A DNA stretch of 64,000 bases from Phycisphaerae bacterium (GTDB lineage Bacteria; Planctomycetota; Phycisphaerae; UBA1845; PWPN01), in assembly GCA_018003015.1 (NCBI GenBank), contig JAGNEZ010000011.1, positions 1 to 64,000 on the forward strand. Direction: 5' to 3'. This document shows positions 1-64,000 of the stretch, piece by piece; the first letter of the stretch is position 1; each line of letters opens with the position of its first letter. Below the pieces are notes generated by a model, which saw nothing but the letters and a program-made list of their open reading frames with translations, searched no databases and had not been told where the DNA came from. A program made the translations under genes and the position numbers.

Positions 1-2
1 CC

Positions 3-77
3 GCCGCCGGATTCGCCAGCACCAACCTCCCCATCCCCTGGCTCGCCAACAAACGACTGGCCTTTACGTTCGGTTGA
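3..77 (+). CDS. 3' end of an unidentified gene (partial)
   Basis: The frame is open from the left edge for 24 codons and closes at a TGA at 75-77. The tail reads as a plausible protein C-terminus (ending LAFTFG). It is too short to assign. It lies in the same frame as the GH20 remnant that follows but is separated from it by two stop codons (75-77 and 93-95), so it could be the end of another gene or part of the same damaged one. Confidence 0.25.
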   Translation, partial: AAGFASTNLPIPWLANKRLAFTFG

Positions 78-95
78 AAAACACCAAAATGTTAG

Positions 96-458
96 TTGGC
101 AGAAGGTCCGTGGGAATCAAGGCTAGACTACTACCAGGGTCCCCCAGAGAAGGAGCCGCTGGCTATCGGAGGCAACCTTCCGCTGAAGAAGGTGTACGAG
201 TACGAGCCGATCCCGAAGGATATGAAGCCGGAGGAGGCCAAGCACATTCTCGGGGCCCAGTGCCAGCTGTGGGCGGAGTACCTGCCGACCACGCGGCAGG
301 TCGAGTACATGGCCTTCCCAAGGGCGGCGGCGATGTCGGAGGTGTTGTGGTCACCGGCTCAGCGGAAGGGCTACGCCGCGTTTCTGGTCCGCCTGGCTGA
401 GGATCTGAAGCGGCTGGATGTCTTGGACTGGAACTACCGGAAGCTGGACAAGGAATAG
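96..458 (+). pseudogene. beta-N-acetylhexosaminidase (GH20), C-terminal remnant
   Basis: The 120 codons match the last part of a GH20 hexosaminidase: DYYQG, EPLAIGG, the 'LPLKKVYEYEPIPKDM' loop, AKHILGAQCQLWAEY and the 'EYMAFPRAAAMSEVLWSP' helix that ends the TIM barrel in this family. A family member is normally 500-700 residues, so the catalytic Asp-Glu pair and the first three quarters of the barrel are absent. A TAG at 93-95 blocks the frame just upstream, and the only start is a TTG at 96 with no ribosome binding site. The fragment cannot be active. Either a deletion or rearrangement removed the 5' part, or the contig is misjoined here. Confidence 0.72.
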
Positions 459-592
459 AGACTCGTCTCGCTCCTTGTCGTGGCCCGAGGGAACGGACTC
501 CTACCTGTAGGGTGTTTACCGGCTTTTGTCCGCCTTTCTGCTGACGATTCTTCACATTCCCTTAAGGTACGCTGCCCTATGCTCAGCGGAGT

Positions 593-616
593 CTCCCGCG
601 GCAAGCCTTGCGGGAG
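593..616 (+). terminator. hairpin downstream of the GH20 remnant
   Basis: CTCCCGC (593-599) pairs with GCGGGAG (610-616) around a 10-nt loop. No U-tract follows, so a role as a terminator or a leader structure of the next gene is only a possibility. The rest of 459-710 shows no gene. Confidence 0.25.
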
Positions 617-710
617 GCCTGGTGGTCGTAGTCGATGGCGAGGGTGTCTGCGGTGTCCCTGGGGTCTTGAGGATGAGGGGCAGTGCCGGCGGTTGAGGCG
701 AGATCGTAGC

Positions 711-2372
711 ATGGGAACCCTGGCGGTCGTTCCGATTTTCATGAGTGCTGGTGCCGCGGTCATGCCCGCGGTCGTTGCGGCGGTGACGAGCGTGGTGGCC
801 ATCGCGGTGAGGCCGCGTGAGTTGCTGCGGCTCTGTCGGCGGCGGCCGGCGGCCGTCGGGGCGTCGTTGGGTGTGATTGCGTTGGGGGTGGTGGCCGCCA
901 GCTGGTGGCGGACGTCCGACACGCGGGCTGCCACATCGGGGCGCGGGGAGACTCGGGCGGGGCATTATGACTGGGCCCGTGTTGCGGAGGACATCATCGC
1001 GAGGGAGGGCGCCGCCGGGGCACTCACGGCTCGCGCGGTCGCCGGGTCGCCGACGGCGGTTGCCGTCCAAGCAACGGGGGTTTCGCAAGGAGGGGGCGGC
1101 TCCTCGGTGGGTGCCGTTTCCCTGTCGAGCCATGGGAGCGCGGGTATTCCTCTGATTTTGGGGCGTGATGCCTCGCGATGCAGCTACGGGACGGGTCCGT
1201 CGCCTGTGCGGCTGAGCACGTTCTGGCGTTATGTGCCAGAGGAGACGATGTTCCTTTCCGCGCCCCTGGTGGTGGGCAATCGGGTCTTCACTGCCGGGTG
1301 CCAGAGTGACCTGGGCGGGTACACCGGTCTGCTCGCGTGCCTGGACGCCGAGACCGGCAAGCCGATCTGGGAGGTGACGCGGAAGGGCGATGACGTGTTG
1401 CGGCCGTTCTTCAGTTCGCCGGCATTGACTCAGGATGGCAGGTACCTGGTGATTGGGCAGGGTCTGCACGCGGATCGCGAGTGCTCGCTGCTTTGCTTTG
1501 AAGCTGTGACCGGGAAGCTCCACTGGGAAGTGAAGACCGCGCTTCACATTGAGTCTTCCCCCGCGATTCATGGTGACATGGCCGTGGTGGGAGCCGGGGC
1601 GATCGAGGGTCGTGACGGCCAGCCCACGGGTGACCCTGGTTTTGTGTTAGCGGTGCGTATCTCCGACGGCAGAGAGCTGTGGCGTCAAGTGGTCAACGAT
1701 CCCGAGAGTGCGCCGGCGATCGATGAGAACGGCGCGGTGTACATCGGGAGCGGATTCAACGGCTCGGCCGTGGTGGCGCTGCGTAGCGAGCCGGAGGAGC
1801 AGTTGCGGGCCGGCAAGTTTGATCGGATTCTGTGGCGTACGGCGGTTGCTCATCCGGTCGTGAGTGCCATTGCCCTGGCCGGCGACCTGGTGATTGCGGG
1901 CGGGGGCAACAGCGACGCGGTTCATTCGAACCGGAATGCGGAGGGCATGGTGGTTGCGTTGGACCGGAAGACGGGCCGGATTCGCTGGCAGACGTTGTTT
2001 GAGGACTCGGTACTGGGGGGTTCTGCCTGTCGTGAGGACCGGCTGGTGTGTCCGGTCCGTACAGGCGAGGTGGCGGCGCTGTCGCTGCAGGATGGTCGGG
2101 TTCTGTGGCGTACGGCGATCAGCAGGCAGGCCCCGGTGATTGCGGCGTGCGCGTTCACCGGGCAGCGGGTTTACGCGGTGAGCAGTGACGGATACCTGGC
2201 GGTTGTGGATTCCCAGGATGGGCAGGTTCTGGAGCGAGTCTACTTGAACGACCAGGCCAGACCGGGCACCGGCCTGGCGATGTGTTCGCCGCAGGTTTCC
2301 GGAGGGCGGGTGATTGCGGGAAGCGAGACTGGGGGGCTGCATTGCCTGGTTGGCTCGGAGGGCAATGAATGA
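711..2372 (+). CDS. membrane-anchored PQQ-like beta-propeller protein
   Basis: A 553-residue protein read from the ATG at 711; the frame is open back to 480, but the upstream codons look non-coding. Two hydrophobic segments (about residues 5-30 and 45-65) anchor it in the inner membrane. A BamB/PQQ-type propeller follows, visible as repeats ending in a Gly-x-x-x-Trp pattern: AETGKPIWEV, AVTGKLHWEV, ISDGRELWRQ, RKTGRIRWQT, LQDGRVLWRT and SQDGQVLERV. Such propellers usually serve as scaffolds for protein-protein contact; no PQQ-dehydrogenase catalytic residues are visible. The stop codon overlaps the next start as ATGA (2369-2372), so it is translationally coupled to the phosphotransferase-EMC3 fusion and probably works with it. 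The start is uncertain because the ribosome binding site is weak. Confidence 0.8.
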   Translation: MGTLAVVPIFMSAGAAVMPAVVAAVTSVVAIAVRPRELLRLCRRRPAAVGASLGVIALGVVAASWWRTSDTRAATSGRGETRAGHYDWARVAEDIIAREGAAGALTARAVAGSPTAVAVQATGVSQGGGGSSVGAVSLSSHGSAGIPLILGRDASRCSYGTGPSPVRLSTFWRYVPEETMFLSAPLVVGNRVFTAGCQSDLGGYTGLLACLDAETGKPIWEVTRKGDDVLRPFFSSPALTQDGRYLVIGQGLHADRECSLLCFEAVTGKLHWEVKTALHIESSPAIHGDMAVVGAGAIEGRDGQPTGDPGFVLAVRISDGRELWRQVVNDPESAPAIDENGAVYIGSGFNGSAVVALRSEPEEQLRAGKFDRILWRTAVAHPVVSAIALAGDLVIAGGGNSDAVHSNRNAEGMVVALDRKTGRIRWQTLFEDSVLGGSACREDRLVCPVRTGEVAALSLQDGRVLWRTAISRQAPVIAACAFTGQRVYAVSSDGYLAVVDSQDGQVLERVYLNDQARPGTGLAMCSPQVSGGRVIAGSETGGLHCLVGSEGNE

Positions 2373-5300
2373 ACTCGGCATCGGCCTACGTTGAGGACTT
2401 ATCCGAATGCCGCGACGCGTCGCAGGTGGGAGGCAAGGCGGCGAGTCTTGGTCGGCTGGTCCGAGCGGGGTTCCCGGTTCCCGGCGGGTTCGTCATCAAC
2501 ACCCGGGCGTTTGAGGTTGCCAGAGGCCGATCGCTGCCGGCGGGCGTGCCGGCCGGGTTGCCGGACGAGGTCGCGGAGGAGATACGACAGGGGTACCGGG
2601 GGATGGGTAGCGGGCTGGTGGCGGTCCGATCGTCGGCCACGGCGGAGGATACGCCGACCGCCTCCATGGCCGGGCAGTACGAGACCTTCCTGAACGTGGA
2701 GGGTGAGGCTCAACTACTCCAGGCGGTGCGGGAGTGCTGGGCGGGTCTGGATACTCCCCGGGTTCGGGCCTATCTATACGAGCAGGGTATCGATCCTGCG
2801 CACGTGTCGATGGCGATCATCGTTCAGCGTCTGATTCCCGCAGACGCGGCGGGGGTGCTTTTTACCGCCAATCCCCACTTTAACGGCAACCGCGAGATGC
2901 TGGTTGAGGCGAGCTGGGGGCTGGGCGAGTCGGTTGTTTCCGGACGGGTGCAGCCGGATGTTCTCCGACTGGAGTATGAATCGGGACATGTTCTGGGCGC
3001 GACGATTTCCGACAAACAGGTGTACCTTGCCGCCGGGGGGAGTGGCGAACAGCCGGTCGACGAGGCGCGGCGCAAGACGGCCTGCCTGAATGGGCGGGAC
3101 ATTCAGCGGCTGTGGCGGTTGGGCAGGCGTCTGGCGGAGCATCTTGGCTCGCCCCAGGATGTGGAATGGGCGATCCATGGTGGCGAGCTGTATGTGCTGC
3201 AGGCTCGCCCGATCACGACGCTGCGGGCTGCCGAGGGGCATGAAGCGGTGCTGATGGTGGTGCGTCAGCGGTTGAACCAGGAGCTGTCGGCGGGGCGTGG
3301 TCCGTGGGTGCTGCACAATCTGGCTGAGACGTTGCCCCATCCGACGCCGTTGACCTGGAGCGTCATCCGGCGATTCATGTCCGGGTCCGGCGGTTTTGGT
3401 GCCATGTACCGGCAGGCTGGCTTTCGGCCTTCGCCGGTCGTGGATCGCGAAGGGTTTCTGGAACTTATTGCCGGTCGAGTGTACATGGACGTATCGCGTG
3501 CCCCGGAGATGTTCTTTGAGGGGTTTCCTTTCGCATACGACCTGGAAGCGCTCCGCCGAAGCCCGGATGCATCGCAGACGCCGCCGACCTTGCCGCGAGG
3601 TTCGTTCTCATCACGTATGGTTGCCCGGCGGCGCCTGGCGGCGGTGCAGAGGAATCTGTATGCCCTGTCCGCGGATTTCGATCGTCAGCTTTGCCGCAAC
3701 ATGTGTCCGCGTCTGGCGTGCTATGTCGACCTGGCCAAGCAGATCGACTTGCGGCTGGTCTCCGCCGATCGTCTGATCGGTCTATGGCAGGAGCACGAGA
3801 GACAGGTTCTGGATACTTTCGGTCCGCACTCGCTGATGCCGAGTCTGATCTGCGAGATGGCCATGGCGGAGCTTCGGGAGTTTCTCCAGGAGTGCTTCTG
3901 GGAGGAGGACGCTGATGATCTGGCCGGGGTCATCTCGGCCGGTGGTTCGCTGAACCGGACGCTGACTGCTGACCTCGAGTTGTATGAAGTGGGGAGGGGT
4001 TTCCGCCCGTTGGAGAGGTGGATGGCTGATCACGGTCATCGGGCGGTAGGGGAATTCGATCTGGCGGCTCCGCGCCGGCGAGAGCAGCCGACGGCCGTCA
4101 GCGATCTGGCGGCCCGCTTGGCCGCCGGCGTTGGACCGCTGGATCGACACCGTCGCACCGTTGGGGAGGTGGAGTGCCGGATCGAGTCGCTCCGTGCCCG
4201 GCTGTCGGGCCGCGATCGCAGGGAGTTCGATCGTCGTCTGGATCTTGTCCGCCGGTACATGGCCTTTCGCGAGGACGGCAAGGATTTCCTGATGCTGGGC
4301 TACGATTTGCTGCGTGACCTGGCTCTCGAGGCGGGGCGACGGCTGAACGTCGGCGAGGATGTCTTTTACCTGACGCGGGAGGAGCTCTTCGACGCGCTGG
4401 GTGTCGGATCCGCACCGCGTCGAGTGATCGATCAACGGAAGGCCGAGTACGAGGCTGAGATCCGGATCGACCTGCCGCGGGTGATCGAGGGTGCGATGAT
4501 CGAGGTCCTGGGTGAGACGGCGGTAACGGAGGCGCACCCCGGCGGCTACCAGGCCTTTGGGATTTCGTCGGGCGAGGCTGTGGGGCCGGCGAGGATTCTC
4601 CAGTCGCCTGGGGAGAGGTCGGATCTCGGTCGCGGCTACGTCCTGGTTTGCCCGAGCACGGATCCGTCCTGGACGCCGCTGTTCATCAACGCCGCGGGAC
4701 TGGTGCTGGAACGTGGCGGCACCTTGTCGCACGGGGCGGTGGTGGCTCGTGAGATGGGGTTGCCGGCCGTTGTCCTGCCTGATGCCACGCGGTTGTTTGC
4801 GGAGGGCGAGGTACTTCGCGTGGACGGCCGCCGCGGGCGGGTTGTCCGGGAGGGGGAGACGCCGTCTGGGGTGTCGGTGTCGGCGAGCTGCGATTTGTCT
4901 GACGGTTCGGGCGGGTGCGATCGAGGGTCGCCCGGCCCGGACGACGTGTGCGTCTTGGCGGACGCGGTTCCGCCGCCGTCTGGCAGGAAGGACCGCAGGG
5001 CGGCGAGGATGCGAAACGTCCTGGCCCTCGCGTGGATGGTTTTTCTGCTGGGTTTTTTCCTTCTGCCCGAGGCCTGGGTTCATCAGCCATCGTTGGCGGC
5101 CATGGATTGGGTGTTGTGGCCGATTGTCCGGTCCTTGGGCAAGCCCGCGGTCGTGGTGGTGGTTGCTGTCGGCCTGGCGTTGCTGACGCTCCTACTCCAG
5201 AAGTATTTAACCGACAACGAACGTCTTTTGGAGGCAAAGCGTCGAGCCGCGGTTCTGAGGAGTCAGGCTGACGATCTGCCCGAGGGCTCGCCGAGGCGCC

Positions 5301-6100
5301 GAACACTGACCCGGTTGGCGGCGGGGGTCCAGTATCGCACGCTGACGGCCGCGCTGGTTCCGGTAGGCGTCTTGCTGGGCCCCATGGTCATGCCGTTCAT
5401 CTGGTTCAAGGATCGCGTGGATCCGGCGGCCGGCAATCCGCCAGCGGGTTCGCCGGTGCAGGTGGTTGCGATGGTTGACGGGGACTGGTTGGATCCGGTT
5501 CGGATCGAGACGCCGCCGGCGATTCAGGTGGACGACCGCACGCCGTCGACGCGGACTCTGCCGCCGCTGCGCGAGACGTTGGAGCGACTGCTGACCCTGT
5601 ACCGCCAGCGGCAGGATGAGTCCGCGGAGCCGTGGGAACTGAAGGTGGGGCCGGATGTAGCGCCTGCGCAGGCGGCCAAGGACCTGCAGGCTTATCTCGA
5701 GGCGGGCCTGCCGCCGCGAGGCATGACCTGGATGATTCGCCCGCCGGCGGACCTGGACGGTCGATTCCCGGTGACGGTGGCGACCGGGGGTCATCGTCCG
5801 GTGACGATCCACGCGGTGGTTGGCGACCGGTGTGCCCCCGCTCCCTCGCGGGTGACGGGTCACCGGGGCTCGCCGGTGCGGGAGCTGCGTGTGGTCTACC
5901 CGCGGTCCAAGCAAGCGCCCTGTTTCTGGCGGCCTTTCGCGGCGTTTGGGTCTCGGTCGCGGGATGCTGCCGTGGCGGGTGAGGGCAGCCGGGCGGTTGT
6001 CGGGAGGCTGGCGGCGGTCGACGTTGGTTGGCTATGGTTGTACATCATGGTCTATCTGCCGACGTTGCTGACGGCTCGGGGGGTGATGAAGGTCGCGTGA
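2369..6100 (+). CDS. PEP-synthase/rifampicin-phosphotransferase-like enzyme fused to an EMC3/DUF106-like membrane domain
   Basis: 1243 residues. Residues 1-290 form the PEP/pyruvate-binding ATP-grasp domain (VGGKAASLGRLVRAGFPVP near residue 20; RSSATAEDTPTASMAGQYET). A central helical domain covers about 300-700. The phosphohistidine domain carries GGTLSHGAVVAREMG with the catalytic His near residue 788. The PEP-binding TIM barrel of true PEP synthase is missing, so the order matches rifampicin phosphotransferase. From about residue 875 the protein becomes a membrane protein: hydrophobic segments near 880-900, 915-940 and 990-1015, the second followed by a charged helix (LTDNERLLEAKRRAAVLRSQ). 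After a polar insert of about 190 residues comes a last segment, GWLWLYIMVYLPTLLTARGV. That pattern is typical of DUF106/EMC3/TMCO1 proteins, which are distant YidC/Oxa1 relatives. The fold calls are firm; substrate and physiological role are unknown. Confidence 0.82.
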   Translation: MNSASAYVEDLSECRDASQVGGKAASLGRLVRAGFPVPGGFVINTRAFEVARGRSLPAGVPAGLPDEVAEEIRQGYRGMGSGLVAVRSSATAEDTPTASMAGQYETFLNVEGEAQLLQAVRECWAGLDTPRVRAYLYEQGIDPAHVSMAIIVQRLIPADAAGVLFTANPHFNGNREMLVEASWGLGESVVSGRVQPDVLRLEYESGHVLGATISDKQVYLAAGGSGEQPVDEARRKTACLNGRDIQRLWRLGRRLAEHLGSPQDVEWAIHGGELYVLQARPITTLRAAEGHEAVLMVVRQRLNQELSAGRGPWVLHNLAETLPHPTPLTWSVIRRFMSGSGGFGAMYRQAGFRPSPVVDREGFLELIAGRVYMDVSRAPEMFFEGFPFAYDLEALRRSPDASQTPPTLPRGSFSSRMVARRRLAAVQRNLYALSADFDRQLCRNMCPRLACYVDLAKQIDLRLVSADRLIGLWQEHERQVLDTFGPHSLMPSLICEMAMAELREFLQECFWEEDADDLAGVISAGGSLNRTLTADLELYEVGRGFRPLERWMADHGHRAVGEFDLAAPRRREQPTAVSDLAARLAAGVGPLDRHRRTVGEVECRIESLRARLSGRDRREFDRRLDLVRRYMAFREDGKDFLMLGYDLLRDLALEAGRRLNVGEDVFYLTREELFDALGVGSAPRRVIDQRKAEYEAEIRIDLPRVIEGAMIEVLGETAVTEAHPGGYQAFGISSGEAVGPARILQSPGERSDLGRGYVLVCPSTDPSWTPLFINAAGLVLERGGTLSHGAVVAREMGLPAVVLPDATRLFAEGEVLRVDGRRGRVVREGETPSGVSVSASCDLSDGSGGCDRGSPGPDDVCVLADAVPPPSGRKDRRAARMRNVLALAWMVFLLGFFLLPEAWVHQPSLAAMDWVLWPIVRSLGKPAVVVVVAVGLALLTLLLQKYLTDNERLLEAKRRAAVLRSQADDLPEGSPRRRTLTRLAAGVQYRTLTAALVPVGVLLGPMVMPFIWFKDRVDPAAGNPPAGSPVQVVAMVDGDWLDPVRIETPPAIQVDDRTPSTRTLPPLRETLERLLTLYRQRQDESAEPWELKVGPDVAPAQAAKDLQAYLEAGLPPRGMTWMIRPPADLDGRFPVTVATGGHRPVTIHAVVGDRCAPAPSRVTGHRGSPVRELRVVYPRSKQAPCFWRPFAAFGSRSRDAAVAGEGSRAVVGRLAAVDVGWLWLYIMVYLPTLLTARGVMKVA

Positions 6101-6175
6101 TGGCGGGTCATGGCGGCCCCGAGGCGGTACACTGGTGTTCGAACGGATACGGATGATGCTGTTGAGGGGTGTCCG

Positions 6176-6829
6176 ATGAGGCTGCTGGTGATTGAGGACG
6201 AGCCGGATCTGCTGGAGGTGTTGGCTCAATCGCTCCGCGAGGCCGGATATGCGGTGGACGAGGCGTCCGACGGGCCGACCGGTTTGTACAAGGCGGCGGG
6301 CGCGGACTACGATGCGGTCGTTCTCGATCTGATGTTGCCGGGCATGAGCGGGTGGGATCTGCTCCGTGAACTGAGGAAGACGAAGGCAACGCCGGTTCTC
6401 ATTCTGACCGCACGCGATACTATCCCCGATCGAGTGAAGGGTCTCGATGCCGGGGGCGATGACTACCTGACCAAGCCGTTCGAGTTGCCGGAGCTGCAGG
6501 CTCGGCTGCGGGCTCTGATTCGCCGATCGGCGGGTCAGGCCAAGGCCACGCTCGAGGTAGACGACGTCGAGATTGACACGGCCGAGCGTACCGTGCGCAA
6601 GGCGGGGCAGCCGGTTGCTCTCACGCCGAGGGAGTATGCCCTTGTCGAGTTGCTTGCCCTGCACAAAGGGAAGCTGGTGACCCGGACGATGATCTACGAT
6701 CATCTGTTCGACGAGGCCGACGACAGCCTGTCGAACCTGGTGGATGTTCACGTTGCCAACGTCCGGAAGAAGCTGGGCAAGGATTTCATCCTGACCCGGC
6801 GCGGCGAGGGGTACCAGGTCCATGGCTGA
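6176..6829 (+). CDS. OmpR/PhoB-family response regulator
   Basis: 217 residues starting at the ATG at 6176, preceded by GAGGGG at 6163-6168; an earlier in-frame ATG at 6110 lacks a site. The receiver domain has the acidic pair EDE (residues 7-9), the phosphoacceptor Asp51 in VVLDLMLPG, the Thr of LILTARD and the Lys of LTKPFE. The C-terminal half is a winged-helix DNA-binding domain (LTPREYALVELLALH, then DVHVANVRKKLG and a closing TRRGEGYQV wing). The stop overlaps the start of the adjacent sensor kinase by 8 nt, so the two form a two-component pair. It sits 75 nt after the phosphotransferase fusion and may be cotranscribed with it. Confidence 0.95.
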   Translation: MRLLVIEDEPDLLEVLAQSLREAGYAVDEASDGPTGLYKAAGADYDAVVLDLMLPGMSGWDLLRELRKTKATPVLILTARDTIPDRVKGLDAGGDDYLTKPFELPELQARLRALIRRSAGQAKATLEVDDVEIDTAERTVRKAGQPVALTPREYALVELLALHKGKLVTRTMIYDHLFDEADDSLSNLVDVHVANVRKKLGKDFILTRRGEGYQVHG

Positions 6830-8495
6830 GAGCCGGTTGCCAGATCGGGGTTGCCCGCTTGCCGCACCGCGTGGTCAGGGCTCTTTGGGAGTTGGTTTCA
6901 AGTCGATTCGCTGGACGCTGCAACTGTGGCATGCCGGTCTGCTCGCGGTGGTGCTGATGGCGTTTGGCTCGATGTCGTACGTGGGCATTAGTCGGATGCG
7001 GTACCAGGAGGTGGACACCGATTTAGAGCGATCGGTGCAGGGGCTGGTGGTGGGTTTCCGACCGAAGATGCCGGGGCGGCCACCTAGCGAAGTGCCGTCG
7101 GGTGGTTCTCCGATGGACCCAGGTCCGAGCTGGCCGGATGGTGATGCTGGGCCGAAGCCGGAGCCGCCTGACTGGCGTGGCCCGGGCCCGTTGGACCGAT
7201 CGGTGGGCCGGCCGCCGGACGGGCCGCGTGGCCGGGAGCGGTCGTTTCCGCCCTGGCTGGAGTTCGAAGTGCCCGTGGAACTGGATCGACGGGCGGCGAC
7301 CGGCGAGCTCTACTACGTGATCTGGGGTTTCGATGGTCGTGTGCTCAAGTCCTCGGCGAGCGCCGGGGAAGTTCCTGATCCCGGTTCGACGTTGTCGGGT
7401 CCTCCGAAGCCGGAGCCGCCGCAGATACGTCAGCGAGGTGAGGTGCGAGAAGCTTACGTTTTTGGGCCATTTGGTTTGCGTGGCCTGGTTGGTCGTTCGA
7501 TGCGTCCGGATCAAGCGGCCCTGCACCGGCTGGCGTTTCTGCTGGTCGCGGTTGGGGCCGGTGTCCTGGTGATCGGCCTGGCGGGTGGGTGGCTCGTATC
7601 CTTGCGAGCGGTTCGGCCGATCGAAGCGATCACGGCGGTGGCTCAGGAGATCTCGGCCTCGAATCTGTCCAGGCGGATCGATCTGGCCGGGACCCAGAGC
7701 GAGCTGGGGACGCTGGCGGCCGTATTGAATGACACCTTCGCTCGGCTGGAAGCGGCGTTCCAGCAGCAGGTTCGATTCACCGCGGACGCATCGCACGAGT
7801 TGCGTACTCCGTTGGCGGTGATTCACACCCACGCCCAACTGGCCTTGTCGCGGCAGCGATCGGCGGAGGAGTATCGTCGGATGTTCGAGACGTGCCTGAG
7901 AGCCTCCGACCGGATGAAGAATCTGGTGGACTCGCTGCTTCTGTTGGCTCGGGCGGATGCCGGTCGGCTCTCGCTCAACCGTACCGAGCTGGACCTGCGT
8001 GATATCGTCGAGGAGTGTGTCGAGATGGTGTTTCCCCTGGCTGCCAAGAAAGGGGTGACGGTAGAATTGGATCTGGAGTCTGTGGCGCTGCTCGCGGACG
8101 GGACCCGGGTTGCCCAGGTAGCGACCAACCTGTTGACCAACGCGATTCGCTACAACCGCGAGGGGGGGCGGGTGCAGGTCCGCGTTGGTACCAGTGGCAC
8201 TGATGCGGTGCTCAGCGTCACGGATACGGGGGTGGGCATTCCGGCCGAGAGCCAGGCGCACCTGTTCGAGCGGTTTTACCGGGTGGATGCGGCCCGCAAC
8301 CGGGAGGAGGGGGGCAGTGGTCTGGGCCTAGCGATCTGCAAGAGCATTGCCGAGGCTCACGGGGGCACGATCACCTTTCGCAGCGAGGCGGGCAAGGGAG
8401 CGGTTTTCCTGGTACGGCTGCCCCGGAAGGGGGCGGAAGGCGGATGTCCTGCGGACTCCCTTTCGACGGAAAACGGTCCGCCGGCATGTGGGTAG
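6822..8495 (+). CDS. membrane sensor histidine kinase, partner of the preceding regulator
   Basis: 557 residues. TM1 lies near residues 31-52 and TM2 near 235-260, enclosing a periplasmic sensor region rich in Pro and Gly (about 75-145). A HAMP segment follows TM2. The dimerisation domain carries the H-box FTADASHELRTPLAV with His325. The ATPase domain shows the N box (NLLTNAIRYN), the G1 box VTDTGVGIP, FERFYRVDAARN and the G2 box GGSGLGLAICKS. All catalytic motifs are present, in the EnvZ/PhoR-like layout expected for an OmpR-type partner. The ATG at 6822 overlaps the regulator's stop codon. The input signal is not evident. Confidence 0.95.
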   Translation: MAESRLPDRGCPLAAPRGQGSLGVGFKSIRWTLQLWHAGLLAVVLMAFGSMSYVGISRMRYQEVDTDLERSVQGLVVGFRPKMPGRPPSEVPSGGSPMDPGPSWPDGDAGPKPEPPDWRGPGPLDRSVGRPPDGPRGRERSFPPWLEFEVPVELDRRAATGELYYVIWGFDGRVLKSSASAGEVPDPGSTLSGPPKPEPPQIRQRGEVREAYVFGPFGLRGLVGRSMRPDQAALHRLAFLLVAVGAGVLVIGLAGGWLVSLRAVRPIEAITAVAQEISASNLSRRIDLAGTQSELGTLAAVLNDTFARLEAAFQQQVRFTADASHELRTPLAVIHTHAQLALSRQRSAEEYRRMFETCLRASDRMKNLVDSLLLLARADAGRLSLNRTELDLRDIVEECVEMVFPLAAKKGVTVELDLESVALLADGTRVAQVATNLLTNAIRYNREGGRVQVRVGTSGTDAVLSVTDTGVGIPAESQAHLFERFYRVDAARNREEGGSGLGLAICKSIAEAHGGTITFRSEAGKGAVFLVRLPRKGAEGGCPADSLSTENGPPACG

Positions 8496-8540
8496 CGGGG
8501 CGCGTAGCCTGAACTGGCGGAGTCATCTTCTTCATCTTAT

Positions 8541-8567
8541 CTTCAGGTGGGGGTTGTTAACCTGAAG
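8541..8567 (+). terminator. hairpin after the two-component operon
   Basis: CTTCAGGT (8541-8548) pairs perfectly with ACCTGAAG (8560-8567) across an 11-nt loop, 45 nt after the kinase stop. There is no clear U-tract. It separates the two-component operon from the glycine-rich cluster; the remainder of 8496-8735 shows nothing else. Confidence 0.4.
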
Positions 8568-8735
8568 GAGGGTGATGTCTGATCTTGGATTTTGCCCCTC
8601 GGTTGCCGATGGTGAAGGGTCAGTCACGGGGCGGTTGGCCTGGCCGGCTGCCAGGCTGGTTTTGGTGAGAGGGCGGCGGCTCGCGTGGCGTTCGATGAGG
8701 GCCATGGTCTGCCTGATCACGAAAGGAGAAGGCCG

Positions 8736-9320
8736 ATGTTGAGTCGAAAATGGTTGTTGGCGATTCCGGTGGGAGCGTTGATGGTTTTCTCGTTGGCTCT
8801 GGCCCAGGATCCCGGGCGAGGTGGCCCTGGTCCTGGTGCTGGAGCGGCTCCCGGTCCGGGTCAGCCGCCGGCTTTCGGGGGTTTTGATCCTGCGCAGTGG
8901 CGTGAGCGGATGTCGAAGATGATGCAGGACCAGCTGGGGGCCAGCGACGACGAGTGGAAAGTGTTGTATCCCAAGATTGAGAAGGTTCAGACGACCCAGC
9001 GAGAGTCTTTTGGTGGTTTTGGGATGATGGGTTTCGGTCGCCGTCCTGGCGGCGGCCCAGGCGGCCCTGGTGGGGGCCCCGGTGGGCCTGGTGGCATGGG
9101 CAACCAGCAGCTCAGCAAGGTGGCCCAGGCTCAGACAGACCTGCGGGCCCTGCTGGACAAGAAGGATGCCGGCGCGACGGACATTGCCGGCAAGCTGGCC
9201 GCCTATCGCGAAGCCCGCGAGAAGGCTCGCACGGAAGTACAAGCCGCCCAGAAGAGCCTGAAGGAGCTTGTGACGCAGCGTCAGGAAGCCGTTCTCGTGC
9301 TGATGGGCGTTCTGGAGTAA
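8736..9320 (+). CDS. secreted glycine-rich protein, Spy/CpxP-like (paralogue 1)
   Basis: 194 residues from the ATG at 8736, with a strong site (AAAGGAG) just before it. Residues 1-24 form a signal peptide (LLAIPVGALMVFSLALAQ). A short Gly/Pro tract follows, then a helical block with 'QLGASDDEWKVLYPKIEKVQ', a GGPGGGPGGPGG tract, and a second helical block ending VTQRQEAVLVLMGVLE. The paired helices and the closing LTxxQ-like motif recall Spy/CpxP periplasmic chaperones; this is inference from pattern. The protein at 10099-11136 has the same layout, with matching helices around a much longer glycine tract. The two flank a sigma-factor gene. Confidence 0.7.
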   Translation: MLSRKWLLAIPVGALMVFSLALAQDPGRGGPGPGAGAAPGPGQPPAFGGFDPAQWRERMSKMMQDQLGASDDEWKVLYPKIEKVQTTQRESFGGFGMMGFGRRPGGGPGGPGGGPGGPGGMGNQQLSKVAQAQTDLRALLDKKDAGATDIAGKLAAYREAREKARTEVQAAQKSLKELVTQRQEAVLVLMGVLE

Positions 9321-9416
9321 GCCGACGTTCGGCGGGGTGGTTTGAAGGCAAGCCGCGTTCCGGAGCGCGGCTTGGGGAGTGTGGGGTGTGCGCCGCTTGT
9401 CTTGCGAGACGGGTTG

Positions 9417-9998
9417 ATGGCTGACTGGGCCGACACAACACGCATGCTTGGTCGAGGCGGGCGAGCGACGATTCGCGCTCTGATCGAGTTTCACGCCGAC
9501 TATCTGTTTGGCATCGCCCGGGCGTTAGCCGTTGATGCCGCGGATGCTGAGGAGCTGGTGCGGGGGGCGCTGGCCTGTTGCCTGGAAAGCGGTTTTCGCC
9601 CGGGGGTTGCGATTCGGACATCGCTGCTGGCCGCGCTGGTGCGTGAGGCGTGCGGGACTCGCCCGGCTCCATCGCGTTGCATATCGTCAACCGGTCTGGC
9701 GAAGGGGGTGACCCGTGTTCCCGTGGGTCAGGCCGCGGAGTGTGCCGGGACCGTCGTTGCCGAGTCTCGGCCGGGTTTGTCGGCGGTCCTTCGTGACCTG
9801 GCGATGGAGCATCGCATCGTCGTTGTTCTGCGGGAGCTGGCAGGGATGACGTACGAGGAGATGGCCTGCACCCTGCAGGTTCCGCAGGCGACCGTGGAGG
9901 TCCGTCTTCGTGAAGCCCGAGAGGCGTTATCGAAGCGGGTGCTCGCCGCTTTGAGGGATCTTCCCGCCGGTCGAAGGCCTGTCTTCACGCCACCTTAA
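9417..9998 (+). CDS. ECF-like RNA polymerase sigma factor
   Basis: 193 residues from the ATG at 9417 (upstream in-frame codons to 9342 look non-coding). Region 2 is recognisable as LIEFHADYLFGIARALAVDAADAEELV, the helix that in ECF sigmas reads ...A.DLVQ. Region 4 is clear: LRDLAMEHRIVVVLRELAGM followed by the helix-turn-helix TYEEMACTLQVPQATVEVRL. The linker between them is long, and region 2 lacks the conserved Asp-Leu-Val-Gln block, so it is divergent. No anti-sigma factor gene is adjacent. It lies between two paralogous secreted proteins, which are candidates for its regulon or for sensing its signal. Confidence 0.8.
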   Translation: MADWADTTRMLGRGGRATIRALIEFHADYLFGIARALAVDAADAEELVRGALACCLESGFRPGVAIRTSLLAALVREACGTRPAPSRCISSTGLAKGVTRVPVGQAAECAGTVVAESRPGLSAVLRDLAMEHRIVVVLRELAGMTYEEMACTLQVPQATVEVRLREAREALSKRVLAALRDLPAGRRPVFTPP

Positions 9999-10098
9999 GG
10001 TTCACCCGGCTATGTTGAGTCATGTCAGGATCGGATCCGCCCGCGTCACTTCGGAGATGAGGGTGACGGGCGGGAGAGCCTGCCGAGAGGGTCGAGTC

Positions 10099-11136
10099 TT
10101 GTTCCAGAGCAGCACAGGGTTTTTAGGTATCGTCATGGTGCTGGGGGTCCCGATTGTTGGCGTTGCCCAGGCGCCGCGGAGCAACACAGGGGTGCCGGGG
10201 TCGCAGCCCGCGCCTGATCGCGGGCCGTTTGGGGGTGGTTTCTTGCCCTTCTTCCCGGGCTTCGGGGAGGTGATGGCGTTTGGGGAGATCAAGACGCAGA
10301 TACGAGCTTCGGACGAGGAGTGGAGAGTGATTGGCCCCAAGCTGCGGCGGGTGATGTCCGCGCGACAGGCGACGGAGGCGATGCTGCTGCCAGCGGGCCC
10401 GGACGAGAGTAGTGGCCTGTTGGGTGGCCCGATGGGCCGAGGGGGGCGGGGTGGTGGCGGTTTTGGCCCGCCGGGTGGGCCGGGTTTCGGTGACGACAGC
10501 AGCTTTCAGGGTCCTGGCGGTTTCGGTCCGGGGGGTCCTGGTGGTCCCGGTGGTCCTGGTGGCCGTGGGCCTGGCGGTCGTGGTTCTGGGGGTTTTGGAC
10601 CGGGAGGTCCGGGGCCTGGTGGTTTCGGGCCTCCGGGCGGATTTGGCCCGCCTGGTGGTTTTGGGCCTCCGGGCGTTTTTGGTCCGCCTGATGGTTTTGG
10701 GCCTGCGGCTGGTTTCGCTCCGGGCGGTCGCGGTCCAGGCGGTTTTGGCCCGCCGGAGGAGCGAGGTCGGGGTGATGCGGCGGCGACACAACCCGGAGCC
10801 GCGAGCCAACCGGCGTTCGGCGGTCGTGGCGGTCGCGGCTTTGGTCGGTTTGGCCCGGGCGGTGGTCCCGGGGGTGGCGGACCGGGTGGGCCGCCGGGCG
10901 GCGGACCTCCGGGCTTCGGTGCGCGCAACATGGTGGTGATGCAGGCCCTGTTCGAACTGCAGACGGTGCTGGCGGACTCGAAGTCGACTGCGGAGCAGGT
11001 CGAGGAGAAGGTAACGGCTGTTCGCGAGGCCCGCCGCAAGGCTCGGCTTGAGCTGGAGGAGGCGGAGAAGGACCTTTTTCTGCTGCTGACTCTTGATCAA
11101 GTGGCAGTGCTGACGGAGCAGGGTTACCTGGACTGA
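10099..11136 (+). CDS. secreted glycine-rich protein, Spy/CpxP-like (paralogue 2)
   Basis: The start chosen is the TTG at 10099: it has GAGAGG 8 nt upstream and gives a normal signal peptide (GFLGIVMVLGVPIVGVAQA). ATG codons at 10012 and 10057 would add a long unlikely leader and lack good sites. A helical block (TQIRASDEEWRVIGPKLRRV) is followed by about 180 residues of GPGG, GFGPPGG and similar units, then a second helical block (LQTVLADSKSTAEQVEEK) ending LLTLDQVAVLTEQGYLD, where LTxxQ resembles the Spy/CpxP motif. It is clearly paralogous to the protein at 8736-9320. The function is probably envelope-related but unproven. Confidence 0.7.
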   Translation: MFQSSTGFLGIVMVLGVPIVGVAQAPRSNTGVPGSQPAPDRGPFGGGFLPFFPGFGEVMAFGEIKTQIRASDEEWRVIGPKLRRVMSARQATEAMLLPAGPDESSGLLGGPMGRGGRGGGGFGPPGGPGFGDDSSFQGPGGFGPGGPGGPGGPGGRGPGGRGSGGFGPGGPGPGGFGPPGGFGPPGGFGPPGVFGPPDGFGPAAGFAPGGRGPGGFGPPEERGRGDAAATQPGAASQPAFGGRGGRGFGRFGPGGGPGGGGPGGPPGGGPPGFGARNMVVMQALFELQTVLADSKSTAEQVEEKVTAVREARRKARLELEEAEKDLFLLLTLDQVAVLTEQGYLD

Positions 11137-11196
11137 TGGCGTACCCGGGGTGGCGCTGGATGCCGGTCGGCTGCCGTGTTCTTTGGAGTGTTCGCG

Positions 11197-13095
11197 ATGT
11201 GGTGCATGAAACGCACGTTCCTGAAGGGCTCGTTTGTGGTTCTGCCGTTCCTGCTTCTGTGTCTGGCGATGCCGGTGCAGGGATACGTGGATCTGGCCCC
11301 CACGCTTTCGAAGGTGGTCGGCGATTCGAAGCAGATTGCGGTGGTAGAGGTTGTCGGGTTCCATCGCGAGAAGCGCACGGTGACATTGAAACCGGTGCGC
11401 AAGCTGAAGGGGGATGCGATCGCCGGGGTGGTCAAGCATGAGGTGGCCGTTTCCCAAGGCGCAGCCATTCCGCGGCATATCATGCAGTGGGCGGATCCCG
11501 GTTCTCAGGCCGTTCTGTTCGTGTCCCGCAACACCGGGCTGGTCTGCGTCGGCCAGGGGTGGTATCAGGTTCGGTTGGCTGGAACGGATGCATGGAAACT
11601 GGGAGTCGAGCGACCGGATCTGCCGTTGGCCTATTATGGTCCGGTGTCCCGCCTGGCTGACGGCATCGAGAGCATGCTTGCCGGCAAGGATGCGGTGCTT
11701 TCGACGGTGGCCCACGGTGCTGACGAGATTGCGGCCAGTTTTGACTTGGCGCTCAACCGTGCCAGCCTGCCGGGACTGGTCAAGGTCGAGCGCATCCGGG
11801 CGAATCTGAAGATGCCGCCGATGGTGTTGGCCGCCTCGGCCAATCCTGCCTATCTGATTGGGCAGGGGCCGGTGGACGAAGCGGATCTGCCGGCGCTGAT
11901 GGAGAAGCTCAAAGCGGCCGACGCCGTGGTGCGGGCCGACTCGGCCGACGATCTCGGGTGGTTGGCCGCCAAGGCTGCCACGGCGGAGAAACCGCTGACG
12001 GCTCTGCTGGCGGATTCTGCGTCGCGTGTACGGGTATCGGCGGCGACGGCGCTGCTGCGTATTGTCCCGAAGAATGCGGACGCCCTGGTCGTCCTGAGGC
12101 AAGCGTTGGTGAGCTCCGACCACGCCACGCGTCTCCAGGCGGTGAAGGGCGTTGGCCTGGTGGGTTCAGCGGCCGCTCCCCTCATTGATGTGTTGGGCGG
12201 CTTGCTGAAAGAGGGAGACGAACCGACGCGGATTGCGGCTCTTCAGGCCATCTCGATGCTGGGCCCGGTGGCGGCGGCTCAAGTTGGGGTGGTCACCCGC
12301 CTGCTGGACGACCCGGAGTTGATGATTGATGCCGCGGACGCGCTGGGCCGGATCGGTGCCGCGGCTCGCCCGTCGCTCAGGCGCCTGGCTCAGATGCTGA
12401 CCAGCGATCAACCGGCGGTTCAGTGGGCGGCTGTGCGGGCGATGTCGCAGATCGGCGGCGAGGAGGCTCATCCGGCCGTCGACTTCATGGTCAAGAAGTT
12501 GCCCAGTGCGACCGAGGTAGAAGGCTACAACATGATGATCTACCTGGCTCTGCTGGGGCCGGTGGCCAAGGATGCGATTCCGACGATTCGCAGCGTTCGG
12601 ATCAAGAATCCGGTGCTCCCGTCGGCGACCTGCTGGGCGATCGAGTCGGACAGGAGTTTCCCATGGTTGGGCGGGGGGCGTGGTGGTCCCGGCGGCCCGG
12701 GCGGTCCTCCGGGCATGGGTGGTGGCGGAGGAGGGCCTGACTTTGCGGTTTACATCTACGAAGCCTACGTGGTCGAACTGGGTGATCGGCTTCGTCCGGC
12801 GGCCCGGCTGCTTGCCCAGAAGATCGCGGACGGGACGGCGGGGGACATTCCCGACTGGGGATACAAGATCCTGTCCTGCGGCCGGGACGAAGCTCTTGGC
12901 GTTTTCCTTCCGCTGCTGTCCGACCGCGACAAGGTGATGCGTGAGCGTGCGGTGGTGGCTCTGGGTTTTATGGGTCCATCGGCCGATGCTGCCCGAAGCC
13001 AGGTTGAGGCTGCCCTGCAGGGGGTGTCGAGCGAACGGGAGAAGAGGCTGATTGAGTGGTGTCTCCGGGAGCTGGCCCACGGCCCGCGCGGCTAG
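11197..13095 (+). CDS. secreted HEAT-repeat protein with a glycine-rich insert
   Basis: 632 residues from the ATG at 11197 (TTTGGAG about 9 nt upstream; a GTG at 11176 and an ATG at 11206 are alternatives). A signal peptide (FVVLPFLLLCLAMPVQG) is followed by an N-terminal beta-rich region of about 150 residues. From about residue 240 there are helical HEAT/PBS-lyase-type repeats such as DSASRVRVSAATALLRIVPK, ATRLQAVKGVGLVGSAAAPL and EPTRIAALQAISMLGPVAAA. Near residue 490 the repeats are broken by a GGPGGPGG-type glycine tract like those in the two secreted paralogues upstream; helical repeats resume after it. It is probably a protein-binding scaffold outside the cytoplasm. Confidence 0.8.
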   Translation: MWCMKRTFLKGSFVVLPFLLLCLAMPVQGYVDLAPTLSKVVGDSKQIAVVEVVGFHREKRTVTLKPVRKLKGDAIAGVVKHEVAVSQGAAIPRHIMQWADPGSQAVLFVSRNTGLVCVGQGWYQVRLAGTDAWKLGVERPDLPLAYYGPVSRLADGIESMLAGKDAVLSTVAHGADEIAASFDLALNRASLPGLVKVERIRANLKMPPMVLAASANPAYLIGQGPVDEADLPALMEKLKAADAVVRADSADDLGWLAAKAATAEKPLTALLADSASRVRVSAATALLRIVPKNADALVVLRQALVSSDHATRLQAVKGVGLVGSAAAPLIDVLGGLLKEGDEPTRIAALQAISMLGPVAAAQVGVVTRLLDDPELMIDAADALGRIGAAARPSLRRLAQMLTSDQPAVQWAAVRAMSQIGGEEAHPAVDFMVKKLPSATEVEGYNMMIYLALLGPVAKDAIPTIRSVRIKNPVLPSATCWAIESDRSFPWLGGGRGGPGGPGGPPGMGGGGGGPDFAVYIYEAYVVELGDRLRPAARLLAQKIADGTAGDIPDWGYKILSCGRDEALGVFLPLLSDRDKVMRERAVVALGFMGPSADAARSQVEAALQGVSSEREKRLIEWCLRELAHGPRG

Positions 13096-13150
13096 ATGGG
13101 GTGGTCCGGGTTGAGGCCGGTGCTGATTGCGGGGGTGCCGGGGGGGGGCT

Positions 13151-13169
13151 CTTGTCGCAAAAGGACAAG
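13151..13169 (+). terminator. small hairpin after the HEAT gene
   Basis: CTTGTC (13151-13156) pairs with GACAAG (13164-13169) around a 7-nt A-rich loop, 55 nt past the HEAT stop codon. It is short and has no U-tract, so it is a weak candidate. The rest of 13096-13329 holds no gene; AT-rich hexamers (TATACT at 13226 and TAGAAT at 13271) could be part of a promoter for the next gene. Confidence 0.25.
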
Positions 13170-13329
13170 TCATTTACGCAATGGGGCGTTGTCATGGGAA
13201 GCGGGCCCGGTGGTAATATGGCCGATATACTCAGGTAGGTGATGGTCCACCTCGCCGCATCCTCGATGGTAGAATAGTCGCCGTGGCTGAGGGGCGTTTG
13301 GTCGTCAGATCGAGACGGAGGTCTCAACC

Positions 13330-14166
13330 ATGTGTCCGACAGGCATGACCGCAGGCGTGTACTCTCGGGAAGCCGGACTGGCCCATGCGCGTCGGTCGAA
13401 GGCTGGGTGTTGCCGTTCGGGGTTCACGCTGATCGAGGTTCTGGTGGTGGTAGCGATCATCGCGCTGCTGATTGCGGTTCTGCTTCCATCGCTGACACGG
13501 GCTCGGGAGAATGCTCGTCGTGTGGTTTGCGAGAGCAATCTCACCCAGCTGCAGAAGGGGACGGTCTTCTATCAATCGGACTTCAAGGGCATTTTTCCGC
13601 CCCACCGCACGGCGGTCGTCGTGGGCACCAAGGGTCGCGACGATCTGGGTGAGTGGGCGTGGTTCAGGCTGCTGGAGAAGTACACCAAGTCGCCGGAGGT
13701 GCCGCATTGTCCGACGCTGGGCACGTCGACCCAGCATGATGCCGGGGTGACCTGGAATTGGGAGTACAGCCGGCTGGAGATCGGCTACGGCTACAATGCG
13801 TGGTTCCTTGGTTTGTGGAATCACACCACCGAGGACTATGGCGTGATCAAGAGTACGCCGTGGTTCCCGGAAAGCCGAGTGAAGCGGCCGTCGTCCAACA
13901 TTCTCTTCGCCGACGCCAATCCCAAGATTGACATGCAGTTTGGCGGGCAGCTCTGGTGGCCCTACATCGAGGGCGATGCCACGGAGAAGTCGACGGGTGG
14001 GACGGGGGAAGGTGTGAATGTCACCAGGCACCTGAAGATGGGCAATATCGTGTTCAACGACGGTCACTGCGAGACGCGAAGGGCCGGCACGATTAATCCG
14101 AAGAAGAAGCTCTCCAACGAGTTCCTCCAGTATTGGGATCCGCTGCTCCGTCGGATATCGAACTGA
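13330..14166 (+). CDS. prepilin-like protein with N-terminal methylation motif and H-x9-DG domain
   Basis: 278 residues. The type IV prepilin/type II pseudopilin signal is complete: a basic leader, cleavage after Gly31, Phe32 at +1, Glu at +5 ([20 protein letters not shown]), then an amphipathic helix with [17 protein letters not shown]. The globular part is large. Near the C-terminus the pattern His-x9-Asp-Gly ([13 protein letters not shown]) marks the planctomycete-type prepilin-like family. These proteins are made in many copies in the phylum and are thought to be envelope or pseudopilus components processed by a prepilin peptidase; their role is unclear. The ATG at 13330 is used, with a second in-frame ATG 15 nt later. 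Confidence 0.9.
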
Positions 14167-14568
14167 TTGTGTTGCCCGGTCCAGTGGTCGCCCGGCCTGG
14201 TCGGACCTGTGGTGTGTGGGCTTCTTCTGCCCAGCGGCCCGACGGTCGGGTTTCTCCCCCGCGTATCGACGATCCCGGTTTCTCAGCAGGATGGCGGCTC
14301 AGTCCGCGGCGTGGTCTCCTTCCGACGGAGGTGTCCGAGTCGGGTCTTCCGTGGATCTCCATCTCAGGATGTGTCATGCTGCGATGATCCGGCCGATCGG
14401 CCATATCGGGCGGATTCTCCGCCCTGATCGATCTGGCCGGCGGGATTGCGTTCGGTCCTGGGGGTACTTCTCACATTCTCGGCTTGCGGCTTCGCGGGCT
14501 TTTGCGTCGGCATGGTTCCGTTACAATGATCGTGTTTCGGACCGGGGTCATTCTTCGGGAGGAGTGTG
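14167..14568. other. intergenic region, no gene recognised
   Basis: About 400 nt with no convincing coding frame. It holds a hairpin GGGCGGA/TCCGCCC (14408-14424, 3-nt loop) that could end the prepilin transcript, and a -10-like TACAAT at 14522-14527, 47 nt before the next start. No good -35 partner was seen at the usual distance. Confidence 0.5.
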
Positions 14569-15579
14569 ATGACGGGTGGTGCGGCCTGCCGATTGACGGG
14601 TGTCTTGCTGATGTTCGGTGTGCCTGGGGCGGGTGCGAATCCTGCCCGGGCTGACGAGGAGCTGGCGATTGACCGGGACAATCTGGTCATCAGCCGGTCG
14701 GTGAGCATCAAGCCCGGGCGGTATCGGGTGCAAGATGCGGACGGCAACGGCGTTCTTCAGGTCAAGGCCGACGACGTGGTGGTGGATTTTCGGGGCGCGG
14801 TGCTGGCGGGCATGGGCATCGAAGGCACCGATCTGAGCAAGGCTGAGGGTATTGGTCTCTCGGTCAGCGGGGCCAAGAACGTTACCATTCGCAATGCCAA
14901 GGTGCACGGCTTTGCCTTCAACATCCGGGCGGTGGACTCGCCGGGGCTCGAGCTTGAAGGTTGCGATGTCAGTTACGCCAAGGCCCAGCGGATCGCGGCG
15001 GGTGGCCGGCCGATCGAGATCTGGCTTGTTCTTCGTTCCCTTGATGCCTGGCGGAGTTACGGGGCGGGCCTGTGGCTTGAATCGTGCAGGGCCAGCAGCG
15101 TCAGCCGGTGCCGGGGTACGGGGACGCAGAACGGCTTGTTGCTGGTGGACTCGGCGGAGTGGAATACCCGCTGGTTTGGCTGGGGCAAGCCGACCAAGCT
15201 CGCCTACGACGACACCGCGGGGTGGGCCAGGCTGTTTGCATCTGTGCCGCTCCATGAGCAACGCACCCGCGAGCTCAGTACCAGGCTCTGGCGGGAGGGC
15301 TTTCCGCCGGGCGTTCCGCACCATGACTTCGCCATCCTGGCCACGACCCAGGTTCGGATGCCGGCCGGCCGGTACCGACTGTCCACCTTGTCCGACGACG
15401 GCATTCGCGTGTTCTTGGATGGCAAGGAAGTGATCTCGCGCTGGAACCATCACGGGACCACGCCGGATGCGGCCGAGGTCGATGTAGCCGAGGGGGTGCA
15501 TGAGTTCATCGTGCACTACTGCCAGGAGGACGGGGCGTCGACTCTGGATTTCGGGTGGCAGAAACTGGACCAGCCATGA
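14569..15579 (+). CDS. secreted beta-helix protein with a PA14-like C-terminal domain
   Basis: 336 residues from the ATG at 14569, with GGGAGGAG just upstream (GTG at 14566 is possible). A signal peptide covers about residues 1-28. The middle part reads as a right-handed parallel beta-helix: repeated short strands such as ADDVVVDFRGAVLAG, NVTIRNAKVHGFAFNI and SPGLELEGCDVSY, seen in pectate-lyase-like and carbohydrate-binding proteins. The last 90 residues resemble PA14: ILATTQVRMPAGRYRLSTLS, DDGIRVFLDGK and a closing HEFIVHYCQEDGASTLDFGW. No catalytic residues can be named. Its stop codon overlaps the next start (ATGA, 15576-15579). Confidence 0.75.
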   Translation: MTGGAACRLTGVLLMFGVPGAGANPARADEELAIDRDNLVISRSVSIKPGRYRVQDADGNGVLQVKADDVVVDFRGAVLAGMGIEGTDLSKAEGIGLSVSGAKNVTIRNAKVHGFAFNIRAVDSPGLELEGCDVSYAKAQRIAAGGRPIEIWLVLRSLDAWRSYGAGLWLESCRASSVSRCRGTGTQNGLLLVDSAEWNTRWFGWGKPTKLAYDDTAGWARLFASVPLHEQRTRELSTRLWREGFPPGVPHHDFAILATTQVRMPAGRYRLSTLSDDGIRVFLDGKEVISRWNHHGTTPDAAEVDVAEGVHEFIVHYCQEDGASTLDFGWQKLDQP

Positions 15580-16643
15580 CTTCGCGGGAACGCATCCTGG
15601 AGGCCCTTCAGCGACGGCCGACCGATCGGCTGGCGCTGTGTGAGACCGGCTTCTGGCCGGAGACGCTCGATCGATGGCGAGGTGAGGGGTTTCCCGCCGA
15701 TGGTGATCCGGTCGACTACTTTGGTCTTGATCGCATGGCCTTCGCCAACGATCTGTTCGAGCCTGCGTTCGGGCTTCCGGAGCGGACGTTGGAGCAGACC
15801 GACGAGTACCGCGTTTATCGCGACGGTTACGGCAAGACGGTCAAGGCCTGGCTGCATTCCTCCCACACGCCGAGTATTCTCGAACCCGCCCTGACCACCT
15901 GGGACGGATGGCGGCGGCTGAAGCCGGCTCTCAAGGCCTCTGAAGACAAGTTCAACAACCCTCAAGCCGAGCGGCTTTACCGGGACGGTCGAGCGGGCGG
16001 TCATTTCCTGTCGATGACGCCGGCCGAGCCGATGTGGTTCGCGATCCAATCGGTCATGGGCTATGAGCAGGGTCTGCTGGCCATTGCCGAGCAGCCCGAG
16101 CTGATCGCGGACATGGTGGGCACGTATACCGACTACCTGCTGGGCATGATGGAGTTGTCCTGGGAGCGCGGGTATCGCTTCGATGCCCTGTGGTTCTGGA
16201 GTGATCTGTGTTACCGGGGGGGTATGCTCTTCTCGCCCGTGGCCGCCCGGCGGCTGGTACTCGATCACTGGAAGCGGCTCGGCCGATGGGCTCACGCTCG
16301 TGGGATGCCGTTCATCTTCCATTGCGACGGTCATGTCGGGCAGTTCATTCCGCTACTGATTGAAGCCGGCTGCGATGCGATTCATCCGCTCGAGGCCCGG
16401 GCGGGCAACGATGTGCGCGAGTACAAGCGGCAGTTCGGCGACCGGATCTGCCTGATCGGCAACATCAATGCTGATATCGTGGCCTCTGGCGACCGGGTCG
16501 CGATCGAGCGTGAAGTGGTCGAGAAGATCCCGGTGGCCGCCCAAGGCGGTGGGTACATCTACCACATTGACCACTCCGTGCCGCCGACCGTCTCGCTCGA
16601 TTCGTACCGATTCCTGCTGGAATGCGTGCGCAAGTGTGGTTGA
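15576..16643 (+). CDS. uroporphyrinogen decarboxylase (URO-D)-family protein
   Basis: 355 residues from the ATG at 15576. It has the URO-D superfamily TIM barrel: an N-terminal SRERILEALQRRPTDR, 'FIFHCDGHVGQFIPLLIEAG', CDAIHPLEARAGNDV, 'RICLIGNINADIVASGD' and a C-terminal GGGYIYHIDHSVPPTVS. In many environmental bacteria this branch does not make haem but belongs with corrinoid-dependent methyltransferases or uncharacterised enzymes; the HCDG and IDHSVPP motifs fit that group. It overlaps the beta-helix gene by 4 nt, so the two are coupled, which is an unusual pairing. The substrate is unknown. Confidence 0.85.
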   Translation: MTSRERILEALQRRPTDRLALCETGFWPETLDRWRGEGFPADGDPVDYFGLDRMAFANDLFEPAFGLPERTLEQTDEYRVYRDGYGKTVKAWLHSSHTPSILEPALTTWDGWRRLKPALKASEDKFNNPQAERLYRDGRAGGHFLSMTPAEPMWFAIQSVMGYEQGLLAIAEQPELIADMVGTYTDYLLGMMELSWERGYRFDALWFWSDLCYRGGMLFSPVAARRLVLDHWKRLGRWAHARGMPFIFHCDGHVGQFIPLLIEAGCDAIHPLEARAGNDVREYKRQFGDRICLIGNINADIVASGDRVAIEREVVEKIPVAAQGGGYIYHIDHSVPPTVSLDSYRFLLECVRKCG

Positions 16644-16679
16644 GGTTTCGAAAGGGCCTTGTTGTCCTCGAAAGCGATC

Positions 16680-17035
16680 ATGGATCCCATGTTGATCGAG
16701 ATCCCGGACGAGTTCGAGACCGCGGCTGACCGTCCGCGTGCCCAGGGTCGGTGATAGGCTCATCCGGAAGCCATCCGCGAGTACCGAGTGGCCGAACGTC
16801 GCGACCGCGCCGACCGCAAGCAACTCCGACGGGCCACCCGCCGGCGTTTCCGCTCAATGTCCTCCCGCTGAGTTCCGGCTCCGCGCGATACCCGACTCCG
16901 CTATGCCGCTTATGGTGCTGGTGGGCGCTTACGCCGTGGCGGTCGCGGGCTCAGGAACCGACCACGGTGGCGGAGTCTGAAAGCCGGTGCCGCAAGGCCC
17001 GGGCGAAGTTCCTGTTGCGAGAGGACATCACCCTG
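16680..17035 (+). pseudogene. decayed GNAT-family acetyltransferase (RimJ/RimL-like)
   Basis: An ATG at 16680 opens MDPMLIEIPDEFETA, the usual first strand of RimJ/RimL-type acetyltransferases, but stops at TGA TAG after 24 codons. About 270 nt later, in another frame, AQEPTTVAESESRCRKARAK and FLLREDITL (ending 17035) match the segment that follows the 'RPWMPWA' region in the same family. The sequence between has no consistent frame, and the acetyl-CoA-binding part is missing where the convergent gene at 17050 begins. The two pieces in the right order argue for one decayed gene. Confidence 0.6.
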
Positions 17036-17049
17036 GGTGAGCATCGTCG

Positions 17050-17592
17050 TCAGGGCGGGAGGATCTCGAAGTCATACGCATCGAGCGGGATGCGGGTATG
17101 CTCCATCCGGCTGGGCTCGGGGACGTAGAAGATCGGTCCGAGGCCGGGACCGGGGTAGGTCAGTTCATCGTGCAGCACGCCGCCGGGCACGGTGAAGTAG
17201 CTGGTCTCAGGATCGTTGGGCTGCAATTCGAGGATGAACAGATCGTCGGCGGTCAGGCGGCCTTCTGCAGTCTTGGCCTGGAACTCGGCGACCGGGCAAG
17301 TGCCGAGCACATAGAGCAGCGGCTTGCTGGCCGGATCGGCGAAGAACAGCCAGCTCTCGGCGTCGCCATGGGCGGCGAGGTGATCCAACTTCGTCCGGTT
17401 GCAGGCCACGACGAGCATCTGCCAGGGGCCGGTACCTTCGGCCGCCAGCTCGACCCGCTCAACGACCTGGTCGTTTTCCCTGACCGTGCGGGCCTTCTCC
17501 GAGGGTACAAGCCTGCGGAGCCCTCCGCGTTTCTCCAGATCTGCCATGGATTCGGGCGTCGCCTTGTGGGCATGCAGTGTGATGCGTTTCAT
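17050..17592 (-). CDS. conserved protein of unknown function
   Basis: 180 residues from the ATG at 17592; the longer frame up to 17799 lies inside the upstream gene. No signal peptide or membrane segment; the composition is that of a soluble cytoplasmic protein. It begins MKRITLHAHKATPESM and has runs of short beta-strands (WQMLVVACNRTKLDHLAAHG, SWLFFADPASKPLLYVLGTC) and a C-terminal stretch with FTVPGGVLHDELTYPG. I do not recognise the family. Its start overlaps the stop of the YkgJ-type gene by 4 nt, making it third in a ctpA-ykgJ-unknown operon. Confidence 0.65.
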   Translation of the reverse strand: MKRITLHAHKATPESMADLEKRGGLRRLVPSEKARTVRENDQVVERVELAAEGTGPWQMLVVACNRTKLDHLAAHGDAESWLFFADPASKPLLYVLGTCPVAEFQAKTAEGRLTADDLFILELQPNDPETSYFTVPGGVLHDELTYPGPGLGPIFYVPEPSRMEHTRIPLDAYDFEILPP

Positions 17593-18119
17593 CGTCGTCG
17601 CCGGCCTCTTCGGTAGTAGTTGTATCCGAGTTTGTCTTTCAGACGTTCGAGCATGTCGAAGATGATCGGGCAGGTTCCGGCCCGTTCGATGATCCCGATG
17701 GTCCGCGACGCGACGTTGCTGCCGATGTACGGGTAACCCTGGCAGACCTCGGGTCGGTCCTCGTAGACCGAGCAGAGGTTGTCCTGGAGGAACGGGCATG
17801 GCCGGGCGTCGATACCGGCGTCGTGCTCGCGGGTCTTGGGTTGGACATAGCGGCTGGCGAACTCGCCGGGGGTGAGGTTGAGGCGCCGGGCGAGGCGTGC
17901 GATTTCCTCCTTGTTGACCGGGATGTAGTTGTCTCGGCAGCAGGCGGCGCAGGTCGTGCAGTTGACCTGGGCTTCGGCCTGGCGAGCGAACCGCTCGGCC
18001 AGGTTATCCACTCGGCGTTCGGGGAGTATCGAGTACGCCTTGAGGAATGCGCGGAAGCCCCAGTTTTCGTCTGCTCGCTCGCGGGCCAGGCGAGCCACGA
18101 TTTCCGGGTTTTTCTCCAT
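17589..18119 (-). CDS. YkgJ-family cysteine-cluster protein
   Basis: 176 residues from the ATG at 18119. It has the family's zinc/iron-sulphur-type cluster: VNCTTCAACCRDNYIPVN with the CxxCxxCC spacing, then PCPFLQDNLCSVYEDRPEVC, and a late GTCPII. A basic tail (YYRRGRRRR) ends the protein. YkgJ-type proteins are widespread and probably bind metal, but no reaction is established. It starts 3 nt after the stop of the S41 protease gene and overlaps the next gene by 4 nt, so the three are one operon. Confidence 0.88.
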   Translation of the reverse strand: MEKNPEIVARLARERADENWGFRAFLKAYSILPERRVDNLAERFARQAEAQVNCTTCAACCRDNYIPVNKEEIARLARRLNLTPGEFASRYVQPKTREHDAGIDARPCPFLQDNLCSVYEDRPEVCQGYPYIGSNVASRTIGIIERAGTCPIIFDMLERLKDKLGYNYYRRGRRRR

Positions 18120-18121
18120 GG

Positions 18122-19519
18122 TCAGCTCTTTTCGGCGAGTTGGGTGCGAATGGTATCGATGGCGGCGCGCAGTTGCCGATCGATGATGATCTCGAACCGT
18201 CGTGGTTTGCGTTCGCCGGCGGGGGCGGTGGCCGTGGCCGGTGCGGACGCGGCTGCGGCGGTGGTTGCCTGAGCAGAAGCCGGTTGACTGGGGGCTGGAG
18301 TGGTGGTGGTCGGGGTGGTGGTTGCCTGGGTGGTGGTCGGGTAATCGCCGGCCGCGTAGACCGAGAGCCACGAATCGAGCAGCTGGGCGCGTTCGTCCGA
18401 GGTGAGGATGACGGCCCGATCGGGCTGGACGCCCTTGCCGTGGATGCGTTCGCCGTTGGGCAAGTAGTAGTATGCGGTGGTCAGCTTGACCCAGCCGTTA
18501 TCGTTCTCGACCTGAAGGATGGTCTGGACCGAGCCTTTGCCGAAGGTGTTCTCGCCGATCACGGCGGCGCGTTGGTGGTCCTTGAGGGCCCCGGCGAGTA
18601 TTTCTGAGGCGCTGGCGGATCCGCCGTTGACCAGGATGGCCAGGGGAATGGGCGGATAGGTACCGTCGCGGGTGGCGACGTAGGGTTTGGGCGGTGCGAG
18701 GCGGCTCTTGGTGCTGACGATGACTCCTTCGGGGATGAAGTAGTTGGCGATCGCGACGACGACGTCGAGCAGGCCGCCGGGATTGTCGCGCACGTCGATG
18801 ATCAGGCCGCGGATCTGCTCGCGGCTGAAGAGGTCGTCGACGATCTGGCGGAACTGTTCGTCGGTGTGGCCTTCGAAGCTGAGGATACGGACGTAACCGA
18901 TTCCCGCGGCCTGATCGATCACGTATTCCCACTTCCAGTCCTCGGTGCGGGCCCATCCGCGCACGGTGGGCACGTTGACGATTGCCCGGGTGATGGTGAT
19001 CTTGAAGGGCTCGCGGATGCCGGTGCGTTCGATGGTCAAGGTCACGCGGGTGCCGGCCTCGCCGGAGATGAGCTTGACGCACTGTTCCACCGATTTGCCG
19101 CGGGTTTCCTCGCCGTCGATGTGGGTGATGCGGTCGCCGGACCGGATGCGGGCGCGGAAGGCGGGGCTACCCTCGATCGGACTCACGACCAGCAGTCCGC
19201 CGTCGGTGTGGGTTCCGACATGAACGCCGATGCCTGGGAACTGGCCCTCGGTTCGTTTCTGGAATTCCGCGTATTCGCTCTCGGTGTAGAAGGTGCTGTA
19301 GGGGTCGAGCCGGCTGAGCATGCCGTCGATGGCCCCGTGCAGCAGGTCGTCCTCTCTGACCTGCTCGACGTAGTGTTTCTGGATCTGGAGGCGGACGTCG
19401 AGCAGGGGGCTGAACTGGTTGTAGAGTGCGTCTCGCCGGATGCGGCTTTCCGGTCCCTTCCAGAGCAGCACGGCCACGGTGACGGCGATGATGATCCAGA
19501 CAATGTTGCGTTTGGGCAT
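18122..19519 (-). CDS. S41-family carboxy-terminal processing protease (CtpA/Prc-like)
   Basis: 465 residues from the ATG at 19519. An N-terminal hydrophobic segment (VWIIIAVTVAVLLW) exports or anchors it in the envelope. A PDZ domain covers about residues 85-165 (GIGVHVGTHTDGGLLVVSPI, ARIRSGDRITHIDGEE). The protease core has RGLIIDVRDNPGGLLDVVV, the catalytic Ser near 299 in NGGSASASEILAGAL, and the catalytic Lys near 326 in GENTFGKGSVQ. The tail is a Thr/Pro/Ala-rich linker (about 390-435) plus a short basic helix. CtpA enzymes trim or degrade envelope proteins from the C-terminus. It is first in an operon with the YkgJ-type gene. Confidence 0.93.
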   Translation of the reverse strand: MPKRNIVWIIIAVTVAVLLWKGPESRIRRDALYNQFSPLLDVRLQIQKHYVEQVREDDLLHGAIDGMLSRLDPYSTFYTESEYAEFQKRTEGQFPGIGVHVGTHTDGGLLVVSPIEGSPAFRARIRSGDRITHIDGEETRGKSVEQCVKLISGEAGTRVTLTIERTGIREPFKITITRAIVNVPTVRGWARTEDWKWEYVIDQAAGIGYVRILSFEGHTDEQFRQIVDDLFSREQIRGLIIDVRDNPGGLLDVVVAIANYFIPEGVIVSTKSRLAPPKPYVATRDGTYPPIPLAILVNGGSASASEILAGALKDHQRAAVIGENTFGKGSVQTILQVENDNGWVKLTTAYYYLPNGERIHGKGVQPDRAVILTSDERAQLLDSWLSVYAAGDYPTTTQATTTPTTTTPAPSQPASAQATTAAAASAPATATAPAGERKPRRFEIIIDRQLRAAIDTIRTQLAEKS

Positions 19520-19708
19520 GTCGCGCGCGTACTCCCGGTCCGGTGGCGTAAGGGGGGTATTGTCGCCCTGTCGGTTCGGGATGTCAATTCGGGCGCGTGC
19601 AGTCTCTGGGTGGGATGGAGGGCGGGCCGAGAATCGAGTATGGTCAGAGGCGGGTGAGACCGATGGTTTCCTGCCGGTTGCCGACGGCAGAGTGCTGGAA
19701 GAGACGCG

Positions 19709-20368
19709 ATGCCCGCGCTGCAGACCATGAAGGCCCAGGCCAAGAACGAATTCGAGGCCTGGGCGGAGACGTATGACGAGTCCAGGCTCCACCGGTTCAT
19801 GTTTCAGCCGGCCTACCGCATATTCCTTGAGGAGGTTTATGCCTGGCGGGGATCAAGCCGCGAGCGGTTCGACGTGCTGGACATCGGCTGCGGCACCGGC
19901 CAGTTCGGGGCGATGCTGGCGGTTTCGTTTTCATCGGCCCGGGTGACCGGGCTGGATTACGCTCATGGGATGTGCAAGGTGGCCGGGCGCAAAGCCGCCC
20001 ATGCCGGGGTGTCCGACCGGATGGGATTCGTCACCGGCGACAGTGAGCATCTTCCGTTTGCCGATCACTCGTTCGACCTGTTGACCTGCAGCAACTCTTT
20101 CCACCACTATCCGCGCCAGCAGGCGGTTATCCGGGACATGCATCGCGTGCTTCGTCCGGGCGGACGGCTCCTGCTCATTGACGGCTTTCGCGACAACGTG
20201 ATCGGCTGGGTGGTTTTCGACGTGATCATTGCCGCGGTCGAGAAGCACGTGTTTCATGCCCCGTGGTCGACGATTCACGGTTATTTCGAAGAGGCGGGCT
20301 TCAGCCAGATCCGGCGCCGGAAGTTCAACTTCTGGTTCCCGCTGCTGCTGACGGTGGGGGTTGCGTAG
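19709..20368 (+). CDS. class I SAM-dependent methyltransferase
   Basis: 219 residues from the ATG at 19709, with GAAGAGA upstream. The Methyltransf_11-type fold is clear: motif I VLDIGCGTGQFGAML near residue 52, the acidic residue after strand 2 (VTGLDY), 'SEHLPFADHSFDLLTCSN' and VLRPGGRLLLIDGF. The C-terminal part has hydrophobic stretches (VIGWVVFDVIIAAVEKHVF; FWFPLLLTVGVA) that may bring it to the membrane. The methyl acceptor cannot be told. It is divergently transcribed from the ctpA operon, sharing a 190-nt intergenic region. Confidence 0.88.
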   Translation: MPALQTMKAQAKNEFEAWAETYDESRLHRFMFQPAYRIFLEEVYAWRGSSRERFDVLDIGCGTGQFGAMLAVSFSSARVTGLDYAHGMCKVAGRKAAHAGVSDRMGFVTGDSEHLPFADHSFDLLTCSNSFHHYPRQQAVIRDMHRVLRPGGRLLLIDGFRDNVIGWVVFDVIIAAVEKHVFHAPWSTIHGYFEEAGFSQIRRRKFNFWFPLLLTVGVA

Positions 20369-20434
20369 GTTCGCCGGGTCCGGGGGGCATGGTGCGGGGC
20401 AAAGCCGACCGTGGCTCTCGCCTCCGGCGGAAGT

Positions 20435-21301
20435 CTACCTGGGCGCATTGCAGATGGCGGCGATGAACTCAGGGCTGGTGCCGCAGCAGCCGCCGATGAT
20501 ATTCGCCCCGGCGATGACCAGATGTTTGACCTGCTTGGCGAACTCGTCGGGTTGCATCCGGTAGACGACCTTGCCGTTCTCGATTTCGGGCATGCCGGCG
20601 TTGGCCTTGACCCAGATGGGCTTGTCGCAGGCGGCCTTGAGCATGGCGGCCACCTTGATGTAGTTCTCGATGCCGATGCCGCAGTTGCAGCCGATGATGT
20701 CGGCTCCGGTCTCGGTCAGGGCCTTGGCGGCCTGTTCCGGTGAGACGCCCATCATGGTGCGGGTCCGGTCGCGTCCGGAGTCGTAGGTCATGCAGGCGGC
20801 GACGACCAGGCCGGTGGTTTTGGCGGCCCGGACTGCGGCGGTGATCTCGGCCAGCTCGGTCATGGTCTCGACCACCAGGGCGTCGGCGCCGCCCTCGGCC
20901 AGGGCCATCGCCTGGTCTTTGAAGGCATCGAACAACTCCTGTTCGGTGACTTCGCCGGTCATGACCATTCGCCCGCTTGGCCCGATCGAGGCGAAGACCT
21001 TGGCCTTGTCGCCGGCGGCCTTCTTGCTGATCCGGGCCCCGGCCTTGTTGAACTCGGCGGTCTTGTCCTCGCGGCCATGGCGGCCCAGGACGAACCTGTT
21101 GGCCCCGAAGGTATTGGACAGAATGATCTTCGAGCCGGCGGCGACATAGGAGGCGGCCACCTGCTCAACCAGTTCCGGCTTGGTGATGTTCCATTCCTCA
21201 CGGCAGAAGCCGGCCGGACAACCCAGCTTGTCCAGTTCGGTACCCCAGGCACCGTCGGCCACGGTCACTTGGTCCGCGTAGTCACTTGCCTGCACCGCCA
21301 T
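20435..21301 (-). CDS. homocysteine S-methyltransferase-family protein
   Basis: 288 residues from the ATG at 21301. The barrel has VADGAWGTELDKLG, AGSKIILSNTFGANRF, ADALVVETMTELAEI and the zinc-binding cysteines in GADIIGCNCGIG and IGGCCGTSPEFI. This matches the homocysteine/betaine methyltransferase family, including the N-terminal module of MetH. As a stand-alone protein it would move a methyl group to homocysteine or another thiol, or work with a corrinoid protein encoded elsewhere. A TATAAT -10 lies 38 nt upstream on this strand. Confidence 0.9.
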   Translation of the reverse strand: MAVQASDYADQVTVADGAWGTELDKLGCPAGFCREEWNITKPELVEQVAASYVAAGSKIILSNTFGANRFVLGRHGREDKTAEFNKAGARISKKAAGDKAKVFASIGPSGRMVMTGEVTEQELFDAFKDQAMALAEGGADALVVETMTELAEITAAVRAAKTTGLVVAACMTYDSGRDRTRTMMGVSPEQAAKALTETGADIIGCNCGIGIENYIKVAAMLKAACDKPIWVKANAGMPEIENGKVVYRMQPDEFAKQVKHLVIAGANIIGGCCGTSPEFIAAICNAPR

Positions 21302-21452
21302 GTCTCACCTCGCGTGAAAGCCTGAGAAGGCGGGGGGCATTATAACCCGGGTACGGCTACAATGCGCGGGTTGCAGACCGCGTCCCGAGCGCCGTGCGGC
21401 ACAGGCGATCGGCCGGTGGACCTTCGCAGGCTCGGGGCGCACCGCTGTTGGA
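21302..21452. promoter_or_regulatory. divergent promoter region (methyltransferase / thyX)
   Basis: On the minus strand, TATAAT (complement of 21339-21344) is a perfect -10 for the homocysteine methyltransferase gene. On the plus strand, TACAAT (21358-21363) is a -10-like hexamer for thyX. Good -35 partners were not found at 16-18 nt for either, so only the -10 elements are supported. Confidence 0.4.
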
Positions 21453-22238
21453 GTGCTTGTCTTGAAGATTGTACGTGATCCGCAGGTCTATCTCGTCGGT
21501 CGGCAGTCGGTTGGCGCCGCCGAGATCGAGCGTTTCCTGGCCGACCATGACGTCTCCCAATGGAGCACTGACACCGAGGTGACCGGGGAGAAGCTGTGCG
21601 AGATCGCCGGGCGGTTGTGCTACATGAGCTTTGCCCGGCCCCGGCCGGGGGGCAACAAGGCCTACCTGGCCCACATCCTCGAGGTCGGGCATGGCAGTGT
21701 TTTGGAGCATGCGGTTTTCAACCTGCTCATCACCGGCGTGTCCCGCAGCTTCACCCACGAGCTGATCCGGCACCGGGCGGGCTTTGGCTACTCCCAGCTG
21801 TCGCAGCGGTATGTGGACGAATCCACGGCCGACTTCGTCGAGCCGGACTGCATCGCCGAGGATCCGGCTCTGCATGAGGTCTGGATGGCGGCCATCGGGC
21901 ACGCCCACGAGGCCTATTGCCGGCTGGTTGACGGTCTGGCCGCTCGGCACGCAGGCATGGAGGACAAGACGCTGCGGCGGAAGATTGCCCGCCAGGCGGC
22001 TCGCTCGGTTCTGCCCAACGCGACGGAGACCAAGATCTTCATCACGGCCAATGCCCGGGCCCTTCGGCACTTCATCGAGCTGCGCTGCAACGAGCACGCG
22101 GAAGTCGAGATCCGGAAGGTGTCCGGGCAGGTACTGAGGGTCCTGCAGAAGGAGGCTCCGCACCTGTTTGGCGATTATGAACTCGTGGATCTTCCCGACG
22201 GCACGCAGGCCGCCCGGACGGAGCATCGCAAGGTCTGA
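21453..22238 (+). CDS. thyX: flavin-dependent thymidylate synthase ThyX
   Basis: 261 residues starting at a GTG (21453); a TTG at 21462 is possible. ThyX makes dTMP from dUMP with FAD, NADPH and methylene-tetrahydrofolate. The signature region is FTHELIRHRAGFGYSQLSQRY, preceded by VGHGSVLEHAVFNLL; the C-terminal dUMP-binding part has SVLPNATETKIFITANARAL followed by FIELRC. The signature has eight residues between RHR and the conserved Ser; the usual pattern has seven. The start of a likely operon is here, with DUF2721, a membrane protein and a radical SAM gene following on the same strand. Confidence 0.95.
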   Translation: MLVLKIVRDPQVYLVGRQSVGAAEIERFLADHDVSQWSTDTEVTGEKLCEIAGRLCYMSFARPRPGGNKAYLAHILEVGHGSVLEHAVFNLLITGVSRSFTHELIRHRAGFGYSQLSQRYVDESTADFVEPDCIAEDPALHEVWMAAIGHAHEAYCRLVDGLAARHAGMEDKTLRRKIARQAARSVLPNATETKIFITANARALRHFIELRCNEHAEVEIRKVSGQVLRVLQKEAPHLFGDYELVDLPDGTQAARTEHRKV

Positions 22239-22256
22239 CGCGAGTGGCAGCGCTGC

Positions 22257-22286
22257 TTGCGGTCGAGCGTCCGTCTTGGTTAAACT
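22257..22286 (+). promoter_or_regulatory. promoter 6 nt before the DUF2721 start
   Basis: TTGCGG (22257-22262), 18 nt, TAAACT (22281-22286); the ATG follows at 22293. Transcription would start at or next to the start codon, giving a leaderless mRNA. No ribosome binding site precedes the ATG, which agrees with that. Confidence 0.4.
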
Positions 22287-22292
22287 CATTCG

Positions 22293-22856
22293 ATGCCAGC
22301 CCCGGAACTGTACAGCTTCATTTCCGCATCGGTTGTTCCTGTGGTCATCATCTCGGCCTGCGGTCTGCTGTGCCTGGCGTTCTACAGCCGGCTGGCCTAC
22401 ATCGTCGCTCGGCTTCGGTCCTTTCATCGTGAGCTTCTGACCGAGCAGGAGGAGTACACCAAGGACCTGGCCGCCGATCCGACCGACGAGATCACCACGC
22501 ACCGTCACCGGGAGGTCATTCGGATGCTCGAGGTTCAGACGGAATGGGTCTACCGGCGGGCCCAGCTCATTCGCGGCAACCTGCTCTGCCTGCTCATGAC
22601 CATCGCTTGCCTGACGATTTGCTCGTTGTCCATGGGCCTGGCGACGTTGTACAGGGAAGTGGTCTACGTTTCGCTCGCGACGTTCGTTGTAGGGGCGCTC
22701 TTCCTGCTGGGCGGCGTCATCCTCGCGGTCATTGAGATGTCGTTTGCGCTCAAGCCGCTGGAGCTTGAGAGCCGCTTCGTCAGCAAGATGTCGCTGGAAC
22801 TGGTCAAGGATGTGCGGAAGCAGAGTTCTCGCTCCGAGGAGAAGCCGGTTGTGTGA
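22293..22856 (+). CDS. DUF2721-family membrane protein
   Basis: 187 residues. It has an N-terminal transmembrane segment (VVPVVIISACGLLCLAFY), a cytoplasmic helix typical of the family with NRL/ARL...HRELL and a charged coiled stretch, then two more transmembrane segments (LLCLLMTIACLTICSLSMGL; YVSLATFVVGALFLLGGVIL) and a final amphipathic tail ending FALKPLELE. DUF2721 proteins have no established function. It is 10 nt before the next membrane-protein gene. Confidence 0.8.
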   Translation: MPAPELYSFISASVVPVVIISACGLLCLAFYSRLAYIVARLRSFHRELLTEQEEYTKDLAADPTDEITTHRHREVIRMLEVQTEWVYRRAQLIRGNLLCLLMTIACLTICSLSMGLATLYREVVYVSLATFVVGALFLLGGVILAVIEMSFALKPLELESRFVSKMSLELVKDVRKQSSRSEEKPVV

Positions 22857-22865
22857 GGTGCCGAC

Positions 22866-23402
22866 GTGGAAGCCGCCGCAGGGAGTCGCGTAAAACTGCC
22901 GGTCCTCTTCGGGGTTGCGGTTTGTCTGGTCAGCCTTCTGATCGGCGCGTTTTTTGGCTTTCTGGCCGGCTCCGGGTATCTGATCTGGCACGGTGAGACT
23001 TCCGGCATGCGTCTTTCGGTGCGGATCCTGCTTGCCACGGGCAGTGGGACGGGTGGAATCGGCGGGGTGCTTGTGGGACTGATCTGGTGCCGGGTGATGT
23101 TCCGGAAGGTGCTGAGCGGCGTGTCCGGCGGGAAGCTGATCATGGCGGGTGGGAAATGGGGGCTGCTGGCGGGCGTGGCGACGACCGTGACCCTGCATGT
23201 CATGCTGCTTATGGTGCTGATCGTGATGGCCCTCGTGCCTGCGGTGGTGGACGTCATGTTGCTGATGGCCATCGGCCTGGCCTGCGGTGTGGTAGCCGGG
23301 GGCATCTTTGGGCTTCTGAGCGGCGCGGTTTGCGGCTGGCTGGCCAGGCGGGCGAGCTCGCACGGCTTCCCGATAGAGGTCTTGCCGCCCGCCTCGGAGT
23401 GA
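22866..23402 (+). CDS. small membrane protein of unknown function
   Basis: 178 residues from a GTG at 22866. About four transmembrane segments: FGVAVCLVSLLIGAFFGFLA, ILLATGSGTGGIGGVLVGLI, LLAGVATTVTLHVMLLMVLI-VMALV and LLMAIGLACGVVAGGIFGLL. The glycine-rich helices suggest tight packing, perhaps an oligomer. I do not recognise the family. It ends 3 nt before the radical SAM gene and is probably cotranscribed with it. Confidence 0.65.
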   Translation: MEAAAGSRVKLPVLFGVAVCLVSLLIGAFFGFLAGSGYLIWHGETSGMRLSVRILLATGSGTGGIGGVLVGLIWCRVMFRKVLSGVSGGKLIMAGGKWGLLAGVATTVTLHVMLLMVLIVMALVPAVVDVMLLMAIGLACGVVAGGIFGLLSGAVCGWLARRASSHGFPIEVLPPASE

Positions 23403-23405
23403 CCC

Positions 23406-24626
23406 ATGGGGATCGCCACGGCCCTGCAGGTGGTGCGGATGTTCGCCCGGCTCACGGGTCGCGTGCCGGCCGGGCACCTGTGGTATCTCTTCCGCCGCAT
23501 GGCCAACGAGAAGCCGCACCGATTCGGCGGCCAGACGCGGATCAACACGTTCTTCCCGCCGTACCCGTCCCCGGCGTTCGATCGATTCTGTGCGGCCGTC
23601 ATTGCCCGACGGCGGGTGCCGTTCTCGGTTTACCTGGCCGTCACCGGAGCCTGCCCGTTTCGCTGTCCGCACTGCAGCTATGCCGGGCGAGCCAACGGCC
23701 GGATGTCGCCTGGGCAACTCCTCGATGCGGTGCGGCAGGTGAAGTTGCTGGGCACGTGCGCGCTCGGCTTCACGGGCGGCGAGCCGATGCTGTGTGGCGA
23801 CCTGGAACAGCTGGTGGCCGCGGCGGCTCCGGAGATGGCTACGATCGTTTTCACCACCGGGCATGGGCTTGACGATTCGCGGGCGCGCAAGCTTGCGGCG
23901 GCGGGGGTGTCCTGTGTGACCATCGGCATCGAATCGGCGGACGCCGAGGCCCACGATCGTTTCCGCGGCCGGGTGGGGTCGTTCGCCGAGGCGGAGGCAG
24001 CGGTGCGGGCCTGCCAGGACGCCGGCATTTACACGGCCATCTCGACCGTGGGCACGCGTGAGCGGATCGCGGGTGGTGAACTGGCGGCCATGTACGACCT
24101 CGGCCGCCGGTGGGGCGTGGGTGAGTTCCGGCTGCTCGCTCCGGTGGCGACCGGGCGGCTGCGCGGCGGTGCGGGCGCGATGCTGGAACCGAACGAGCGG
24201 CGGACACTCTTTGATTTCCATGTCGAGCACAATCGCCGGGGTGACGGGCCGGCCGTGAACTCGTTCGCGTATCTGGAGTCGGACGAGTTGTTCGGCTGTG
24301 GTGCGGGTTATCACCATGTCTACATCGACGCCGCCGGGCAGGTGTGTCCGTGCGATCTGACGCCGCTGAGTTTCGGTGATATGACGGCCGAGCCACTGGC
24401 CGACATCTGGCAGCGGATGGAGCGGTTCTTTCCCTGTCCGCGTCGCGGCTGCCTCATGGCTGTCCTAGCCGACGGTTTGGATCCCGCCGCCGACCTTCCC
24501 TTGCCGCGCGAACAAAGCGAGTCCTTGTGTGCGCGTTGTGGTTCGACGGCTCTGCCCGAAGGGTACCGGCGGCTGTTGACTCCAGCATCGCGGTGTGGCC
24601 GCAGGGGTGTCGGTGGTGCGAGGTGA
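23406..24626 (+). CDS. radical SAM protein with SPASM-like C-terminal cysteines
   Basis: 406 residues from the ATG at 23406. The [4Fe-4S]/SAM motif is Cys83-x3-Cys87-x2-Cys90 in GACPFRCPHCSYAG. The barrel follows with LGFTGGEPMLCGDL (the GGE motif), GVSCVTIGIESADAEAHDRF and VGEFRLLAPVATGR. The C-terminus has a second cluster of cysteines in 'FGCGAGYHHVYIDAAGQVCP', CDLTPLSFGDM, FPCPRRGC and ESLCARCGS, as in SPASM/twitch proteins that bind auxiliary iron-sulphur clusters and often modify peptides. No small substrate peptide gene is obvious beside it. The reaction is unknown. Confidence 0.88.
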   Translation: MGIATALQVVRMFARLTGRVPAGHLWYLFRRMANEKPHRFGGQTRINTFFPPYPSPAFDRFCAAVIARRRVPFSVYLAVTGACPFRCPHCSYAGRANGRMSPGQLLDAVRQVKLLGTCALGFTGGEPMLCGDLEQLVAAAAPEMATIVFTTGHGLDDSRARKLAAAGVSCVTIGIESADAEAHDRFRGRVGSFAEAEAAVRACQDAGIYTAISTVGTRERIAGGELAAMYDLGRRWGVGEFRLLAPVATGRLRGGAGAMLEPNERRTLFDFHVEHNRRGDGPAVNSFAYLESDELFGCGAGYHHVYIDAAGQVCPCDLTPLSFGDMTAEPLADIWQRMERFFPCPRRGCLMAVLADGLDPAADLPLPREQSESLCARCGSTALPEGYRRLLTPASRCGRRGVGGAR

Positions 24627-24797
24627 TCATCGAGACGAGACGGTGTTCCGGTACGTTTCTTCTCCGTTCATGGCAATCGGCGTTCTCCGTTCTTGGTGAC
24701 GGATGGGCTGTCGGTGCCCCCACGACGCGCGATCTTCAGGGAGCCGGAGTGTGTCTGTTTGGATGAAACGTGAATCTCACGAAAGGAAGTCTGACAG

Positions 24798-25450
24798 GTG
24801 CGGCCTCTGCTGGCTCTTGCCGCGTTGACCCTGATCGGCCTCTGTTCTTGCCCGGCCAGGTTGCGGGGTTGGTCCTTCGAGCGATACGTCCTCAAGTACG
24901 AGTCGCCGGTTGACGTATCGCTTCAGGCCAAGGTCGAGGAGATCGACGCCTCGCTGCGCCGGCGGTACGGGATGACGACGGAGCAGACCGCCGTTGGCGT
25001 GCTGGACCTCAGGGTGCTGCGGCTGGCCATGATCCACCCGGATCGGATCGAATACGCCGCCAGCGTGCCGAAGATCGGGATCCTGCTTGCGTACTTCCAG
25101 GTGCATCCCGAGGCAGCGACCCGTCTGGACGCGGTCAGGCGACACGAACTAGGCCTCATGGTCAAGGCCAGCAGCAACGAGATGGCTGCCAAGTACTCGC
25201 GGCAGCTGGGTCTCCAGGTTATCCAGGGCGTGCTCAACGACGCTGGCTTCTACGATCGGGCTCGCGGCAGAGGCCTCTGGTTGGGGCTGCACTACGGCAA
25301 GGGTGACGAGCGGTATCCTGACCCGGTCGGCGATCACTCTCACGCCGCCACTACCTTCCGGTGGCGCTCACTCGGCACCCCAGGGGCGACGACTATCTGG
25401 TCGAGGTGGCGAAAGCGGTTGATGACCTGATGGAGCCGCGGAGGCCCTAG
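24798..25450 (+). pseudogene. beta-lactamase-like serine hydrolase, internally deleted and frameshifted
   Basis: From a GTG at 24798 (GAAAGGAAG upstream) the protein has a hydrophobic signal (possible lipobox ...LCSC), then VGVLDLRVLRLAMIHPDRIE and the active-site Ser89-x-x-Lys92 in ASVPKIGILLAYF. The second motif region is LMVKASSNEMAAKYSRQLG, followed by GLWLGLHYGKGDERYPDPVG and DHSHAAT. After that the frame runs into non-homologous codons and a TGA at 25428-25430. In the +2 frame from 25352 a typical family C-terminus appears, YLPVALTRHPRGDDYLVEVA to KAVDDLMEPRRP, with stop at 25448-25450. About 80 residues, including the third (KTG/KWG-like) motif, are missing between. The product should be inactive as a hydrolase. 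Confidence 0.7.
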
Positions 25451-25814
25451 GCTCGAGCGGGTGCCAAACGAAAGTGGGCCCACAGAGGCCATCGGTTAGG
25501 GGGTGCGAACCGCTCCTCAAGGCGCTGCTGTCGCCCGGCGGGGTTCTCGGGAGCAGGGCCCGTCGACACCGTGCATTGGAAAGACCGGCTCTTATGGGAC
25601 TGCCTGGGTCTTCTCGGCGGGGGTGGCCTCGGACCTCGGTTCGCCGTTCGACGAGGGCCGGCTCGTTAGGGCGAGCGTGAACGATCAAGTCTCCTCTCAT
25701 TCGGACCGTTGAAGATAGCAGGTCAGGGTCGAGGGTTTGGCTGGGCGGCTCTGATGCACGACCTGGGCCATGGCCCGGATGCGTTGGGTCCGAATAATCC
25801 ACCGGAGTTGCAGA
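25451..25814. other. intergenic region, no gene recognised
   Basis: About 360 nt with only short frames of unlikely composition. It holds a 12-bp perfect palindrome, GGGCCATGGCCC (25764-25775), in the leader of the next gene. CGGAG at 25803-25807 serves as ribosome binding site for the ATG at 25815. No convincing promoter was found. Confidence 0.5.
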
Positions 25815-28118
25815 ATGGTCCCGCTGTATGCCAGCACGCTCTTCATCAGCGCTCTGCTGTTGTTTCTGGTGCAGCCGATGGTCGGCAAGATGGTACTGCC
25901 CAAGCTCGGGGGTACGCCGGCGGTATGGAACACCTGCATGGTCTTTTTCCAGGCCATGCTTCTCGTCGGCTATGCCTACGCGCACGGTGCGTTGGCCGCT
26001 TTGAGTGTGCGGCGGCAGATGGTGCTGCACTTCGTGCTCATGCTCGCCCCGCTGGCGGTATTGCCGATTGCCGTGGCGGCCGCATCGAATCCACCCTCGA
26101 CGGATGAGCCGGTCGGCTGGCTGCTGTGGCAATTGCTGCTTGGGGTCGGCCTGCCGTTTTTCGTCGTGTCGAGCAGTGCCCCGGTGCTGCAGAAGTGGTT
26201 CGCCGTCGCGGGGCACGGCGAATCGCGGGATCCGTACTTTCTGTATGCGGCCAGCAATGCGGGCAGCCTGCTCGCCCTGGTGGGCTACCCGCTGCTGGTT
26301 GAACCGCATCTCCAGCTGGCCGATCAGAGTCGCGTATGGGCCTTCGGCTATGGTGGTCTGATTGTCCTGGTGGGCGTGTGCGCGGTCGCGATGTGGCGAT
26401 CATCGCGCCGTCTGTGCGGCCCGGCGGTCCATGCGATGGCGAGTGAGATCCAGGCCTGCTCGTCCGACCGTGACGAGGGACAGAGTTGCCGTCATCGAGC
26501 GGTTGAGCCCGCAGTGGGTTCCCCCTGTGCCGGCCGGATCACGTGGGTTGTGTTGTCGGCCATTCCCTCGAGCCTGATGCTCGGCGTGACCACGCACATC
26601 ACCACCGACCTGGCGGCCATCCCGTTGATGTGGGTTCTGCCGCTGGCGATCTATCTCTTGACCTTTGTCCTGGTTTTTGCCCGGCGGCGATGGCTGCCGC
26701 ACGGCCTGATGGTCAAGCTGCTGCCCTATCTGCTGTTGCCCATGGCCATCCTTTTCTTCGGCCGGCCGGAGCGGATGGAGTGGCTGATCATTCCGGTCCA
26801 TCTTCTCACTTTCTTTGTCGCGACGATGGTCTGCCATGGCGAGCTGGTGCGGCGCCGGCCGCCGGCCGAACGGTTGACTGAGTTCTACCTGATGATGTCG
26901 ATCGGCGGCGTGCTCGGCGGTTTGTTGAACGCCATGCTGGCGCCGCGGCTTTTCTCGGGGATCATCGAGTATCCCCTGATGATGGTTTTGGTCTGCTTTG
27001 TGCTCCCGCGTTCGGCGAGTGGTGTGGATACGCCTGGCGAGCGACGGCGCGACATTGCCGTGCCGGTGGTGCTGGCCGTTCTGGTCGCTCTTGGGCTGGG
27101 GATTCTGCACGTGACTTCGCTAGATCGGGCGGGAGCGACGCTGATGATCACCTTCGCCGTTCTGGTGCTGGTCTGCTTCACATTCAAAGCCCGGTCGGTT
27201 CGGTTTGGTTTGAGTTACGCGGTCATGCTCGTGACATTGGGCTTGCTGGGCGATCTGAGAACCGGTGACTCTCTGCACGCCGAGCGCAATTTCTTCGGTG
27301 TGAAGAGAGTGGTGCTCGATCCGAGCGGCCGGCTGCGGTTGCTGGTTCACGGAACGACCAGCCATGGCTGTCAATCGGTCGATCCGGTGCGGGCCCGTGA
27401 GCCGAGCTCCTACTATCATCGCAGCGGGCCGATCGGCGACCTGTTTGCCGCATTGAACGAGGGCGGGTGCGGCCGGCGGGTCGGCGTGATCGGGCTGGGG
27501 GCGGGGGCAGTGGCCGCCTACGCCTGTCCGGGTCAACATTTCACCTTTTACGAGATCGATCCCGCGGTCGAGCGGATTGCCTGTGATTCTCGCTATTTCA
27601 GCTTTCTCTCTGGTTGTCGCGGTCGCTGCGACATCGTGCTGGGCGACGGCCGGCTGGCCGTGGCCGCGGCGTGGCCGGGCGAGTTCCAGCTCTTCCTGCT
27701 CGATGCCTTCAGCTCCGACTCGGTCCCCACTCACCTGCTGGCTCGTGAAGCGGTGGAGTTGTATCTGGCCAAGCTGTCCGATCGCGGCATGCTTGCCTTT
27801 CATGTCAGCAATCGTTTTTTTGATTTCGAGCCGCTGCTGGCCGGGGTGGCGGATGACCTGGGTCTGGCGTGCCTGGCGAAATTCGATGCCATCCTGACGC
27901 GTGAGCAGCAAGCGGAGGGCAAGCTCAGTTCGCACTGCGTGGTGATGGCCCGCCATTCCGAAGACCTGCGGGCGTTGGTTGCCAGGCCGGGCTGGCACGC
28001 GCCGAGCACCCGGCCGGGCATTCGGGTCTGGACCGATCAGTACTGCGACGTGGTTGGTCTCTTCCTGGCGGGCAAGCGGCTCGACCTTGGGCCCCGGGCG
28101 GCGGTGGCGAGTCCATGA
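25815..28118 (+). CDS. membrane protein fused to a spermidine-synthase-like domain
   Basis: 767 residues from the ATG at 25815 (CGGAG 7 nt upstream); an ATG at 25770 is in frame but lacks a site. The N-terminal 490 residues hold about 14 transmembrane segments, starting LYASTLFISALLLFLVQPMV and GKMVLPKLGGTPAVWNTCMV, the typical opening of 'fused MFS/spermidine synthase' proteins. The C-terminal domain is a Rossmann methyltransferase/spermidine synthase fold: GVIGLGAGAVAAYACPGQHF (about 556), TFYEIDPAVERIA, DIVLGDGRLAVA and LFLLDAFSSDSVPTHLL. The polyamine-site residues are not obviously kept, so the substrate is open. These proteins are common in planctomycetes. Confidence 0.9.
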   Translation: MVPLYASTLFISALLLFLVQPMVGKMVLPKLGGTPAVWNTCMVFFQAMLLVGYAYAHGALAALSVRRQMVLHFVLMLAPLAVLPIAVAAASNPPSTDEPVGWLLWQLLLGVGLPFFVVSSSAPVLQKWFAVAGHGESRDPYFLYAASNAGSLLALVGYPLLVEPHLQLADQSRVWAFGYGGLIVLVGVCAVAMWRSSRRLCGPAVHAMASEIQACSSDRDEGQSCRHRAVEPAVGSPCAGRITWVVLSAIPSSLMLGVTTHITTDLAAIPLMWVLPLAIYLLTFVLVFARRRWLPHGLMVKLLPYLLLPMAILFFGRPERMEWLIIPVHLLTFFVATMVCHGELVRRRPPAERLTEFYLMMSIGGVLGGLLNAMLAPRLFSGIIEYPLMMVLVCFVLPRSASGVDTPGERRRDIAVPVVLAVLVALGLGILHVTSLDRAGATLMITFAVLVLVCFTFKARSVRFGLSYAVMLVTLGLLGDLRTGDSLHAERNFFGVKRVVLDPSGRLRLLVHGTTSHGCQSVDPVRAREPSSYYHRSGPIGDLFAALNEGGCGRRVGVIGLGAGAVAAYACPGQHFTFYEIDPAVERIACDSRYFSFLSGCRGRCDIVLGDGRLAVAAAWPGEFQLFLLDAFSSDSVPTHLLAREAVELYLAKLSDRGMLAFHVSNRFFDFEPLLAGVADDLGLACLAKFDAILTREQQAEGKLSSHCVVMARHSEDLRALVARPGWHAPSTRPGIRVWTDQYCDVVGLFLAGKRLDLGPRAAVASP

Positions 28119-28172
28119 TGTGGTGAAGGGCGTGATGGCTGGCTCACACAGTGACGTTGTGGGGTACCTCTG

Positions 28173-29000
28173 CTATCCGCCTGCGACCAGGTCCGTCGTG
28201 GCCGCGATGCCCACGATGACGAACTCGAGGTACACTGCGTTGATCGCCCGGCGGACGGGAAGCTGGGTGGCTGCGATCGCTGCGGCGATGGCGAGGGTTA
28301 CGACTGCGAGGTAGATCCCGCCGCAGCCGAGGCCATAGGGGGCGGGCAGGACGGCCGCACCGGCCAGCAGGGCGATCTGGGCCACTCGGCGTGCGCGTTG
28401 CGGGCGGCGGCTGAGCCAGGTGGGGATGTGGATGGCCAGATCGCCCTCCAGATCGCGAAGGTCCTTCAGGATCTCGTAGCCGAAGCTCGAAAGGAACATC
28501 CACACCGGGAACACCGCCAGTGTCCAGGCCCGGCGGCTGGTCGCTCCGCCTGCCTGGGCGAGCGAGAGCGGATAGATGCAGGTCATGAGCGCCGCGACCA
28601 GCAATTGCTTGCCGATGCCGAGTCGCTTGGACCACAGGTTGTAGACGACCAGGCCGATGGCCACGACACCGAGGGCGAGCATGAACGGCGGGCGACAGAA
28701 GGCGGCCGAGAGCATGGCGGCGGCCAGCAAGGCAACCGCCAGCTTTGCCGCGGTCCGGGGGTGTACCTTGTCGGACGCCAAGGATCGATGCGGGGCGTTG
28801 ATGCGATCCACGGGCAAGTCGCACACGTCGTTGATGATGTAGGCGCCGGCCAGGACGAGTATCAGGGCGAGCGTGGCCAGGACAGTGCTCGCGGATGCCA
28901 TGGCCTGCGCGGCACCCTGGGCATAGCAGACCGTGAGCGTGAAGGTCAGGCCCATCGGCACCGCGTAGTAGAGGCGGCAGAGGCGGAGCAGGTCGATCAT
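28173..29000 (-). CDS. UbiA-family prenyltransferase
   Basis: 275 residues from the ATG at 29000. Multi-pass membrane enzyme with both Asp-rich motifs of the family: NDVCDLPVDRINAPHRSLAS near residue 58 and YEILKDLRDLEGDLAIHIPT near 178. Hydrophobic helices include TVLATLALILVLAGAYIIND and LAVALLAAAMLSAAF. UbiA enzymes join a polyprenyl chain to an aromatic or other acceptor in quinone, haem or lipid synthesis. The start overlaps the stop of the adjacent methyltransferase by 4 nt, so the pair probably acts in one pathway such as quinone or prenylated-lipid formation; this is inference. Confidence 0.9.
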   Translation of the reverse strand: MIDLLRLCRLYYAVPMGLTFTLTVCYAQGAAQAMASASTVLATLALILVLAGAYIINDVCDLPVDRINAPHRSLASDKVHPRTAAKLAVALLAAAMLSAAFCRPPFMLALGVVAIGLVVYNLWSKRLGIGKQLLVAALMTCIYPLSLAQAGGATSRRAWTLAVFPVWMFLSSFGYEILKDLRDLEGDLAIHIPTWLSRRPQRARRVAQIALLAGAAVLPAPYGLGCGGIYLAVVTLAIAAAIAATQLPVRRAINAVYLEFVIVGIAATTDLVAGG

Positions 29001-29884
29001 CGTTTCACTCCGATGGCGGCCAGATAGCGGTGAGTGATGGTGATGCCGTCCTGGGTTCGGCGCTGTCGTTCGAGGATTTGGGCGAAGCGCTCGAAGACCT
29101 GTTCCCGATACCGTTCGTTCGAGGCAAACTCGAAACCGGCTGCCGCCCCGGTCGCGGTAAGTCGGGCGATGGCCGCCGAGCCATCGGGGACCCGGTAGCT
29201 CTTGCGGCCCTGCCAGGAGGCCTTGACGGCGAATCCGGCCATTCGCATGGCGAGTACGAGCATTCCGGCCGACGGCAGGAACTGGACGCGCATGGCGTGG
29301 GTCAGGGCTTCGGGTCGTTCGGCGAAAGCGCACATGGATGCCCAGAGGATCTCGGAAAGCGAGAACAGCGAGTTGTCGATGATACCGAGCCGTCCCCCCG
29401 GCCGGAGCACGCGGGCGATCTGACGAACCACCTTGAAGGGTCGGCTGTAGCCCAGACCCCAGGCGCAGGTGACGACGTCGAAGCCGGCCGGTGGCAGCGA
29501 GCGTAAGTGTTTGAGAATGTCGGCCTGAATGAAGGTGCAACGGTGGCCGTGCCGGTGCTGCGCGATCTCGAGCATGCCGGCCGATCGGTCCACGCCGGTT
29601 GCCCGGCCGCCGGTTCGGCGGGCGAGTTCGCCGGTCACGTAGCCGGTGCCGCAGGTGAGATCGAGGCAGGTGGCGCCCGCGGGCGGGGCAAGGCGGTCGA
29701 GCAGATGGGCGGACAGGTCGCGCATGTGATGCGTCCAGGCCTGGTCATACCCGGTGGCGATTCGGTCGTAACTCTGCCGGATCAGCTGATCCGTTCGTTG
29801 TGGTTGACCGAGCATGAGTCCGACGGTTCGGGCGGTGAGACGAAGCCAGTGGCGGCGAGGCGGTCGCAGGTTCTGTTCGGCCAC
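28997..29884 (-). CDS. SAM-dependent methyltransferase paired with UbiA
   Basis: 295 residues from a GTG at 29884, chosen because AAGGAGGAGC lies 6 nt before it; the frame extends further upstream without a site. UbiE/MenG-like fold: SYDRIATGYDQAWTHHMRDL, motif I CLDLTCGTGYVTGELARR, ATGVDRSAGMLEIAQ, FIQADILKHLRSLPPAGFDV and VLRPGGRLGIIDNS. The 'TCGTGY' loop is complete. Translational coupling with the UbiA gene suggests C-methylation of the prenylated product, as in menaquinone or ubiquinone synthesis. Confidence 0.9.
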   Translation of the reverse strand: MAEQNLRPPRRHWLRLTARTVGLMLGQPQRTDQLIRQSYDRIATGYDQAWTHHMRDLSAHLLDRLAPPAGATCLDLTCGTGYVTGELARRTGGRATGVDRSAGMLEIAQHRHGHRCTFIQADILKHLRSLPPAGFDVVTCAWGLGYSRPFKVVRQIARVLRPGGRLGIIDNSLFSLSEILWASMCAFAERPEALTHAMRVQFLPSAGMLVLAMRMAGFAVKASWQGRKSYRVPDGSAAIARLTATGAAAGFEFASNERYREQVFERFAQILERQRRTQDGITITHRYLAAIGVKR

Positions 29885-29898
29885 GTTGCTGCTCCTCC

Positions 29899-29928
29899 TT
29901 GGCGGGGGATCGCAAGCCGGATTATACT
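29899..29928 (+). promoter_or_regulatory. divergent promoter (methyltransferase / DUF6485-like gene)
   Basis: Plus strand: TTGGCG (29899-29904), 18 nt, TATACT (29923-29928), driving the small gene at 29978. Minus strand: TATAAT, the complement of 29921-29926, upstream of the methyltransferase start at 29884. The two -10 elements overlap, so transcription in the two directions may be mutually exclusive. Confidence 0.45.
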
Positions 29929-29977
29929 GGGATTCGGGTCGAGAGACGGCATGCAAGCCCACGTGGGAGACTGGCGT

Positions 29978-30172
29978 ATGGAGTGCAAGAAGGAACGGAA
30001 CGAGGAGTTCTGCAAGTGCACGTACTCGTCCTGCGGCAGGCGGGCGGTCTGCTGCGACTGCCTGCGGTATCACCTCGCGAGCCGGCAGCTGCCCGGCTGC
30101 TGCTTTCCGCCCGAGGCCGAACGTACATACGATCGCAGTTTCGAGGCATTTGCCAAGGCTTGGAAGCTGTGA
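29978..30172 (+). CDS. small Cys-rich DUF6485-like protein
   Basis: 64 residues from the ATG at 29978 (GGGAGA about 7 nt upstream); it is buried in a longer open frame whose first 157 codons overlap the minus-strand gene and are not real. The protein starts MECKKERNEEFCKCTYSSCG and has nine cysteines, with CCDCLRYHLASRQLPGCCFP and then PPEAERTYDRSFEAF. The layout fits small planctomycete/deltaproteobacterial proteins annotated DUF6485; a metal site is likely. It has its own promoter divergent from the UbiA/methyltransferase operon. Confidence 0.8.
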   Translation: MECKKERNEEFCKCTYSSCGRRAVCCDCLRYHLASRQLPGCCFPPEAERTYDRSFEAFAKAWKL

Positions 30173-30356
30173 GCGACCGACGACGGTGCCCCGCCCGGCG
30201 GGTCAACCTCCGATCATCCTGAGCCGATGGTTGCGATGAATTTCGTCGCCGTCGGGGCGAACGCGGTGATCAACAGAGACGTTGAGTCGGACGGCGTCGT
30301 GGCCGCGATCCCCGCCCACGTGGTGAGACGGGTTCCGTCCGAGCCGAGCCCGGCGG

Positions 30357-32699
30357 CTAGCGACCCGTGCTATCGAGTACCTCCCGAACGCGCTGCAGGA
30401 GCTGTCCGGAGTCGAACGGCTTGGGGAGGAACTCGAATCCCTTGTCGAGGACACCTTGGGTACTGATCAGGTCCGAGGTGTAGCCGGAGACGAAGAGGAC
30501 TCTGAGGGTCGGGTGAGTGGTTCGCAGGGCATCCGCGAGTTGGCGACCGTTCAGGCCGGGCATGACCACATCGGTGACCAGGAGGTGGATGGGTCCGGGG
30601 TGGCTGGCTGCCGCCTGAATGGCCTGGTCGCCGGCCTGAGCTTCGAGGACGGTGTAGCCGGCGTCCTTGAGGACTCGGCTTGCCAGTCGCAGAACCAAGC
30701 CCTCATCTTCGCAAATGAGCACGGTTTCCTTGCCTCGGGCCTCCGATCGGTCCGCCAATTCGGTGGCCGTGTCTTCGGGCTCCGAGACGGCCGGCACATG
30801 GATCCTGAACGTCGTTGGCCCTCCCGGGGTGCTTTCCACGGTGATGTGGCCGCCCGCCTGGGTGATGATTCCGTACACCGTAGCCAGTCCGAGTCCGGTT
30901 CCCCTGCCAGCCGCCTTGGTGGTGAAGAAAGGCTCGAAGATGTGGTCGAGCGTATGCTGGTCCATTCCGGTGCCGGTGTCGGTGATGGTGAAGACCACGT
31001 GAGGGCCGGTTCGAGCGCCGACATGACGGCGCTGGTAGGCTCGAGTGAGGTCCAGGTGTCCGGTCTGAATGGTCAGCGTGCCGCCTTGTGGCATGGCATC
31101 CCGGGCGTTGAGGGCGAGGTTCATCAGCACCTGCTCCATCTGGCCCACATCGGTGCGGACTCGTCCGATGCTGGGCGTCAGGGTGATTTTCAGGACGATA
31201 TGTTCGCCGATCAGACGTCGGAGGAGTCGTTCCAGGTCCGCCACGATCTGGTTCGGGTCGGCCACCTGGACTTTGAGGACCTGCTTGCGGCTGAAGGTGA
31301 GCAGTTGCCGGGTGAGTGACGCTGCCCGCTGGCCGGCCTCCTCGATTTCCTCCAGGCAGGAGCGCACGGTTGCCGCTGCCGTCACCGCAGGAGTCCTCGA
31401 GAGTCGATCCAGGGCAACGTCCACCGATCCGATGATTGCGGTCAGGAGGTTATTGAAATCGTGGGCCACGCCCCCGGCCAGTTGGCCCAGGGCTTCCATT
31501 TTCTGGGTGTGGCGGAGATCGTTCTCCAGTTGCTGGCGCTCGCGGGCATCGCGCTCCCGCTCGGTGATATCGCGGACATACACGATGCCGAGCGTCTCCT
31601 CGCGGATCCTGACCGCCCGAGCATTGACCTCGATGGGGAAGACAGCGCCGTCGCGGCGCTTGCCAACCAGTTCAACGTGGAGTTCGCCCTTTCCGATGTT
31701 CTCGCTGATGATCTGGGGAATCATGGCCGCCACGTCGGGCGGGGCGAGATCACTCACCTCCAGCTTCAGAAGGTCTTCCCGTAGATAGCCGTACATGTGG
31801 CAAGCGGAGTCGTTGCAGTCTAGAACGCGCCCCTCCAGCGTCGCCAGGAGAATGGCGTCCTTGGACGTCTCAAACAGCGTTCGATACCGCAATTCGCTGT
31901 GCAGCAGCTTCTCTTCGGCTTGCTTGAGACTGGTGATATCGCGGGAGATGCCCATCACCGTCTCAACCACGCCGTCCTTGCGGTCCACCGGCGTCAGCGT
32001 GGTATCCAGCCACATGCTTTTGCCGGGAATGACGAGTCGATCCACCGCCGATAGTTTCTGGCCAGTCTGGAACACCTGCTGGAGGTGTTGACCCTGTTGG
32101 CGGGCGATATCCGGAGGGAACAACACCTCGCGTTTGCGGCCGATGATTTCCTGGGGGGTGCAGTGGAGGCTGGCCGCGGCGTAGGAGTTGACATACCGAA
32201 CGCGGTCTTCCCGGTCGATGACGAAGATGAAGTCTTCGGCGCCTTCGGCCAGTGTGCGGTAGAGTTGCTCGCTGCGTTGGAGTCGCTCTTCCACTTCTCT
32301 GACCTGGGTGATATCCCGGCAGAGGATCTGGATGGCCTCCTCGCCGGTCTCGCCGTTCTTCAACAGGTATGCGTCGAAGAGAGCCCAACGCAGCTCCCCT
32401 TTGAGCGTCCGGAAAGGGCATTCGAGATTCCGGACTCGTTGATGCTCGCGGATGGTGGCCCGGAGACGCTCGGGCGGCTCGAGGTAGGAGATGAGCTCCG
32501 CGATGTTCAGGCCGGCCACCTCGCTCGGATCCTCGAACCGGTCCTGGAGATCAAGGATCCGCAGGGCACCTCGGTCGCAGTAGAGGATGGTTCCATCGAG
32601 TCTCTCTCGGAGAAGGCCGATTCCAGCGAGGTCCATGGCCTGCTGCCGGATGAGGTCCATCTCCTGTGGGCTGAGACCAGAATCTTTGCGTCGGTCCAT
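30357..32699 (-). CDS. soluble PAS hybrid sensor histidine kinase with receiver domain
   Basis: 780 residues from the ATG at 32699 (GAGAGGAA upstream; an in-frame ATG at 32729 has no site). No transmembrane segment, so it senses cytoplasmic signals. Three PAS domains come first (DLAGIGLLRERLDGTILYCD; TLAEGAEDFIFVIDREDRVR; TLFETSKDAILLATLEGRVL), then a HisKA domain with the H-box GGVAHDFNNLLTAIIGSVDV (His413), an ATPase domain with DTGTGMDQHTLDHIFEPFFT and KAAGRGTGLGLATVYGI, and a C-terminal receiver with the phosphoacceptor Asp710 in LLVTDVVMPGLNG. It is NtrB-like with a fused receiver. No dedicated output regulator is adjacent. Confidence 0.95.
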   Translation of the reverse strand: MDRRKDSGLSPQEMDLIRQQAMDLAGIGLLRERLDGTILYCDRGALRILDLQDRFEDPSEVAGLNIAELISYLEPPERLRATIREHQRVRNLECPFRTLKGELRWALFDAYLLKNGETGEEAIQILCRDITQVREVEERLQRSEQLYRTLAEGAEDFIFVIDREDRVRYVNSYAAASLHCTPQEIIGRKREVLFPPDIARQQGQHLQQVFQTGQKLSAVDRLVIPGKSMWLDTTLTPVDRKDGVVETVMGISRDITSLKQAEEKLLHSELRYRTLFETSKDAILLATLEGRVLDCNDSACHMYGYLREDLLKLEVSDLAPPDVAAMIPQIISENIGKGELHVELVGKRRDGAVFPIEVNARAVRIREETLGIVYVRDITERERDARERQQLENDLRHTQKMEALGQLAGGVAHDFNNLLTAIIGSVDVALDRLSRTPAVTAAATVRSCLEEIEEAGQRAASLTRQLLTFSRKQVLKVQVADPNQIVADLERLLRRLIGEHIVLKITLTPSIGRVRTDVGQMEQVLMNLALNARDAMPQGGTLTIQTGHLDLTRAYQRRHVGARTGPHVVFTITDTGTGMDQHTLDHIFEPFFTTKAAGRGTGLGLATVYGIITQAGGHITVESTPGGPTTFRIHVPAVSEPEDTATELADRSEARGKETVLICEDEGLVLRLASRVLKDAGYTVLEAQAGDQAIQAAASHPGPIHLLVTDVVMPGLNGRQLADALRTTHPTLRVLFVSGYTSDLISTQGVLDKGFEFLPKPFDSGQLLQRVREVLDSTGR

Positions 32700-33097
32700 G
32701 CGGTTCCTCTCCCGTCGCGCCAGGGTCATTGTACTCGCCCGGCTCGTGCATACGAGGTCGACCAGACGCCGGGTGGGCGCGGAGCGGGGCGATTCTTGGC
32801 GTTGCCTGGCCCCACCGAAGCGTAACAGGCTGCCAAACAGGGGTTTGTACGTTCCGGGGTCTGCGGAGGGGGGAGGCCATGTTGCCGCAAATCAACAGTG
32901 CCGCATAAGCCGGAACTCGCTGGCCAATCGCCGGTCTTGGGCAGCATATCGGTAACTTCTTTTCCTTCATGCCTTTATGTTATGCTGGGAGGTGTGCTGG
33001 TTTCTTGCCGGTCTTGGCATCGTCGTTGCTGTCTTCTGGCTGAGGGCTTCATTTCTCCGCGGTGCAGAAGGGATGGGTGGGGGGTGAGGCAGGGGTG
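32700..33097. other. intergenic region with a possible promoter
   Basis: About 400 nt without a credible gene. The stretch 32950-32990 is unusually AT-rich for this genome and contains TATGCT (32981-32986), which could be a -10 element for the coiled-coil gene. A good -35 is not visible. The 5' end of the kinase transcript also lies in this region. Confidence 0.35.
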
Positions 33098-33418
33098 ATG
33101 GCCACGCCGTTGGAGGGCAAGCTCTCCCGACGAGGCCGGCCGGAGGATAAGAAGATGGACGAAGGCGCGTTTCAGAAGAGGTTGGGTGAATTGGTGGACG
33201 AGATCAAGGCGCTGCCGAAACCGGATCGTGACAAGCTGGCTCTGCTGGCCGAGGAAACCAAGCAACGACACCAGGAGCTGAAGAAGACGGTCAACAATCT
33301 GCACGAAAGCATCGATTTTCTCCGGTTGTCCATCAAGTACCTGCTGTTTGATCTTGAGGCGACTCGTCGGGAGAACGGCTACCTGCGGAAGATGCTGGAG
33401 GAGCAAGCCGGATCCTGA
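33098..33418 (+). CDS. small coiled-coil protein of unknown function
   Basis: 106 residues from the ATG at 33098 (AGGGGT upstream); starts at 33062 or 33155 are possible. A short basic, glycine-rich head (SRRGRPEDKKMDEGAF) is followed by an almost wholly helical, heptad-like body: FQKRLGELVDEIKALPKPDR, DKLALLAEETKQRHQELKKT, VNNLHESIDFLRLSIKYLLF and DLEATRRENGYLRKMLEEQ. There is no signal or membrane segment. I infer a cytoplasmic dimer, perhaps an adaptor or a nucleoid- or polymerase-associated factor. A strong intrinsic terminator follows at 33522, so it is a single-gene transcript. Confidence 0.7.
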   Translation: MATPLEGKLSRRGRPEDKKMDEGAFQKRLGELVDEIKALPKPDRDKLALLAEETKQRHQELKKTVNNLHESIDFLRLSIKYLLFDLEATRRENGYLRKMLEEQAGS

Positions 33419-33521
33419 GGGTGACCGAGCGAGGAGAGAGCGTCTGGCCCGGATGGTAAGTTCGGTGGGGGAATGGGAGGCATCCCTCTGGGGTATTGAG
33501 AGCGAGATCTCAAGAGGGCTG

Positions 33522-33570
33522 GGCGGCGAACGTGAACCCTGTTCATGTTCGCCGCCTTCGTTTGTGTCTC
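33522..33570 (+). terminator. strong intrinsic terminator of the coiled-coil gene
   Basis: A 16-bp stem joins 33522-33537 and 33541-33556 with only one G-U wobble and a 3-nt loop (GGCGGCGAAC...GTTCGCCGCC). It is followed by the T-rich tract TTCGTTTGTGTCTC. It is about 100 nt past the stop codon of the coiled-coil gene. Confidence 0.8.
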
Positions 33571-33572
33571 TA

Positions 33573-33601
33573 TTGTGGCTGGGGTCGGGTGTCGATAATA
33601 T
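33573..33601 (+). promoter_or_regulatory. promoter for the ATP-grasp gene
   Basis: TTGTGG (33573-33578), 17 nt, TAATAT (33596-33601), directly after the terminator. It gives a leader of about 90 nt to the ATP-grasp gene at 33697 and is the likely start of that module. Confidence 0.45.
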
Positions 33602-33696
33602 CCGCGAAATGGCGGTTTCGGCCGGGGAGAAGGATCTGAGACGGCTGGGTCGCCCCGATCAACGCATCGAGGATAGTCCCAAGCGGCGAGTCGTTC

Positions 33697-34722
33697 ATGT
33701 CACATGGTGCGGAATGGATGATTGGGTGGGGGGCTGGCAGAAGCGATGTTCGCGTCCTGTTCACCAGCGGTGGCCGGCGGATCGAGCTGATGCAGGCGTT
33801 TGTCCGAGCCGCACGAGCCCTCCATCTGGCCGCGTCCTGGCATGTGGTCGACGTCGAGACTCACTACGCTGCGGCCTGCATGGCCGATCACGCCCACCGG
33901 GTTCCCCGGATCGCGTCCCCAGACTACGTCGGGGCCTTGCTGAGGATCGTCCGGCGGGAGAAGATCGATCTGTTGATCCCGCTGATCGACAGCGATCTGG
34001 TGAAGCTGGCCGAGGCGAGGTCGCGTTTTGCCCGCCTCGGATGCGGCGTCCTCATCTCGTCGCCGGACGTTGTCGCCACTTGTCGGGACAAACTCCGGAT
34101 GTTCCATTTCCTGAGCCGCCAGGGGATCGACACGCCCCAAACCTGGGCAGGAGCGGAACTTGCGAGTCTCCGGGGTATCCGTTTCCCGGTGTTCCTCAAG
34201 CCCTGTTTCGGCAGCGCGAGCAAGGGCAACTTCATCGTTCGCGACCGGAAGGCTCTCAAAGCCCTGGTGCCCCTGGTGCCCGCGGCCATCATCCAGGAGT
34301 ACGTACCCGGGGTCGAATACACGCTGGACGTCTACACCGGATATGATGGCCGACCGCGCTGCGTCGTGCCCAGGCAGCGAATCGAAGTCCGTGGCGGCGA
34401 AGTGACCAAGTCGCGCACCCGCAAACACGCCCAGATTATGGCGGTTGGAACTCAGGTCGCCCAGGCGTTGGCGGACTGCGTGGGACTCATCACCATCCAG
34501 CTGATTCTCACTGCGAGCGGCCGCATCCGTGTCATCGAGGTCAATCCTCGTTTTGGCGGGGGGGCCCCTCTCGCCATTCGGGCAGGGGCGGATTTCCCGA
34601 GGTGGCTGCTGGCCGAGTGGCTGGGACGAAGGCCACGTATCCGGGCGGACCAGTTCGAGGACGGCCTCATGATGTTGCGGTATCACCAATCGTTCTTCGA
34701 GAAGACGAGCGGCGCGGACTGA
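33697..34722 (+). CDS. ATP-grasp enzyme (carbamoyl-phosphate-synthase-like)
   Basis: 341 residues from the ATG at 33697; in-frame starts at 33718 and 33748 are nearer the conserved VRVLFTSGGRRIEL, and no site favours any of them. The N-terminal Rossmann part has IPLIDSDLVKLAEAR. The ATP-grasp core shows CRDKLRMFHFLSRQGIDTPQ, FPVFLKPCFGSASKGNFIV, the acidic 'IQEYVPGVEYTLDVY' and RIRVIEVNPRFGGGAPLAI with the Mg-binding Glu and Asn. Such stand-alone enzymes ligate a carboxylate to an amine, often in cell-surface or peptide modification. It is followed by a HAD hydrolase and lies upstream of the exopolysaccharide genes. Confidence 0.85.
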   Translation: MSHGAEWMIGWGAGRSDVRVLFTSGGRRIELMQAFVRAARALHLAASWHVVDVETHYAAACMADHAHRVPRIASPDYVGALLRIVRREKIDLLIPLIDSDLVKLAEARSRFARLGCGVLISSPDVVATCRDKLRMFHFLSRQGIDTPQTWAGAELASLRGIRFPVFLKPCFGSASKGNFIVRDRKALKALVPLVPAAIIQEYVPGVEYTLDVYTGYDGRPRCVVPRQRIEVRGGEVTKSRTRKHAQIMAVGTQVAQALADCVGLITIQLILTASGRIRVIEVNPRFGGGAPLAIRAGADFPRWLLAEWLGRRPRIRADQFEDGLMMLRYHQSFFEKTSGAD

Positions 34723-34834
34723 TCGCGGCACCCCGATGCCCCATCTGCGACGTTCTGTCGGTGAGGTGGTTGTAGCCTCGCGTTACGATGTTCGGCCTGC
34801 GGCCTCGCAGGTCGTGGCCCCTGGCTTCTGGCCC

Positions 34835-35524
34835 ATGGATCCGATCCGATTCTCCGGCATTCGTGCGATCGTGTTCGATCTTGATGACACGCTCTACCCG
34901 GAGCGGACGTATGCCTTCAGCGGCTTCGCGGCTGTTGCCCATTGGCTACAAGTTCGCTATGCCTGCCCACTTGACCTGGAACAGCGCATGAGAGCCCTCT
35001 ATGAGACGGAATACCGTCCACGGGTATTCGATCGTCTTCTCGTGGAGATAGGACTGACCCCTTCGGCCGCATTGGTTTCTCAGATGGTCGAATGCTACCG
35101 TTCGCACAGGCCTGCGATTGCGCTTTACCCGGACGCTGATGCGGCCCTGGACCGGTGGTCGGGTCGCTTTCGGCTGGGCTTGATCAGTGATGGACCGGTG
35201 GGAGTCCAGCAGCGGAAGGTGGAGGTCCTGGGTGTGGCAAGCCGGATCGATCGCATCGTTCTGACCGATGAATGGGGTCGGGAGTACTGGAAACCTCACC
35301 CTCGGGCGTTTCTGGCGATGGAGGAGTATTGGGGTTGGCACGAGGGATCATTGCTGTATGTGGCCGACAATCCGGCGAAGGACTTTCTCGCTCCGCGGCG
35401 TCTTGGTTGGCGGACGCTGAGGCTCTGTCGTGCTGAGGGTGTCTACGCGCATCTGCCGTCGGTTGCGGGTGCCGAAGCCGAGCAGTCGGTGTCATCGCTT
35501 GATCTTGTTGAGGTAACCTTCTAG
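34835..35524 (+). CDS. HAD-family hydrolase
   Basis: 229 residues from the ATG at 34835, which places the first motif at the usual distance; the frame opens at 34736. All four HAD motifs are visible: AIVFDLDDTLYPERTYAF (nucleophile Asp of DLDDT), LGLISDGPVGVQ, the Lys of YWKPHPRAF, and LYVADNPAKDF. A helical cap lies between motifs I and II. It resembles the YjjG/pyrophosphatase-like C1-cap group that hydrolyses small phosphates. It starts about 110 nt after the ATP-grasp gene and is probably cotranscribed; the substrate is unknown. Confidence 0.85.
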   Translation: MDPIRFSGIRAIVFDLDDTLYPERTYAFSGFAAVAHWLQVRYACPLDLEQRMRALYETEYRPRVFDRLLVEIGLTPSAALVSQMVECYRSHRPAIALYPDADAALDRWSGRFRLGLISDGPVGVQQRKVEVLGVASRIDRIVLTDEWGREYWKPHPRAFLAMEEYWGWHEGSLLYVADNPAKDFLAPRRLGWRTLRLCRAEGVYAHLPSVAGAEAEQSVSSLDLVEVTF

Positions 35525-35853
35525 TTGAGCAGAGGTTGGATCAGACCGCGGGCGATCTTCGAAGGTGTGGCGGTCCACGGGAAGCGGTTGACGAGCCGTC
35601 TCGGATCGCATACAAGTCAGACGAGCTGAACCTCAACCGCCTTCATGATGAATGCCGATAACTAGGCGACTATCGCGCAGGATGCCTGGCATCCGTCGGA
35701 TAGGCGGCGAAAGGCAGATGGTGGGGGGCGCCAATGGCGAGCCCTGCGCCCGAGGTGTAAATCGGCGCGATGCCTGGGGCGCGGCTCGGGCGTGGTGTGG
35801 ATTCAAATGTGTCCGGTGTCGGTCTTAAGCCGACGTTTACAGAACAGGTACCC
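35525..35853. other. intergenic region, nothing recognised
   Basis: About 330 nt between the HAD gene and the export lipoprotein. No coding frame, hairpin or promoter could be supported; the frame that runs into the lipoprotein gene is open from 35770 but lacks a ribosome binding site. Confidence 0.4.
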
Positions 35854-37494
35854 ATGCGATACCACGAACTGAGGTTGGTGCATCGGTTGTCGGCAGCATT
35901 CCTGGTGTCGGCGGCCTGTGCGGCGGGCACAGGGTGCGTGTCTCCCTGGTGGAACGGTTTTCTGACGCCACAGGAGCTCGGCAACTTCCGGGACAGCCGG
36001 GTGAACGAGATCCAGCGTGCGATCAGTTTCAGGGACAAGCCCCTGGGAATCGCCGGGGCCGTGGATCCGACGCCCGAGGATCTCGTCGCCTCGGTGGAGG
36101 AGTACATGATCGGAGCGGGGGACATGCTCTCGATCCGTCTGATGGACTTCCTCCAACTCGGCGTGGAGACCGAACTGACTCCGATTGTCGACGAGCGTGG
36201 TTACATTCACGTACCGCAGCTGGACTGGATGCATGTCGAGGGTCTGACTCTTCGGCAACTCCAGGAGGAGTTGATCCACAAGGGCAAGGAGAAGGGCATC
36301 TATGCGGCCGAAGCCGAACCCACGATGGTGGTGCAGACCCTGACCCGTCAGCAACGGCTGTACAACATCTCCGGGGCCATTGGTGTTCCGGGCACTTTCC
36401 CGATCATTCGCCCCGATTTTCGGCTTCGTGAGGCCATCAACCAGGCGGGCAACTTCGATCCGAACATCCGCTACGTCTACATCTTCCGAAACGAGCCGCG
36501 ACCCAAGAGATACGGATCGACCCCGGCCAAGGATCGACCGGTCAATGGCCGTGAACAGACTCCTCCCGCACCCCCGGTGACGCCGACGGCCATGTCGGAC
36601 ATGAGTGCGGCGGGCAGTCCTCCTCCCCCGGCTGCCGCGGGTCAGGCCCGGCCGGCCATGCGCGTGGCCGCAGCCCAGACCGATGCCGAGCGTGAGCTCC
36701 GGGAGGCCCTCGCCCCTGGGACCGCTCCGGTCGGCACGCCGAAAGTGGCCGGCCCGTCGGAACCGCTGACCACCTCTCCCGCCGCGCCGCCGACGATTAT
36801 CTATGTCAACGACGGCTTTGTGGCTGGTCCCGCGCCGGCTCCGGGGAGCACGGCTTCCACATCGCCGGCCACCAAGCCGCTGCCAGGCCCGGAGCAGGTC
36901 ACGACGCCGCGAGCCTCCGCTCCGGCCGCCGAGCCGGTGGATTGGGAGTCCCTGGCCGCCGAGGGCCAGCAGCGGGTCATCCGCGTTCCCGCGGACCGGC
37001 TCCGGTCCGGCGATGCCAACTACAATGTGGTGATCCGTCATCAGGATTGGATCGAGCTGGACCCGGGTTCGGTCGGCGTCTTCTACATGGCCGGCCATGT
37101 CAATCGCCCGGGTGTCTACAGCTTGAGCGGAAACGAGATCACTCTGACTCAGGCGATCGCCTCTGCGGGCGGGCTTGACCAGCTGGCATGGCCCACCCGT
37201 TGCGAGATTCGCAGGCGGATCGACGGAGACCGCGAAGAGACGACCCAGTGGGACCTCTCGCGGATCGTGGACGGCCAGGACCCGGATCTGTTCATCAAGA
37301 AGGATGACGTGATCAACGTCGGCACCCATGCGATCGCTCCGCTGCTGGCCACGATTCGCAACGCGTTCCGGTTCACGTACGGTTTCGGATTCGTCTACGA
37401 CCGCAACTTTGCCGACATCGATGCGTTTGCGCCGCAGGTCAACGCCAACGATCGGCACAGAGCGGAGCGGGCGGCGCGCGGCCTGTTGAACTAG
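35854..37494 (+). CDS. polysaccharide export lipoprotein (Wza-like) with a long linker
   Basis: 546 residues from the ATG at 35854. The signal peptide ends in a lipobox with Cys28 (AACAAGTGC). The export domain follows near residues 85-170 (YMIGAGDMLSIRLMDFLQLG, IVDERGYIHVPQLDWMHVEG), then a first SLBB-type domain (YNISGAIGVPGTFPIIRPDF). A Pro/Ala/Thr-rich linker of about 150 residues (215-365) separates it from a second SLBB-type domain, GVFYMAGHVNRPGVYSLSG. The usual length is 350-400, so the linker explains the extra size. It would form the outer-membrane exit pore for exopolysaccharide; the exosortase and kinase genes follow. Confidence 0.9.
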   Translation: MRYHELRLVHRLSAAFLVSAACAAGTGCVSPWWNGFLTPQELGNFRDSRVNEIQRAISFRDKPLGIAGAVDPTPEDLVASVEEYMIGAGDMLSIRLMDFLQLGVETELTPIVDERGYIHVPQLDWMHVEGLTLRQLQEELIHKGKEKGIYAAEAEPTMVVQTLTRQQRLYNISGAIGVPGTFPIIRPDFRLREAINQAGNFDPNIRYVYIFRNEPRPKRYGSTPAKDRPVNGREQTPPAPPVTPTAMSDMSAAGSPPPPAAAGQARPAMRVAAAQTDAERELREALAPGTAPVGTPKVAGPSEPLTTSPAAPPTIIYVNDGFVAGPAPAPGSTASTSPATKPLPGPEQVTTPRASAPAAEPVDWESLAAEGQQRVIRVPADRLRSGDANYNVVIRHQDWIELDPGSVGVFYMAGHVNRPGVYSLSGNEITLTQAIASAGGLDQLAWPTRCEIRRRIDGDREETTQWDLSRIVDGQDPDLFIKKDDVINVGTHAIAPLLATIRNAFRFTYGFGFVYDRNFADIDAFAPQVNANDRHRAERAARGLLN

Positions 37495-37582
37495 GGCCGG
37501 ATATCGGTGTCGAGAGCTTGCTGTTCCTGGAGGTGGTTGATCCCTGTTCGGGTCTGTTCCTTGGACGGGCGTAGGGTAGCGT

Positions 37583-38551
37583 ATGGTTGAGGCCGCACCA
37601 CAATCCGTCTTCCCGCCTCGGCGCTCCTCGTTGGCAGGCAAGTCCTGGTGGACGCCGGTGATGAGCGTTCAAGCGGGCCTGCTTGCGGTCGTGTTGATCA
37701 TCTACTACCGCAACGTCCTGTATAGCCTGGTCTACAAGTGGCAGAACGATGGCGACTGGTCGCACGGCTTTCTGATACCCCTGTTCAGTCTGTATTACCT
37801 GTACCTGCAGCGGGATCGGATGCCGCTGGGGCTTGTTGATCGGCGGGTGGCGGCCAGACTGCTGGGAGCGGCCTTTCTGGTGCTTGCCTTCGCCATGTAT
37901 GTGGGTTGTACACTGGCTCGGATCGATTACCCCAAGAGCGTCTCGCTGGTGCTGAGCATCCTCGGCGTCGTGCTGATGGTCTGCGGCTGGGTGTGGACCC
38001 GGTGGAGCTGGTTCGCGATTCTGTTTCTGTTCTTCGCCCTTCCCGTTCCCCAGCGACTCTATGTCCAGTTGACCATGCCCCTGCGCTATATCGCCGCCGA
38101 CGTCTCGGCGTCCGTGCTCAACGCGGCGCTCCAGGACATGGACGCGGTGTCCAAGGGGGCCCTGGTGGAGTATTCCTACGAGGGCAAGTCCGGTTCGCTG
38201 GATATCGAGCAAGCCTGCAGCGGGATCCGTCTGCTCATGACCATGATGGCCCTGGGCGTGGCCATGGCGTTCGTGAGCGATCGTCCTCTCTGGCACCGGC
38301 AGGTGATGATCCTGGCCTGCATTCCCATCTCCATATTCTGCAACATCATCCGGGTGACCACGACCGGTTTCATGGTGGTCTTCGGCAGGGATGATCTGGC
38401 CCGAGGCTTTCCTCATACGCTGCTCGGGATGGGGATGCTCTTCATCGCGTTCTCTTTGTTTGGCTCGATTTCATATGTTCTCAACCACCTGTTCGTCGAG
38501 GATGAAGGTGACGACAGGGGATCGTTCGTCACGGGAGGTTCCTCAGCATGA
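37583..38551 (+). CDS. exosortase
   Basis: 322 residues with about eight transmembrane segments. The exosortase catalytic triad is visible: Cys212 in DIEQACSGIRLLMTM, Arg257 in IFCNIIRVTTTGF and His278 in GFPHTLLGMGMLF. Exosortases are membrane transpeptidases that process proteins with a C-terminal sorting signal of the PEP-CTERM type, commonly linked to exopolysaccharide export. The gene overlaps the kinase start by 4 nt (ATGA) and lies 88 nt after the export lipoprotein. No protein in this window has a recognisable sorting signal, so its substrates must lie elsewhere. Confidence 0.93.
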   Translation: MVEAAPQSVFPPRRSSLAGKSWWTPVMSVQAGLLAVVLIIYYRNVLYSLVYKWQNDGDWSHGFLIPLFSLYYLYLQRDRMPLGLVDRRVAARLLGAAFLVLAFAMYVGCTLARIDYPKSVSLVLSILGVVLMVCGWVWTRWSWFAILFLFFALPVPQRLYVQLTMPLRYIAADVSASVLNAALQDMDAVSKGALVEYSYEGKSGSLDIEQACSGIRLLMTMMALGVAMAFVSDRPLWHRQVMILACIPISIFCNIIRVTTTGFMVVFGRDDLARGFPHTLLGMGMLFIAFSLFGSISYVLNHLFVEDEGDDRGSFVTGGSSA

Positions 38552-40827
38552 CCACGGTACCGGTCACCACTCAGGATCGGATTCCAATACCCATGAGCGT
38601 GCCTGCTCGCCCGGCCCAAGTGCCCATGGCCATGGGCATGAGCCTGCCGGATATCTGGCGGGTGATCAAGCAGCGGTTCTTCTGGCCGATGCTCCCGATC
38701 CTGATCATCGTGCCGGGCCTGTTTACCCTGGCAACGTTTTTGCTCCTTCGCGGGGCCACGCTTCCCATCTTGGGCGAGTACCCGAGATTTGAGGCTGCGG
38801 GGGTGGTCGGCGTGCAAGTCCCGCGCCTCAAACCGATGGAGTTTGGAGAAGGCCGCGAGACTGTCGATGTCATCAATCGGAGGATCGCTGACGAGATATT
38901 TCGCATCAGACAGCCGGATATCCTCTCCAAAGTTCTCGTTACCAGCCAGGTCATGCAAACCGACTGGTACAAGAAAGAGAACGACAAGGACAAGTTGCTG
39001 GTGGCCTTGCAGAAGGGCCTGGAAGTCCGCCAGGCCCCGGATGTCAGTGCATTCTACGTGATCTTCGAGACCCGCAAGCCGAGTGACGCCGTGGCCATCG
39101 TTGAGCAACTCATGGAAACCTATGAGCGGTTCGCTGCCGACACGTCCAGGACCAAGTACGTTGACGAGAAGACCGGTGTTTTCCTAAAGCAGCAAGCCGA
39201 TTTGAGGACCGAACTGGGCAAGGTTACGACTGAAATAAAGAATCTCGTCACGCTAGAGGGCAGCGTGGCAGGATTGGCCGAAAACAAGAATCTCGAGAGC
39301 GAGAAGCTCAGGGGCCTGCTGCTCGAGTCCGCTCGTGCCGAGTCGGATAAGGCTTTGGTCAAGGCCCAGTGGGATTTCCTCCGCGGCGTCGATCCTTCCC
39401 AGCTCGAGCCTACCCCCGAGGTGATGGCCGCCCTGGACAGTGATCCCCAGATCTTCCAACTCAAACAAGCGCTCATCTTCGGCAGGCAGGAGCTGGACGA
39501 GCTCTTGAGGCGACTGGGCCCGAACCACAAGTCGGTGTTGGCCCGGGTCGCGCAGCTCACGTCTCTTGAGAGGGAAGTGGAGGTACTGATTGCCCAGAGG
39601 CAGAAGCAGGGTCTCGAGCTTCAGTCTCGTCAGGCCGAGAGAGCCTATAATGCCGCTTTCCAGACGGCTCTCGCACTTCAGGAGCAGATCCTGGAGGAAA
39701 GAGCCAAAGCCAAGGATGCTGACAAGATCCTTCTGGAGTACCAACGGCTGCTTGATCAGCAGAGAGCTCTGGAAGAGGAGCTCGCCAAGCTGAACGAGCA
39801 CATCAACCAGCTCGATCTGATCATCGAGAATGAGGACCAGCGAGCGAAGGTGAACATCCTTCAGAGGCCGAGGGAAGCCAAGAAGCCCAGTTCGCCGAAG
39901 TACCTGGTCAACGTACCGGTGGGGGTCCTGCTTGGCATCCTGCTGAGTTTCGGCGTGGCCATGCTGCTCGAGCTCATGGACACCTCGGTGCGGACCAGCC
40001 GTGACGTCTCCCGGCATGCCCACATCCCCATCCTCGGGACGATCCCCGATCTGGACTTCGAGGAGATCCCCATCGAGACCATCGAGCTCGCCGTCCATGC
40101 CGCCCCGCGTTCGATGATCGCGGAGGCGTTCCGGACGGTCCGGGCCAATCTCACCCTCACTGCGCCCGCGGAGCGCCAGAGGTCCATCCTGGTTACCAGT
40201 GCTCAGCCGGGGGAGGGGAAGACCACGGTGGCCGTGAATCTGGCCATTGCCATTGCCCAGAACAATCGCCGGGTGCTGCTCATTGATGCCAATTTCCACC
40301 GCCCGGCGCTGCGGCAGTTTTTCGCCAATATTCCCACCGAGGGTTTGAGCAACGTGCTCATTGGCCAATCGAAGCTGGCCGATGTGGTCGTCAAGACGAA
40401 CCTGCCGAACCTGGACGTGGTGGGGAGTGGCCCCATCCCGCCCAATCCGTCCGAGCTGATGACCAGCACGTACATGCGGCAGTTGCTGTCCCAGGCCACC
40501 GACACGTACGACCAGGTGGTTTTCGACGGCCCGCCCGCCCTGCTGGTCAGTGACGCGATGGTCCTGGCCGGTTCGCTGGACGGCGTCATCCTCGTGTGCC
40601 GGGCGAACAGTACCTCCCGCGGGGTGCTCCTGCGGGCCAGGGAGCAGTTCGAGCGCGCCGGCATCCGCATCTTCGGCGGAGTGCTGAACGGAGCCAGCGG
40701 GTTCCGGGGGGGCTACTTCCGCGAGCAGATCCGCAGCTACTATGAGTACCAGCCGGCGGCGGAGCATCTCGCCGGCCCGACTCCCAAGGCCCTGCCGGGC
40801 GAATCCAAGGGGCCTCAGAAGCTATAG
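38548..40827 (+). CDS. polysaccharide co-polymerase / tyrosine autokinase (Wzc/GumC-like)
   Basis: 759 residues. TM1 near residues 46-70 and TM2 near 454-475 enclose a periplasmic Wzz-like region with long coiled coils (about 215-430). The cytoplasmic kinase domain has the Walker A motif SAQPGEGKTTVAVNLAIAIA with Lys558, the Walker A' region RVLLIDANFHRPAL and the Walker B VVFDGPPALLVSDAM. The C-terminus has a tyrosine-containing stretch (GGYFREQIRSYYEYQ) as the likely autophosphorylation site. It controls chain length and export of exopolysaccharide with the upstream lipoprotein, and is translationally coupled to the exosortase. Confidence 0.93.
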   Translation: MTTVPVTTQDRIPIPMSVPARPAQVPMAMGMSLPDIWRVIKQRFFWPMLPILIIVPGLFTLATFLLLRGATLPILGEYPRFEAAGVVGVQVPRLKPMEFGEGRETVDVINRRIADEIFRIRQPDILSKVLVTSQVMQTDWYKKENDKDKLLVALQKGLEVRQAPDVSAFYVIFETRKPSDAVAIVEQLMETYERFAADTSRTKYVDEKTGVFLKQQADLRTELGKVTTEIKNLVTLEGSVAGLAENKNLESEKLRGLLLESARAESDKALVKAQWDFLRGVDPSQLEPTPEVMAALDSDPQIFQLKQALIFGRQELDELLRRLGPNHKSVLARVAQLTSLEREVEVLIAQRQKQGLELQSRQAERAYNAAFQTALALQEQILEERAKAKDADKILLEYQRLLDQQRALEEELAKLNEHINQLDLIIENEDQRAKVNILQRPREAKKPSSPKYLVNVPVGVLLGILLSFGVAMLLELMDTSVRTSRDVSRHAHIPILGTIPDLDFEEIPIETIELAVHAAPRSMIAEAFRTVRANLTLTAPAERQRSILVTSAQPGEGKTTVAVNLAIAIAQNNRRVLLIDANFHRPALRQFFANIPTEGLSNVLIGQSKLADVVVKTNLPNLDVVGSGPIPPNPSELMTSTYMRQLLSQATDTYDQVVFDGPPALLVSDAMVLAGSLDGVILVCRANSTSRGVLLRAREQFERAGIRIFGGVLNGASGFRGGYFREQIRSYYEYQPAAEHLAGPTPKALPGESKGPQKL

Positions 40828-40859
40828 CTTCTCTAAGGAGTTTCTGGGACACGATTCGA

Positions 40860-40901
40860 ACGGGCCGGCCCGGTCGTCGACCAATGACGTGGCCGGCCCG
40901 T
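40860..40901 (+). terminator. hairpin after the kinase gene
   Basis: ACGGGCCGGCC (40860-40870) pairs perfectly with GGCCGGCCCGT (40891-40901) across a 20-nt loop, 32 nt after the stop codon. There is no U-tract. It is the first of several hairpins in this region. Confidence 0.5.
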
Positions 40902-40993
40902 CGCGTTGTGCTGCTATCCGGCAGCGGGTGGACCGTCTGTCGGCTCCAGGCCGATCACCCCGGGGAAGGAGAGCGGAGGCACGAGGCCAAAGA

Positions 40994-41034
40994 AGAAGGC
41001 CGACGCCCACCCCGTGTGCTTGCGTCGGCCTTCT
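40994..41034 (+). terminator. second hairpin after the kinase gene
   Basis: AGAAGGCCGACGC (40994-41006) pairs perfectly with GCGTCGGCCTTCT (41022-41034), a 13-bp stem with a 15-nt loop. The tail is TCATGTTC, a weak U-tract at best. It may stop transcription from either side, since the next gene converges. Confidence 0.55.
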
Positions 41035-41340
41035 CATGTTCAAGTGAGGATCCGGGCTCGCCGTGACCCGGACCCTCCAAGCCAGGCTGTCCGCTCCTCT
41101 GAGCGGAAGACCTACAGCCTCTACGAGTGTATCGAATCCCTGGGCGGGGGCCTTTAGGTTCAGGGTGGTGGTTGGCCTGGGTCTGGTCTTCGCAGCGTCC
41201 TATCGGACGCTCCGGTCGCTTATCGGGCGGAGCGAGGGGCGGGGCGCCGCCGGTTCGGTCCGCAACGTATGGGAGCGGTGCCGCCGCTCGTGTTCGACTT
41301 CGCCGCACGGGGGGGATATCACCGGCCCATGGGGGCACGA

Positions 41341-42408
41341 TCAGGACGGCCGAATGCGAGTGATGTAGTCCTGGTCATCGGTGCCCAGGCCGCGTTCGGC
41401 CGCGGCTCGTATGTGGGCGACGCGACCCAGGAAGTCGCCGATGGGTCGGAGTCTGGCCTGGAGCCGGCGCTCGTTGATGATGTCGACGCTCATCTGGTCC
41501 GCTGCCACGGGGTCCTTGCTGACGAGGACTCCCGTGTGCGGCCACATTCCTTCCGGGCGAGCTTCCGGGCCCTTGTCGAACACACCTCGCAAGCCGTTGA
41601 CGATGTGCAGGCGGAGTTTGGGCAGGATCTCGGCAAGGGAGATGATGTCCGCGATGTGGGGTGCCCCGCCGTCGCGGAGGTAGAGGGTCTGCCTGCGAAC
41701 AAACGGGATGGAGGCGTTGAGCAGACAACCGCTGATTCCGCAGAGATTGTGGCTCTTCAGGAAGGGCACGTTGATGATCGCGGTGACCTGGTCGAGAACC
41801 GCCGCCAGTCGTTCCCTGTCGTTGCCCAGCGGCGTCTCGGTGGTCCGCCAGCCGAAGCGACGCGGTTGGGTGCCGAACTTCTTCACCAGCAGGTTGGGCA
41901 CGTCGATCAGGACGATGCGCTTCCGCTCAACGCCCGCGGTTTCGAGAGACTGGATCAACTGTCCGGCAAACAGCTCGGTTGTTCCCAGTTCCTCCTGGCC
42001 AACCTCATCGAACTTGATGCCGACCACGTCTTCCGGGCGGAGCAGGCTCCGCCATGCGCTGGCGGAGGAGTCCTGGCCGGTGGCCAGGCAGACGCCTATC
42101 CGGATCATGTCGGCCAGGGCGGGCTCGTGGATCTTGTGCTGGGAGATGATCATCGGGTTGATCAGGTCGGCGACGATTGACTTGCTGACCGGTCCGGAGG
42201 GCTTGGCGGTTGCCCGGGTTGTGGCGGGCGGATCGACCACCGGAGCGGGTGAGGTGCCGGTCGGCTGTGAGGCCGGCCGTGACTGGCCGATCACCCTCGT
42301 CTGAACCGCCAACAGGGCCAGGCTTGCGCCCCCCGCTCGGCGGAGGAATAGTCGGCGAGTGGATCTGCCGCGGGCGGGCTGATCGAGAGGAGGGCTGGGC
42401 ATCATCAT
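41341..42408 (-). CDS. DUF362-family protein with a Tat signal
   Basis: 355 residues from one of three consecutive ATG codons ending at 42408. The N-terminus holds a twin-arginine motif (TRRLFLRRAGGASLALLAVQ), so it is exported folded. The DUF362 core is seen as DVVGIKFDEVGQEELGTTEL, AIINVPFLKSHNLCGISGCL with the family's K-x-H-N pattern, and VLVSKDPVAADQMSVDIINE. DUF362 proteins often carry iron-sulphur ferredoxin modules, but none is present here. The function is unknown. It is divergently transcribed from the pyrophosphorylase gene. Confidence 0.88.
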   Translation of the reverse strand: MMMPSPPLDQPARGRSTRRLFLRRAGGASLALLAVQTRVIGQSRPASQPTGTSPAPVVDPPATTRATAKPSGPVSKSIVADLINPMIISQHKIHEPALADMIRIGVCLATGQDSSASAWRSLLRPEDVVGIKFDEVGQEELGTTELFAGQLIQSLETAGVERKRIVLIDVPNLLVKKFGTQPRRFGWRTTETPLGNDRERLAAVLDQVTAIINVPFLKSHNLCGISGCLLNASIPFVRRQTLYLRDGGAPHIADIISLAEILPKLRLHIVNGLRGVFDKGPEARPEGMWPHTGVLVSKDPVAADQMSVDIINERRLQARLRPIGDFLGRVAHIRAAAERGLGTDDQDYITRIRPS

Positions 42409-42457
42409 TACGCTTTATCGGCTCTCAGGCCGGGGGACGATGAGATCCCCTGCGGCG

Positions 42458-42486
42458 TTGTCGAGCTCAAGCCCTTCCGCTAGTAT
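42458..42486 (+). promoter_or_regulatory. promoter 6 nt before the pyrophosphorylase start
   Basis: TTGTCG (42458-42463), 17 nt, TAGTAT (42481-42486); the ATG is at 42493. The expected transcription start falls on the start codon itself, giving a leaderless mRNA. The GGGGG between -10 and ATG is too close to be a ribosome binding site. Confidence 0.5.
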
Positions 42487-42492
42487 TGGGGG

Positions 42493-43929
42493 ATGTCAGA
42501 ATCGAATACCGACCGGCTTGCCCGCTTGCGTGCCATCCTGCGGCAACACCGGCAGGACCACCTGCTCGCCCACTGGGAAACCCTCAGCGACGACCAGCGG
42601 ACCACCCTGCTCGACGACATTGAGCAGATCAACTTCCGGGCCCTCGACGAGCTGATCGAGACCCAGGTCCGGCAAGGTCACCCGTTTCCGATCCCGAGGG
42701 ATATCCAGCCGGCCCCCTTCTATCCCTATGAGCCGGGGATCGATCGGGTGGCCAAGTATGCCGACGCGGTCAAGAAGGGCATTGGCCTGATTCGCAAGAA
42801 CAAGGTCGCGGCCTTCACCGTGGCCGGCGGACAGGGGACCCGCCTGGGTTTCGACGGTCCCAAGGGGGCCTTCAAGATCTCGCCTGTCAAGGACAAGCCC
42901 CTGTTTCAGCTCTTTGCCGAGCACATCCGGGGGACCAATCTCCGCTATGGGGCCGATCTGTCCTGGTACATCATGACCAGTCCCCAGAATGATGCGGCGA
43001 CCCGGGCCTTCTTCGCCGAGAACGGCTACTTCGGTCTCAAGAGCGAACGGGTGCGGTTCTTTCAGCAGGGAGTGATGCCCGCGTTCGCACGCGACGGACG
43101 GATTCTGCTCGACCAGAGGCACCGGATCGCGTTCTCGGCCGATGGGCATGGTGGGTGCCTCCTGGCGATGCGGCGGTCGGGGGCCCTCGCCGAGATGGCC
43201 GCCGCCGGCGTCGAGGCGATCAGCTACATCCAGGTCGACAACCCGCTGGTTCGGCTGATCGACCCGTTGTTCATCGGCTTGCACGCGCTGACGGGTTCGC
43301 AGATGTCCAGCAAGACCATTCCCAAGGTGGATGACCTCGAGCGGGTCGGCAACTTCGTGCTCGGCGACGGGCGGACCATGGTGATCGAGTACTCCGACCT
43401 TCCCGAGAAGCTGGCTCGAGCTCGCGACGACAAGGGCCATCGGCTGTTTGATGCCGGCAGCATCGCCATCCATGCCCTCGACCGGGGATTCGTCGAGCAG
43501 CTCACCACGGACGAAGCTCATTTCGCCTTGCCGTGGCACCGGGCGTTCAAGAAGGTCGCGCATGTCGATGACACCGGCCGGCGGATCGAGCCGCGCGAAC
43601 CGAACGCGATCAAACTGGAGGCGTTCATCTTCGACGCAATTCCACACGCGGCCAAGCCGCTGATTCTCCAGACCTCGCGGGCCGAGGAGTTCAGCCCGGT
43701 CAAGAACGCGACCGGCGTGGACAGCGAGGCAACAGCCAGACGAGACATGAACCGCCGGGCCGCCGCGTGGCTGCACGCCGCCGGTTTCGAGGTTCCTTTC
43801 AGGAACGGCGGCGAGCCCGATGGTCTGTTCGAAATCAGTCCGCTCCTGGCCCTGGACGCCGGCCATCTCCGCGAGGTCCTTACCGAGCCGCCCAGGCTGA
43901 CGCGTGGTGCCGCGAACTACCTTGAGTGA
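42493..43929 (+). CDS. UDP-sugar pyrophosphorylase (UDPGP / UAP1-like)
   Basis: 478 residues. Signature VAGGQGTRLGFDGPKGAFKI near residue 110 binds UTP; GVEAISYIQVDNPLVRLIDP and VGNFVLGDGRTMVIEYSDLP are the family's sugar-phosphate-binding strands, and NAIKLEAFIFDAIPHA is the late motif. Length and motifs fit the eukaryote-like UDP-N-acetylglucosamine/UDP-glucose pyrophosphorylase group (UDPGP family), which makes UDP-sugars for cell wall and exopolysaccharide. Which sugar cannot be told. Confidence 0.92.
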   Translation: MSESNTDRLARLRAILRQHRQDHLLAHWETLSDDQRTTLLDDIEQINFRALDELIETQVRQGHPFPIPRDIQPAPFYPYEPGIDRVAKYADAVKKGIGLIRKNKVAAFTVAGGQGTRLGFDGPKGAFKISPVKDKPLFQLFAEHIRGTNLRYGADLSWYIMTSPQNDAATRAFFAENGYFGLKSERVRFFQQGVMPAFARDGRILLDQRHRIAFSADGHGGCLLAMRRSGALAEMAAAGVEAISYIQVDNPLVRLIDPLFIGLHALTGSQMSSKTIPKVDDLERVGNFVLGDGRTMVIEYSDLPEKLARARDDKGHRLFDAGSIAIHALDRGFVEQLTTDEAHFALPWHRAFKKVAHVDDTGRRIEPREPNAIKLEAFIFDAIPHAAKPLILQTSRAEEFSPVKNATGVDSEATARRDMNRRAAAWLHAAGFEVPFRNGGEPDGLFEISPLLALDAGHLREVLTEPPRLTRGAANYLE

Positions 43930-43984
43930 CGGTTGCCTTCAGCGTGCGGGGTCGTTCCAGCAACTGCCGCCGTCTGGCTCTCAG

Positions 43985-44014
43985 TTGCCATACCCGCCCT
44001 GCTGCGTCTATTCT
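43985..44014 (+). promoter_or_regulatory. promoter 10 nt before the start at 44025
   Basis: TTGCCA (43985-43990), 18 nt, TATTCT (44009-44014); the ATG at 44025 follows 10 nt later, so the mRNA would have a leader of only a few nt. It supports 44025 over the GTG at 43926 as the start of the membrane protein. Confidence 0.4.
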
Positions 44015-44024
44015 GCTTGTCGTC

Positions 44025-44894
44025 ATGGCCGACCAGGCATCACCAAGCAAGACAGGCGGCAGACCGGCGATCAGTCTGGCGGCGCTCTTCCTCCTGCCCG
44101 TCAGTCCGCGGCTCCACGAAGGCGATGACAATTGGGCCCGCGCCGGTCGATGGCTGCCCCTGTGGGGGCTGGTGACCGGGATCCTGTACGTCGGCGTGTT
44201 CGGCATCACGTGGCGCTACTTCGGCGAATACCATGGGATTCGCTGGATTCCGGCCGCCGCAGTGTTGGCCGTCGACCTGGGCTTGCTGGGTTACCGGCTC
44301 CTGTCCGGTTCGGTTCGATTGGTGACCGGGCAGACCGATGAGGATCATCGCTCGCTGGCCCTGACCCTGCCGGCCGTCCTGCCGGTTGTGCTGGTGGCGA
44401 TCCTCAAGTTCGCCCTGCTGGTTTCCCTGCGGCGCGGGCACTGGCAGAGTGCACCGGCCGGAGCTTGGCAGTGGGACAGCATCTTCGGTCACCTGGGCTT
44501 CCTCTACCCCCAACCCATCTATCGTCCGCTTGTGCTCATGCCTCTCTGGGGTCGTTGGGCGATGAGTCTTGCCTTGTCGATCGGCCGGCCCGCGCCGAAC
44601 GCTTCCGGGCGGCTCAAGAACATGGCCAACCGTTCCTCGCTCCCGGTGATCTTCGGTCAATGGCTGCTCTGCGCCCTGCTGACCGTCGTCTACTGCAGCG
44701 GGAGTGGCGAGCACGTCGCTCGAAGCATCATCATTGCCTTGAACCTGCTCATGATCGCGTACTTGGCCAGCTTCGCCCTCTCGCGGAAGGAGAACGGACA
44801 GACCGAGAGCACGGTGACGACTATTGGTCTGGTCGGGGAACTCACCTTTCTGGGCTTGTATGCGAGCCTCTCCAGTGCTATCTACTGGTACTAA
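44025..44894 (+). CDS. polytopic membrane protein, weakly CobS-like
   Basis: 289 residues from the ATG at 44025. The upstream part of the frame (from a GTG at 43926 that overlaps the pyrophosphorylase stop) looks non-coding. It opens ISLAALFLLPVSPRLHEGDD NWAR, then WLPLWGLVTGILYVGVFG, and has about seven transmembrane segments. The motif of Arg/His-Glu-Gly-Asp followed by a WLPLWG segment recalls cobalamin synthase (CobS), but the rest is not convincing. I call it an unknown membrane enzyme. Confidence 0.6.
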   Translation: MADQASPSKTGGRPAISLAALFLLPVSPRLHEGDDNWARAGRWLPLWGLVTGILYVGVFGITWRYFGEYHGIRWIPAAAVLAVDLGLLGYRLLSGSVRLVTGQTDEDHRSLALTLPAVLPVVLVAILKFALLVSLRRGHWQSAPAGAWQWDSIFGHLGFLYPQPIYRPLVLMPLWGRWAMSLALSIGRPAPNASGRLKNMANRSSLPVIFGQWLLCALLTVVYCSGSGEHVARSIIIALNLLMIAYLASFALSRKENGQTESTVTTIGLVGELTFLGLYASLSSAIYWY

Positions 44895-44975
44895 CGAAGG
44901 TTAACGCTGGGACGGAACTCCGTCGCGGATGGTGACTCCTCTTCAGGCTTGGCAGGTTTACTTCCGATAAAGAGG

Positions 44976-44989
44976 CTCCGACGTCGGAG
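44976..44989. other. 14-bp perfect palindrome upstream of the TPR gene
   Basis: CTCCGACGTCGGAG (44976-44989) is a perfect palindrome 49 nt before the start of the TPR gene, in the only non-coding gap on this side. It could be an operator or a small stem; no regulator can be named. Confidence 0.3.
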
Positions 44990-45037
44990 GATGACCGGCG
45001 ATGGCTCGTATCAGGCCCGCGGGGCCAGGGAGGCAGG

Positions 45038-46510
45038 ATGCCACCTTTGGGGTCATGCCACAGGATGACAGCCCGGCCGTGGGGTCGTTATGCCAACGCA
45101 CGTCTGAGCTGCGGTTTCCAATCCAAGGTTGTCCGGAGACGGTCGTGTTGGCTTCGTTTTGCCGAGACGTGGGTGTTCCTCTTCACCGCTGCGGCATCGG
45201 CAGTCGGGACGCACGCACAATCACAAACCCTTGTCCAGGAAGAAGTTGCAGCGAGTCAGCCGGCGGGGGCGGCCTGTGCCCCGGCAGCCCCGGTCCTGAT
45301 CCGATCCCAGACGGTCGATCTGGACTATCGTGCCAACGGCGCCGGGCCGGCGACGGAGGTCGAGCTCTGGTACACGCGCGATCGAGCCCTGACTTGGCAG
45401 CGGTACGGTACGGATCACGATCGGCAGAGTCCTCTTGAGTTCACCGCTCCGGCCGAGGGTCTGTACGGCTTCTTCCTGATCCTCAAGCAAGGTGAGCGGG
45501 CATCTGCGGAGCCCCCGCTGCCCGGTCAGGTTCCCCAACGGTGGGCGTTTGTTGACTACACACCGCCTCTGGTCCAGTGGATTGGCGTGGAGCCGAACGA
45601 TGACTTCGCCAACCGGCGAAGCCTGCAGCTCCGGTGGACCGCCCACGACAACCATCTCGCCAACCGTCCCGTTTCGCTCGATTATCAGTGCTCTGTGGAT
45701 CAGCAATGGCAGGTTATCGAGCGCGATCTGCCCAACAACGGGCGTTATGATTGGACCGTGCCCGCCACCGCGACCGCGCAGATCGCCTTGCGGTTGACGG
45801 TTCGCGATCGGGGGGGGCACGTGGTCGAGAGGCTGCTCGGTCCCATGCCGGTGTCGAAGTGGCAGTCCCTTCCAGGCACGCAGCCCGCAGTCGCGTCGGT
45901 CGGTACCCAGCCTGGTGGTCCGACAAGCCGCCCGGCCCTGCCTGTCGGATTCCTTGACGACAAGAAGCTCGTGACCGGTGCGGGTGTGGGCTCGGTGGAG
46001 AAGCGGCGGGCCGAGGCGCTCTACAAGCAAGGCAGCTGGCACTTGGTTCGTGGGCAGTATGCCCTGGCCACCGAGCGGTTTCGCGAGGCCCTGGAGGCCG
46101 ACCCCGCCATGGTGGTGGCCATGAACGACCTGGCCGGCATTTACTACCTGCAGAAGGACTACGGCAAGGCGATCGAGCTGTACGACGGGGCCTTGAAGGT
46201 CGAGCGGCGTGATCCTCAGGCGCTCCGCGGGGCGGCACTGGCCTATGTGGCCATGCGACAGTATCCTAAGTCGCGGGACATGCTGAGGCAGTTAGTGTCC
46301 GCTAACCGTGGCGACGCCGAGGCGTTGCTGGATTTGGGGGACGTGATGTTCATGATGGGCGATCGCGACGAAGCCCGGCAGCACTGGAATCGGGCGGCCA
46401 CGGCGGATGCCAAGGCGGTTGAGATCATCCGTAAAGCCAAGCAGAGACTGCAGTTGTACGGATCCGCCTCGTCGACGGAGCGGCCGGCGGTGGCCTCGAA
46501 GGAGCGATAG
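45038..46510 (+). CDS. exported TPR-repeat protein
   Basis: 490 residues from the ATG at 45038 (GGGAGGCAGG just upstream; the ATG at 45065 is possible). A hydrophobic segment (WVFLFTAAASAVGTHAQ) near residue 45 acts as a signal or anchor. The N-terminal half is beta-rich (VDLDYRANGAGPATEVELWY; SVDQQWQVIERDLPNNGRYD), like an immunoglobulin-type domain. From about residue 325 come TPR repeats: ALYKQGSWHLVRGQYALATE, MNDLAGIYYLQKDYGKAIEL, LRGAALAYVAMRQYPKSRDM and LLDLGDVMFMMGDRDEARQH. It is probably a scaffold in the envelope. It ends 25 nt before holA, so the two may be cotranscribed. Confidence 0.8.
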   Translation: MPPLGSCHRMTARPWGRYANARLSCGFQSKVVRRRSCWLRFAETWVFLFTAAASAVGTHAQSQTLVQEEVAASQPAGAACAPAAPVLIRSQTVDLDYRANGAGPATEVELWYTRDRALTWQRYGTDHDRQSPLEFTAPAEGLYGFFLILKQGERASAEPPLPGQVPQRWAFVDYTPPLVQWIGVEPNDDFANRRSLQLRWTAHDNHLANRPVSLDYQCSVDQQWQVIERDLPNNGRYDWTVPATATAQIALRLTVRDRGGHVVERLLGPMPVSKWQSLPGTQPAVASVGTQPGGPTSRPALPVGFLDDKKLVTGAGVGSVEKRRAEALYKQGSWHLVRGQYALATERFREALEADPAMVVAMNDLAGIYYLQKDYGKAIELYDGALKVERRDPQALRGAALAYVAMRQYPKSRDMLRQLVSANRGDAEALLDLGDVMFMMGDRDEARQHWNRAATADAKAVEIIRKAKQRLQLYGSASSTERPAVASKER

Positions 46511-46535
46511 ACTTCCAAGGATTGTACCGACGACC

Positions 46536-47546
46536 ATGCCTGTCCGATCATCCAGTCCACCCAAGCCCTCGTGCCCCGTCTGTGCGGTTTGTGGTCCCGA
46601 GCCATTTCTCAAGCGGCAGGCGATCGCGGATCTGGCCAACAGGATTCTCGGCAATGCCGACCGGGCCCTGGCCCTGACCGAGTATGACGGCAGCTGTGCG
46701 TTGTTGGCCGATGTGCTCGACGATCTGAGGACGCTGCCGTTCCTGAGCGACCGGCGACTGGTCGTGGTCCGCGACGCCGATGATTTCATCACCCGTTACC
46801 GGGCCGAGCTGGAGGAATACGCCGCCCAGCCGAGCGCGACGGGTTCGCTTCTGCTCGAGTGCAAGTCTTTGCCAGCAAATACCCGTTTATACAAGCGGAT
46901 TGTGGCCGTCGGCGAGGTCGTGAAGTGCGAGGAGATGAAGGTCTGGCAGGTTCGCCAGTGGTTGCCCGAGCGTTGTCGCGAGATCCACGGCAAGCAACTT
47001 GACCCGCGGGCGGCGGCTCTGCTGCTCGATCAGATTGGTCCGGAGCTTGGGCTGCTGGACAACGAACTCGAGAAACTGGCGGTGTACACTGGCGAGCGCA
47101 AAGTCATCAACCACGTCGATGTCGAGGCCCTCTCCGGTCGTTCGCGGGAGGAGGAGATCTGGGATCTTCTCTCCTCGATCTCCTCGGGCCACCAGGCCCG
47201 GGCCATCACGCTGTGGGAGCAGGTGTGGCAAACGGACAAGGCGGCGCCTCATCGCGCGATTGGCGGGCTGGCCTATGGTGTCCGTCGGCTGCTCAATGCC
47301 AAGCGGGCCCAGGAAGCCGGCGCGTCCATGGAGGATCTGCGCAAGGCCATGATGATCTGGAAGGACGACCAGCGGCTGCGGGCTGAACTGGCTGCATTCA
47401 CCACCGAGCAGATCGAGTTGATGCTCTGTCGTCTTCTGGAGGCCGATGTCGCGGCGAAGAGCGGAGGGGCGAGCGTGCAGTCGTCAATTGAGGCCTTGAT
47501 CGTCGAAATGTGCGGCCGACGAGGCTCACGCCGAGCGACGGGCTAG
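46536..47546 (+). CDS. holA: DNA polymerase III delta subunit
   Basis: 336 residues from the ATG at 46536. The clamp-loader delta subunit opens the sliding clamp. The N-terminal domain begins VCAVCGPEPFLKRQAIADL; the family pattern continues with LRTLPFLSDRRLVVVRDADD, TGSLLLECKSLPANTRLYKR, QVRQWLPERCREIHGKQLDP and LGLLDNELEKLAVYTGERKV. The lid/collar part has WDLLSSISSGHQARAITLWE and AIGGLAYGVRRLLNAKRAQE. Length and domain order are normal for HolA. Confidence 0.92.
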   Translation: MPVRSSSPPKPSCPVCAVCGPEPFLKRQAIADLANRILGNADRALALTEYDGSCALLADVLDDLRTLPFLSDRRLVVVRDADDFITRYRAELEEYAAQPSATGSLLLECKSLPANTRLYKRIVAVGEVVKCEEMKVWQVRQWLPERCREIHGKQLDPRAAALLLDQIGPELGLLDNELEKLAVYTGERKVINHVDVEALSGRSREEEIWDLLSSISSGHQARAITLWEQVWQTDKAAPHRAIGGLAYGVRRLLNAKRAQEAGASMEDLRKAMMIWKDDQRLRAELAAFTTEQIELMLCRLLEADVAAKSGGASVQSSIEALIVEMCGRRGSRRATG

Positions 47547-47647
47547 GCCTCCTTGTGGGATGCGGACGCGGGCAGGATGCCCGCACACTCCACGTACCGG
47601 GCACACGGCCCATGACTCGCGGAATGGAAACCGCGGGAGGTGCGATC

Positions 47648-49063
47648 ATGACGGAACGGACTACTCTCTCTCTGGCAGTCATGTCCTTGGCGAGCCTGCT
47701 GGTTACGGGATGCGCCCTGTTGGGCACCCCGTCCAAGCGAGATGCCACTCCGGAGCCGATCTCCGCGCCCCAGGATGAGCCCTCGCCGAACGAGAAGCGG
47801 CTGTCACCGGCTCGGTATGCCGAGTCCGAGTCGCAAGCAGACGAACAGGATTCCCAGGTGGCCAAGCTCACGGAGAAGATCCAGAAGTTCAGCGCTCGCT
47901 TCCCAGTGACGGATCTGGATCGTTCGTCAGCCGGAGACCTGGAGAATCAACCGTCTGCTCCGTCCGCCGCCGCTTTGCCGGCAACCCGGCCGGCACCGGT
48001 TCATCGAGCGGCGTCGGGCAAGGCCAGGGCTCGCACGGTCACAGCGCCGCCTCCGGATCCGATGGCCGCACCCGATCCTATGGTGGTCGAAGGCACCAAG
48101 CCGGCGATCAGTCCCGCGGCCAGTCCCACGTCGCGGCCGTCCGTCGAGACAGAGGTGGCGTCAGACGCGATAGTTCCCAATCGACCGGCCAGCGCCGAAG
48201 CGACCGCGAGCCCGAAACCCCAGAAGGTCGATGCCCCTCCGCCGACCGCGCTGGCCTCCGGATTACGCGTCGAGATCATGGACATTCGGCCGGGAGCGGT
48301 CTCGCCGCCTGTGTCCGAACACGGCCAGCCCTCGGCCAACCGACCAACGCCCGCTCCGGACAGCGGGATACGGACAGCGGACATTTCCTCCTTGATCACC
48401 CGGCTGGAGGAGATCGTTCGCAAGAGTCCCCAGCACCTCGATGATCAGCTTCGATTGCGCATGCTGTACGTGGCCACGGGGCAGACCGACAAGGCCACCG
48501 CCTTGGTCAAGAATGTGGACCCGATGCAGGGCGAGATTCTGACTGCCCTGTTCAAGGCCGTTGCCGCCACACAGGAAGTCCTGAAGGACCCCACCGCCGG
48601 CGCGGCCTCCGCGTTGGCTGCCGCCAACGAGTTGAATCGGCTCGTGGGCGAACAGTCCCCGATCGTCATCCCCAAGCTCGCCCTGGTGACCCGGGTGGAC
48701 AGCTTCGGCAACTATCAGGCAGTCAACCCGCCCGTGTTTCCTGCCGGGCACCCGGTTCATGTCTATCTCTACGCGGAGGTCGCCAACTTCCGTTCGCAAC
48801 CGAGTGCCGATGGTCGACTTCGCACCCTGCTTGGAGCCAAGATCGAGGTGTTCGACCACCTCGGCAAAATCATCTGGCAGCGCGGCTTCCCGCAAATCGA
48901 GGACCGGGCCTTGAGTCCAAGACGCGACTTCTTTGTGCCCTTGGAGGTCAAGCTTCCGCCGGACACGCCTCCCGGTGGATACGTCGTCAAGGTCACCATC
49001 GAGGACAAGCTTGGTGCCACCACTGACCAGCAGCGGTTGTCTTTCACGATCGGAAGCCCTTGA
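47648..49063 (+). CDS. lipoprotein with a disordered Ala/Pro-rich region
   Basis: 471 residues from the ATG at 47648, chosen for GGGAGGTG 6 nt upstream. The signal peptide ends in the lipobox LLVTGC (Cys22). About 220 residues of Ala/Pro/Ser/Thr-rich low-complexity sequence follow. A helical, TPR-like block (RLEEIVRKSPQHLDDQLRLR, ATGQTDKATALVKNVD) and a C-terminal beta-sandwich (PVFPAGHPVHVYLYAEVANF, GAKIEVFDHLGKIIWQRGFP, GGYVVKVTIEDKLGATTDQQ) follow. The tail looks like an extracytoplasmic binding domain. I do not recognise the family. Confidence 0.7.
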   Translation: MTERTTLSLAVMSLASLLVTGCALLGTPSKRDATPEPISAPQDEPSPNEKRLSPARYAESESQADEQDSQVAKLTEKIQKFSARFPVTDLDRSSAGDLENQPSAPSAAALPATRPAPVHRAASGKARARTVTAPPPDPMAAPDPMVVEGTKPAISPAASPTSRPSVETEVASDAIVPNRPASAEATASPKPQKVDAPPPTALASGLRVEIMDIRPGAVSPPVSEHGQPSANRPTPAPDSGIRTADISSLITRLEEIVRKSPQHLDDQLRLRMLYVATGQTDKATALVKNVDPMQGEILTALFKAVAATQEVLKDPTAGAASALAAANELNRLVGEQSPIVIPKLALVTRVDSFGNYQAVNPPVFPAGHPVHVYLYAEVANFRSQPSADGRLRTLLGAKIEVFDHLGKIIWQRGFPQIEDRALSPRRDFFVPLEVKLPPDTPPGGYVVKVTIEDKLGATTDQQRLSFTIGSP

Positions 49064-49108
49064 CCTGTTCCCGTGCGTCGGCTGGGAGATCGATCGTCGC
49101 GGCAGACC

Positions 49109-49137
49109 ATGACATCCGCTGTCCTGCGGGATAGACT
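49109..49137 (+). promoter_or_regulatory. promoter 10 nt before the MBL-hydrolase start
   Basis: ATGACA (49109-49114), 17 nt, TAGACT (49132-49137), close to the TTGACA/TATAAT consensus; the ATG is at 49148. It implies a leader of only a few nt. Confidence 0.45.
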
Positions 49138-49147
49138 GGTCGGTTGA

Positions 49148-49924
49148 ATGACACCTAAGCGCGTTGTCATGCTGGGTACCGGGACGTCGCACGGCATCCC
49201 CATGATCGCCTGCCATTGCCCGGTCTGCAGTTCGCCCGACCGGCGCGACCGGCGCACCCGTTCGAGTATCCTGGTCGAAGTCGGCGGCCGATCGATCCTC
49301 ATCGACACAACGCCCGAGCTTCGCCTGCAATGTCTGGCGAACAGCGTGCGGCGGGTGGATGCGGTGCTCTACACGCATCATCACGCCGACCACGTGATCG
49401 GTCTTGACGACCTCCGCAGGTTCAATGCCCTGCAGAACGGCTCATTGACCTGCTACGGCAACGAGCACACGCTGAGCGTGCTCCGGCGGATGTTCCCTTA
49501 CGCCTTTCACCACAATCCTGACTATCCGAGCGCAAAGCCGCAACTCGACCAGCAGGTCATTGAAGGGCCGTTCGAGGTGCTTGGCGTGCCGGTGACACCG
49601 GTGCTGCTCCTGCACGGACAGTTGCCCGTCCTCGGCTTTCGGTTCGGCCGGTTCGCCTACTGCACGGACGTGAGCTGTATTCCGAACGACTCGCGGGTGA
49701 TGTTGGATGGTCTCGACGTCCTCGTGCTCGACGGCCTGCGCCGACGTCCCCATCCAACGCACTTCAATCTCGAGCAGGCGATCGAGGCCGCTCGGCTGAT
49801 CGGGGCCAGGCAGACCTGGTTCACCCATATTGCCCACGAACTCATGCACGAGTCGACCAATGCGGATCTGCCGCGGGGCATGGCTCTGGCTCACGACGAG
49901 CAAGTGATTCAGTTCACGGGCTAG
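49148..49924 (+). CDS. metallo-beta-lactamase-fold hydrolase (PhnP-like)
   Basis: 258 residues. It opens VVMLGTGTSHGIPMIACHCP VC with two cysteines, then RTRSSILVEVGGRSILIDTT and the metal motif THHHADHVIGLDDLRRFN (His77, His79, Asp81, His82). Further metal ligands are in FTHIAHELMHEST. This is the PhnP-like branch (phosphoribosyl cyclic phosphodiesterase and relatives) that acts on small cyclic phosphates or nucleotides. No phn genes lie nearby, so the substrate here is undefined. Confidence 0.9.
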   Translation: MTPKRVVMLGTGTSHGIPMIACHCPVCSSPDRRDRRTRSSILVEVGGRSILIDTTPELRLQCLANSVRRVDAVLYTHHHADHVIGLDDLRRFNALQNGSLTCYGNEHTLSVLRRMFPYAFHHNPDYPSAKPQLDQQVIEGPFEVLGVPVTPVLLLHGQLPVLGFRFGRFAYCTDVSCIPNDSRVMLDGLDVLVLDGLRRRPHPTHFNLEQAIEAARLIGARQTWFTHIAHELMHESTNADLPRGMALAHDEQVIQFTG

Positions 49925-49989
49925 CGGGGGACAGTGTTTCCGCCGCGGTCGTGGCCTGGCCTGGGCTCCGCTGACAGTTCGCGGCGGTG

Positions 49990-51432
49990 TCAATCACCCG
50001 TCACCAGCCGAGGGGTGGCCGCGGTTTCTGCCGTGTGGTCACTGTCCTCGTGGTTGTTTCTGGAGAAACCTTCCTGATGACAGGAGCCCACCGAGGGGGA
50101 GCTTCTGGCGTTCATCGTCTCTGGGCGGGACTCCATCGCCTCCCGGCACCTGACATTGCGAAGGCGCAATTCCGATCCCGGGCCATCGCAGAGCGACCAG
50201 CTGAGGGATGCCGGTCCGGCAAGGTCCTTCGAGCCGACGGGAAGCCGGCCAGCAGGCAGCCCATCAATCCACAGGCGCGTCGTCTTGTCACTGACGCGTA
50301 CCTGGGCCACGTGCCAGCCGTCGGGCCACAGCGTCTTGGCCGCCTCGGCCGGCAAGCCGTCGTTGAGGGGCAGGCTGACGACGGGGGTGGTCGTCGCTCG
50401 AGTGCGATGGCCGAGGTGGAGCGATACCCGCCCCTTGACCGGCATGAATTCGAACCGCAGTTCGGAAGGGCTGGCCGAGGTGAAGCCTACCAGGCGTGAT
50501 TCTTCGCTGGTTTCATGGAGCCGGCCCACGAACTCGCCGCTGCCCAGCGACCAGCCGTGACCGGCATTCCTCGGACGGTCACCATCGAATAGCAGGGTGA
50601 AACCTGCTTTGCGCTCACCGAGAGTCAACTGATTGAGTCGTTCCTCGACCAGTCGTCCCGTCCATCGAATCGCATTGTGAGTCACGGTCACGAAATCCTG
50701 GCGGTCGCGGACTACGGGTTCATGGCCGAAGGTGAGCACGAACACTCGTCCTTGGCCGACCTGTCGCGTCCAAGCCACAGGTTCGAAGGATTGCCGGCCG
50801 GGCAATGCCGTCGCGGTACGGATCAGGAGCCGGGCGTCGGGCGTCAGGGCGGCCGCGACACAGCGTGGTTCCGCCACTTCCCAGAAGGTGCCGAGATTGA
50901 AGGTTGCCGGGTGCCTGGGGTCGAGCACAGCCAGCAGAGCCGGTCCGGCCTGACCGGGCGGGCTGGTGGTCGCTCCGATGAGCGCGTGCCAGTCGGGGTC
51001 GTTTCCGAAAGCGGCGGATGAGCCGCCCAGGGCGACGAGGCCAGCCCCGTGGTGCACGGCGCGGGTCAAGACTCGCGGACCGCTGGGCCACGGGGAGGGT
51101 CCTGGTCGGAGGTCGAGGAGTACGGCATTGTAGCCGTCGATCTTATCGGGCTTGAAGTTCTCTGGGTGTGCGGTGACGTCGATGACCATGTCGCCACGGT
51201 CCATCAGCTGGTCGGCCAGTCGGAATGCCGAGGTGTTCAGGAGTTGCGTCCGGGCGGGCGTCTTGAGGTGGCGCCATTCCTGCCAAGGCCAGGGTTCCGG
51301 GCGGGCCCTCTCGCGAGCGCTGTCGGTCACCATGAGTACGCGGAAACGGGGTGGCGGCGGGGGCGCACAGCCCGTGGCCGCCAAGAGCATGGCCAAGGTG
51401 ACGAGAGACACTGGATAGCAGTGAAGATGCAT
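49990..51432 (-). CDS. lipoprotein with a ThuA-like domain and a C-terminal sandwich
   Basis: 480 residues from the ATG at 51432; the frame up to 51531 precedes the signal. A lipoprotein signal ends in LLAATGCAP (Cys22). The first 270 residues resemble ThuA-like glutamine-amidotransferase folds: RFRVLMVTDSARERARP, MVIDVTAHPENFKPDKIDGY, HHGAGLVALGGSSAAFGNDP and GQGRVFVLTFGHEPVVRDRQ-DFVTV. The C-terminal region (GFTLLFDGDRPRNAGHGWSL, DGWHVAQVRVSDKTTRLWID GLPAG) looks like a DUF1080/LamG-type sandwich of the 3-keto-disaccharide hydrolase group. It is likely an envelope carbohydrate-active protein. Confidence 0.8.
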   Translation of the reverse strand: MHLHCYPVSLVTLAMLLAATGCAPPPPPRFRVLMVTDSARERARPEPWPWQEWRHLKTPARTQLLNTSAFRLADQLMDRGDMVIDVTAHPENFKPDKIDGYNAVLLDLRPGPSPWPSGPRVLTRAVHHGAGLVALGGSSAAFGNDPDWHALIGATTSPPGQAGPALLAVLDPRHPATFNLGTFWEVAEPRCVAAALTPDARLLIRTATALPGRQSFEPVAWTRQVGQGRVFVLTFGHEPVVRDRQDFVTVTHNAIRWTGRLVEERLNQLTLGERKAGFTLLFDGDRPRNAGHGWSLGSGEFVGRLHETSEESRLVGFTSASPSELRFEFMPVKGRVSLHLGHRTRATTTPVVSLPLNDGLPAEAAKTLWPDGWHVAQVRVSDKTTRLWIDGLPAGRLPVGSKDLAGPASLSWSLCDGPGSELRLRNVRCREAMESRPETMNARSSPSVGSCHQEGFSRNNHEDSDHTAETAATPRLVTGD

Positions 51433-51467
51433 GGGGCCTCGACGTCTGACGGGGACTTCCTCCAGCC

Positions 51468-51495
51468 TTGTGGCTTCTGCGAAACTCAATACAAT
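51468..51495 (+). promoter_or_regulatory. promoter for the EF-G-like gene
   Basis: TTGTGG (51468-51473), 16 nt, TACAAT (51490-51495). It lies about 100 nt before the EF-G-like start, within the 5' flank of the divergent lipoprotein gene. Confidence 0.45.
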
Positions 51496-51599
51496 AACGA
51501 GATTCAGCAGTCGACGCGAGGTGGCAGCCACGCCCCGGCGGCGATACCGGCCCCAGAGGCCGTCTTGATCGGATCAGAACGTCAATTGTGGAGGAATGC

Positions 51600-53636
51600 A
51601 TGGCTAGCTACAGTACCGCGGACATCCGGAATATCGCCCTTGTGGGACATCAATCAGCCGGGAAAACGTCACTCGGTGACGCCATCCTCCACGTGACCGG
51701 AGTCACCAACCGCCTCGGCGACGTCAACGCCAAATCCAGCCACCTGGACTACATGGACGAGGAGAAGACCCGCGGATGTTCCATCGATTCCTCCCTGCTG
51801 CATGTGGCCGTCAAGGGCAAGCAGATCAACGTGGTGGACACCCCGGGCGCACCCGATTTCGCCGGGCCGGCGATTGGCGCTCTGGCGGGCGTTGAGACGG
51901 CGATCTGTGTTGTCTCGGCCACGGCGGGCGTGGAAGTGAATACCCGCCGCATGATGGAGCGAGCCAAGAGTTACGGTCTCGGGCGGGTCATCGTCATCAA
52001 CAAGATTGATGCCAACCTGGACCTCGCTGATTTGATCAGTGGTATGCAGGAGATGTTTGGCCAGGAGTGCCAGCCATTCAACTTGCCGAGCAACAAGGGC
52101 TCGGCCCTGGTGGACTGCTTCGCCCATACCGAGGGCAAGACCGACACGGGCGAGGTGGGGGGCGCTCACACGGCTTTGATCGAGCGGATCGTCGAGGCCG
52201 ACGAAGCGGTGATGGAGGAGTACCTCGAGAAGGGCGAGATCGAGATGAGCAAGCTGACCGGTGTGGTTGGCAAGGCCATTGCCGCCGGATCGCTCGTGCC
52301 CATCCTGTTCACCAACGCCAAGGGTGAGGTCGGCGTGCGCGAGTTGCTCGATTTTGTGGCCGACTACTGCCCGTCGCCCCTGACCGGCAAGCAGCGTGTT
52401 TTGGCCAGTGGCGACAAGCAGACTCCGGTCAAACCCGAGCCTGACGGTGAGTTTGTCGGCCATGTGTTCAAGGTCTTCGCCGACCCGAAGAGCAACATCA
52501 AGTACTCGGTCTGCCGCATTCACGCCGGGACCATCCGCTCGGACTCGTCCGTACACGTTGGTGGCGAGCGGAAGGCTCAGCGCCCCGGCCAGCTCTACAA
52601 GCTGCAGGGCGTCGATCACCCGGAGATTCCGGAGGGTATTCCCGGCGACATCATCGCCATCGCCAAGATTGACGCCAGGCTGGGCGACGTGCTCCACGTC
52701 GGCGAGGGTGGCACGATCGAGATGCCCCGCTTCCCGCACCCGATGTACTCCCTGGCCATTGAGCCCAAGAGCCGCGGCGACGCCGACAAGGTGAGCGGTG
52801 CCCTGGCCCGGTTTACCGATGAGGATCCGTGCTTCATTGCCGAGCGCGATCCGGGCACGGGGGAACTGGTCATTCGCGGAAACGGGGACCTGCACCTGCG
52901 ATCGATCCTCTCGCGGATGGTTCAGTACTTCAAGCTGGAAGTTGACACCAAGGTTCCCAAGATTCCCTACCGCGAGACCATCCTCGGCTCGGTCAAGGAC
53001 ATCGACTACACCCACAAGAAGCAGACCGGCGGGGCCGGCCAGTTCGGCAAAGTGGTTATCGCGTTGGAGCCGAACGAGCGCGGCAAGGGCTACGAGTTCA
53101 TCGATGACATTTTTGGCGGGGCCATCGATCTGTCCTTCCGGCCGAGCGTCGACAAGGGTGTGCAGGCCCAGATGAAAGAAGGCGTGCTCGCCGGTTACCC
53201 GGTGGTCGACGTCAAGGTGCGGCTGACTGACGGCAAGACTCACCCGGTGGACAGTAAGGACATTGCCTTCCAGATTGCCGGGCGTGAGTCCTTCAAGAAG
53301 GCGTTCATGCTCTGCAAGCCGGTGCTGCTGGAGCCGATCGTGCATCTGGAAGTGACCGTGCCCAATGACAAGGTGGGCGACATTCAGGGCGACCTGGCGT
53401 CGCGTCGCGGGCGGCCCGAGGGCCAGGAGATGCTTCCTGGCGGTTTGAGCGTGATTTCCGGTCGCGTGCCGCTTTCGGAGATGTCCGATTACCACTCCCG
53501 GCTGTCGAGCATCACCGGCGGACAGGGCAGCTATGCGATGGAGCTTTCCCACTACGAGGTCGTGCCGGGCAACGTTCAGCAGCAGATTATTGAAGCGGCC
53601 AAGAAGGCCCGCGAGGAGCAGAAGGCGGCCCACTGA
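51600..53636 (+). CDS. elongation-factor-G-like GTPase (EF-G2 type)
   Basis: 678 residues from the ATG at 51600 (GGAGG 6 nt upstream). The G domain has the P-loop GHQSAGKTSL (residues 16-25), a switch I region with RGCSIDSS, NKID and the later NAKG. Domains II-V are complete: FKVFADPKSNIKYSVCRIHA, 'EIPEGIPGDIIAIAKI', RGNGDLHLRSIL, QTGGAGQFGKVVIALEP and DIQGDLASRRGRPEGQEM. The switch II motif reads DTPGAPDF, with Ala84 in place of the catalytic His of normal EF-G (DTPGHVDF). It is thus a paralogue rather than the main translocase; EF-G2 proteins of other bacteria also vary here. Role unknown. Confidence 0.9.
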   Translation: MASYSTADIRNIALVGHQSAGKTSLGDAILHVTGVTNRLGDVNAKSSHLDYMDEEKTRGCSIDSSLLHVAVKGKQINVVDTPGAPDFAGPAIGALAGVETAICVVSATAGVEVNTRRMMERAKSYGLGRVIVINKIDANLDLADLISGMQEMFGQECQPFNLPSNKGSALVDCFAHTEGKTDTGEVGGAHTALIERIVEADEAVMEEYLEKGEIEMSKLTGVVGKAIAAGSLVPILFTNAKGEVGVRELLDFVADYCPSPLTGKQRVLASGDKQTPVKPEPDGEFVGHVFKVFADPKSNIKYSVCRIHAGTIRSDSSVHVGGERKAQRPGQLYKLQGVDHPEIPEGIPGDIIAIAKIDARLGDVLHVGEGGTIEMPRFPHPMYSLAIEPKSRGDADKVSGALARFTDEDPCFIAERDPGTGELVIRGNGDLHLRSILSRMVQYFKLEVDTKVPKIPYRETILGSVKDIDYTHKKQTGGAGQFGKVVIALEPNERGKGYEFIDDIFGGAIDLSFRPSVDKGVQAQMKEGVLAGYPVVDVKVRLTDGKTHPVDSKDIAFQIAGRESFKKAFMLCKPVLLEPIVHLEVTVPNDKVGDIQGDLASRRGRPEGQEMLPGGLSVISGRVPLSEMSDYHSRLSSITGGQGSYAMELSHYEVVPGNVQQQIIEAAKKAREEQKAAH

Positions 53637-53764
53637 GTCCATCGGCCTGGGTGGCCGCCGCATTCCCTGTTTTGTGTGCCGGTCTGGGGCTCGAGGGTCC
53701 TGGGGCCACGTGTGCGCGGACGGCCCGGGCTTCAACGACTGCCCCATCCGAGTGGAGCCTCAGC

Positions 53765-54940
53765 ATGCTGTCCTTTGTTCGAGCCTTGGTTACGGTTCTT
53801 GCTCTGGTTTGCCCATTGCCGGCCGTCGCCGCGGAAGAGAAGGCTGCCGCCACGCGGCCCGATTCCGAGTTGAAAACCCTGCGCGCGAAAGCTGCCCCGG
53901 CGGTGGGCAAGGCCCTCCGGTTTCTGGTCAAGGCCCAAGGTGAGGACGGCGGATGGAAGGGCTTCACCGGGACTTCCGACCCGGCCATTACCGCCCTGGT
54001 GGCCGAGGCCCTGGCTCGCCATTCCGAGTTCGGGCCCAAGCACGAGATCGTCAGGCGCGGCGTCCGGTTCGTGCTCAAGTATCGCCAGCCTGATGGGGGC
54101 ATCTATGATCCCCAGCAGGCCTATGCCAACTACCACACGAGTATCGCCCTGATGTGCCTGTCGAGTATGGAGGACGAGTCGCTCGATTCGGTCATCAAGG
54201 CCGCCCAGAGCTACCTCAAGGGGTTGCAGTGGAAGGAGGACAAGCAGGACTCGGCGGGCAAGAGCGTGGACGTGAGCCACCCGTTTTACGGCGGGGCGGG
54301 CTACGGCAAGGAGCGGCGGCCTGATCTCTCCAATACGCAAATGATGGTCGAGGCTCTTCATGCGAGCGGGCTGCCGGCGAGTGATCCGGCCTACGGGCGG
54401 GCTCTCAGATTCATCACCCGCTGCCAGATGTGCAGTTCCAACGACCAGGCCTTCGCCCGCGGGGCCAGCGACGGCGGCTTCATCTACACGACGGCCAACG
54501 GCGGTGAAAGCAAGGCCGGCACGGACATGGTCAACGGCCAGCCGATGCTTCGCTCTTATGGTTCGATGACCTACGCAGGTTTCAAGAGCATGCTCTACGC
54601 CAAGGTCAGCCGGGACGATCCGCGGGTAACAGCCGCCTGGAACTGGATCCGCGGCCACTACACGCTCGACGCCAACCCGAACATGCCCGGTGACAAGTCC
54701 ATCCAGGGCCTGTTCTACTACTACCACATGTTCGCCAAGGCCTTGGCCGCCTGGGGCGAGCCCGCGGTGGTCGACACGGCCGGCAAGAAGCACGATTGGC
54801 GTGCCGACCTTGTCGAGCAGCTCGTTTGCCGCCAGCGCGAGGACGGAAGCTGGATCAACACCGCCGACCGATGGCAGGAGGACAACGCGTGTCTCGTCAC
54901 CGCCTATTGTCTCTTGGCCCTGGATGCGGCCTTGCGATGA
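53765..54940 (+). CDS. secreted prenyltransferase/squalene-oxidase-repeat protein
   Basis: 391 residues from the ATG at 53765 (the longer frame opens at 53651). The signal peptide is FVRALVTVLALVCPLPAVAA. The rest is an alpha/alpha-barrel with terpene-cyclase-like repeats carrying QxxDGGW-type motifs: LVKAQGEDGGWKGFTGTSDP, LKYRQPDGGIYDPQQAYANY, FITRCQMCSSNDQAFARGAS and LVCRQREDGSWINTADRWQE. The DxDD catalytic motif of squalene cyclases is not seen, so it is more likely a structural or binding member of the fold, which is common in secreted planctomycete proteins. Confidence 0.85.
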   Translation: MLSFVRALVTVLALVCPLPAVAAEEKAAATRPDSELKTLRAKAAPAVGKALRFLVKAQGEDGGWKGFTGTSDPAITALVAEALARHSEFGPKHEIVRRGVRFVLKYRQPDGGIYDPQQAYANYHTSIALMCLSSMEDESLDSVIKAAQSYLKGLQWKEDKQDSAGKSVDVSHPFYGGAGYGKERRPDLSNTQMMVEALHASGLPASDPAYGRALRFITRCQMCSSNDQAFARGASDGGFIYTTANGGESKAGTDMVNGQPMLRSYGSMTYAGFKSMLYAKVSRDDPRVTAAWNWIRGHYTLDANPNMPGDKSIQGLFYYYHMFAKALAAWGEPAVVDTAGKKHDWRADLVEQLVCRQREDGSWINTADRWQEDNACLVTAYCLLALDAALR

Positions 54941-55009
54941 TCGCTCCGCGCGGGGGGGGTCGCCGGCCTCGCCGAAGGCCCTCGCCTTGGGCGATGTGGT
55001 GGTTGTTGA

Positions 55010-55048
55010 AATAGGGACGCAGGGGAGGACTCCGACTGCGTCCCTATT
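55010..55048. terminator. bidirectional terminator between convergent genes
   Basis: AATAGGGACGCAG (55010-55022) pairs perfectly with CTGCGTCCCTATT (55036-55048), a 13-bp stem with a 13-nt loop. A/T-rich ends lie on both sides, so it can act for the plus-strand gene ending at 54940 and the minus-strand ROK gene ending at 55068. Confidence 0.7.
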
Positions 55049-55067
55049 CGCTTCGGTTCGGTGGTGG

Positions 55068-56282
55068 CTAGGCCGAATCGCTCACCAGCCGAAACCGCTG
55101 ACCCGCGGTTCCGTCAACGTTTTGAAGCAGAATCCGATCGATGGCCGCGGAAACCAGTCCGGCCATCCGTCGGCGGGGTGCCGCTTCGCAGGTAACCTCC
55201 CCGAAGCGAGCCCACATGGCTCCTGCGATAACGGCCGCCGACAAGTGGGCCATCACGGGGGTGGGGAGTTCGCCCAGGATGCCGGTGACGACGACTCGAC
55301 GGAGGCCGAGTATGTTGAGTGCGCCGGCGATAGCCATGGCCAGGGCGTCGAGAGAGTCGATCAGCCAGGACGGCACGCCGTGTTCGGCGATACGCCGGAT
55401 GAGCGCGGGCCAGGTATGCGGTCCTGGCCGTTTCGCGGCGGCGAAGCTGGCCAGCAGGCCCCGTCGTGAGACCAGGGTTTCAACGCAGCCGACCGCTCCG
55501 CAGCCGCAGGCGCGTCTGTTGCCCCAGACGGGGTCGTGTCCCAATTCGCCGCTGAGCGGCAGGGGGCTCTCGAACAATCGCCCGCCGATGACGGCTGCCC
55601 CGCCGACACCGTCTCCGATATCGACAAGGAGGAAATCGCCGCCGGTGGGGTTTGCGGCCAGGTGGCCGAGGGCCAGGGCCCGTATTTCCTGGACGATCAG
55701 GGCTGGGGCGTCGCAGACGGCGCTCAGCAGATCGGGCAAGTGGGCCTTCTCGACCCAGCGCATGTTGGGGCAGAGGAACACCTTCCCGCCGCCCTCATCC
55801 ACCACCCCGGGCACGCTGATCAGAACGGCCTCCATCGGCTGCCCCGCCCATGCTCTGGTCGCGTGGGCCAGTCGTCTGAGCCACTCGTCCTGGGCCCGGG
55901 TCGTGGGGACCACGATTTCCCAGGCGAGATCCTCGCACCCGACCGGGAGCCGTGCCAGCCGGGTGTGCCTCACGCCGAGCTCCACCGCCAGGAATCGCAG
56001 GCGGGTGCGGTCCAGACGCACCAGTTGTCCGGGCCGTCCGATTCGGGGTGAGGCGTCGGCCGCACTGTTTGTTCTAGCACCGAGCCCGCGTCCCTGTCCC
56101 TCCGCGCTGGGGACGATCTCGAGGATTTGTGCGGCCAGGAGCTCGTCGACGATGGTTCCGACGGACGGCTGGCTCAATCCCACCGCCCGGGCGAGGTCGG
56201 CCCGCGTGGCCACCCCGTGGCCGAGCAGGGCGCTGAGCAGCCTTCTCTGATTCAAGCGCCGAAGATCGCTGGTGGTGGCCAC
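55068..56282 (-). CDS. ROK-family transcriptional regulator
   Basis: 404 residues from a GTG at 56282 (AAGGGA upstream). The N-terminal winged helix-turn-helix is LRRLNQRRLLSALLGHGVAT with RADLARAVGLSQPSVGTIVD. The ROK domain has FLLVDIGDGVGGAAVIGGRL, the motif GELGHDPV and the zinc-binding CGCGAVGCVE (about 255-265). This fits the NagC/Mlc/XylR group of sugar-responsive repressors. It is divergent from the SSS symporter gene, which is probably its target together with its own promoter. The inducer is likely a sugar or sugar phosphate. Confidence 0.92.
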   Translation of the reverse strand: MATTSDLRRLNQRRLLSALLGHGVATRADLARAVGLSQPSVGTIVDELLAAQILEIVPSAEGQGRGLGARTNSAADASPRIGRPGQLVRLDRTRLRFLAVELGVRHTRLARLPVGCEDLAWEIVVPTTRAQDEWLRRLAHATRAWAGQPMEAVLISVPGVVDEGGGKVFLCPNMRWVEKAHLPDLLSAVCDAPALIVQEIRALALGHLAANPTGGDFLLVDIGDGVGGAAVIGGRLFESPLPLSGELGHDPVWGNRRACGCGAVGCVETLVSRRGLLASFAAAKRPGPHTWPALIRRIAEHGVPSWLIDSLDALAMAIAGALNILGLRRVVVTGILGELPTPVMAHLSAAVIAGAMWARFGEVTCEAAPRRRMAGLVSAAIDRILLQNVDGTAGQRFRLVSDSA

Positions 56283-56710
56283 GCCGTATCCCTTACTTAA
56301 AGAAGGTTCCTTATTAATTTACCGCCCCTCGGCGCCGAAGTCAAGGATTCCTTGGGTATTGGCCGGACGCGAGTCGGGCGTGGGGGGGGCGCCGGCCTCG
56401 CCCAAGTCTTTACTTAGGAATTTTGTTTTAGTATCGTGACGATTCCGGGATCGCAGACCGTGGCATCAGGTCGGCCTGGGCTCGAGGTCCGCGGTTGGGG
56501 ATTCCCTGCGGAGGGCGCGGTTCGCCCCGGGGTGTCGGGCCCGGGGACGGTCTGGGCGTCCTGGAGATCCCGGCTGGCGGGAAGGCCTGATCGGTGTGGA
56601 CTCAGGCGTCGGTTTTCGTCCGCGTCCGTTTTCGGATACGCTTTGGCCCGATGAGGGCTCAAGGGCCCTTCAGCTGAGGGCGTTGGTCAGTTCGGAGCGA
56701 GGTAGGTTCA
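56283..56710. promoter_or_regulatory. ROK/symporter intergenic region with AT-rich operator candidates
   Basis: 428 nt between divergent genes. Two AT-rich islands stand out in a GC-rich background. Site 1 (about 56289-56320) reads TTACTTAAAGAAGGTTCC and TTATTAATTTA, with an AAGG-TT-CCTT inverted repeat close to the ROK start. Site 2 (about 56409-56434) reads TTTACTTAGGAATTTTG and ends in a TAGTAT -10. Both contain TTACTTA, as expected for operators of one repressor. The symporter leader downstream of site 2 would be about 270 nt long; nothing is recognised in it. Confidence 0.5.
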
Positions 56711-58465
<1,755 letters not shown>

Positions 58466-58568
58466 GGGCTGAGGGTGGTTCCGGGGTTGCATATTGCGGC
58501 GCCGAGGGAGAACCCGGAGAGAGGTGGAAAAGGACCGGGGCGTGCCGGATGGGGTGTGAATTGGACGG

Positions 58569-58916
58569 TCAGGACGAGCCCACGACCTGATCGGCGTGGT
58601 CGTAGATTTCCATCTGGGAATCCAGGCGGGTGACGCGAATGGTGGCGAGCAGGCGGGGCTGAACACCGACCAGGGCGAGTCGGCGTCCTTCCAGTTTCAG
58701 GCCTCGGCTCAGCTGCACAAGCAGTCCGAGGGCGACGCTGGGGGCGAAACGCACCCGACTGACATCGAGCACGACGGGCACTTGCGGCCTTTTGCCCGCG
58801 GCGGTCATGACGTCGACGGAGAGCTTGGTCATGGTTGCTTCGTCGAGCGAATGGCTCAGAACAGCGATCAAGAGCACGTGCTCGTGGGGACAGATCTCGG
58901 TTGCTGAATCGAACAT
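58569..58916 (-). CDS. STAS-domain protein (anti-sigma factor antagonist-like)
   Basis: 115 residues from the ATG at 58916 (GGACGAGGG upstream). STAS fold: strand VLLIAVLSHSLDEATMTKLS, VPVVLDVSRVRFAPSVALGL LVQLSRGLK and GRRLALVGVQPRLLATIRVT. Ser60 (in FAPSVALGLL) is at the place of the phosphoacceptor Ser of SpoIIAA/RsbV, although the usual DSSG context is changed to APSV. It may take part in partner switching with an anti-sigma factor not found in this window. Confidence 0.85.
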   Translation of the reverse strand: MFDSATEICPHEHVLLIAVLSHSLDEATMTKLSVDVMTAAGKRPQVPVVLDVSRVRFAPSVALGLLVQLSRGLKLEGRRLALVGVQPRLLATIRVTRLDSQMEIYDHADQVVGSS

Positions 58917-58937
58917 GGCACCCTCGTCCTGTCAGTG

Positions 58938-58943
58938 ATTATA
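58938..58943 (-). promoter_or_regulatory. -10 element of the STAS gene
   Basis: Read on the minus strand, TATAAT is a perfect -10, 21 nt before the STAS start. A -35 element is not clear at the expected distance. Confidence 0.35.
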
Positions 58944-59070
58944 GCAGAACCGGCTGTCCGTTGCCTCCCGGCTGGCGCGGGTATCGTTCTCGGGACTCCC
59001 GTGGAGGCAGGCCGCCTTGTGCCCGGTCTCGCAGCGTACTCCGTACTCCGCCACCGCCCCGCTGGGTAGA

Positions 59071-61119
59071 TCAATGGTTCACCTTGCGATAGTAGAGAAT
59101 GGCCGAGCCTGGCCGATCCTCGATCCTGACGTTCCATGCCACCAGGTCGCTGCCGTTGACGACGGATCTTCCCGGCTTGTCTTCGTAGATCACTTCATAT
59201 CGACCGGACCTGTCGACGTCGTTGAGCTGAAGCACGGCGGAGGGCGTATCACAGGCTGCCCGGCGGTAGACGATCGCCACTCCGGCTTGTTGGTCGGCTC
59301 GGTGGAACTGGTAACCGAACCAGACGTCCTGGTTCTTGAGGTGCGGGAACAAGGGGTAGAAATCGCCGAGCGTGTAGGGTCGCAGCTTCCGGTAGATGGC
59401 GACGGTACGGGTGACGGGCTGGGCGGTATCGGGGTCGGCGGCATCGAGCCGGCCCCTGGTGTTGCCGTGAACCAGGATGTTGCCGGCGGTCATGGCACTG
59501 CGGAACTCGTAGGTCGGTTCGTAGGCGAAGTTCCCGCAGCCGTGCATGGGGATCCAGCGATATAGACCGGCGTTCTGGAGCTGGTCGGTCACCGGATCGG
59601 GTTTCCCGCTGCACTGCGAGTCGCTGTGCCACAGCGGGATGCCCCGGATGCAGGTTTCCAGGTCGATTCGCCGTCCGCCGCTGGCGCAGTTGTCAATCAC
59701 GAGGCTGGGGCGCCGGGCTCGCAGGTCGTCCCACATGGCGTAGAGACCCTCGACGTGGCGAATCTCGGTCATGCCTTGTCGATCGGGGGGGTCGTTCCGC
59801 CGCCAGAAACCGAGTGGATCGATATTGAAATCCCAGCGGATCCAGGACAGGCCGGCCTCCTGGACGTGCCGATCGACCAGGTCGGTGATCCAGCGGCGGG
59901 CCTGCGGATCGTGCAGGCGGAAGAGCTGGCTCCATTCGCCCTGCGGCTTGATCACCCATTCGCCGTGCTCGCGGTCGATCTTCGTGCCCGGGTGGACGCG
60001 TTCCGGCTCGAACCACAGCAGATACTGCATGCCCGCTTTTGCCACTGCATCGCCGATGGGCTTCAGGCCTCGCGGGTATTTGGCGGGGTCCACCTCCCAA
60101 GTGCCGGTACCCTCGGGAAAGCCGCCGGGATACCACTGCTGAGGATCCATGTCCGACCAGAGGACTTCGATGCCACGCTCGGCCAGCGGCGGCAGGACCT
60201 CGATGTGCGGCCCTTCGTAGGTGCCGTCGGGTGCGGTCCAGTTCACGCTTGCACAGATTGGCGGCCAGACCGGTTTCCCGTCACGCCGGGGGAGGTAGTG
60301 GTCGATCAGGACGGACCGGAGCAGATTGTTGCCGCGGAGCGTTTGTGTGCCTTTCCAGAAGACCAGGAGGATGCGGGGTGTCCGGACGGTTTCGCCGGGC
60401 TGGAGTGACAGGTGAGTGAGTTGCTGGCCGGCCCGGGCGTGGAGGCCGTCGGCGGATCGTTCGAACCGAGCCTCCCATTGTCCTGACCAGCCGACGGCGA
60501 TGGCCGTGCCGCCCTCTGTTCCTGCGAGGTTGAAGAACGGCAGGAAGGCATCTGAGGACCGGCCTCCCTGCGGGGCGAGTGTGAAGGGAGTCGTGTCCCC
60601 GGTTGCGAAGGCCTTCTCCTGGGGGGCGAAGCTGTCGGCCGAGTTGCTGTCGCCGAGGGTGTAATGCAGCGTGCAGGGCGCGGTGGCGGGCATCATGACG
60701 GCATCGAGGGGTCGGATTCCCTCGAGGATTGGGCTCGGGGCGCTGCCGTCGTTCCGCAGATGGAGTATCCACTCGACGGCGGAGTGGTCTGCCCACACGA
60801 TGGCCACGCAGCGTACCTCCAGATTTGTCTGCGGATCGCTCCAGGTGAGCGTATGTTCCGCCCGTCCGTCGGCCAGGGCGCGATCTTCACGTCTCAGGGC
60901 CCAGTGTCTGCGGACGGCGTTGAAGGGCTTCCCGCCGCAGGTCAGGGTGAACGGAGGCTCGGCGTCTGCGGCGAGCAGGTGTGTGTCCACCCAAGAACGG
61001 GTGGCGGCTTTTTCCCGCTCCGAAGCGACCATGCCGTGAGCGGCGGCCGCGAAGAGCAGAGCCCATGGAAGGGCCGGCAGGTAACGTGATCTCGGGTTCA
61101 CGGAACATCTCGGGTTCAT
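59071..61119 (-). CDS. alpha-galactosidase (GH36-like), secreted
   Basis: 682 residues from the ATG at 61119 (GAGGAGG upstream). A signal peptide (ALPWALLFAAAAHGMVA) exports it. The N-terminal beta-sandwich leads to the GH36 barrel: VLWSDMDPQQWYPGGFPEGT, LLWFEPERVHPGTKIDREHG, the nucleophile Asp near 427 in LSWIRWDFNIDPLG, and DNCASGGRRIDLETCIRGIP followed by LWHSDSQC, whose Asp near 495 is the acid/base. A C-terminal beta-domain follows. It would release galactose from alpha-galactosides outside the cell or in the periplasm. It fits the nearby ROK regulator and symporter. Confidence 0.92.
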   Translation of the reverse strand: MNPRCSVNPRSRYLPALPWALLFAAAAHGMVASEREKAATRSWVDTHLLAADAEPPFTLTCGGKPFNAVRRHWALRREDRALADGRAEHTLTWSDPQTNLEVRCVAIVWADHSAVEWILHLRNDGSAPSPILEGIRPLDAVMMPATAPCTLHYTLGDSNSADSFAPQEKAFATGDTTPFTLAPQGGRSSDAFLPFFNLAGTEGGTAIAVGWSGQWEARFERSADGLHARAGQQLTHLSLQPGETVRTPRILLVFWKGTQTLRGNNLLRSVLIDHYLPRRDGKPVWPPICASVNWTAPDGTYEGPHIEVLPPLAERGIEVLWSDMDPQQWYPGGFPEGTGTWEVDPAKYPRGLKPIGDAVAKAGMQYLLWFEPERVHPGTKIDREHGEWVIKPQGEWSQLFRLHDPQARRWITDLVDRHVQEAGLSWIRWDFNIDPLGFWRRNDPPDRQGMTEIRHVEGLYAMWDDLRARRPSLVIDNCASGGRRIDLETCIRGIPLWHSDSQCSGKPDPVTDQLQNAGLYRWIPMHGCGNFAYEPTYEFRSAMTAGNILVHGNTRGRLDAADPDTAQPVTRTVAIYRKLRPYTLGDFYPLFPHLKNQDVWFGYQFHRADQQAGVAIVYRRAACDTPSAVLQLNDVDRSGRYEVIYEDKPGRSVVNGSDLVAWNVRIEDRPGSAILYYRKVNH

Positions 61120-61613
61120 GGAACCTCCTCAGGTTCTGGGGGCACTGGCGGGCGGACATGCCCGCCCTGGAGCGAGGGGGGCGGCCTGGGGCTCCGTCCC
61201 CACTCGGTCGGGACAAAAAAGCCGCAGCAGAACTCACCAGGGGGTAGGCGCTCCCGGGGGTCCAGATTGGAGTGATCGGAGGCCAATGCCTTGATCCTCC
61301 GACCTCGAAGCCGGATCCTCCCGGTGCTGGACTGCTTCGGCTCGCTGAGCATGAGCCGCGACGGCCGAGTGGTCAAGCCCAACGCCGCGACGATCGGCAC
61401 GCGGTCGTGATTTCCCCTTCCGGTGGAGCCTCTCCTGGGGGCAAGCCCAAGTGCACGCAGGGTCTACGCACGCACTTGTCGGGATTTCGGGCGGCCCTGA
61501 CGGCAAGCCCAAGTGCACGCAGGTTCTGCAGAGACCGAGGAGGCCCGTTCGGGGACTGCGATCGTGGGTCCTGCCGGCCAAACGGGGGCCGCATCTCCGG
61601 CGATGGGTGAGGG
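61120..61613. other. intergenic region without a gene
   Basis: About 490 nt between the alpha-galactosidase and the glycosylase. It contains a hairpin GGCGGGC/GCCCGCC (61147-61166) in the leader of the alpha-galactosidase, and the direct repeat listed separately. No coding frame is convincing. Confidence 0.5.
61440..61523. repeat. 22-bp direct repeat, two copies 62 bp apart
   Basis: An identical 22-bp unit (core GCAAGCCCAAGTGCACGCAG) occurs at 61440-61461 and 61502-61523. The spacers and flanks differ. It has no terminal inverted repeats or nearby recombinase. It may be a regulatory repeat or a trace of slippage. Confidence 0.7.
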
Positions 61614-62222
61614 TCAATCAACCAGATCGCTCAGGATGTCGAAGTCGGCTCGCTGTTGAGCCAGGGTGCGGACGGTGTGGAGTACTCGAGGGCTGGGGTG
61701 GTATAGGGGAAGCCACCGGAACGTGCCGCAATCGATGGTCCGGCCGGCCACGTCGGACAACCGTGCCCCGAGCGCCGGGTGGAGGGCTCGGCTGGCCAGT
61801 CGGGTCACGGCTCGCATGGCCACCGTGCCGATCGTGACCACGATTGGCGGGCGGAGCAACTCGATCGTTCGTTGCAGGAACGGCAGGCAACTGCGGATCT
61901 CGGCAGCGATCGGGGGGTTGTTGCGCTGATCATCGGCCGGGCAGCAGAGCACCGCGTTGGTGATGAACACCTCTTCGCGGGACAGCCGCACGGATGCCAG
62001 CAGGGTCTCGAAGTTGCGGCCGGAGGCATCGCCGTTGAACGGCCGCCGGCTGCGATCGGCCCCCAGCCGCCCGGGCGCTTCGCCGATGAAGAGAACCTTG
62101 GGCGTGAGGGTGCCGTTGAGCGGCCCCAGCACCGCTCGCCGGGAGGCCATTCGCTGGCAGGCCCGGCATCGGGCGGCGTCGTTGCAGAGCTGTTGGAAGA
62201 GCCGACTTCGAGAACGCGGCAC
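61614..62222 (-). CDS. uracil-DNA glycosylase (family 4/5-like)
   Basis: 202 residues from the ATG at 62222. The fold is recognisable: Cys-rich start CNDAARCRACQRMASRRA, motif VLFIGEAPGRLGADRSRRPF, 'GRNFETLLASVRLSREEVFI', TNAVLCCPADDQRNNPPIAA and the C-terminal WLPLYHPSPRVL. The cysteines near 13, 18, 21 and 93-94 could ligate a 4Fe-4S cluster as in family 4 enzymes. It removes uracil from DNA in base-excision repair. It starts 10 nt after the DUF6807 gene, so it is expressed with it. Confidence 0.88.
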   Translation of the reverse strand: MPRSRSRLFQQLCNDAARCRACQRMASRRAVLGPLNGTLTPKVLFIGEAPGRLGADRSRRPFNGDASGRNFETLLASVRLSREEVFITNAVLCCPADDQRNNPPIAAEIRSCLPFLQRTIELLRPPIVVTIGTVAMRAVTRLASRALHPALGARLSDVAGRTIDCGTFRWLPLYHPSPRVLHTVRTLAQQRADFDILSDLVD

Positions 62223-62232
62223 GACGTGCCCC

Positions 62233-63516
62233 TCACTGGACGGTCTTGGGCTGCTCGCTGTACAGCCGGTACTGGTCGGCCACGCGGGCCTCCTGGGTAT
62301 CGCCTTTGTGAATCAGGATCCGGTAGTTGAACTCCGCCTTCTCGCCTTTTCTGAAGGTCTGCGAACCGTTCTTGCTCTTGTCGCCGGTGAAGTCCTTGAG
62401 GGCGAAGGGGTTGACCGCGTACAGCCCATACTCGCGGATGTGCCAGCGCGGCGGATGCCTCATATTCGTCGGGGCGTCGAACACGGCGATACCGACCGTC
62501 CGGTCGTTGACCGGTCCGACGTAGTCACACCACTCGGCCGGCTGGCCCCAGCATTCCTTGGCTCCGACCTTGCCTGCGGAGTTGGTCATGTGGCCCTTGC
62601 CGGGCTTCTTGCCTTCCAGGGCCTGCTCGTCCATAGAGGTTGCAACCCGCAAAGAGAGTATACCGGCTTCCTTGGTGTCCTCGAAGGTCACGTCGCCGTC
62701 GTCGAAGTGGAACACGTTGCCCACGTCGATTACCCGGGTGTGGTCATCGCCCCTGAAGAAGGTGTAGGTCCGGGTCTCGCTGAACTCCCGGATGCCGCCG
62801 GCCGCCGTCCAATCGATCTCGGCCACGATCCGGCCGAAGACCGGCCCGCTCACCGCCGCGGTCACCTTGCGGACGATCTGGCGATCCTGCTTGTCGAGCG
62901 TCTTGGCCTGGGCCCAGTAGTTGGTGATCCTGCCGGTCTTCTCGGAGCGGATCTCGCCCCATGCCGCCCAGATCGAGCGATGGTGAATGTGGTCCTTGCG
63001 CTCGCCGGACTGGTCCTTCATCGGATACGCCCGGGTGACCGGGTCGCCGGTCGGCCCGATCACCGGCCAGAGGTAGGGTTTGGCTTCTTTCGGGGCCAGG
63101 TTGAACGTGGTGAAGGGCTTGCCGTCCAGGGTGACTTCGTACGCATCCGCACTGGTCTGCTTGACTTGGACGACGGCCAGGTCGGGGCGATCCTTGATCG
63201 CGCCCCGCAGCCTGGCCTGCCAAGTGGCGGTCTTGCCGGCCTCGATCGCCGGGGTGTACCACCACAGCCGCCCCTGCTGATCGACCTGCCCGGGGCATTC
63301 CCGGCCGACCGTGTCTGTGAGCGCGTAGACTGCCCCGGCCTCGCTCGCTCCGGCCAGCCGGCAGTGGACGAAGCCGGCGGGCAGACCCTTGTCCCCGCCA
63401 CTCAACCGGACCTCGAGCCCGTTGTCGGCGCCAGATGCCCCGGCTGCCGAGATCAGGAACAGAGCTGCGCACAAGGGCATCTCCCGGATCCGCTGGACAG
63501 GTGTCGTCAAACGCAC
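62233..63516 (-). CDS. DUF6807 (PmoA-like) secreted protein
   Basis: 427 residues from a GTG at 63516, chosen for GAGGAG 7 nt upstream; the ATG at 63480 is possible. A signal peptide (ALFLISAAGASG) leads. The body is a large beta-sandwich with the family's KPYLWPVIGPTGDPVTRAYP motif, 'DHIHHRSIWAAWGEI', FGRIVAEIDWTAAGG, GDDHTRVIDVGNVFHF and NMRHPPRWHIREYGLYAVNP. In planctomycetes and other bacteria such proteins accompany sugar-degradation genes; the old name 'methane oxygenase PmoA' is misleading. Function unknown. Confidence 0.9.
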   Translation of the reverse strand: MRLTTPVQRIREMPLCAALFLISAAGASGADNGLEVRLSGGDKGLPAGFVHCRLAGASEAGAVYALTDTVGRECPGQVDQQGRLWWYTPAIEAGKTATWQARLRGAIKDRPDLAVVQVKQTSADAYEVTLDGKPFTTFNLAPKEAKPYLWPVIGPTGDPVTRAYPMKDQSGERKDHIHHRSIWAAWGEIRSEKTGRITNYWAQAKTLDKQDRQIVRKVTAAVSGPVFGRIVAEIDWTAAGGIREFSETRTYTFFRGDDHTRVIDVGNVFHFDDGDVTFEDTKEAGILSLRVATSMDEQALEGKKPGKGHMTNSAGKVGAKECWGQPAEWCDYVGPVNDRTVGIAVFDAPTNMRHPPRWHIREYGLYAVNPFALKDFTGDKSKNGSQTFRKGEKAEFNYRILIHKGDTQEARVADQYRLYSEQPKTVQ

Positions 63517-63602
63517 GATTTTCTCCTCATATAGTGCAATGAGGCCTCAGGCCTGCGTCACTCCGTCTCCGCTCCGCGCTGTCGACCCGGCACCCACGGG
63601 CA

Positions 63603-64000
63603 TCACTTCCCGACGGCCGCCAACGCCTCTCTCAGCGTTCGGATCGCGGTCCGGGCCACGGTTGTCGGATCGGGCTTGTAGTCGAACGGCTCCACCGAGA
63701 CCCAGCGGTCAAAGCCGGACTCGACCAGGGTCTTCATGACGGCCTTGAAATCGAGGCCGGCCGGTTCGCCCTCGCCGATGGGCATTCCCACGCCTTTGCC
63801 GGCCGCTTCGTTGGCGTGAAAATGCTTGGCTCGTCTGCCGAACCGCCGGATGGTGCCGATCACCCCCTCGGGCATCGAGGACATGGCCTTGCAGTCCAGC
63901 ATGATGTCGATGTTGGGGTGTCCGATCTCGTCGGCCATTCGCGCCGCTTGTTCGATCGTGTTAATGAAGTTGGTTTCGGCCGGAGCCAGAGCCTCGAGGC
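63603..64000 (-). CDS. sugar phosphate isomerase/epimerase-like TIM barrel, 3' part only
   Basis: The gene enters from the right edge; its start lies outside the window. The visible 131 residues read LEALAPAETNFINTIEQAAR, MADEIGHPNIDIMLDCKAMS, 'RFGRRAKHFHANEAAGKGVG' and the C-terminal FDRWVSVEPFDYKPDPTTVA. These are the last strands of the xylose-isomerase-like barrel, with metal ligands in DCK, KHFHANE and VSVEPF. Members act on sugars, inositols or hydroxypyruvate. It lies 86 nt before the DUF6807 gene on the same strand and is probably the upstream member of that operon. Confidence 0.85.
   Translation of the reverse strand, partial: LEALAPAETNFINTIEQAARMADEIGHPNIDIMLDCKAMSSMPEGVIGTIRRFGRRAKHFHANEAAGKGVGMPIGEGEPAGLDFKAVMKTLVESGFDRWVSVEPFDYKPDPTTVARTAIRTLREALAAVGK

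Follow-up and report, generated by a model that had tools for sequence, protein, structure and literature searches.

A single gene in the 64,000-nucleotide stretch of Phycisphaerae DNA analyzed here (the window) joins an enzyme resembling rifampicin phosphotransferase (RPH) to a membrane domain that profile comparison and structure prediction relate remotely to archaeal MJ0480/DUF106, EMC3, and TMCO1. The gene, which we call D, occupies positions 2369 to 6100 of the forward strand, as do all parts of D described below, and encodes 1243 amino acids from an ATG start with no internal stops. The fusion is real and conserved, and a beta-propeller gene, here C, lies directly upstream of it in nearly all loci. 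Each half is of a known kind; what is apparently undescribed is their combination, its occurrence in bacteria, and the accompanying propeller gene. The initial annotation could name no obvious precedent, and the open-access papers searched yielded no description of such a fusion or of a bacterial PF01956 protein.

Conservation of the fusion across genomes

That the frame encodes one protein, as first proposed from the window alone, is borne out by comparison with other genomes. Enzyme and membrane parts stand in a single frame in 30 of the 32 loci examined, the window included, the other two being L042, where the contig end precedes the enzyme part, and a natural variant, L065, which is considered below. 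The 29 fusion loci outside the window belong to Planctomycetota and Verrucomicrobiota, with identity down to about 40%, and genome searches recovered full-length relatives at 91, 61, 59, and 45% identity, each on an independent contig. Among partly overlapping draws of genomes, the C-terminal domain was found in 5 of 294 planctomycete genomes, strong matches to it occurred in 17 of 248 genomes of the same class (one of the 17 being a single-contig genome of 7.2 Mb with a frame of 1271 codons), and the phylum of the verrucomicrobial relative, represented by 388 genomes, contained the complete form in 8 and the variant form in 1. The query in most of these searches was the membrane domain, and the counts thus cover proteins that carry it. 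Some genomes carry two or three copies of the fusion.

As the same fusion was found again on independent contigs and in further genomes, an assembly error is excluded, and with it a frameshift, a chimera, or two separate genes. All frames under 1100 codons other than that of variant L065 run into a contig end (L028, L042, L082, and L083). Locus L028 (1-5924) is a 5.9-kb scaffold binned as Streptosporangiaceae with a planctomycete-like copy of the fusion; its project prefix, RYN, is shared with L025, and it is probably a mis-binned planctomycete, so that it was not counted as a third phylum.

The enzyme half

The first part of D follows the domain order of RPH. An ATP-grasp domain (residues about 1-290; 2369..3238), assigned from PPDK_N at 8.6e-76 and an alignment to RPH 5hv2, precedes a helical acceptor domain (residues about 291-733; 3239..4567), supported by conservation and by a middle-domain profile that matches RPH with an E value of 7.7e-14. 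A phosphohistidine swivel domain (residues about 734-830; 4568..4858) comes next, matching PEP-utilizers at 2.1e-21 in Pfam, and its LSHGAVVARE motif contains His788 (4730-4732). Listeria RPH is the closest solved relative of this half both by sequence and by predicted structure; a full-length model of the relative L060 (pLDDT 85.8) aligns with it over 719 residues with a Z score of 33.5 and an rmsd of 7.5, a high value that is expected because the domains move in this kind of protein. Within a viral structure library, the sole matches were to ATP-grasp/PEP-utilizer proteins.

The residues on which RPH chemistry depends, assigned to the first and second phosphotransfer by mutagenesis (PMC4844700), recur in D. 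In the alignment to 5hv2, K23, R87, and T106 correspond to K22, R117, and T136 of RPH, while R634, E635, and K638 correspond to the acceptor-site Arg/Glu/Lys and His788 to the catalytic His825. Except in variant L065, the residues of all three sites (ATP, histidine, and acceptor) are conserved across the relatives: K23 in 27/27 sequences, R87 in 28/28, T106 in 24/27, His788 in all 30 sequences having the swivel domain, and R634 and E635 in 30/31. On the evidence of these residues, the domain order, and the models, the enzyme half is RPH-like, in accordance with its first description as a rifampicin-phosphotransferase-like enzyme. It falls far below the equivalog cut-off of the NCBIfam model for rifamycin-inactivating RPH, NF041857 (374 bits against 999), and its substrate is therefore probably something other than rifampin.

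Comparison with known enzymes places D within familiar chemistry and an unfamiliar architecture. It shares domain order and the residues of all three sites with RPH (5hv1/5fbs; PMC4844700) and the dikinase superfamily, but about 410 residues extend beyond its histidine domain, whereas the histidine motif of RPH lies at most 50 residues from the C terminus (PMC12167813). Similarly, HpeHI and phenylphosphate synthase combine an ATP-grasp with acceptor/histidine modules for two-step chemistry (PMC12167813), but they are soluble two-component enzymes in which a membrane domain is absent. From the conserved sites we infer a phosphotransfer activity in which the cytosolic ATP-grasp domain would pass the beta-phosphate of ATP to His788, the swivel domain would bring it to the helical acceptor domain, whose Arg/Glu/Lys site would hand it to a hydroxyl-bearing substrate, with release of AMP and Pi.

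The membrane half

An AlphaFold model of the C-terminal part (pLDDT 83.6) begins with two helices, the second of them short, continues through H1, a hairpin, and H4, and reaches H5 after a beta domain. The first is an extra transmembrane helix, H0-like and also indicated by hydropathy (residues about 873-898; 4985..5062). After it, model, profile, and conservation together define a short EH1-like helix (905-923) and the core helix H1 (925-947, with the invariant Q944; the two spanning 5081..5209), then the cytosolic helical hairpin H2/H3 (950-995; 5216..5353), which is preceded by a T-D-N-x-R-L-x-E-A motif and contains the invariant R990. Core helix H4 (997-1016; 5357..5416), placed from the model and conservation, has conserved P998, G1004, W1012, and R1016. 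Between H4 and H5 lies an Ig/Fn3-like domain (residues about 1023-1178; 5435..5902), predicted to be extracytoplasmic and recognized from the model and from structural matches (Z 6-7 over about 75-100 residues). The last core helix, H5 (1220-1240; 6026..6088), supported by model, profile, and conservation, reads G-W-x-x-x-Y-x-x-x-Y-x-P. The Ig-like insert of about 155 residues ahead of H5, the additional helix at the start, and the upstream partner gene are features beyond those initially annotated.

Kinship of this domain with DUF106/EMC3 proteins, proposed at the outset, is supported by profiles and modeling, but membership of the curated family is not. Against PF01956 (EMC3_TMCO1), D scores 11.5 to 14.8 bits, under the Pfam cut-off of 27.1, and for this reason we speak of a remote relative rather than a member; even so weak a match is the only one to PF01956 in the whole 6.9-Mb genome. 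PF01956 is also the commonest Pfam match among members of the family (6/20, the best at 8.8e-4). When the whole PDB was searched with a profile of the C-terminal family, MJ0480, a YidC-like protein of archaea, ranked first, with an E value of 2.1e-7 from 12 sequences and 9.2e-9 from 20; the match covers H1, the hairpin, and H4 and reaches weakly into H5 (G-W...Y). By structure, the top VIA-align match of the model is 7tut_8, a multipass-translocon chain 177 residues long that is probably TMCO1, judged by its size and source (rmsd 3.9 over 140 residues, model positions 64-386; Z 7.5, which the tool rates as middling). The matches ranked below it (Z 7.1 and less) cover the beta domain only and match Ig/Fn3-like modules, a common arrangement. 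A Foldseek search with the C-terminal model returned nothing useful, its best matches being beta and coiled-coil proteins with E values from 0.036.

It could be argued that the likeness is a chance product of coiled coil and helices and that the domain is a membrane anchor of other ancestry, as might be suspected from the single-sequence Pfam score, the middling structural Z score, and the identity of the PDB runner-up, a designed coiled coil (E 0.022). We regard this as very improbable, given that six orders of magnitude separate that E value from the one for MJ0480, that the match spans H1, the hairpin, and H4 and reaches weakly into H5 with its G-W...Y, and that a second method independently ranks a chain of a TMCO1-containing translocon first.

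MJ0480/DUF106 (PF01956, arCOG02673) shares with D H1, a cytosolic hairpin after an L-L-x-D-x-x-R motif, H4, and weakly the G-W...Y of H5, but D is bacterial, is fused behind an enzyme, has the extra first helix, and carries its Ig-like domain in the loop between H4 and H5. EMC3 and TMCO1, which with archaeal proteins make up PF01956 as described (PMC8675477), have the same three-helix core and hairpin, whereas D is bacterial and has a covalently attached phosphotransferase, and no EMC6/OPTI-like partner was identified for it. Bacterial YidC (PF02096) is alike in its core at the superfamily level; its profile has no match in D, and the only match in the genome is at G000:C23:84799-85461. If the superfamily topology (PMC8675477) is applied to D, the hairpin and the enzyme would be cytosolic and the beta domain outside, and the extra first helix fits this arrangement because it would cross the membrane from the enzyme on the cytosolic side to the point outside where H1 starts.

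It is conceivable that such a domain is an anchor or scaffold and nothing else, having lost any role in insertion or transport and merely tying a phosphotransferase for soluble substrates to the membrane and to C. Consistent with this, the EMC3-like homologue occurs solely as the fusion in the genomes searched, the large Ig-like insert splits H4 from H5, an ordinary YidC is present elsewhere in the genome, and the Arg-Pro of archaeal H4 is replaced in D: MJ0480 has the Arg adjacent to the proline (...FRP...), and the invariant R990, considered as the positive charge of the groove, sits 8 residues ahead of the H4 proline. The absence of that Arg from the aligned place also counts against the substrate-handling role that we favor below. 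An anchoring role alone nevertheless seems less likely to us than that role, though likelier than the other alternatives: Q944 at the cytosolic end of H1, R990 at the cytosolic end of H4, and the G-W of H5 are invariant, the divergent L065 being no exception, a constraint beyond the needs of a plain anchor.

Variant L065 (4469-6934), not previously noted, still lies beside C and has kept the membrane core with its Ig-like insert as well as the helical domain, and it is without the ATP-grasp and histidine domains; the Arg/Glu/Lys site of its helical domain is also gone. The three losses together suggest that the catalytic parts work as one unit elsewhere, and retention of the rest suggests a separate function for it, for example in assembling with C or in binding a ligand. 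That the helical and membrane parts persist here without phosphotransfer is at the same time a point against a function centered on phosphorylation of a membrane substrate.

The propeller partner and its neighborhood

The second new element, gene C (711..2372, forward strand), encodes two N-terminal transmembrane helices followed by a PQQ/BamB-type beta-propeller (PQQ_2 2.4e-35). Its likely start is ATG 711 (MGTLAVVPIFMSAGAAV), placed by alignment with L024 and others; a start at GTG 480, in the ORF stretch 480-714, was considered and set aside in favor of ATG 711, as the close relative L024 has a stop just before it. The stop of C and the start of D overlap by 4 bases as ATGA in the window and in most loci. 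Of the 27 loci with room for C, 26 have it directly upstream of the fusion; the sole exception, L092, has a SpoIID-domain gene instead (L092 6729-8012).

Other genes recur less regularly. A secreted FG-GAP protein with a conserved INPALQPD N-terminal stretch (B) stands beside the C/D pair in many loci, and in some another secreted protein, A, with a domain of the chitobiase C-terminal type, is nearby, as at L061 1517-5164, L062, L060, L058, L038, and L041. Neither was detected in the window, where a HEAT-repeat gene (11176-13095) that resembles B by eye was rejected as its counterpart when the B profile gave no match. Because C accompanies D in nearly all loci, and A and B do so in fewer, C and D are taken as the core pair. 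Immediately after D, the window encodes an OmpR-type response regulator and a HAMP histidine kinase (6110-8495), a pair also present at the relative L026 and missing from most other loci. Farther on are two Gly/Pro-rich proteins with no Pfam match (8685-9320 and 10012-11136) and, between them, a gene for a sigma-70-like factor (9342-9998). A PEP-CTERM-like tail (VPEPATLSLFGIGGLGAWLARRKQQ) was seen near the cassette at L058 13609-13977.

A propeller partner invites comparison with the EMC, which includes a propeller subunit, EMC1. It could be speculated that cytosolic phosphohistidine cycling drives or gates protein insertion, with C as an EMC1-like outer propeller; energy-coupled insertion was one of two functions suggested initially, the other being phosphorylation of a membrane substrate. 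Besides the fold kinship with MJ0480, EMC3, and TMCO1 and the presence of a propeller at nearly all loci, the EMC1 N-terminal propeller profile does match C weakly (2.4e-4 and 0.0022), and further secreted proteins often adjoin the pair. The generic PQQ matches of C are, however, far stronger than those to EMC1, its two N-terminal helices give no Pfam match to EMC6, superfamily members are not known to need a phosphoryl donor, and the RPH-type acceptor residues point toward a small-molecule acceptor. We therefore consider a coupled insertase improbable, and we would give equally little weight to the wider idea of a bacterial EMC-like machine in which an EMC3-type groove and an outer propeller serve insertion or lipid/polymer transport driven or gated by phosphohistidine chemistry. 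Judged from sequence, phosphorylation of a membrane substrate would fit the conserved acceptor site better than energy-coupled insertion does.

Proposed function

Our preferred reading, put forward tentatively, is that D is a membrane-bound RPH-type phosphotransferase with an insertase-like domain that presents or moves the substrate and serves as the docking site for C, the propeller protein. Sequence and structure prediction provide the domain order, the catalytic residues, the membrane fold, the conserved fusion, and the conserved partner gene. Building on the topology outlined above, the C-terminal Oxa1-superfamily core (H1, the H2/H3 hairpin, H4, and H5) would tether the enzyme to the cytoplasmic membrane on its inner face; on the outer side, the Ig-like insert would assemble with the propeller of C, a complex that we likewise infer. 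As to the class of substrate and its movement, our guess is that the core may present or move a small molecule, most likely one that is membrane embedded or membrane delivered. Set against this proposal, in addition to the points raised by H4 and by L065, RPH relatives of known function use soluble small molecules (PMC4844700, PMC12167813), and locus L092 has no upstream C to be docked.

A more specific version would make D a kinase of lipids, phosphorylating a lipid alcohol or glycolipid of the inner leaflet, with the groove passing the product outward to be received by C. Oxa1-superfamily insertases can scramble lipids (PMC10491306), which makes such readings reasonable in general terms rather than for D in particular, and a complete acceptor site does stand beside a membrane domain with relatives of this ability. 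The conserved neighbors nevertheless include no lipid-binding or lipid-modifying gene, and as a purely inferential scheme the combination of lipid kinase and flippase appears to us a long shot.

In conclusion, the fusion unites two ancient and well-studied kinds of protein, one an enzyme with a swivelling phosphohistidine domain and the other a membrane core of the EMC3/TMCO1 type. It places a relative of the archaeal/eukaryotic type within the Oxa1 superfamily in bacteria, where it has a propeller partner and coexists with an ordinary YidC. If the enzyme does feed the groove, this would be the first direct coupling of phosphoryl transfer to this membrane fold, and if the EMC-like machine were true, it would represent a new way to couple ATP to an Oxa1-superfamily protein. 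D offers a single-chain system in which the coupling of phosphoryl transfer to an EMC3/TMCO1-type fold can be tested.
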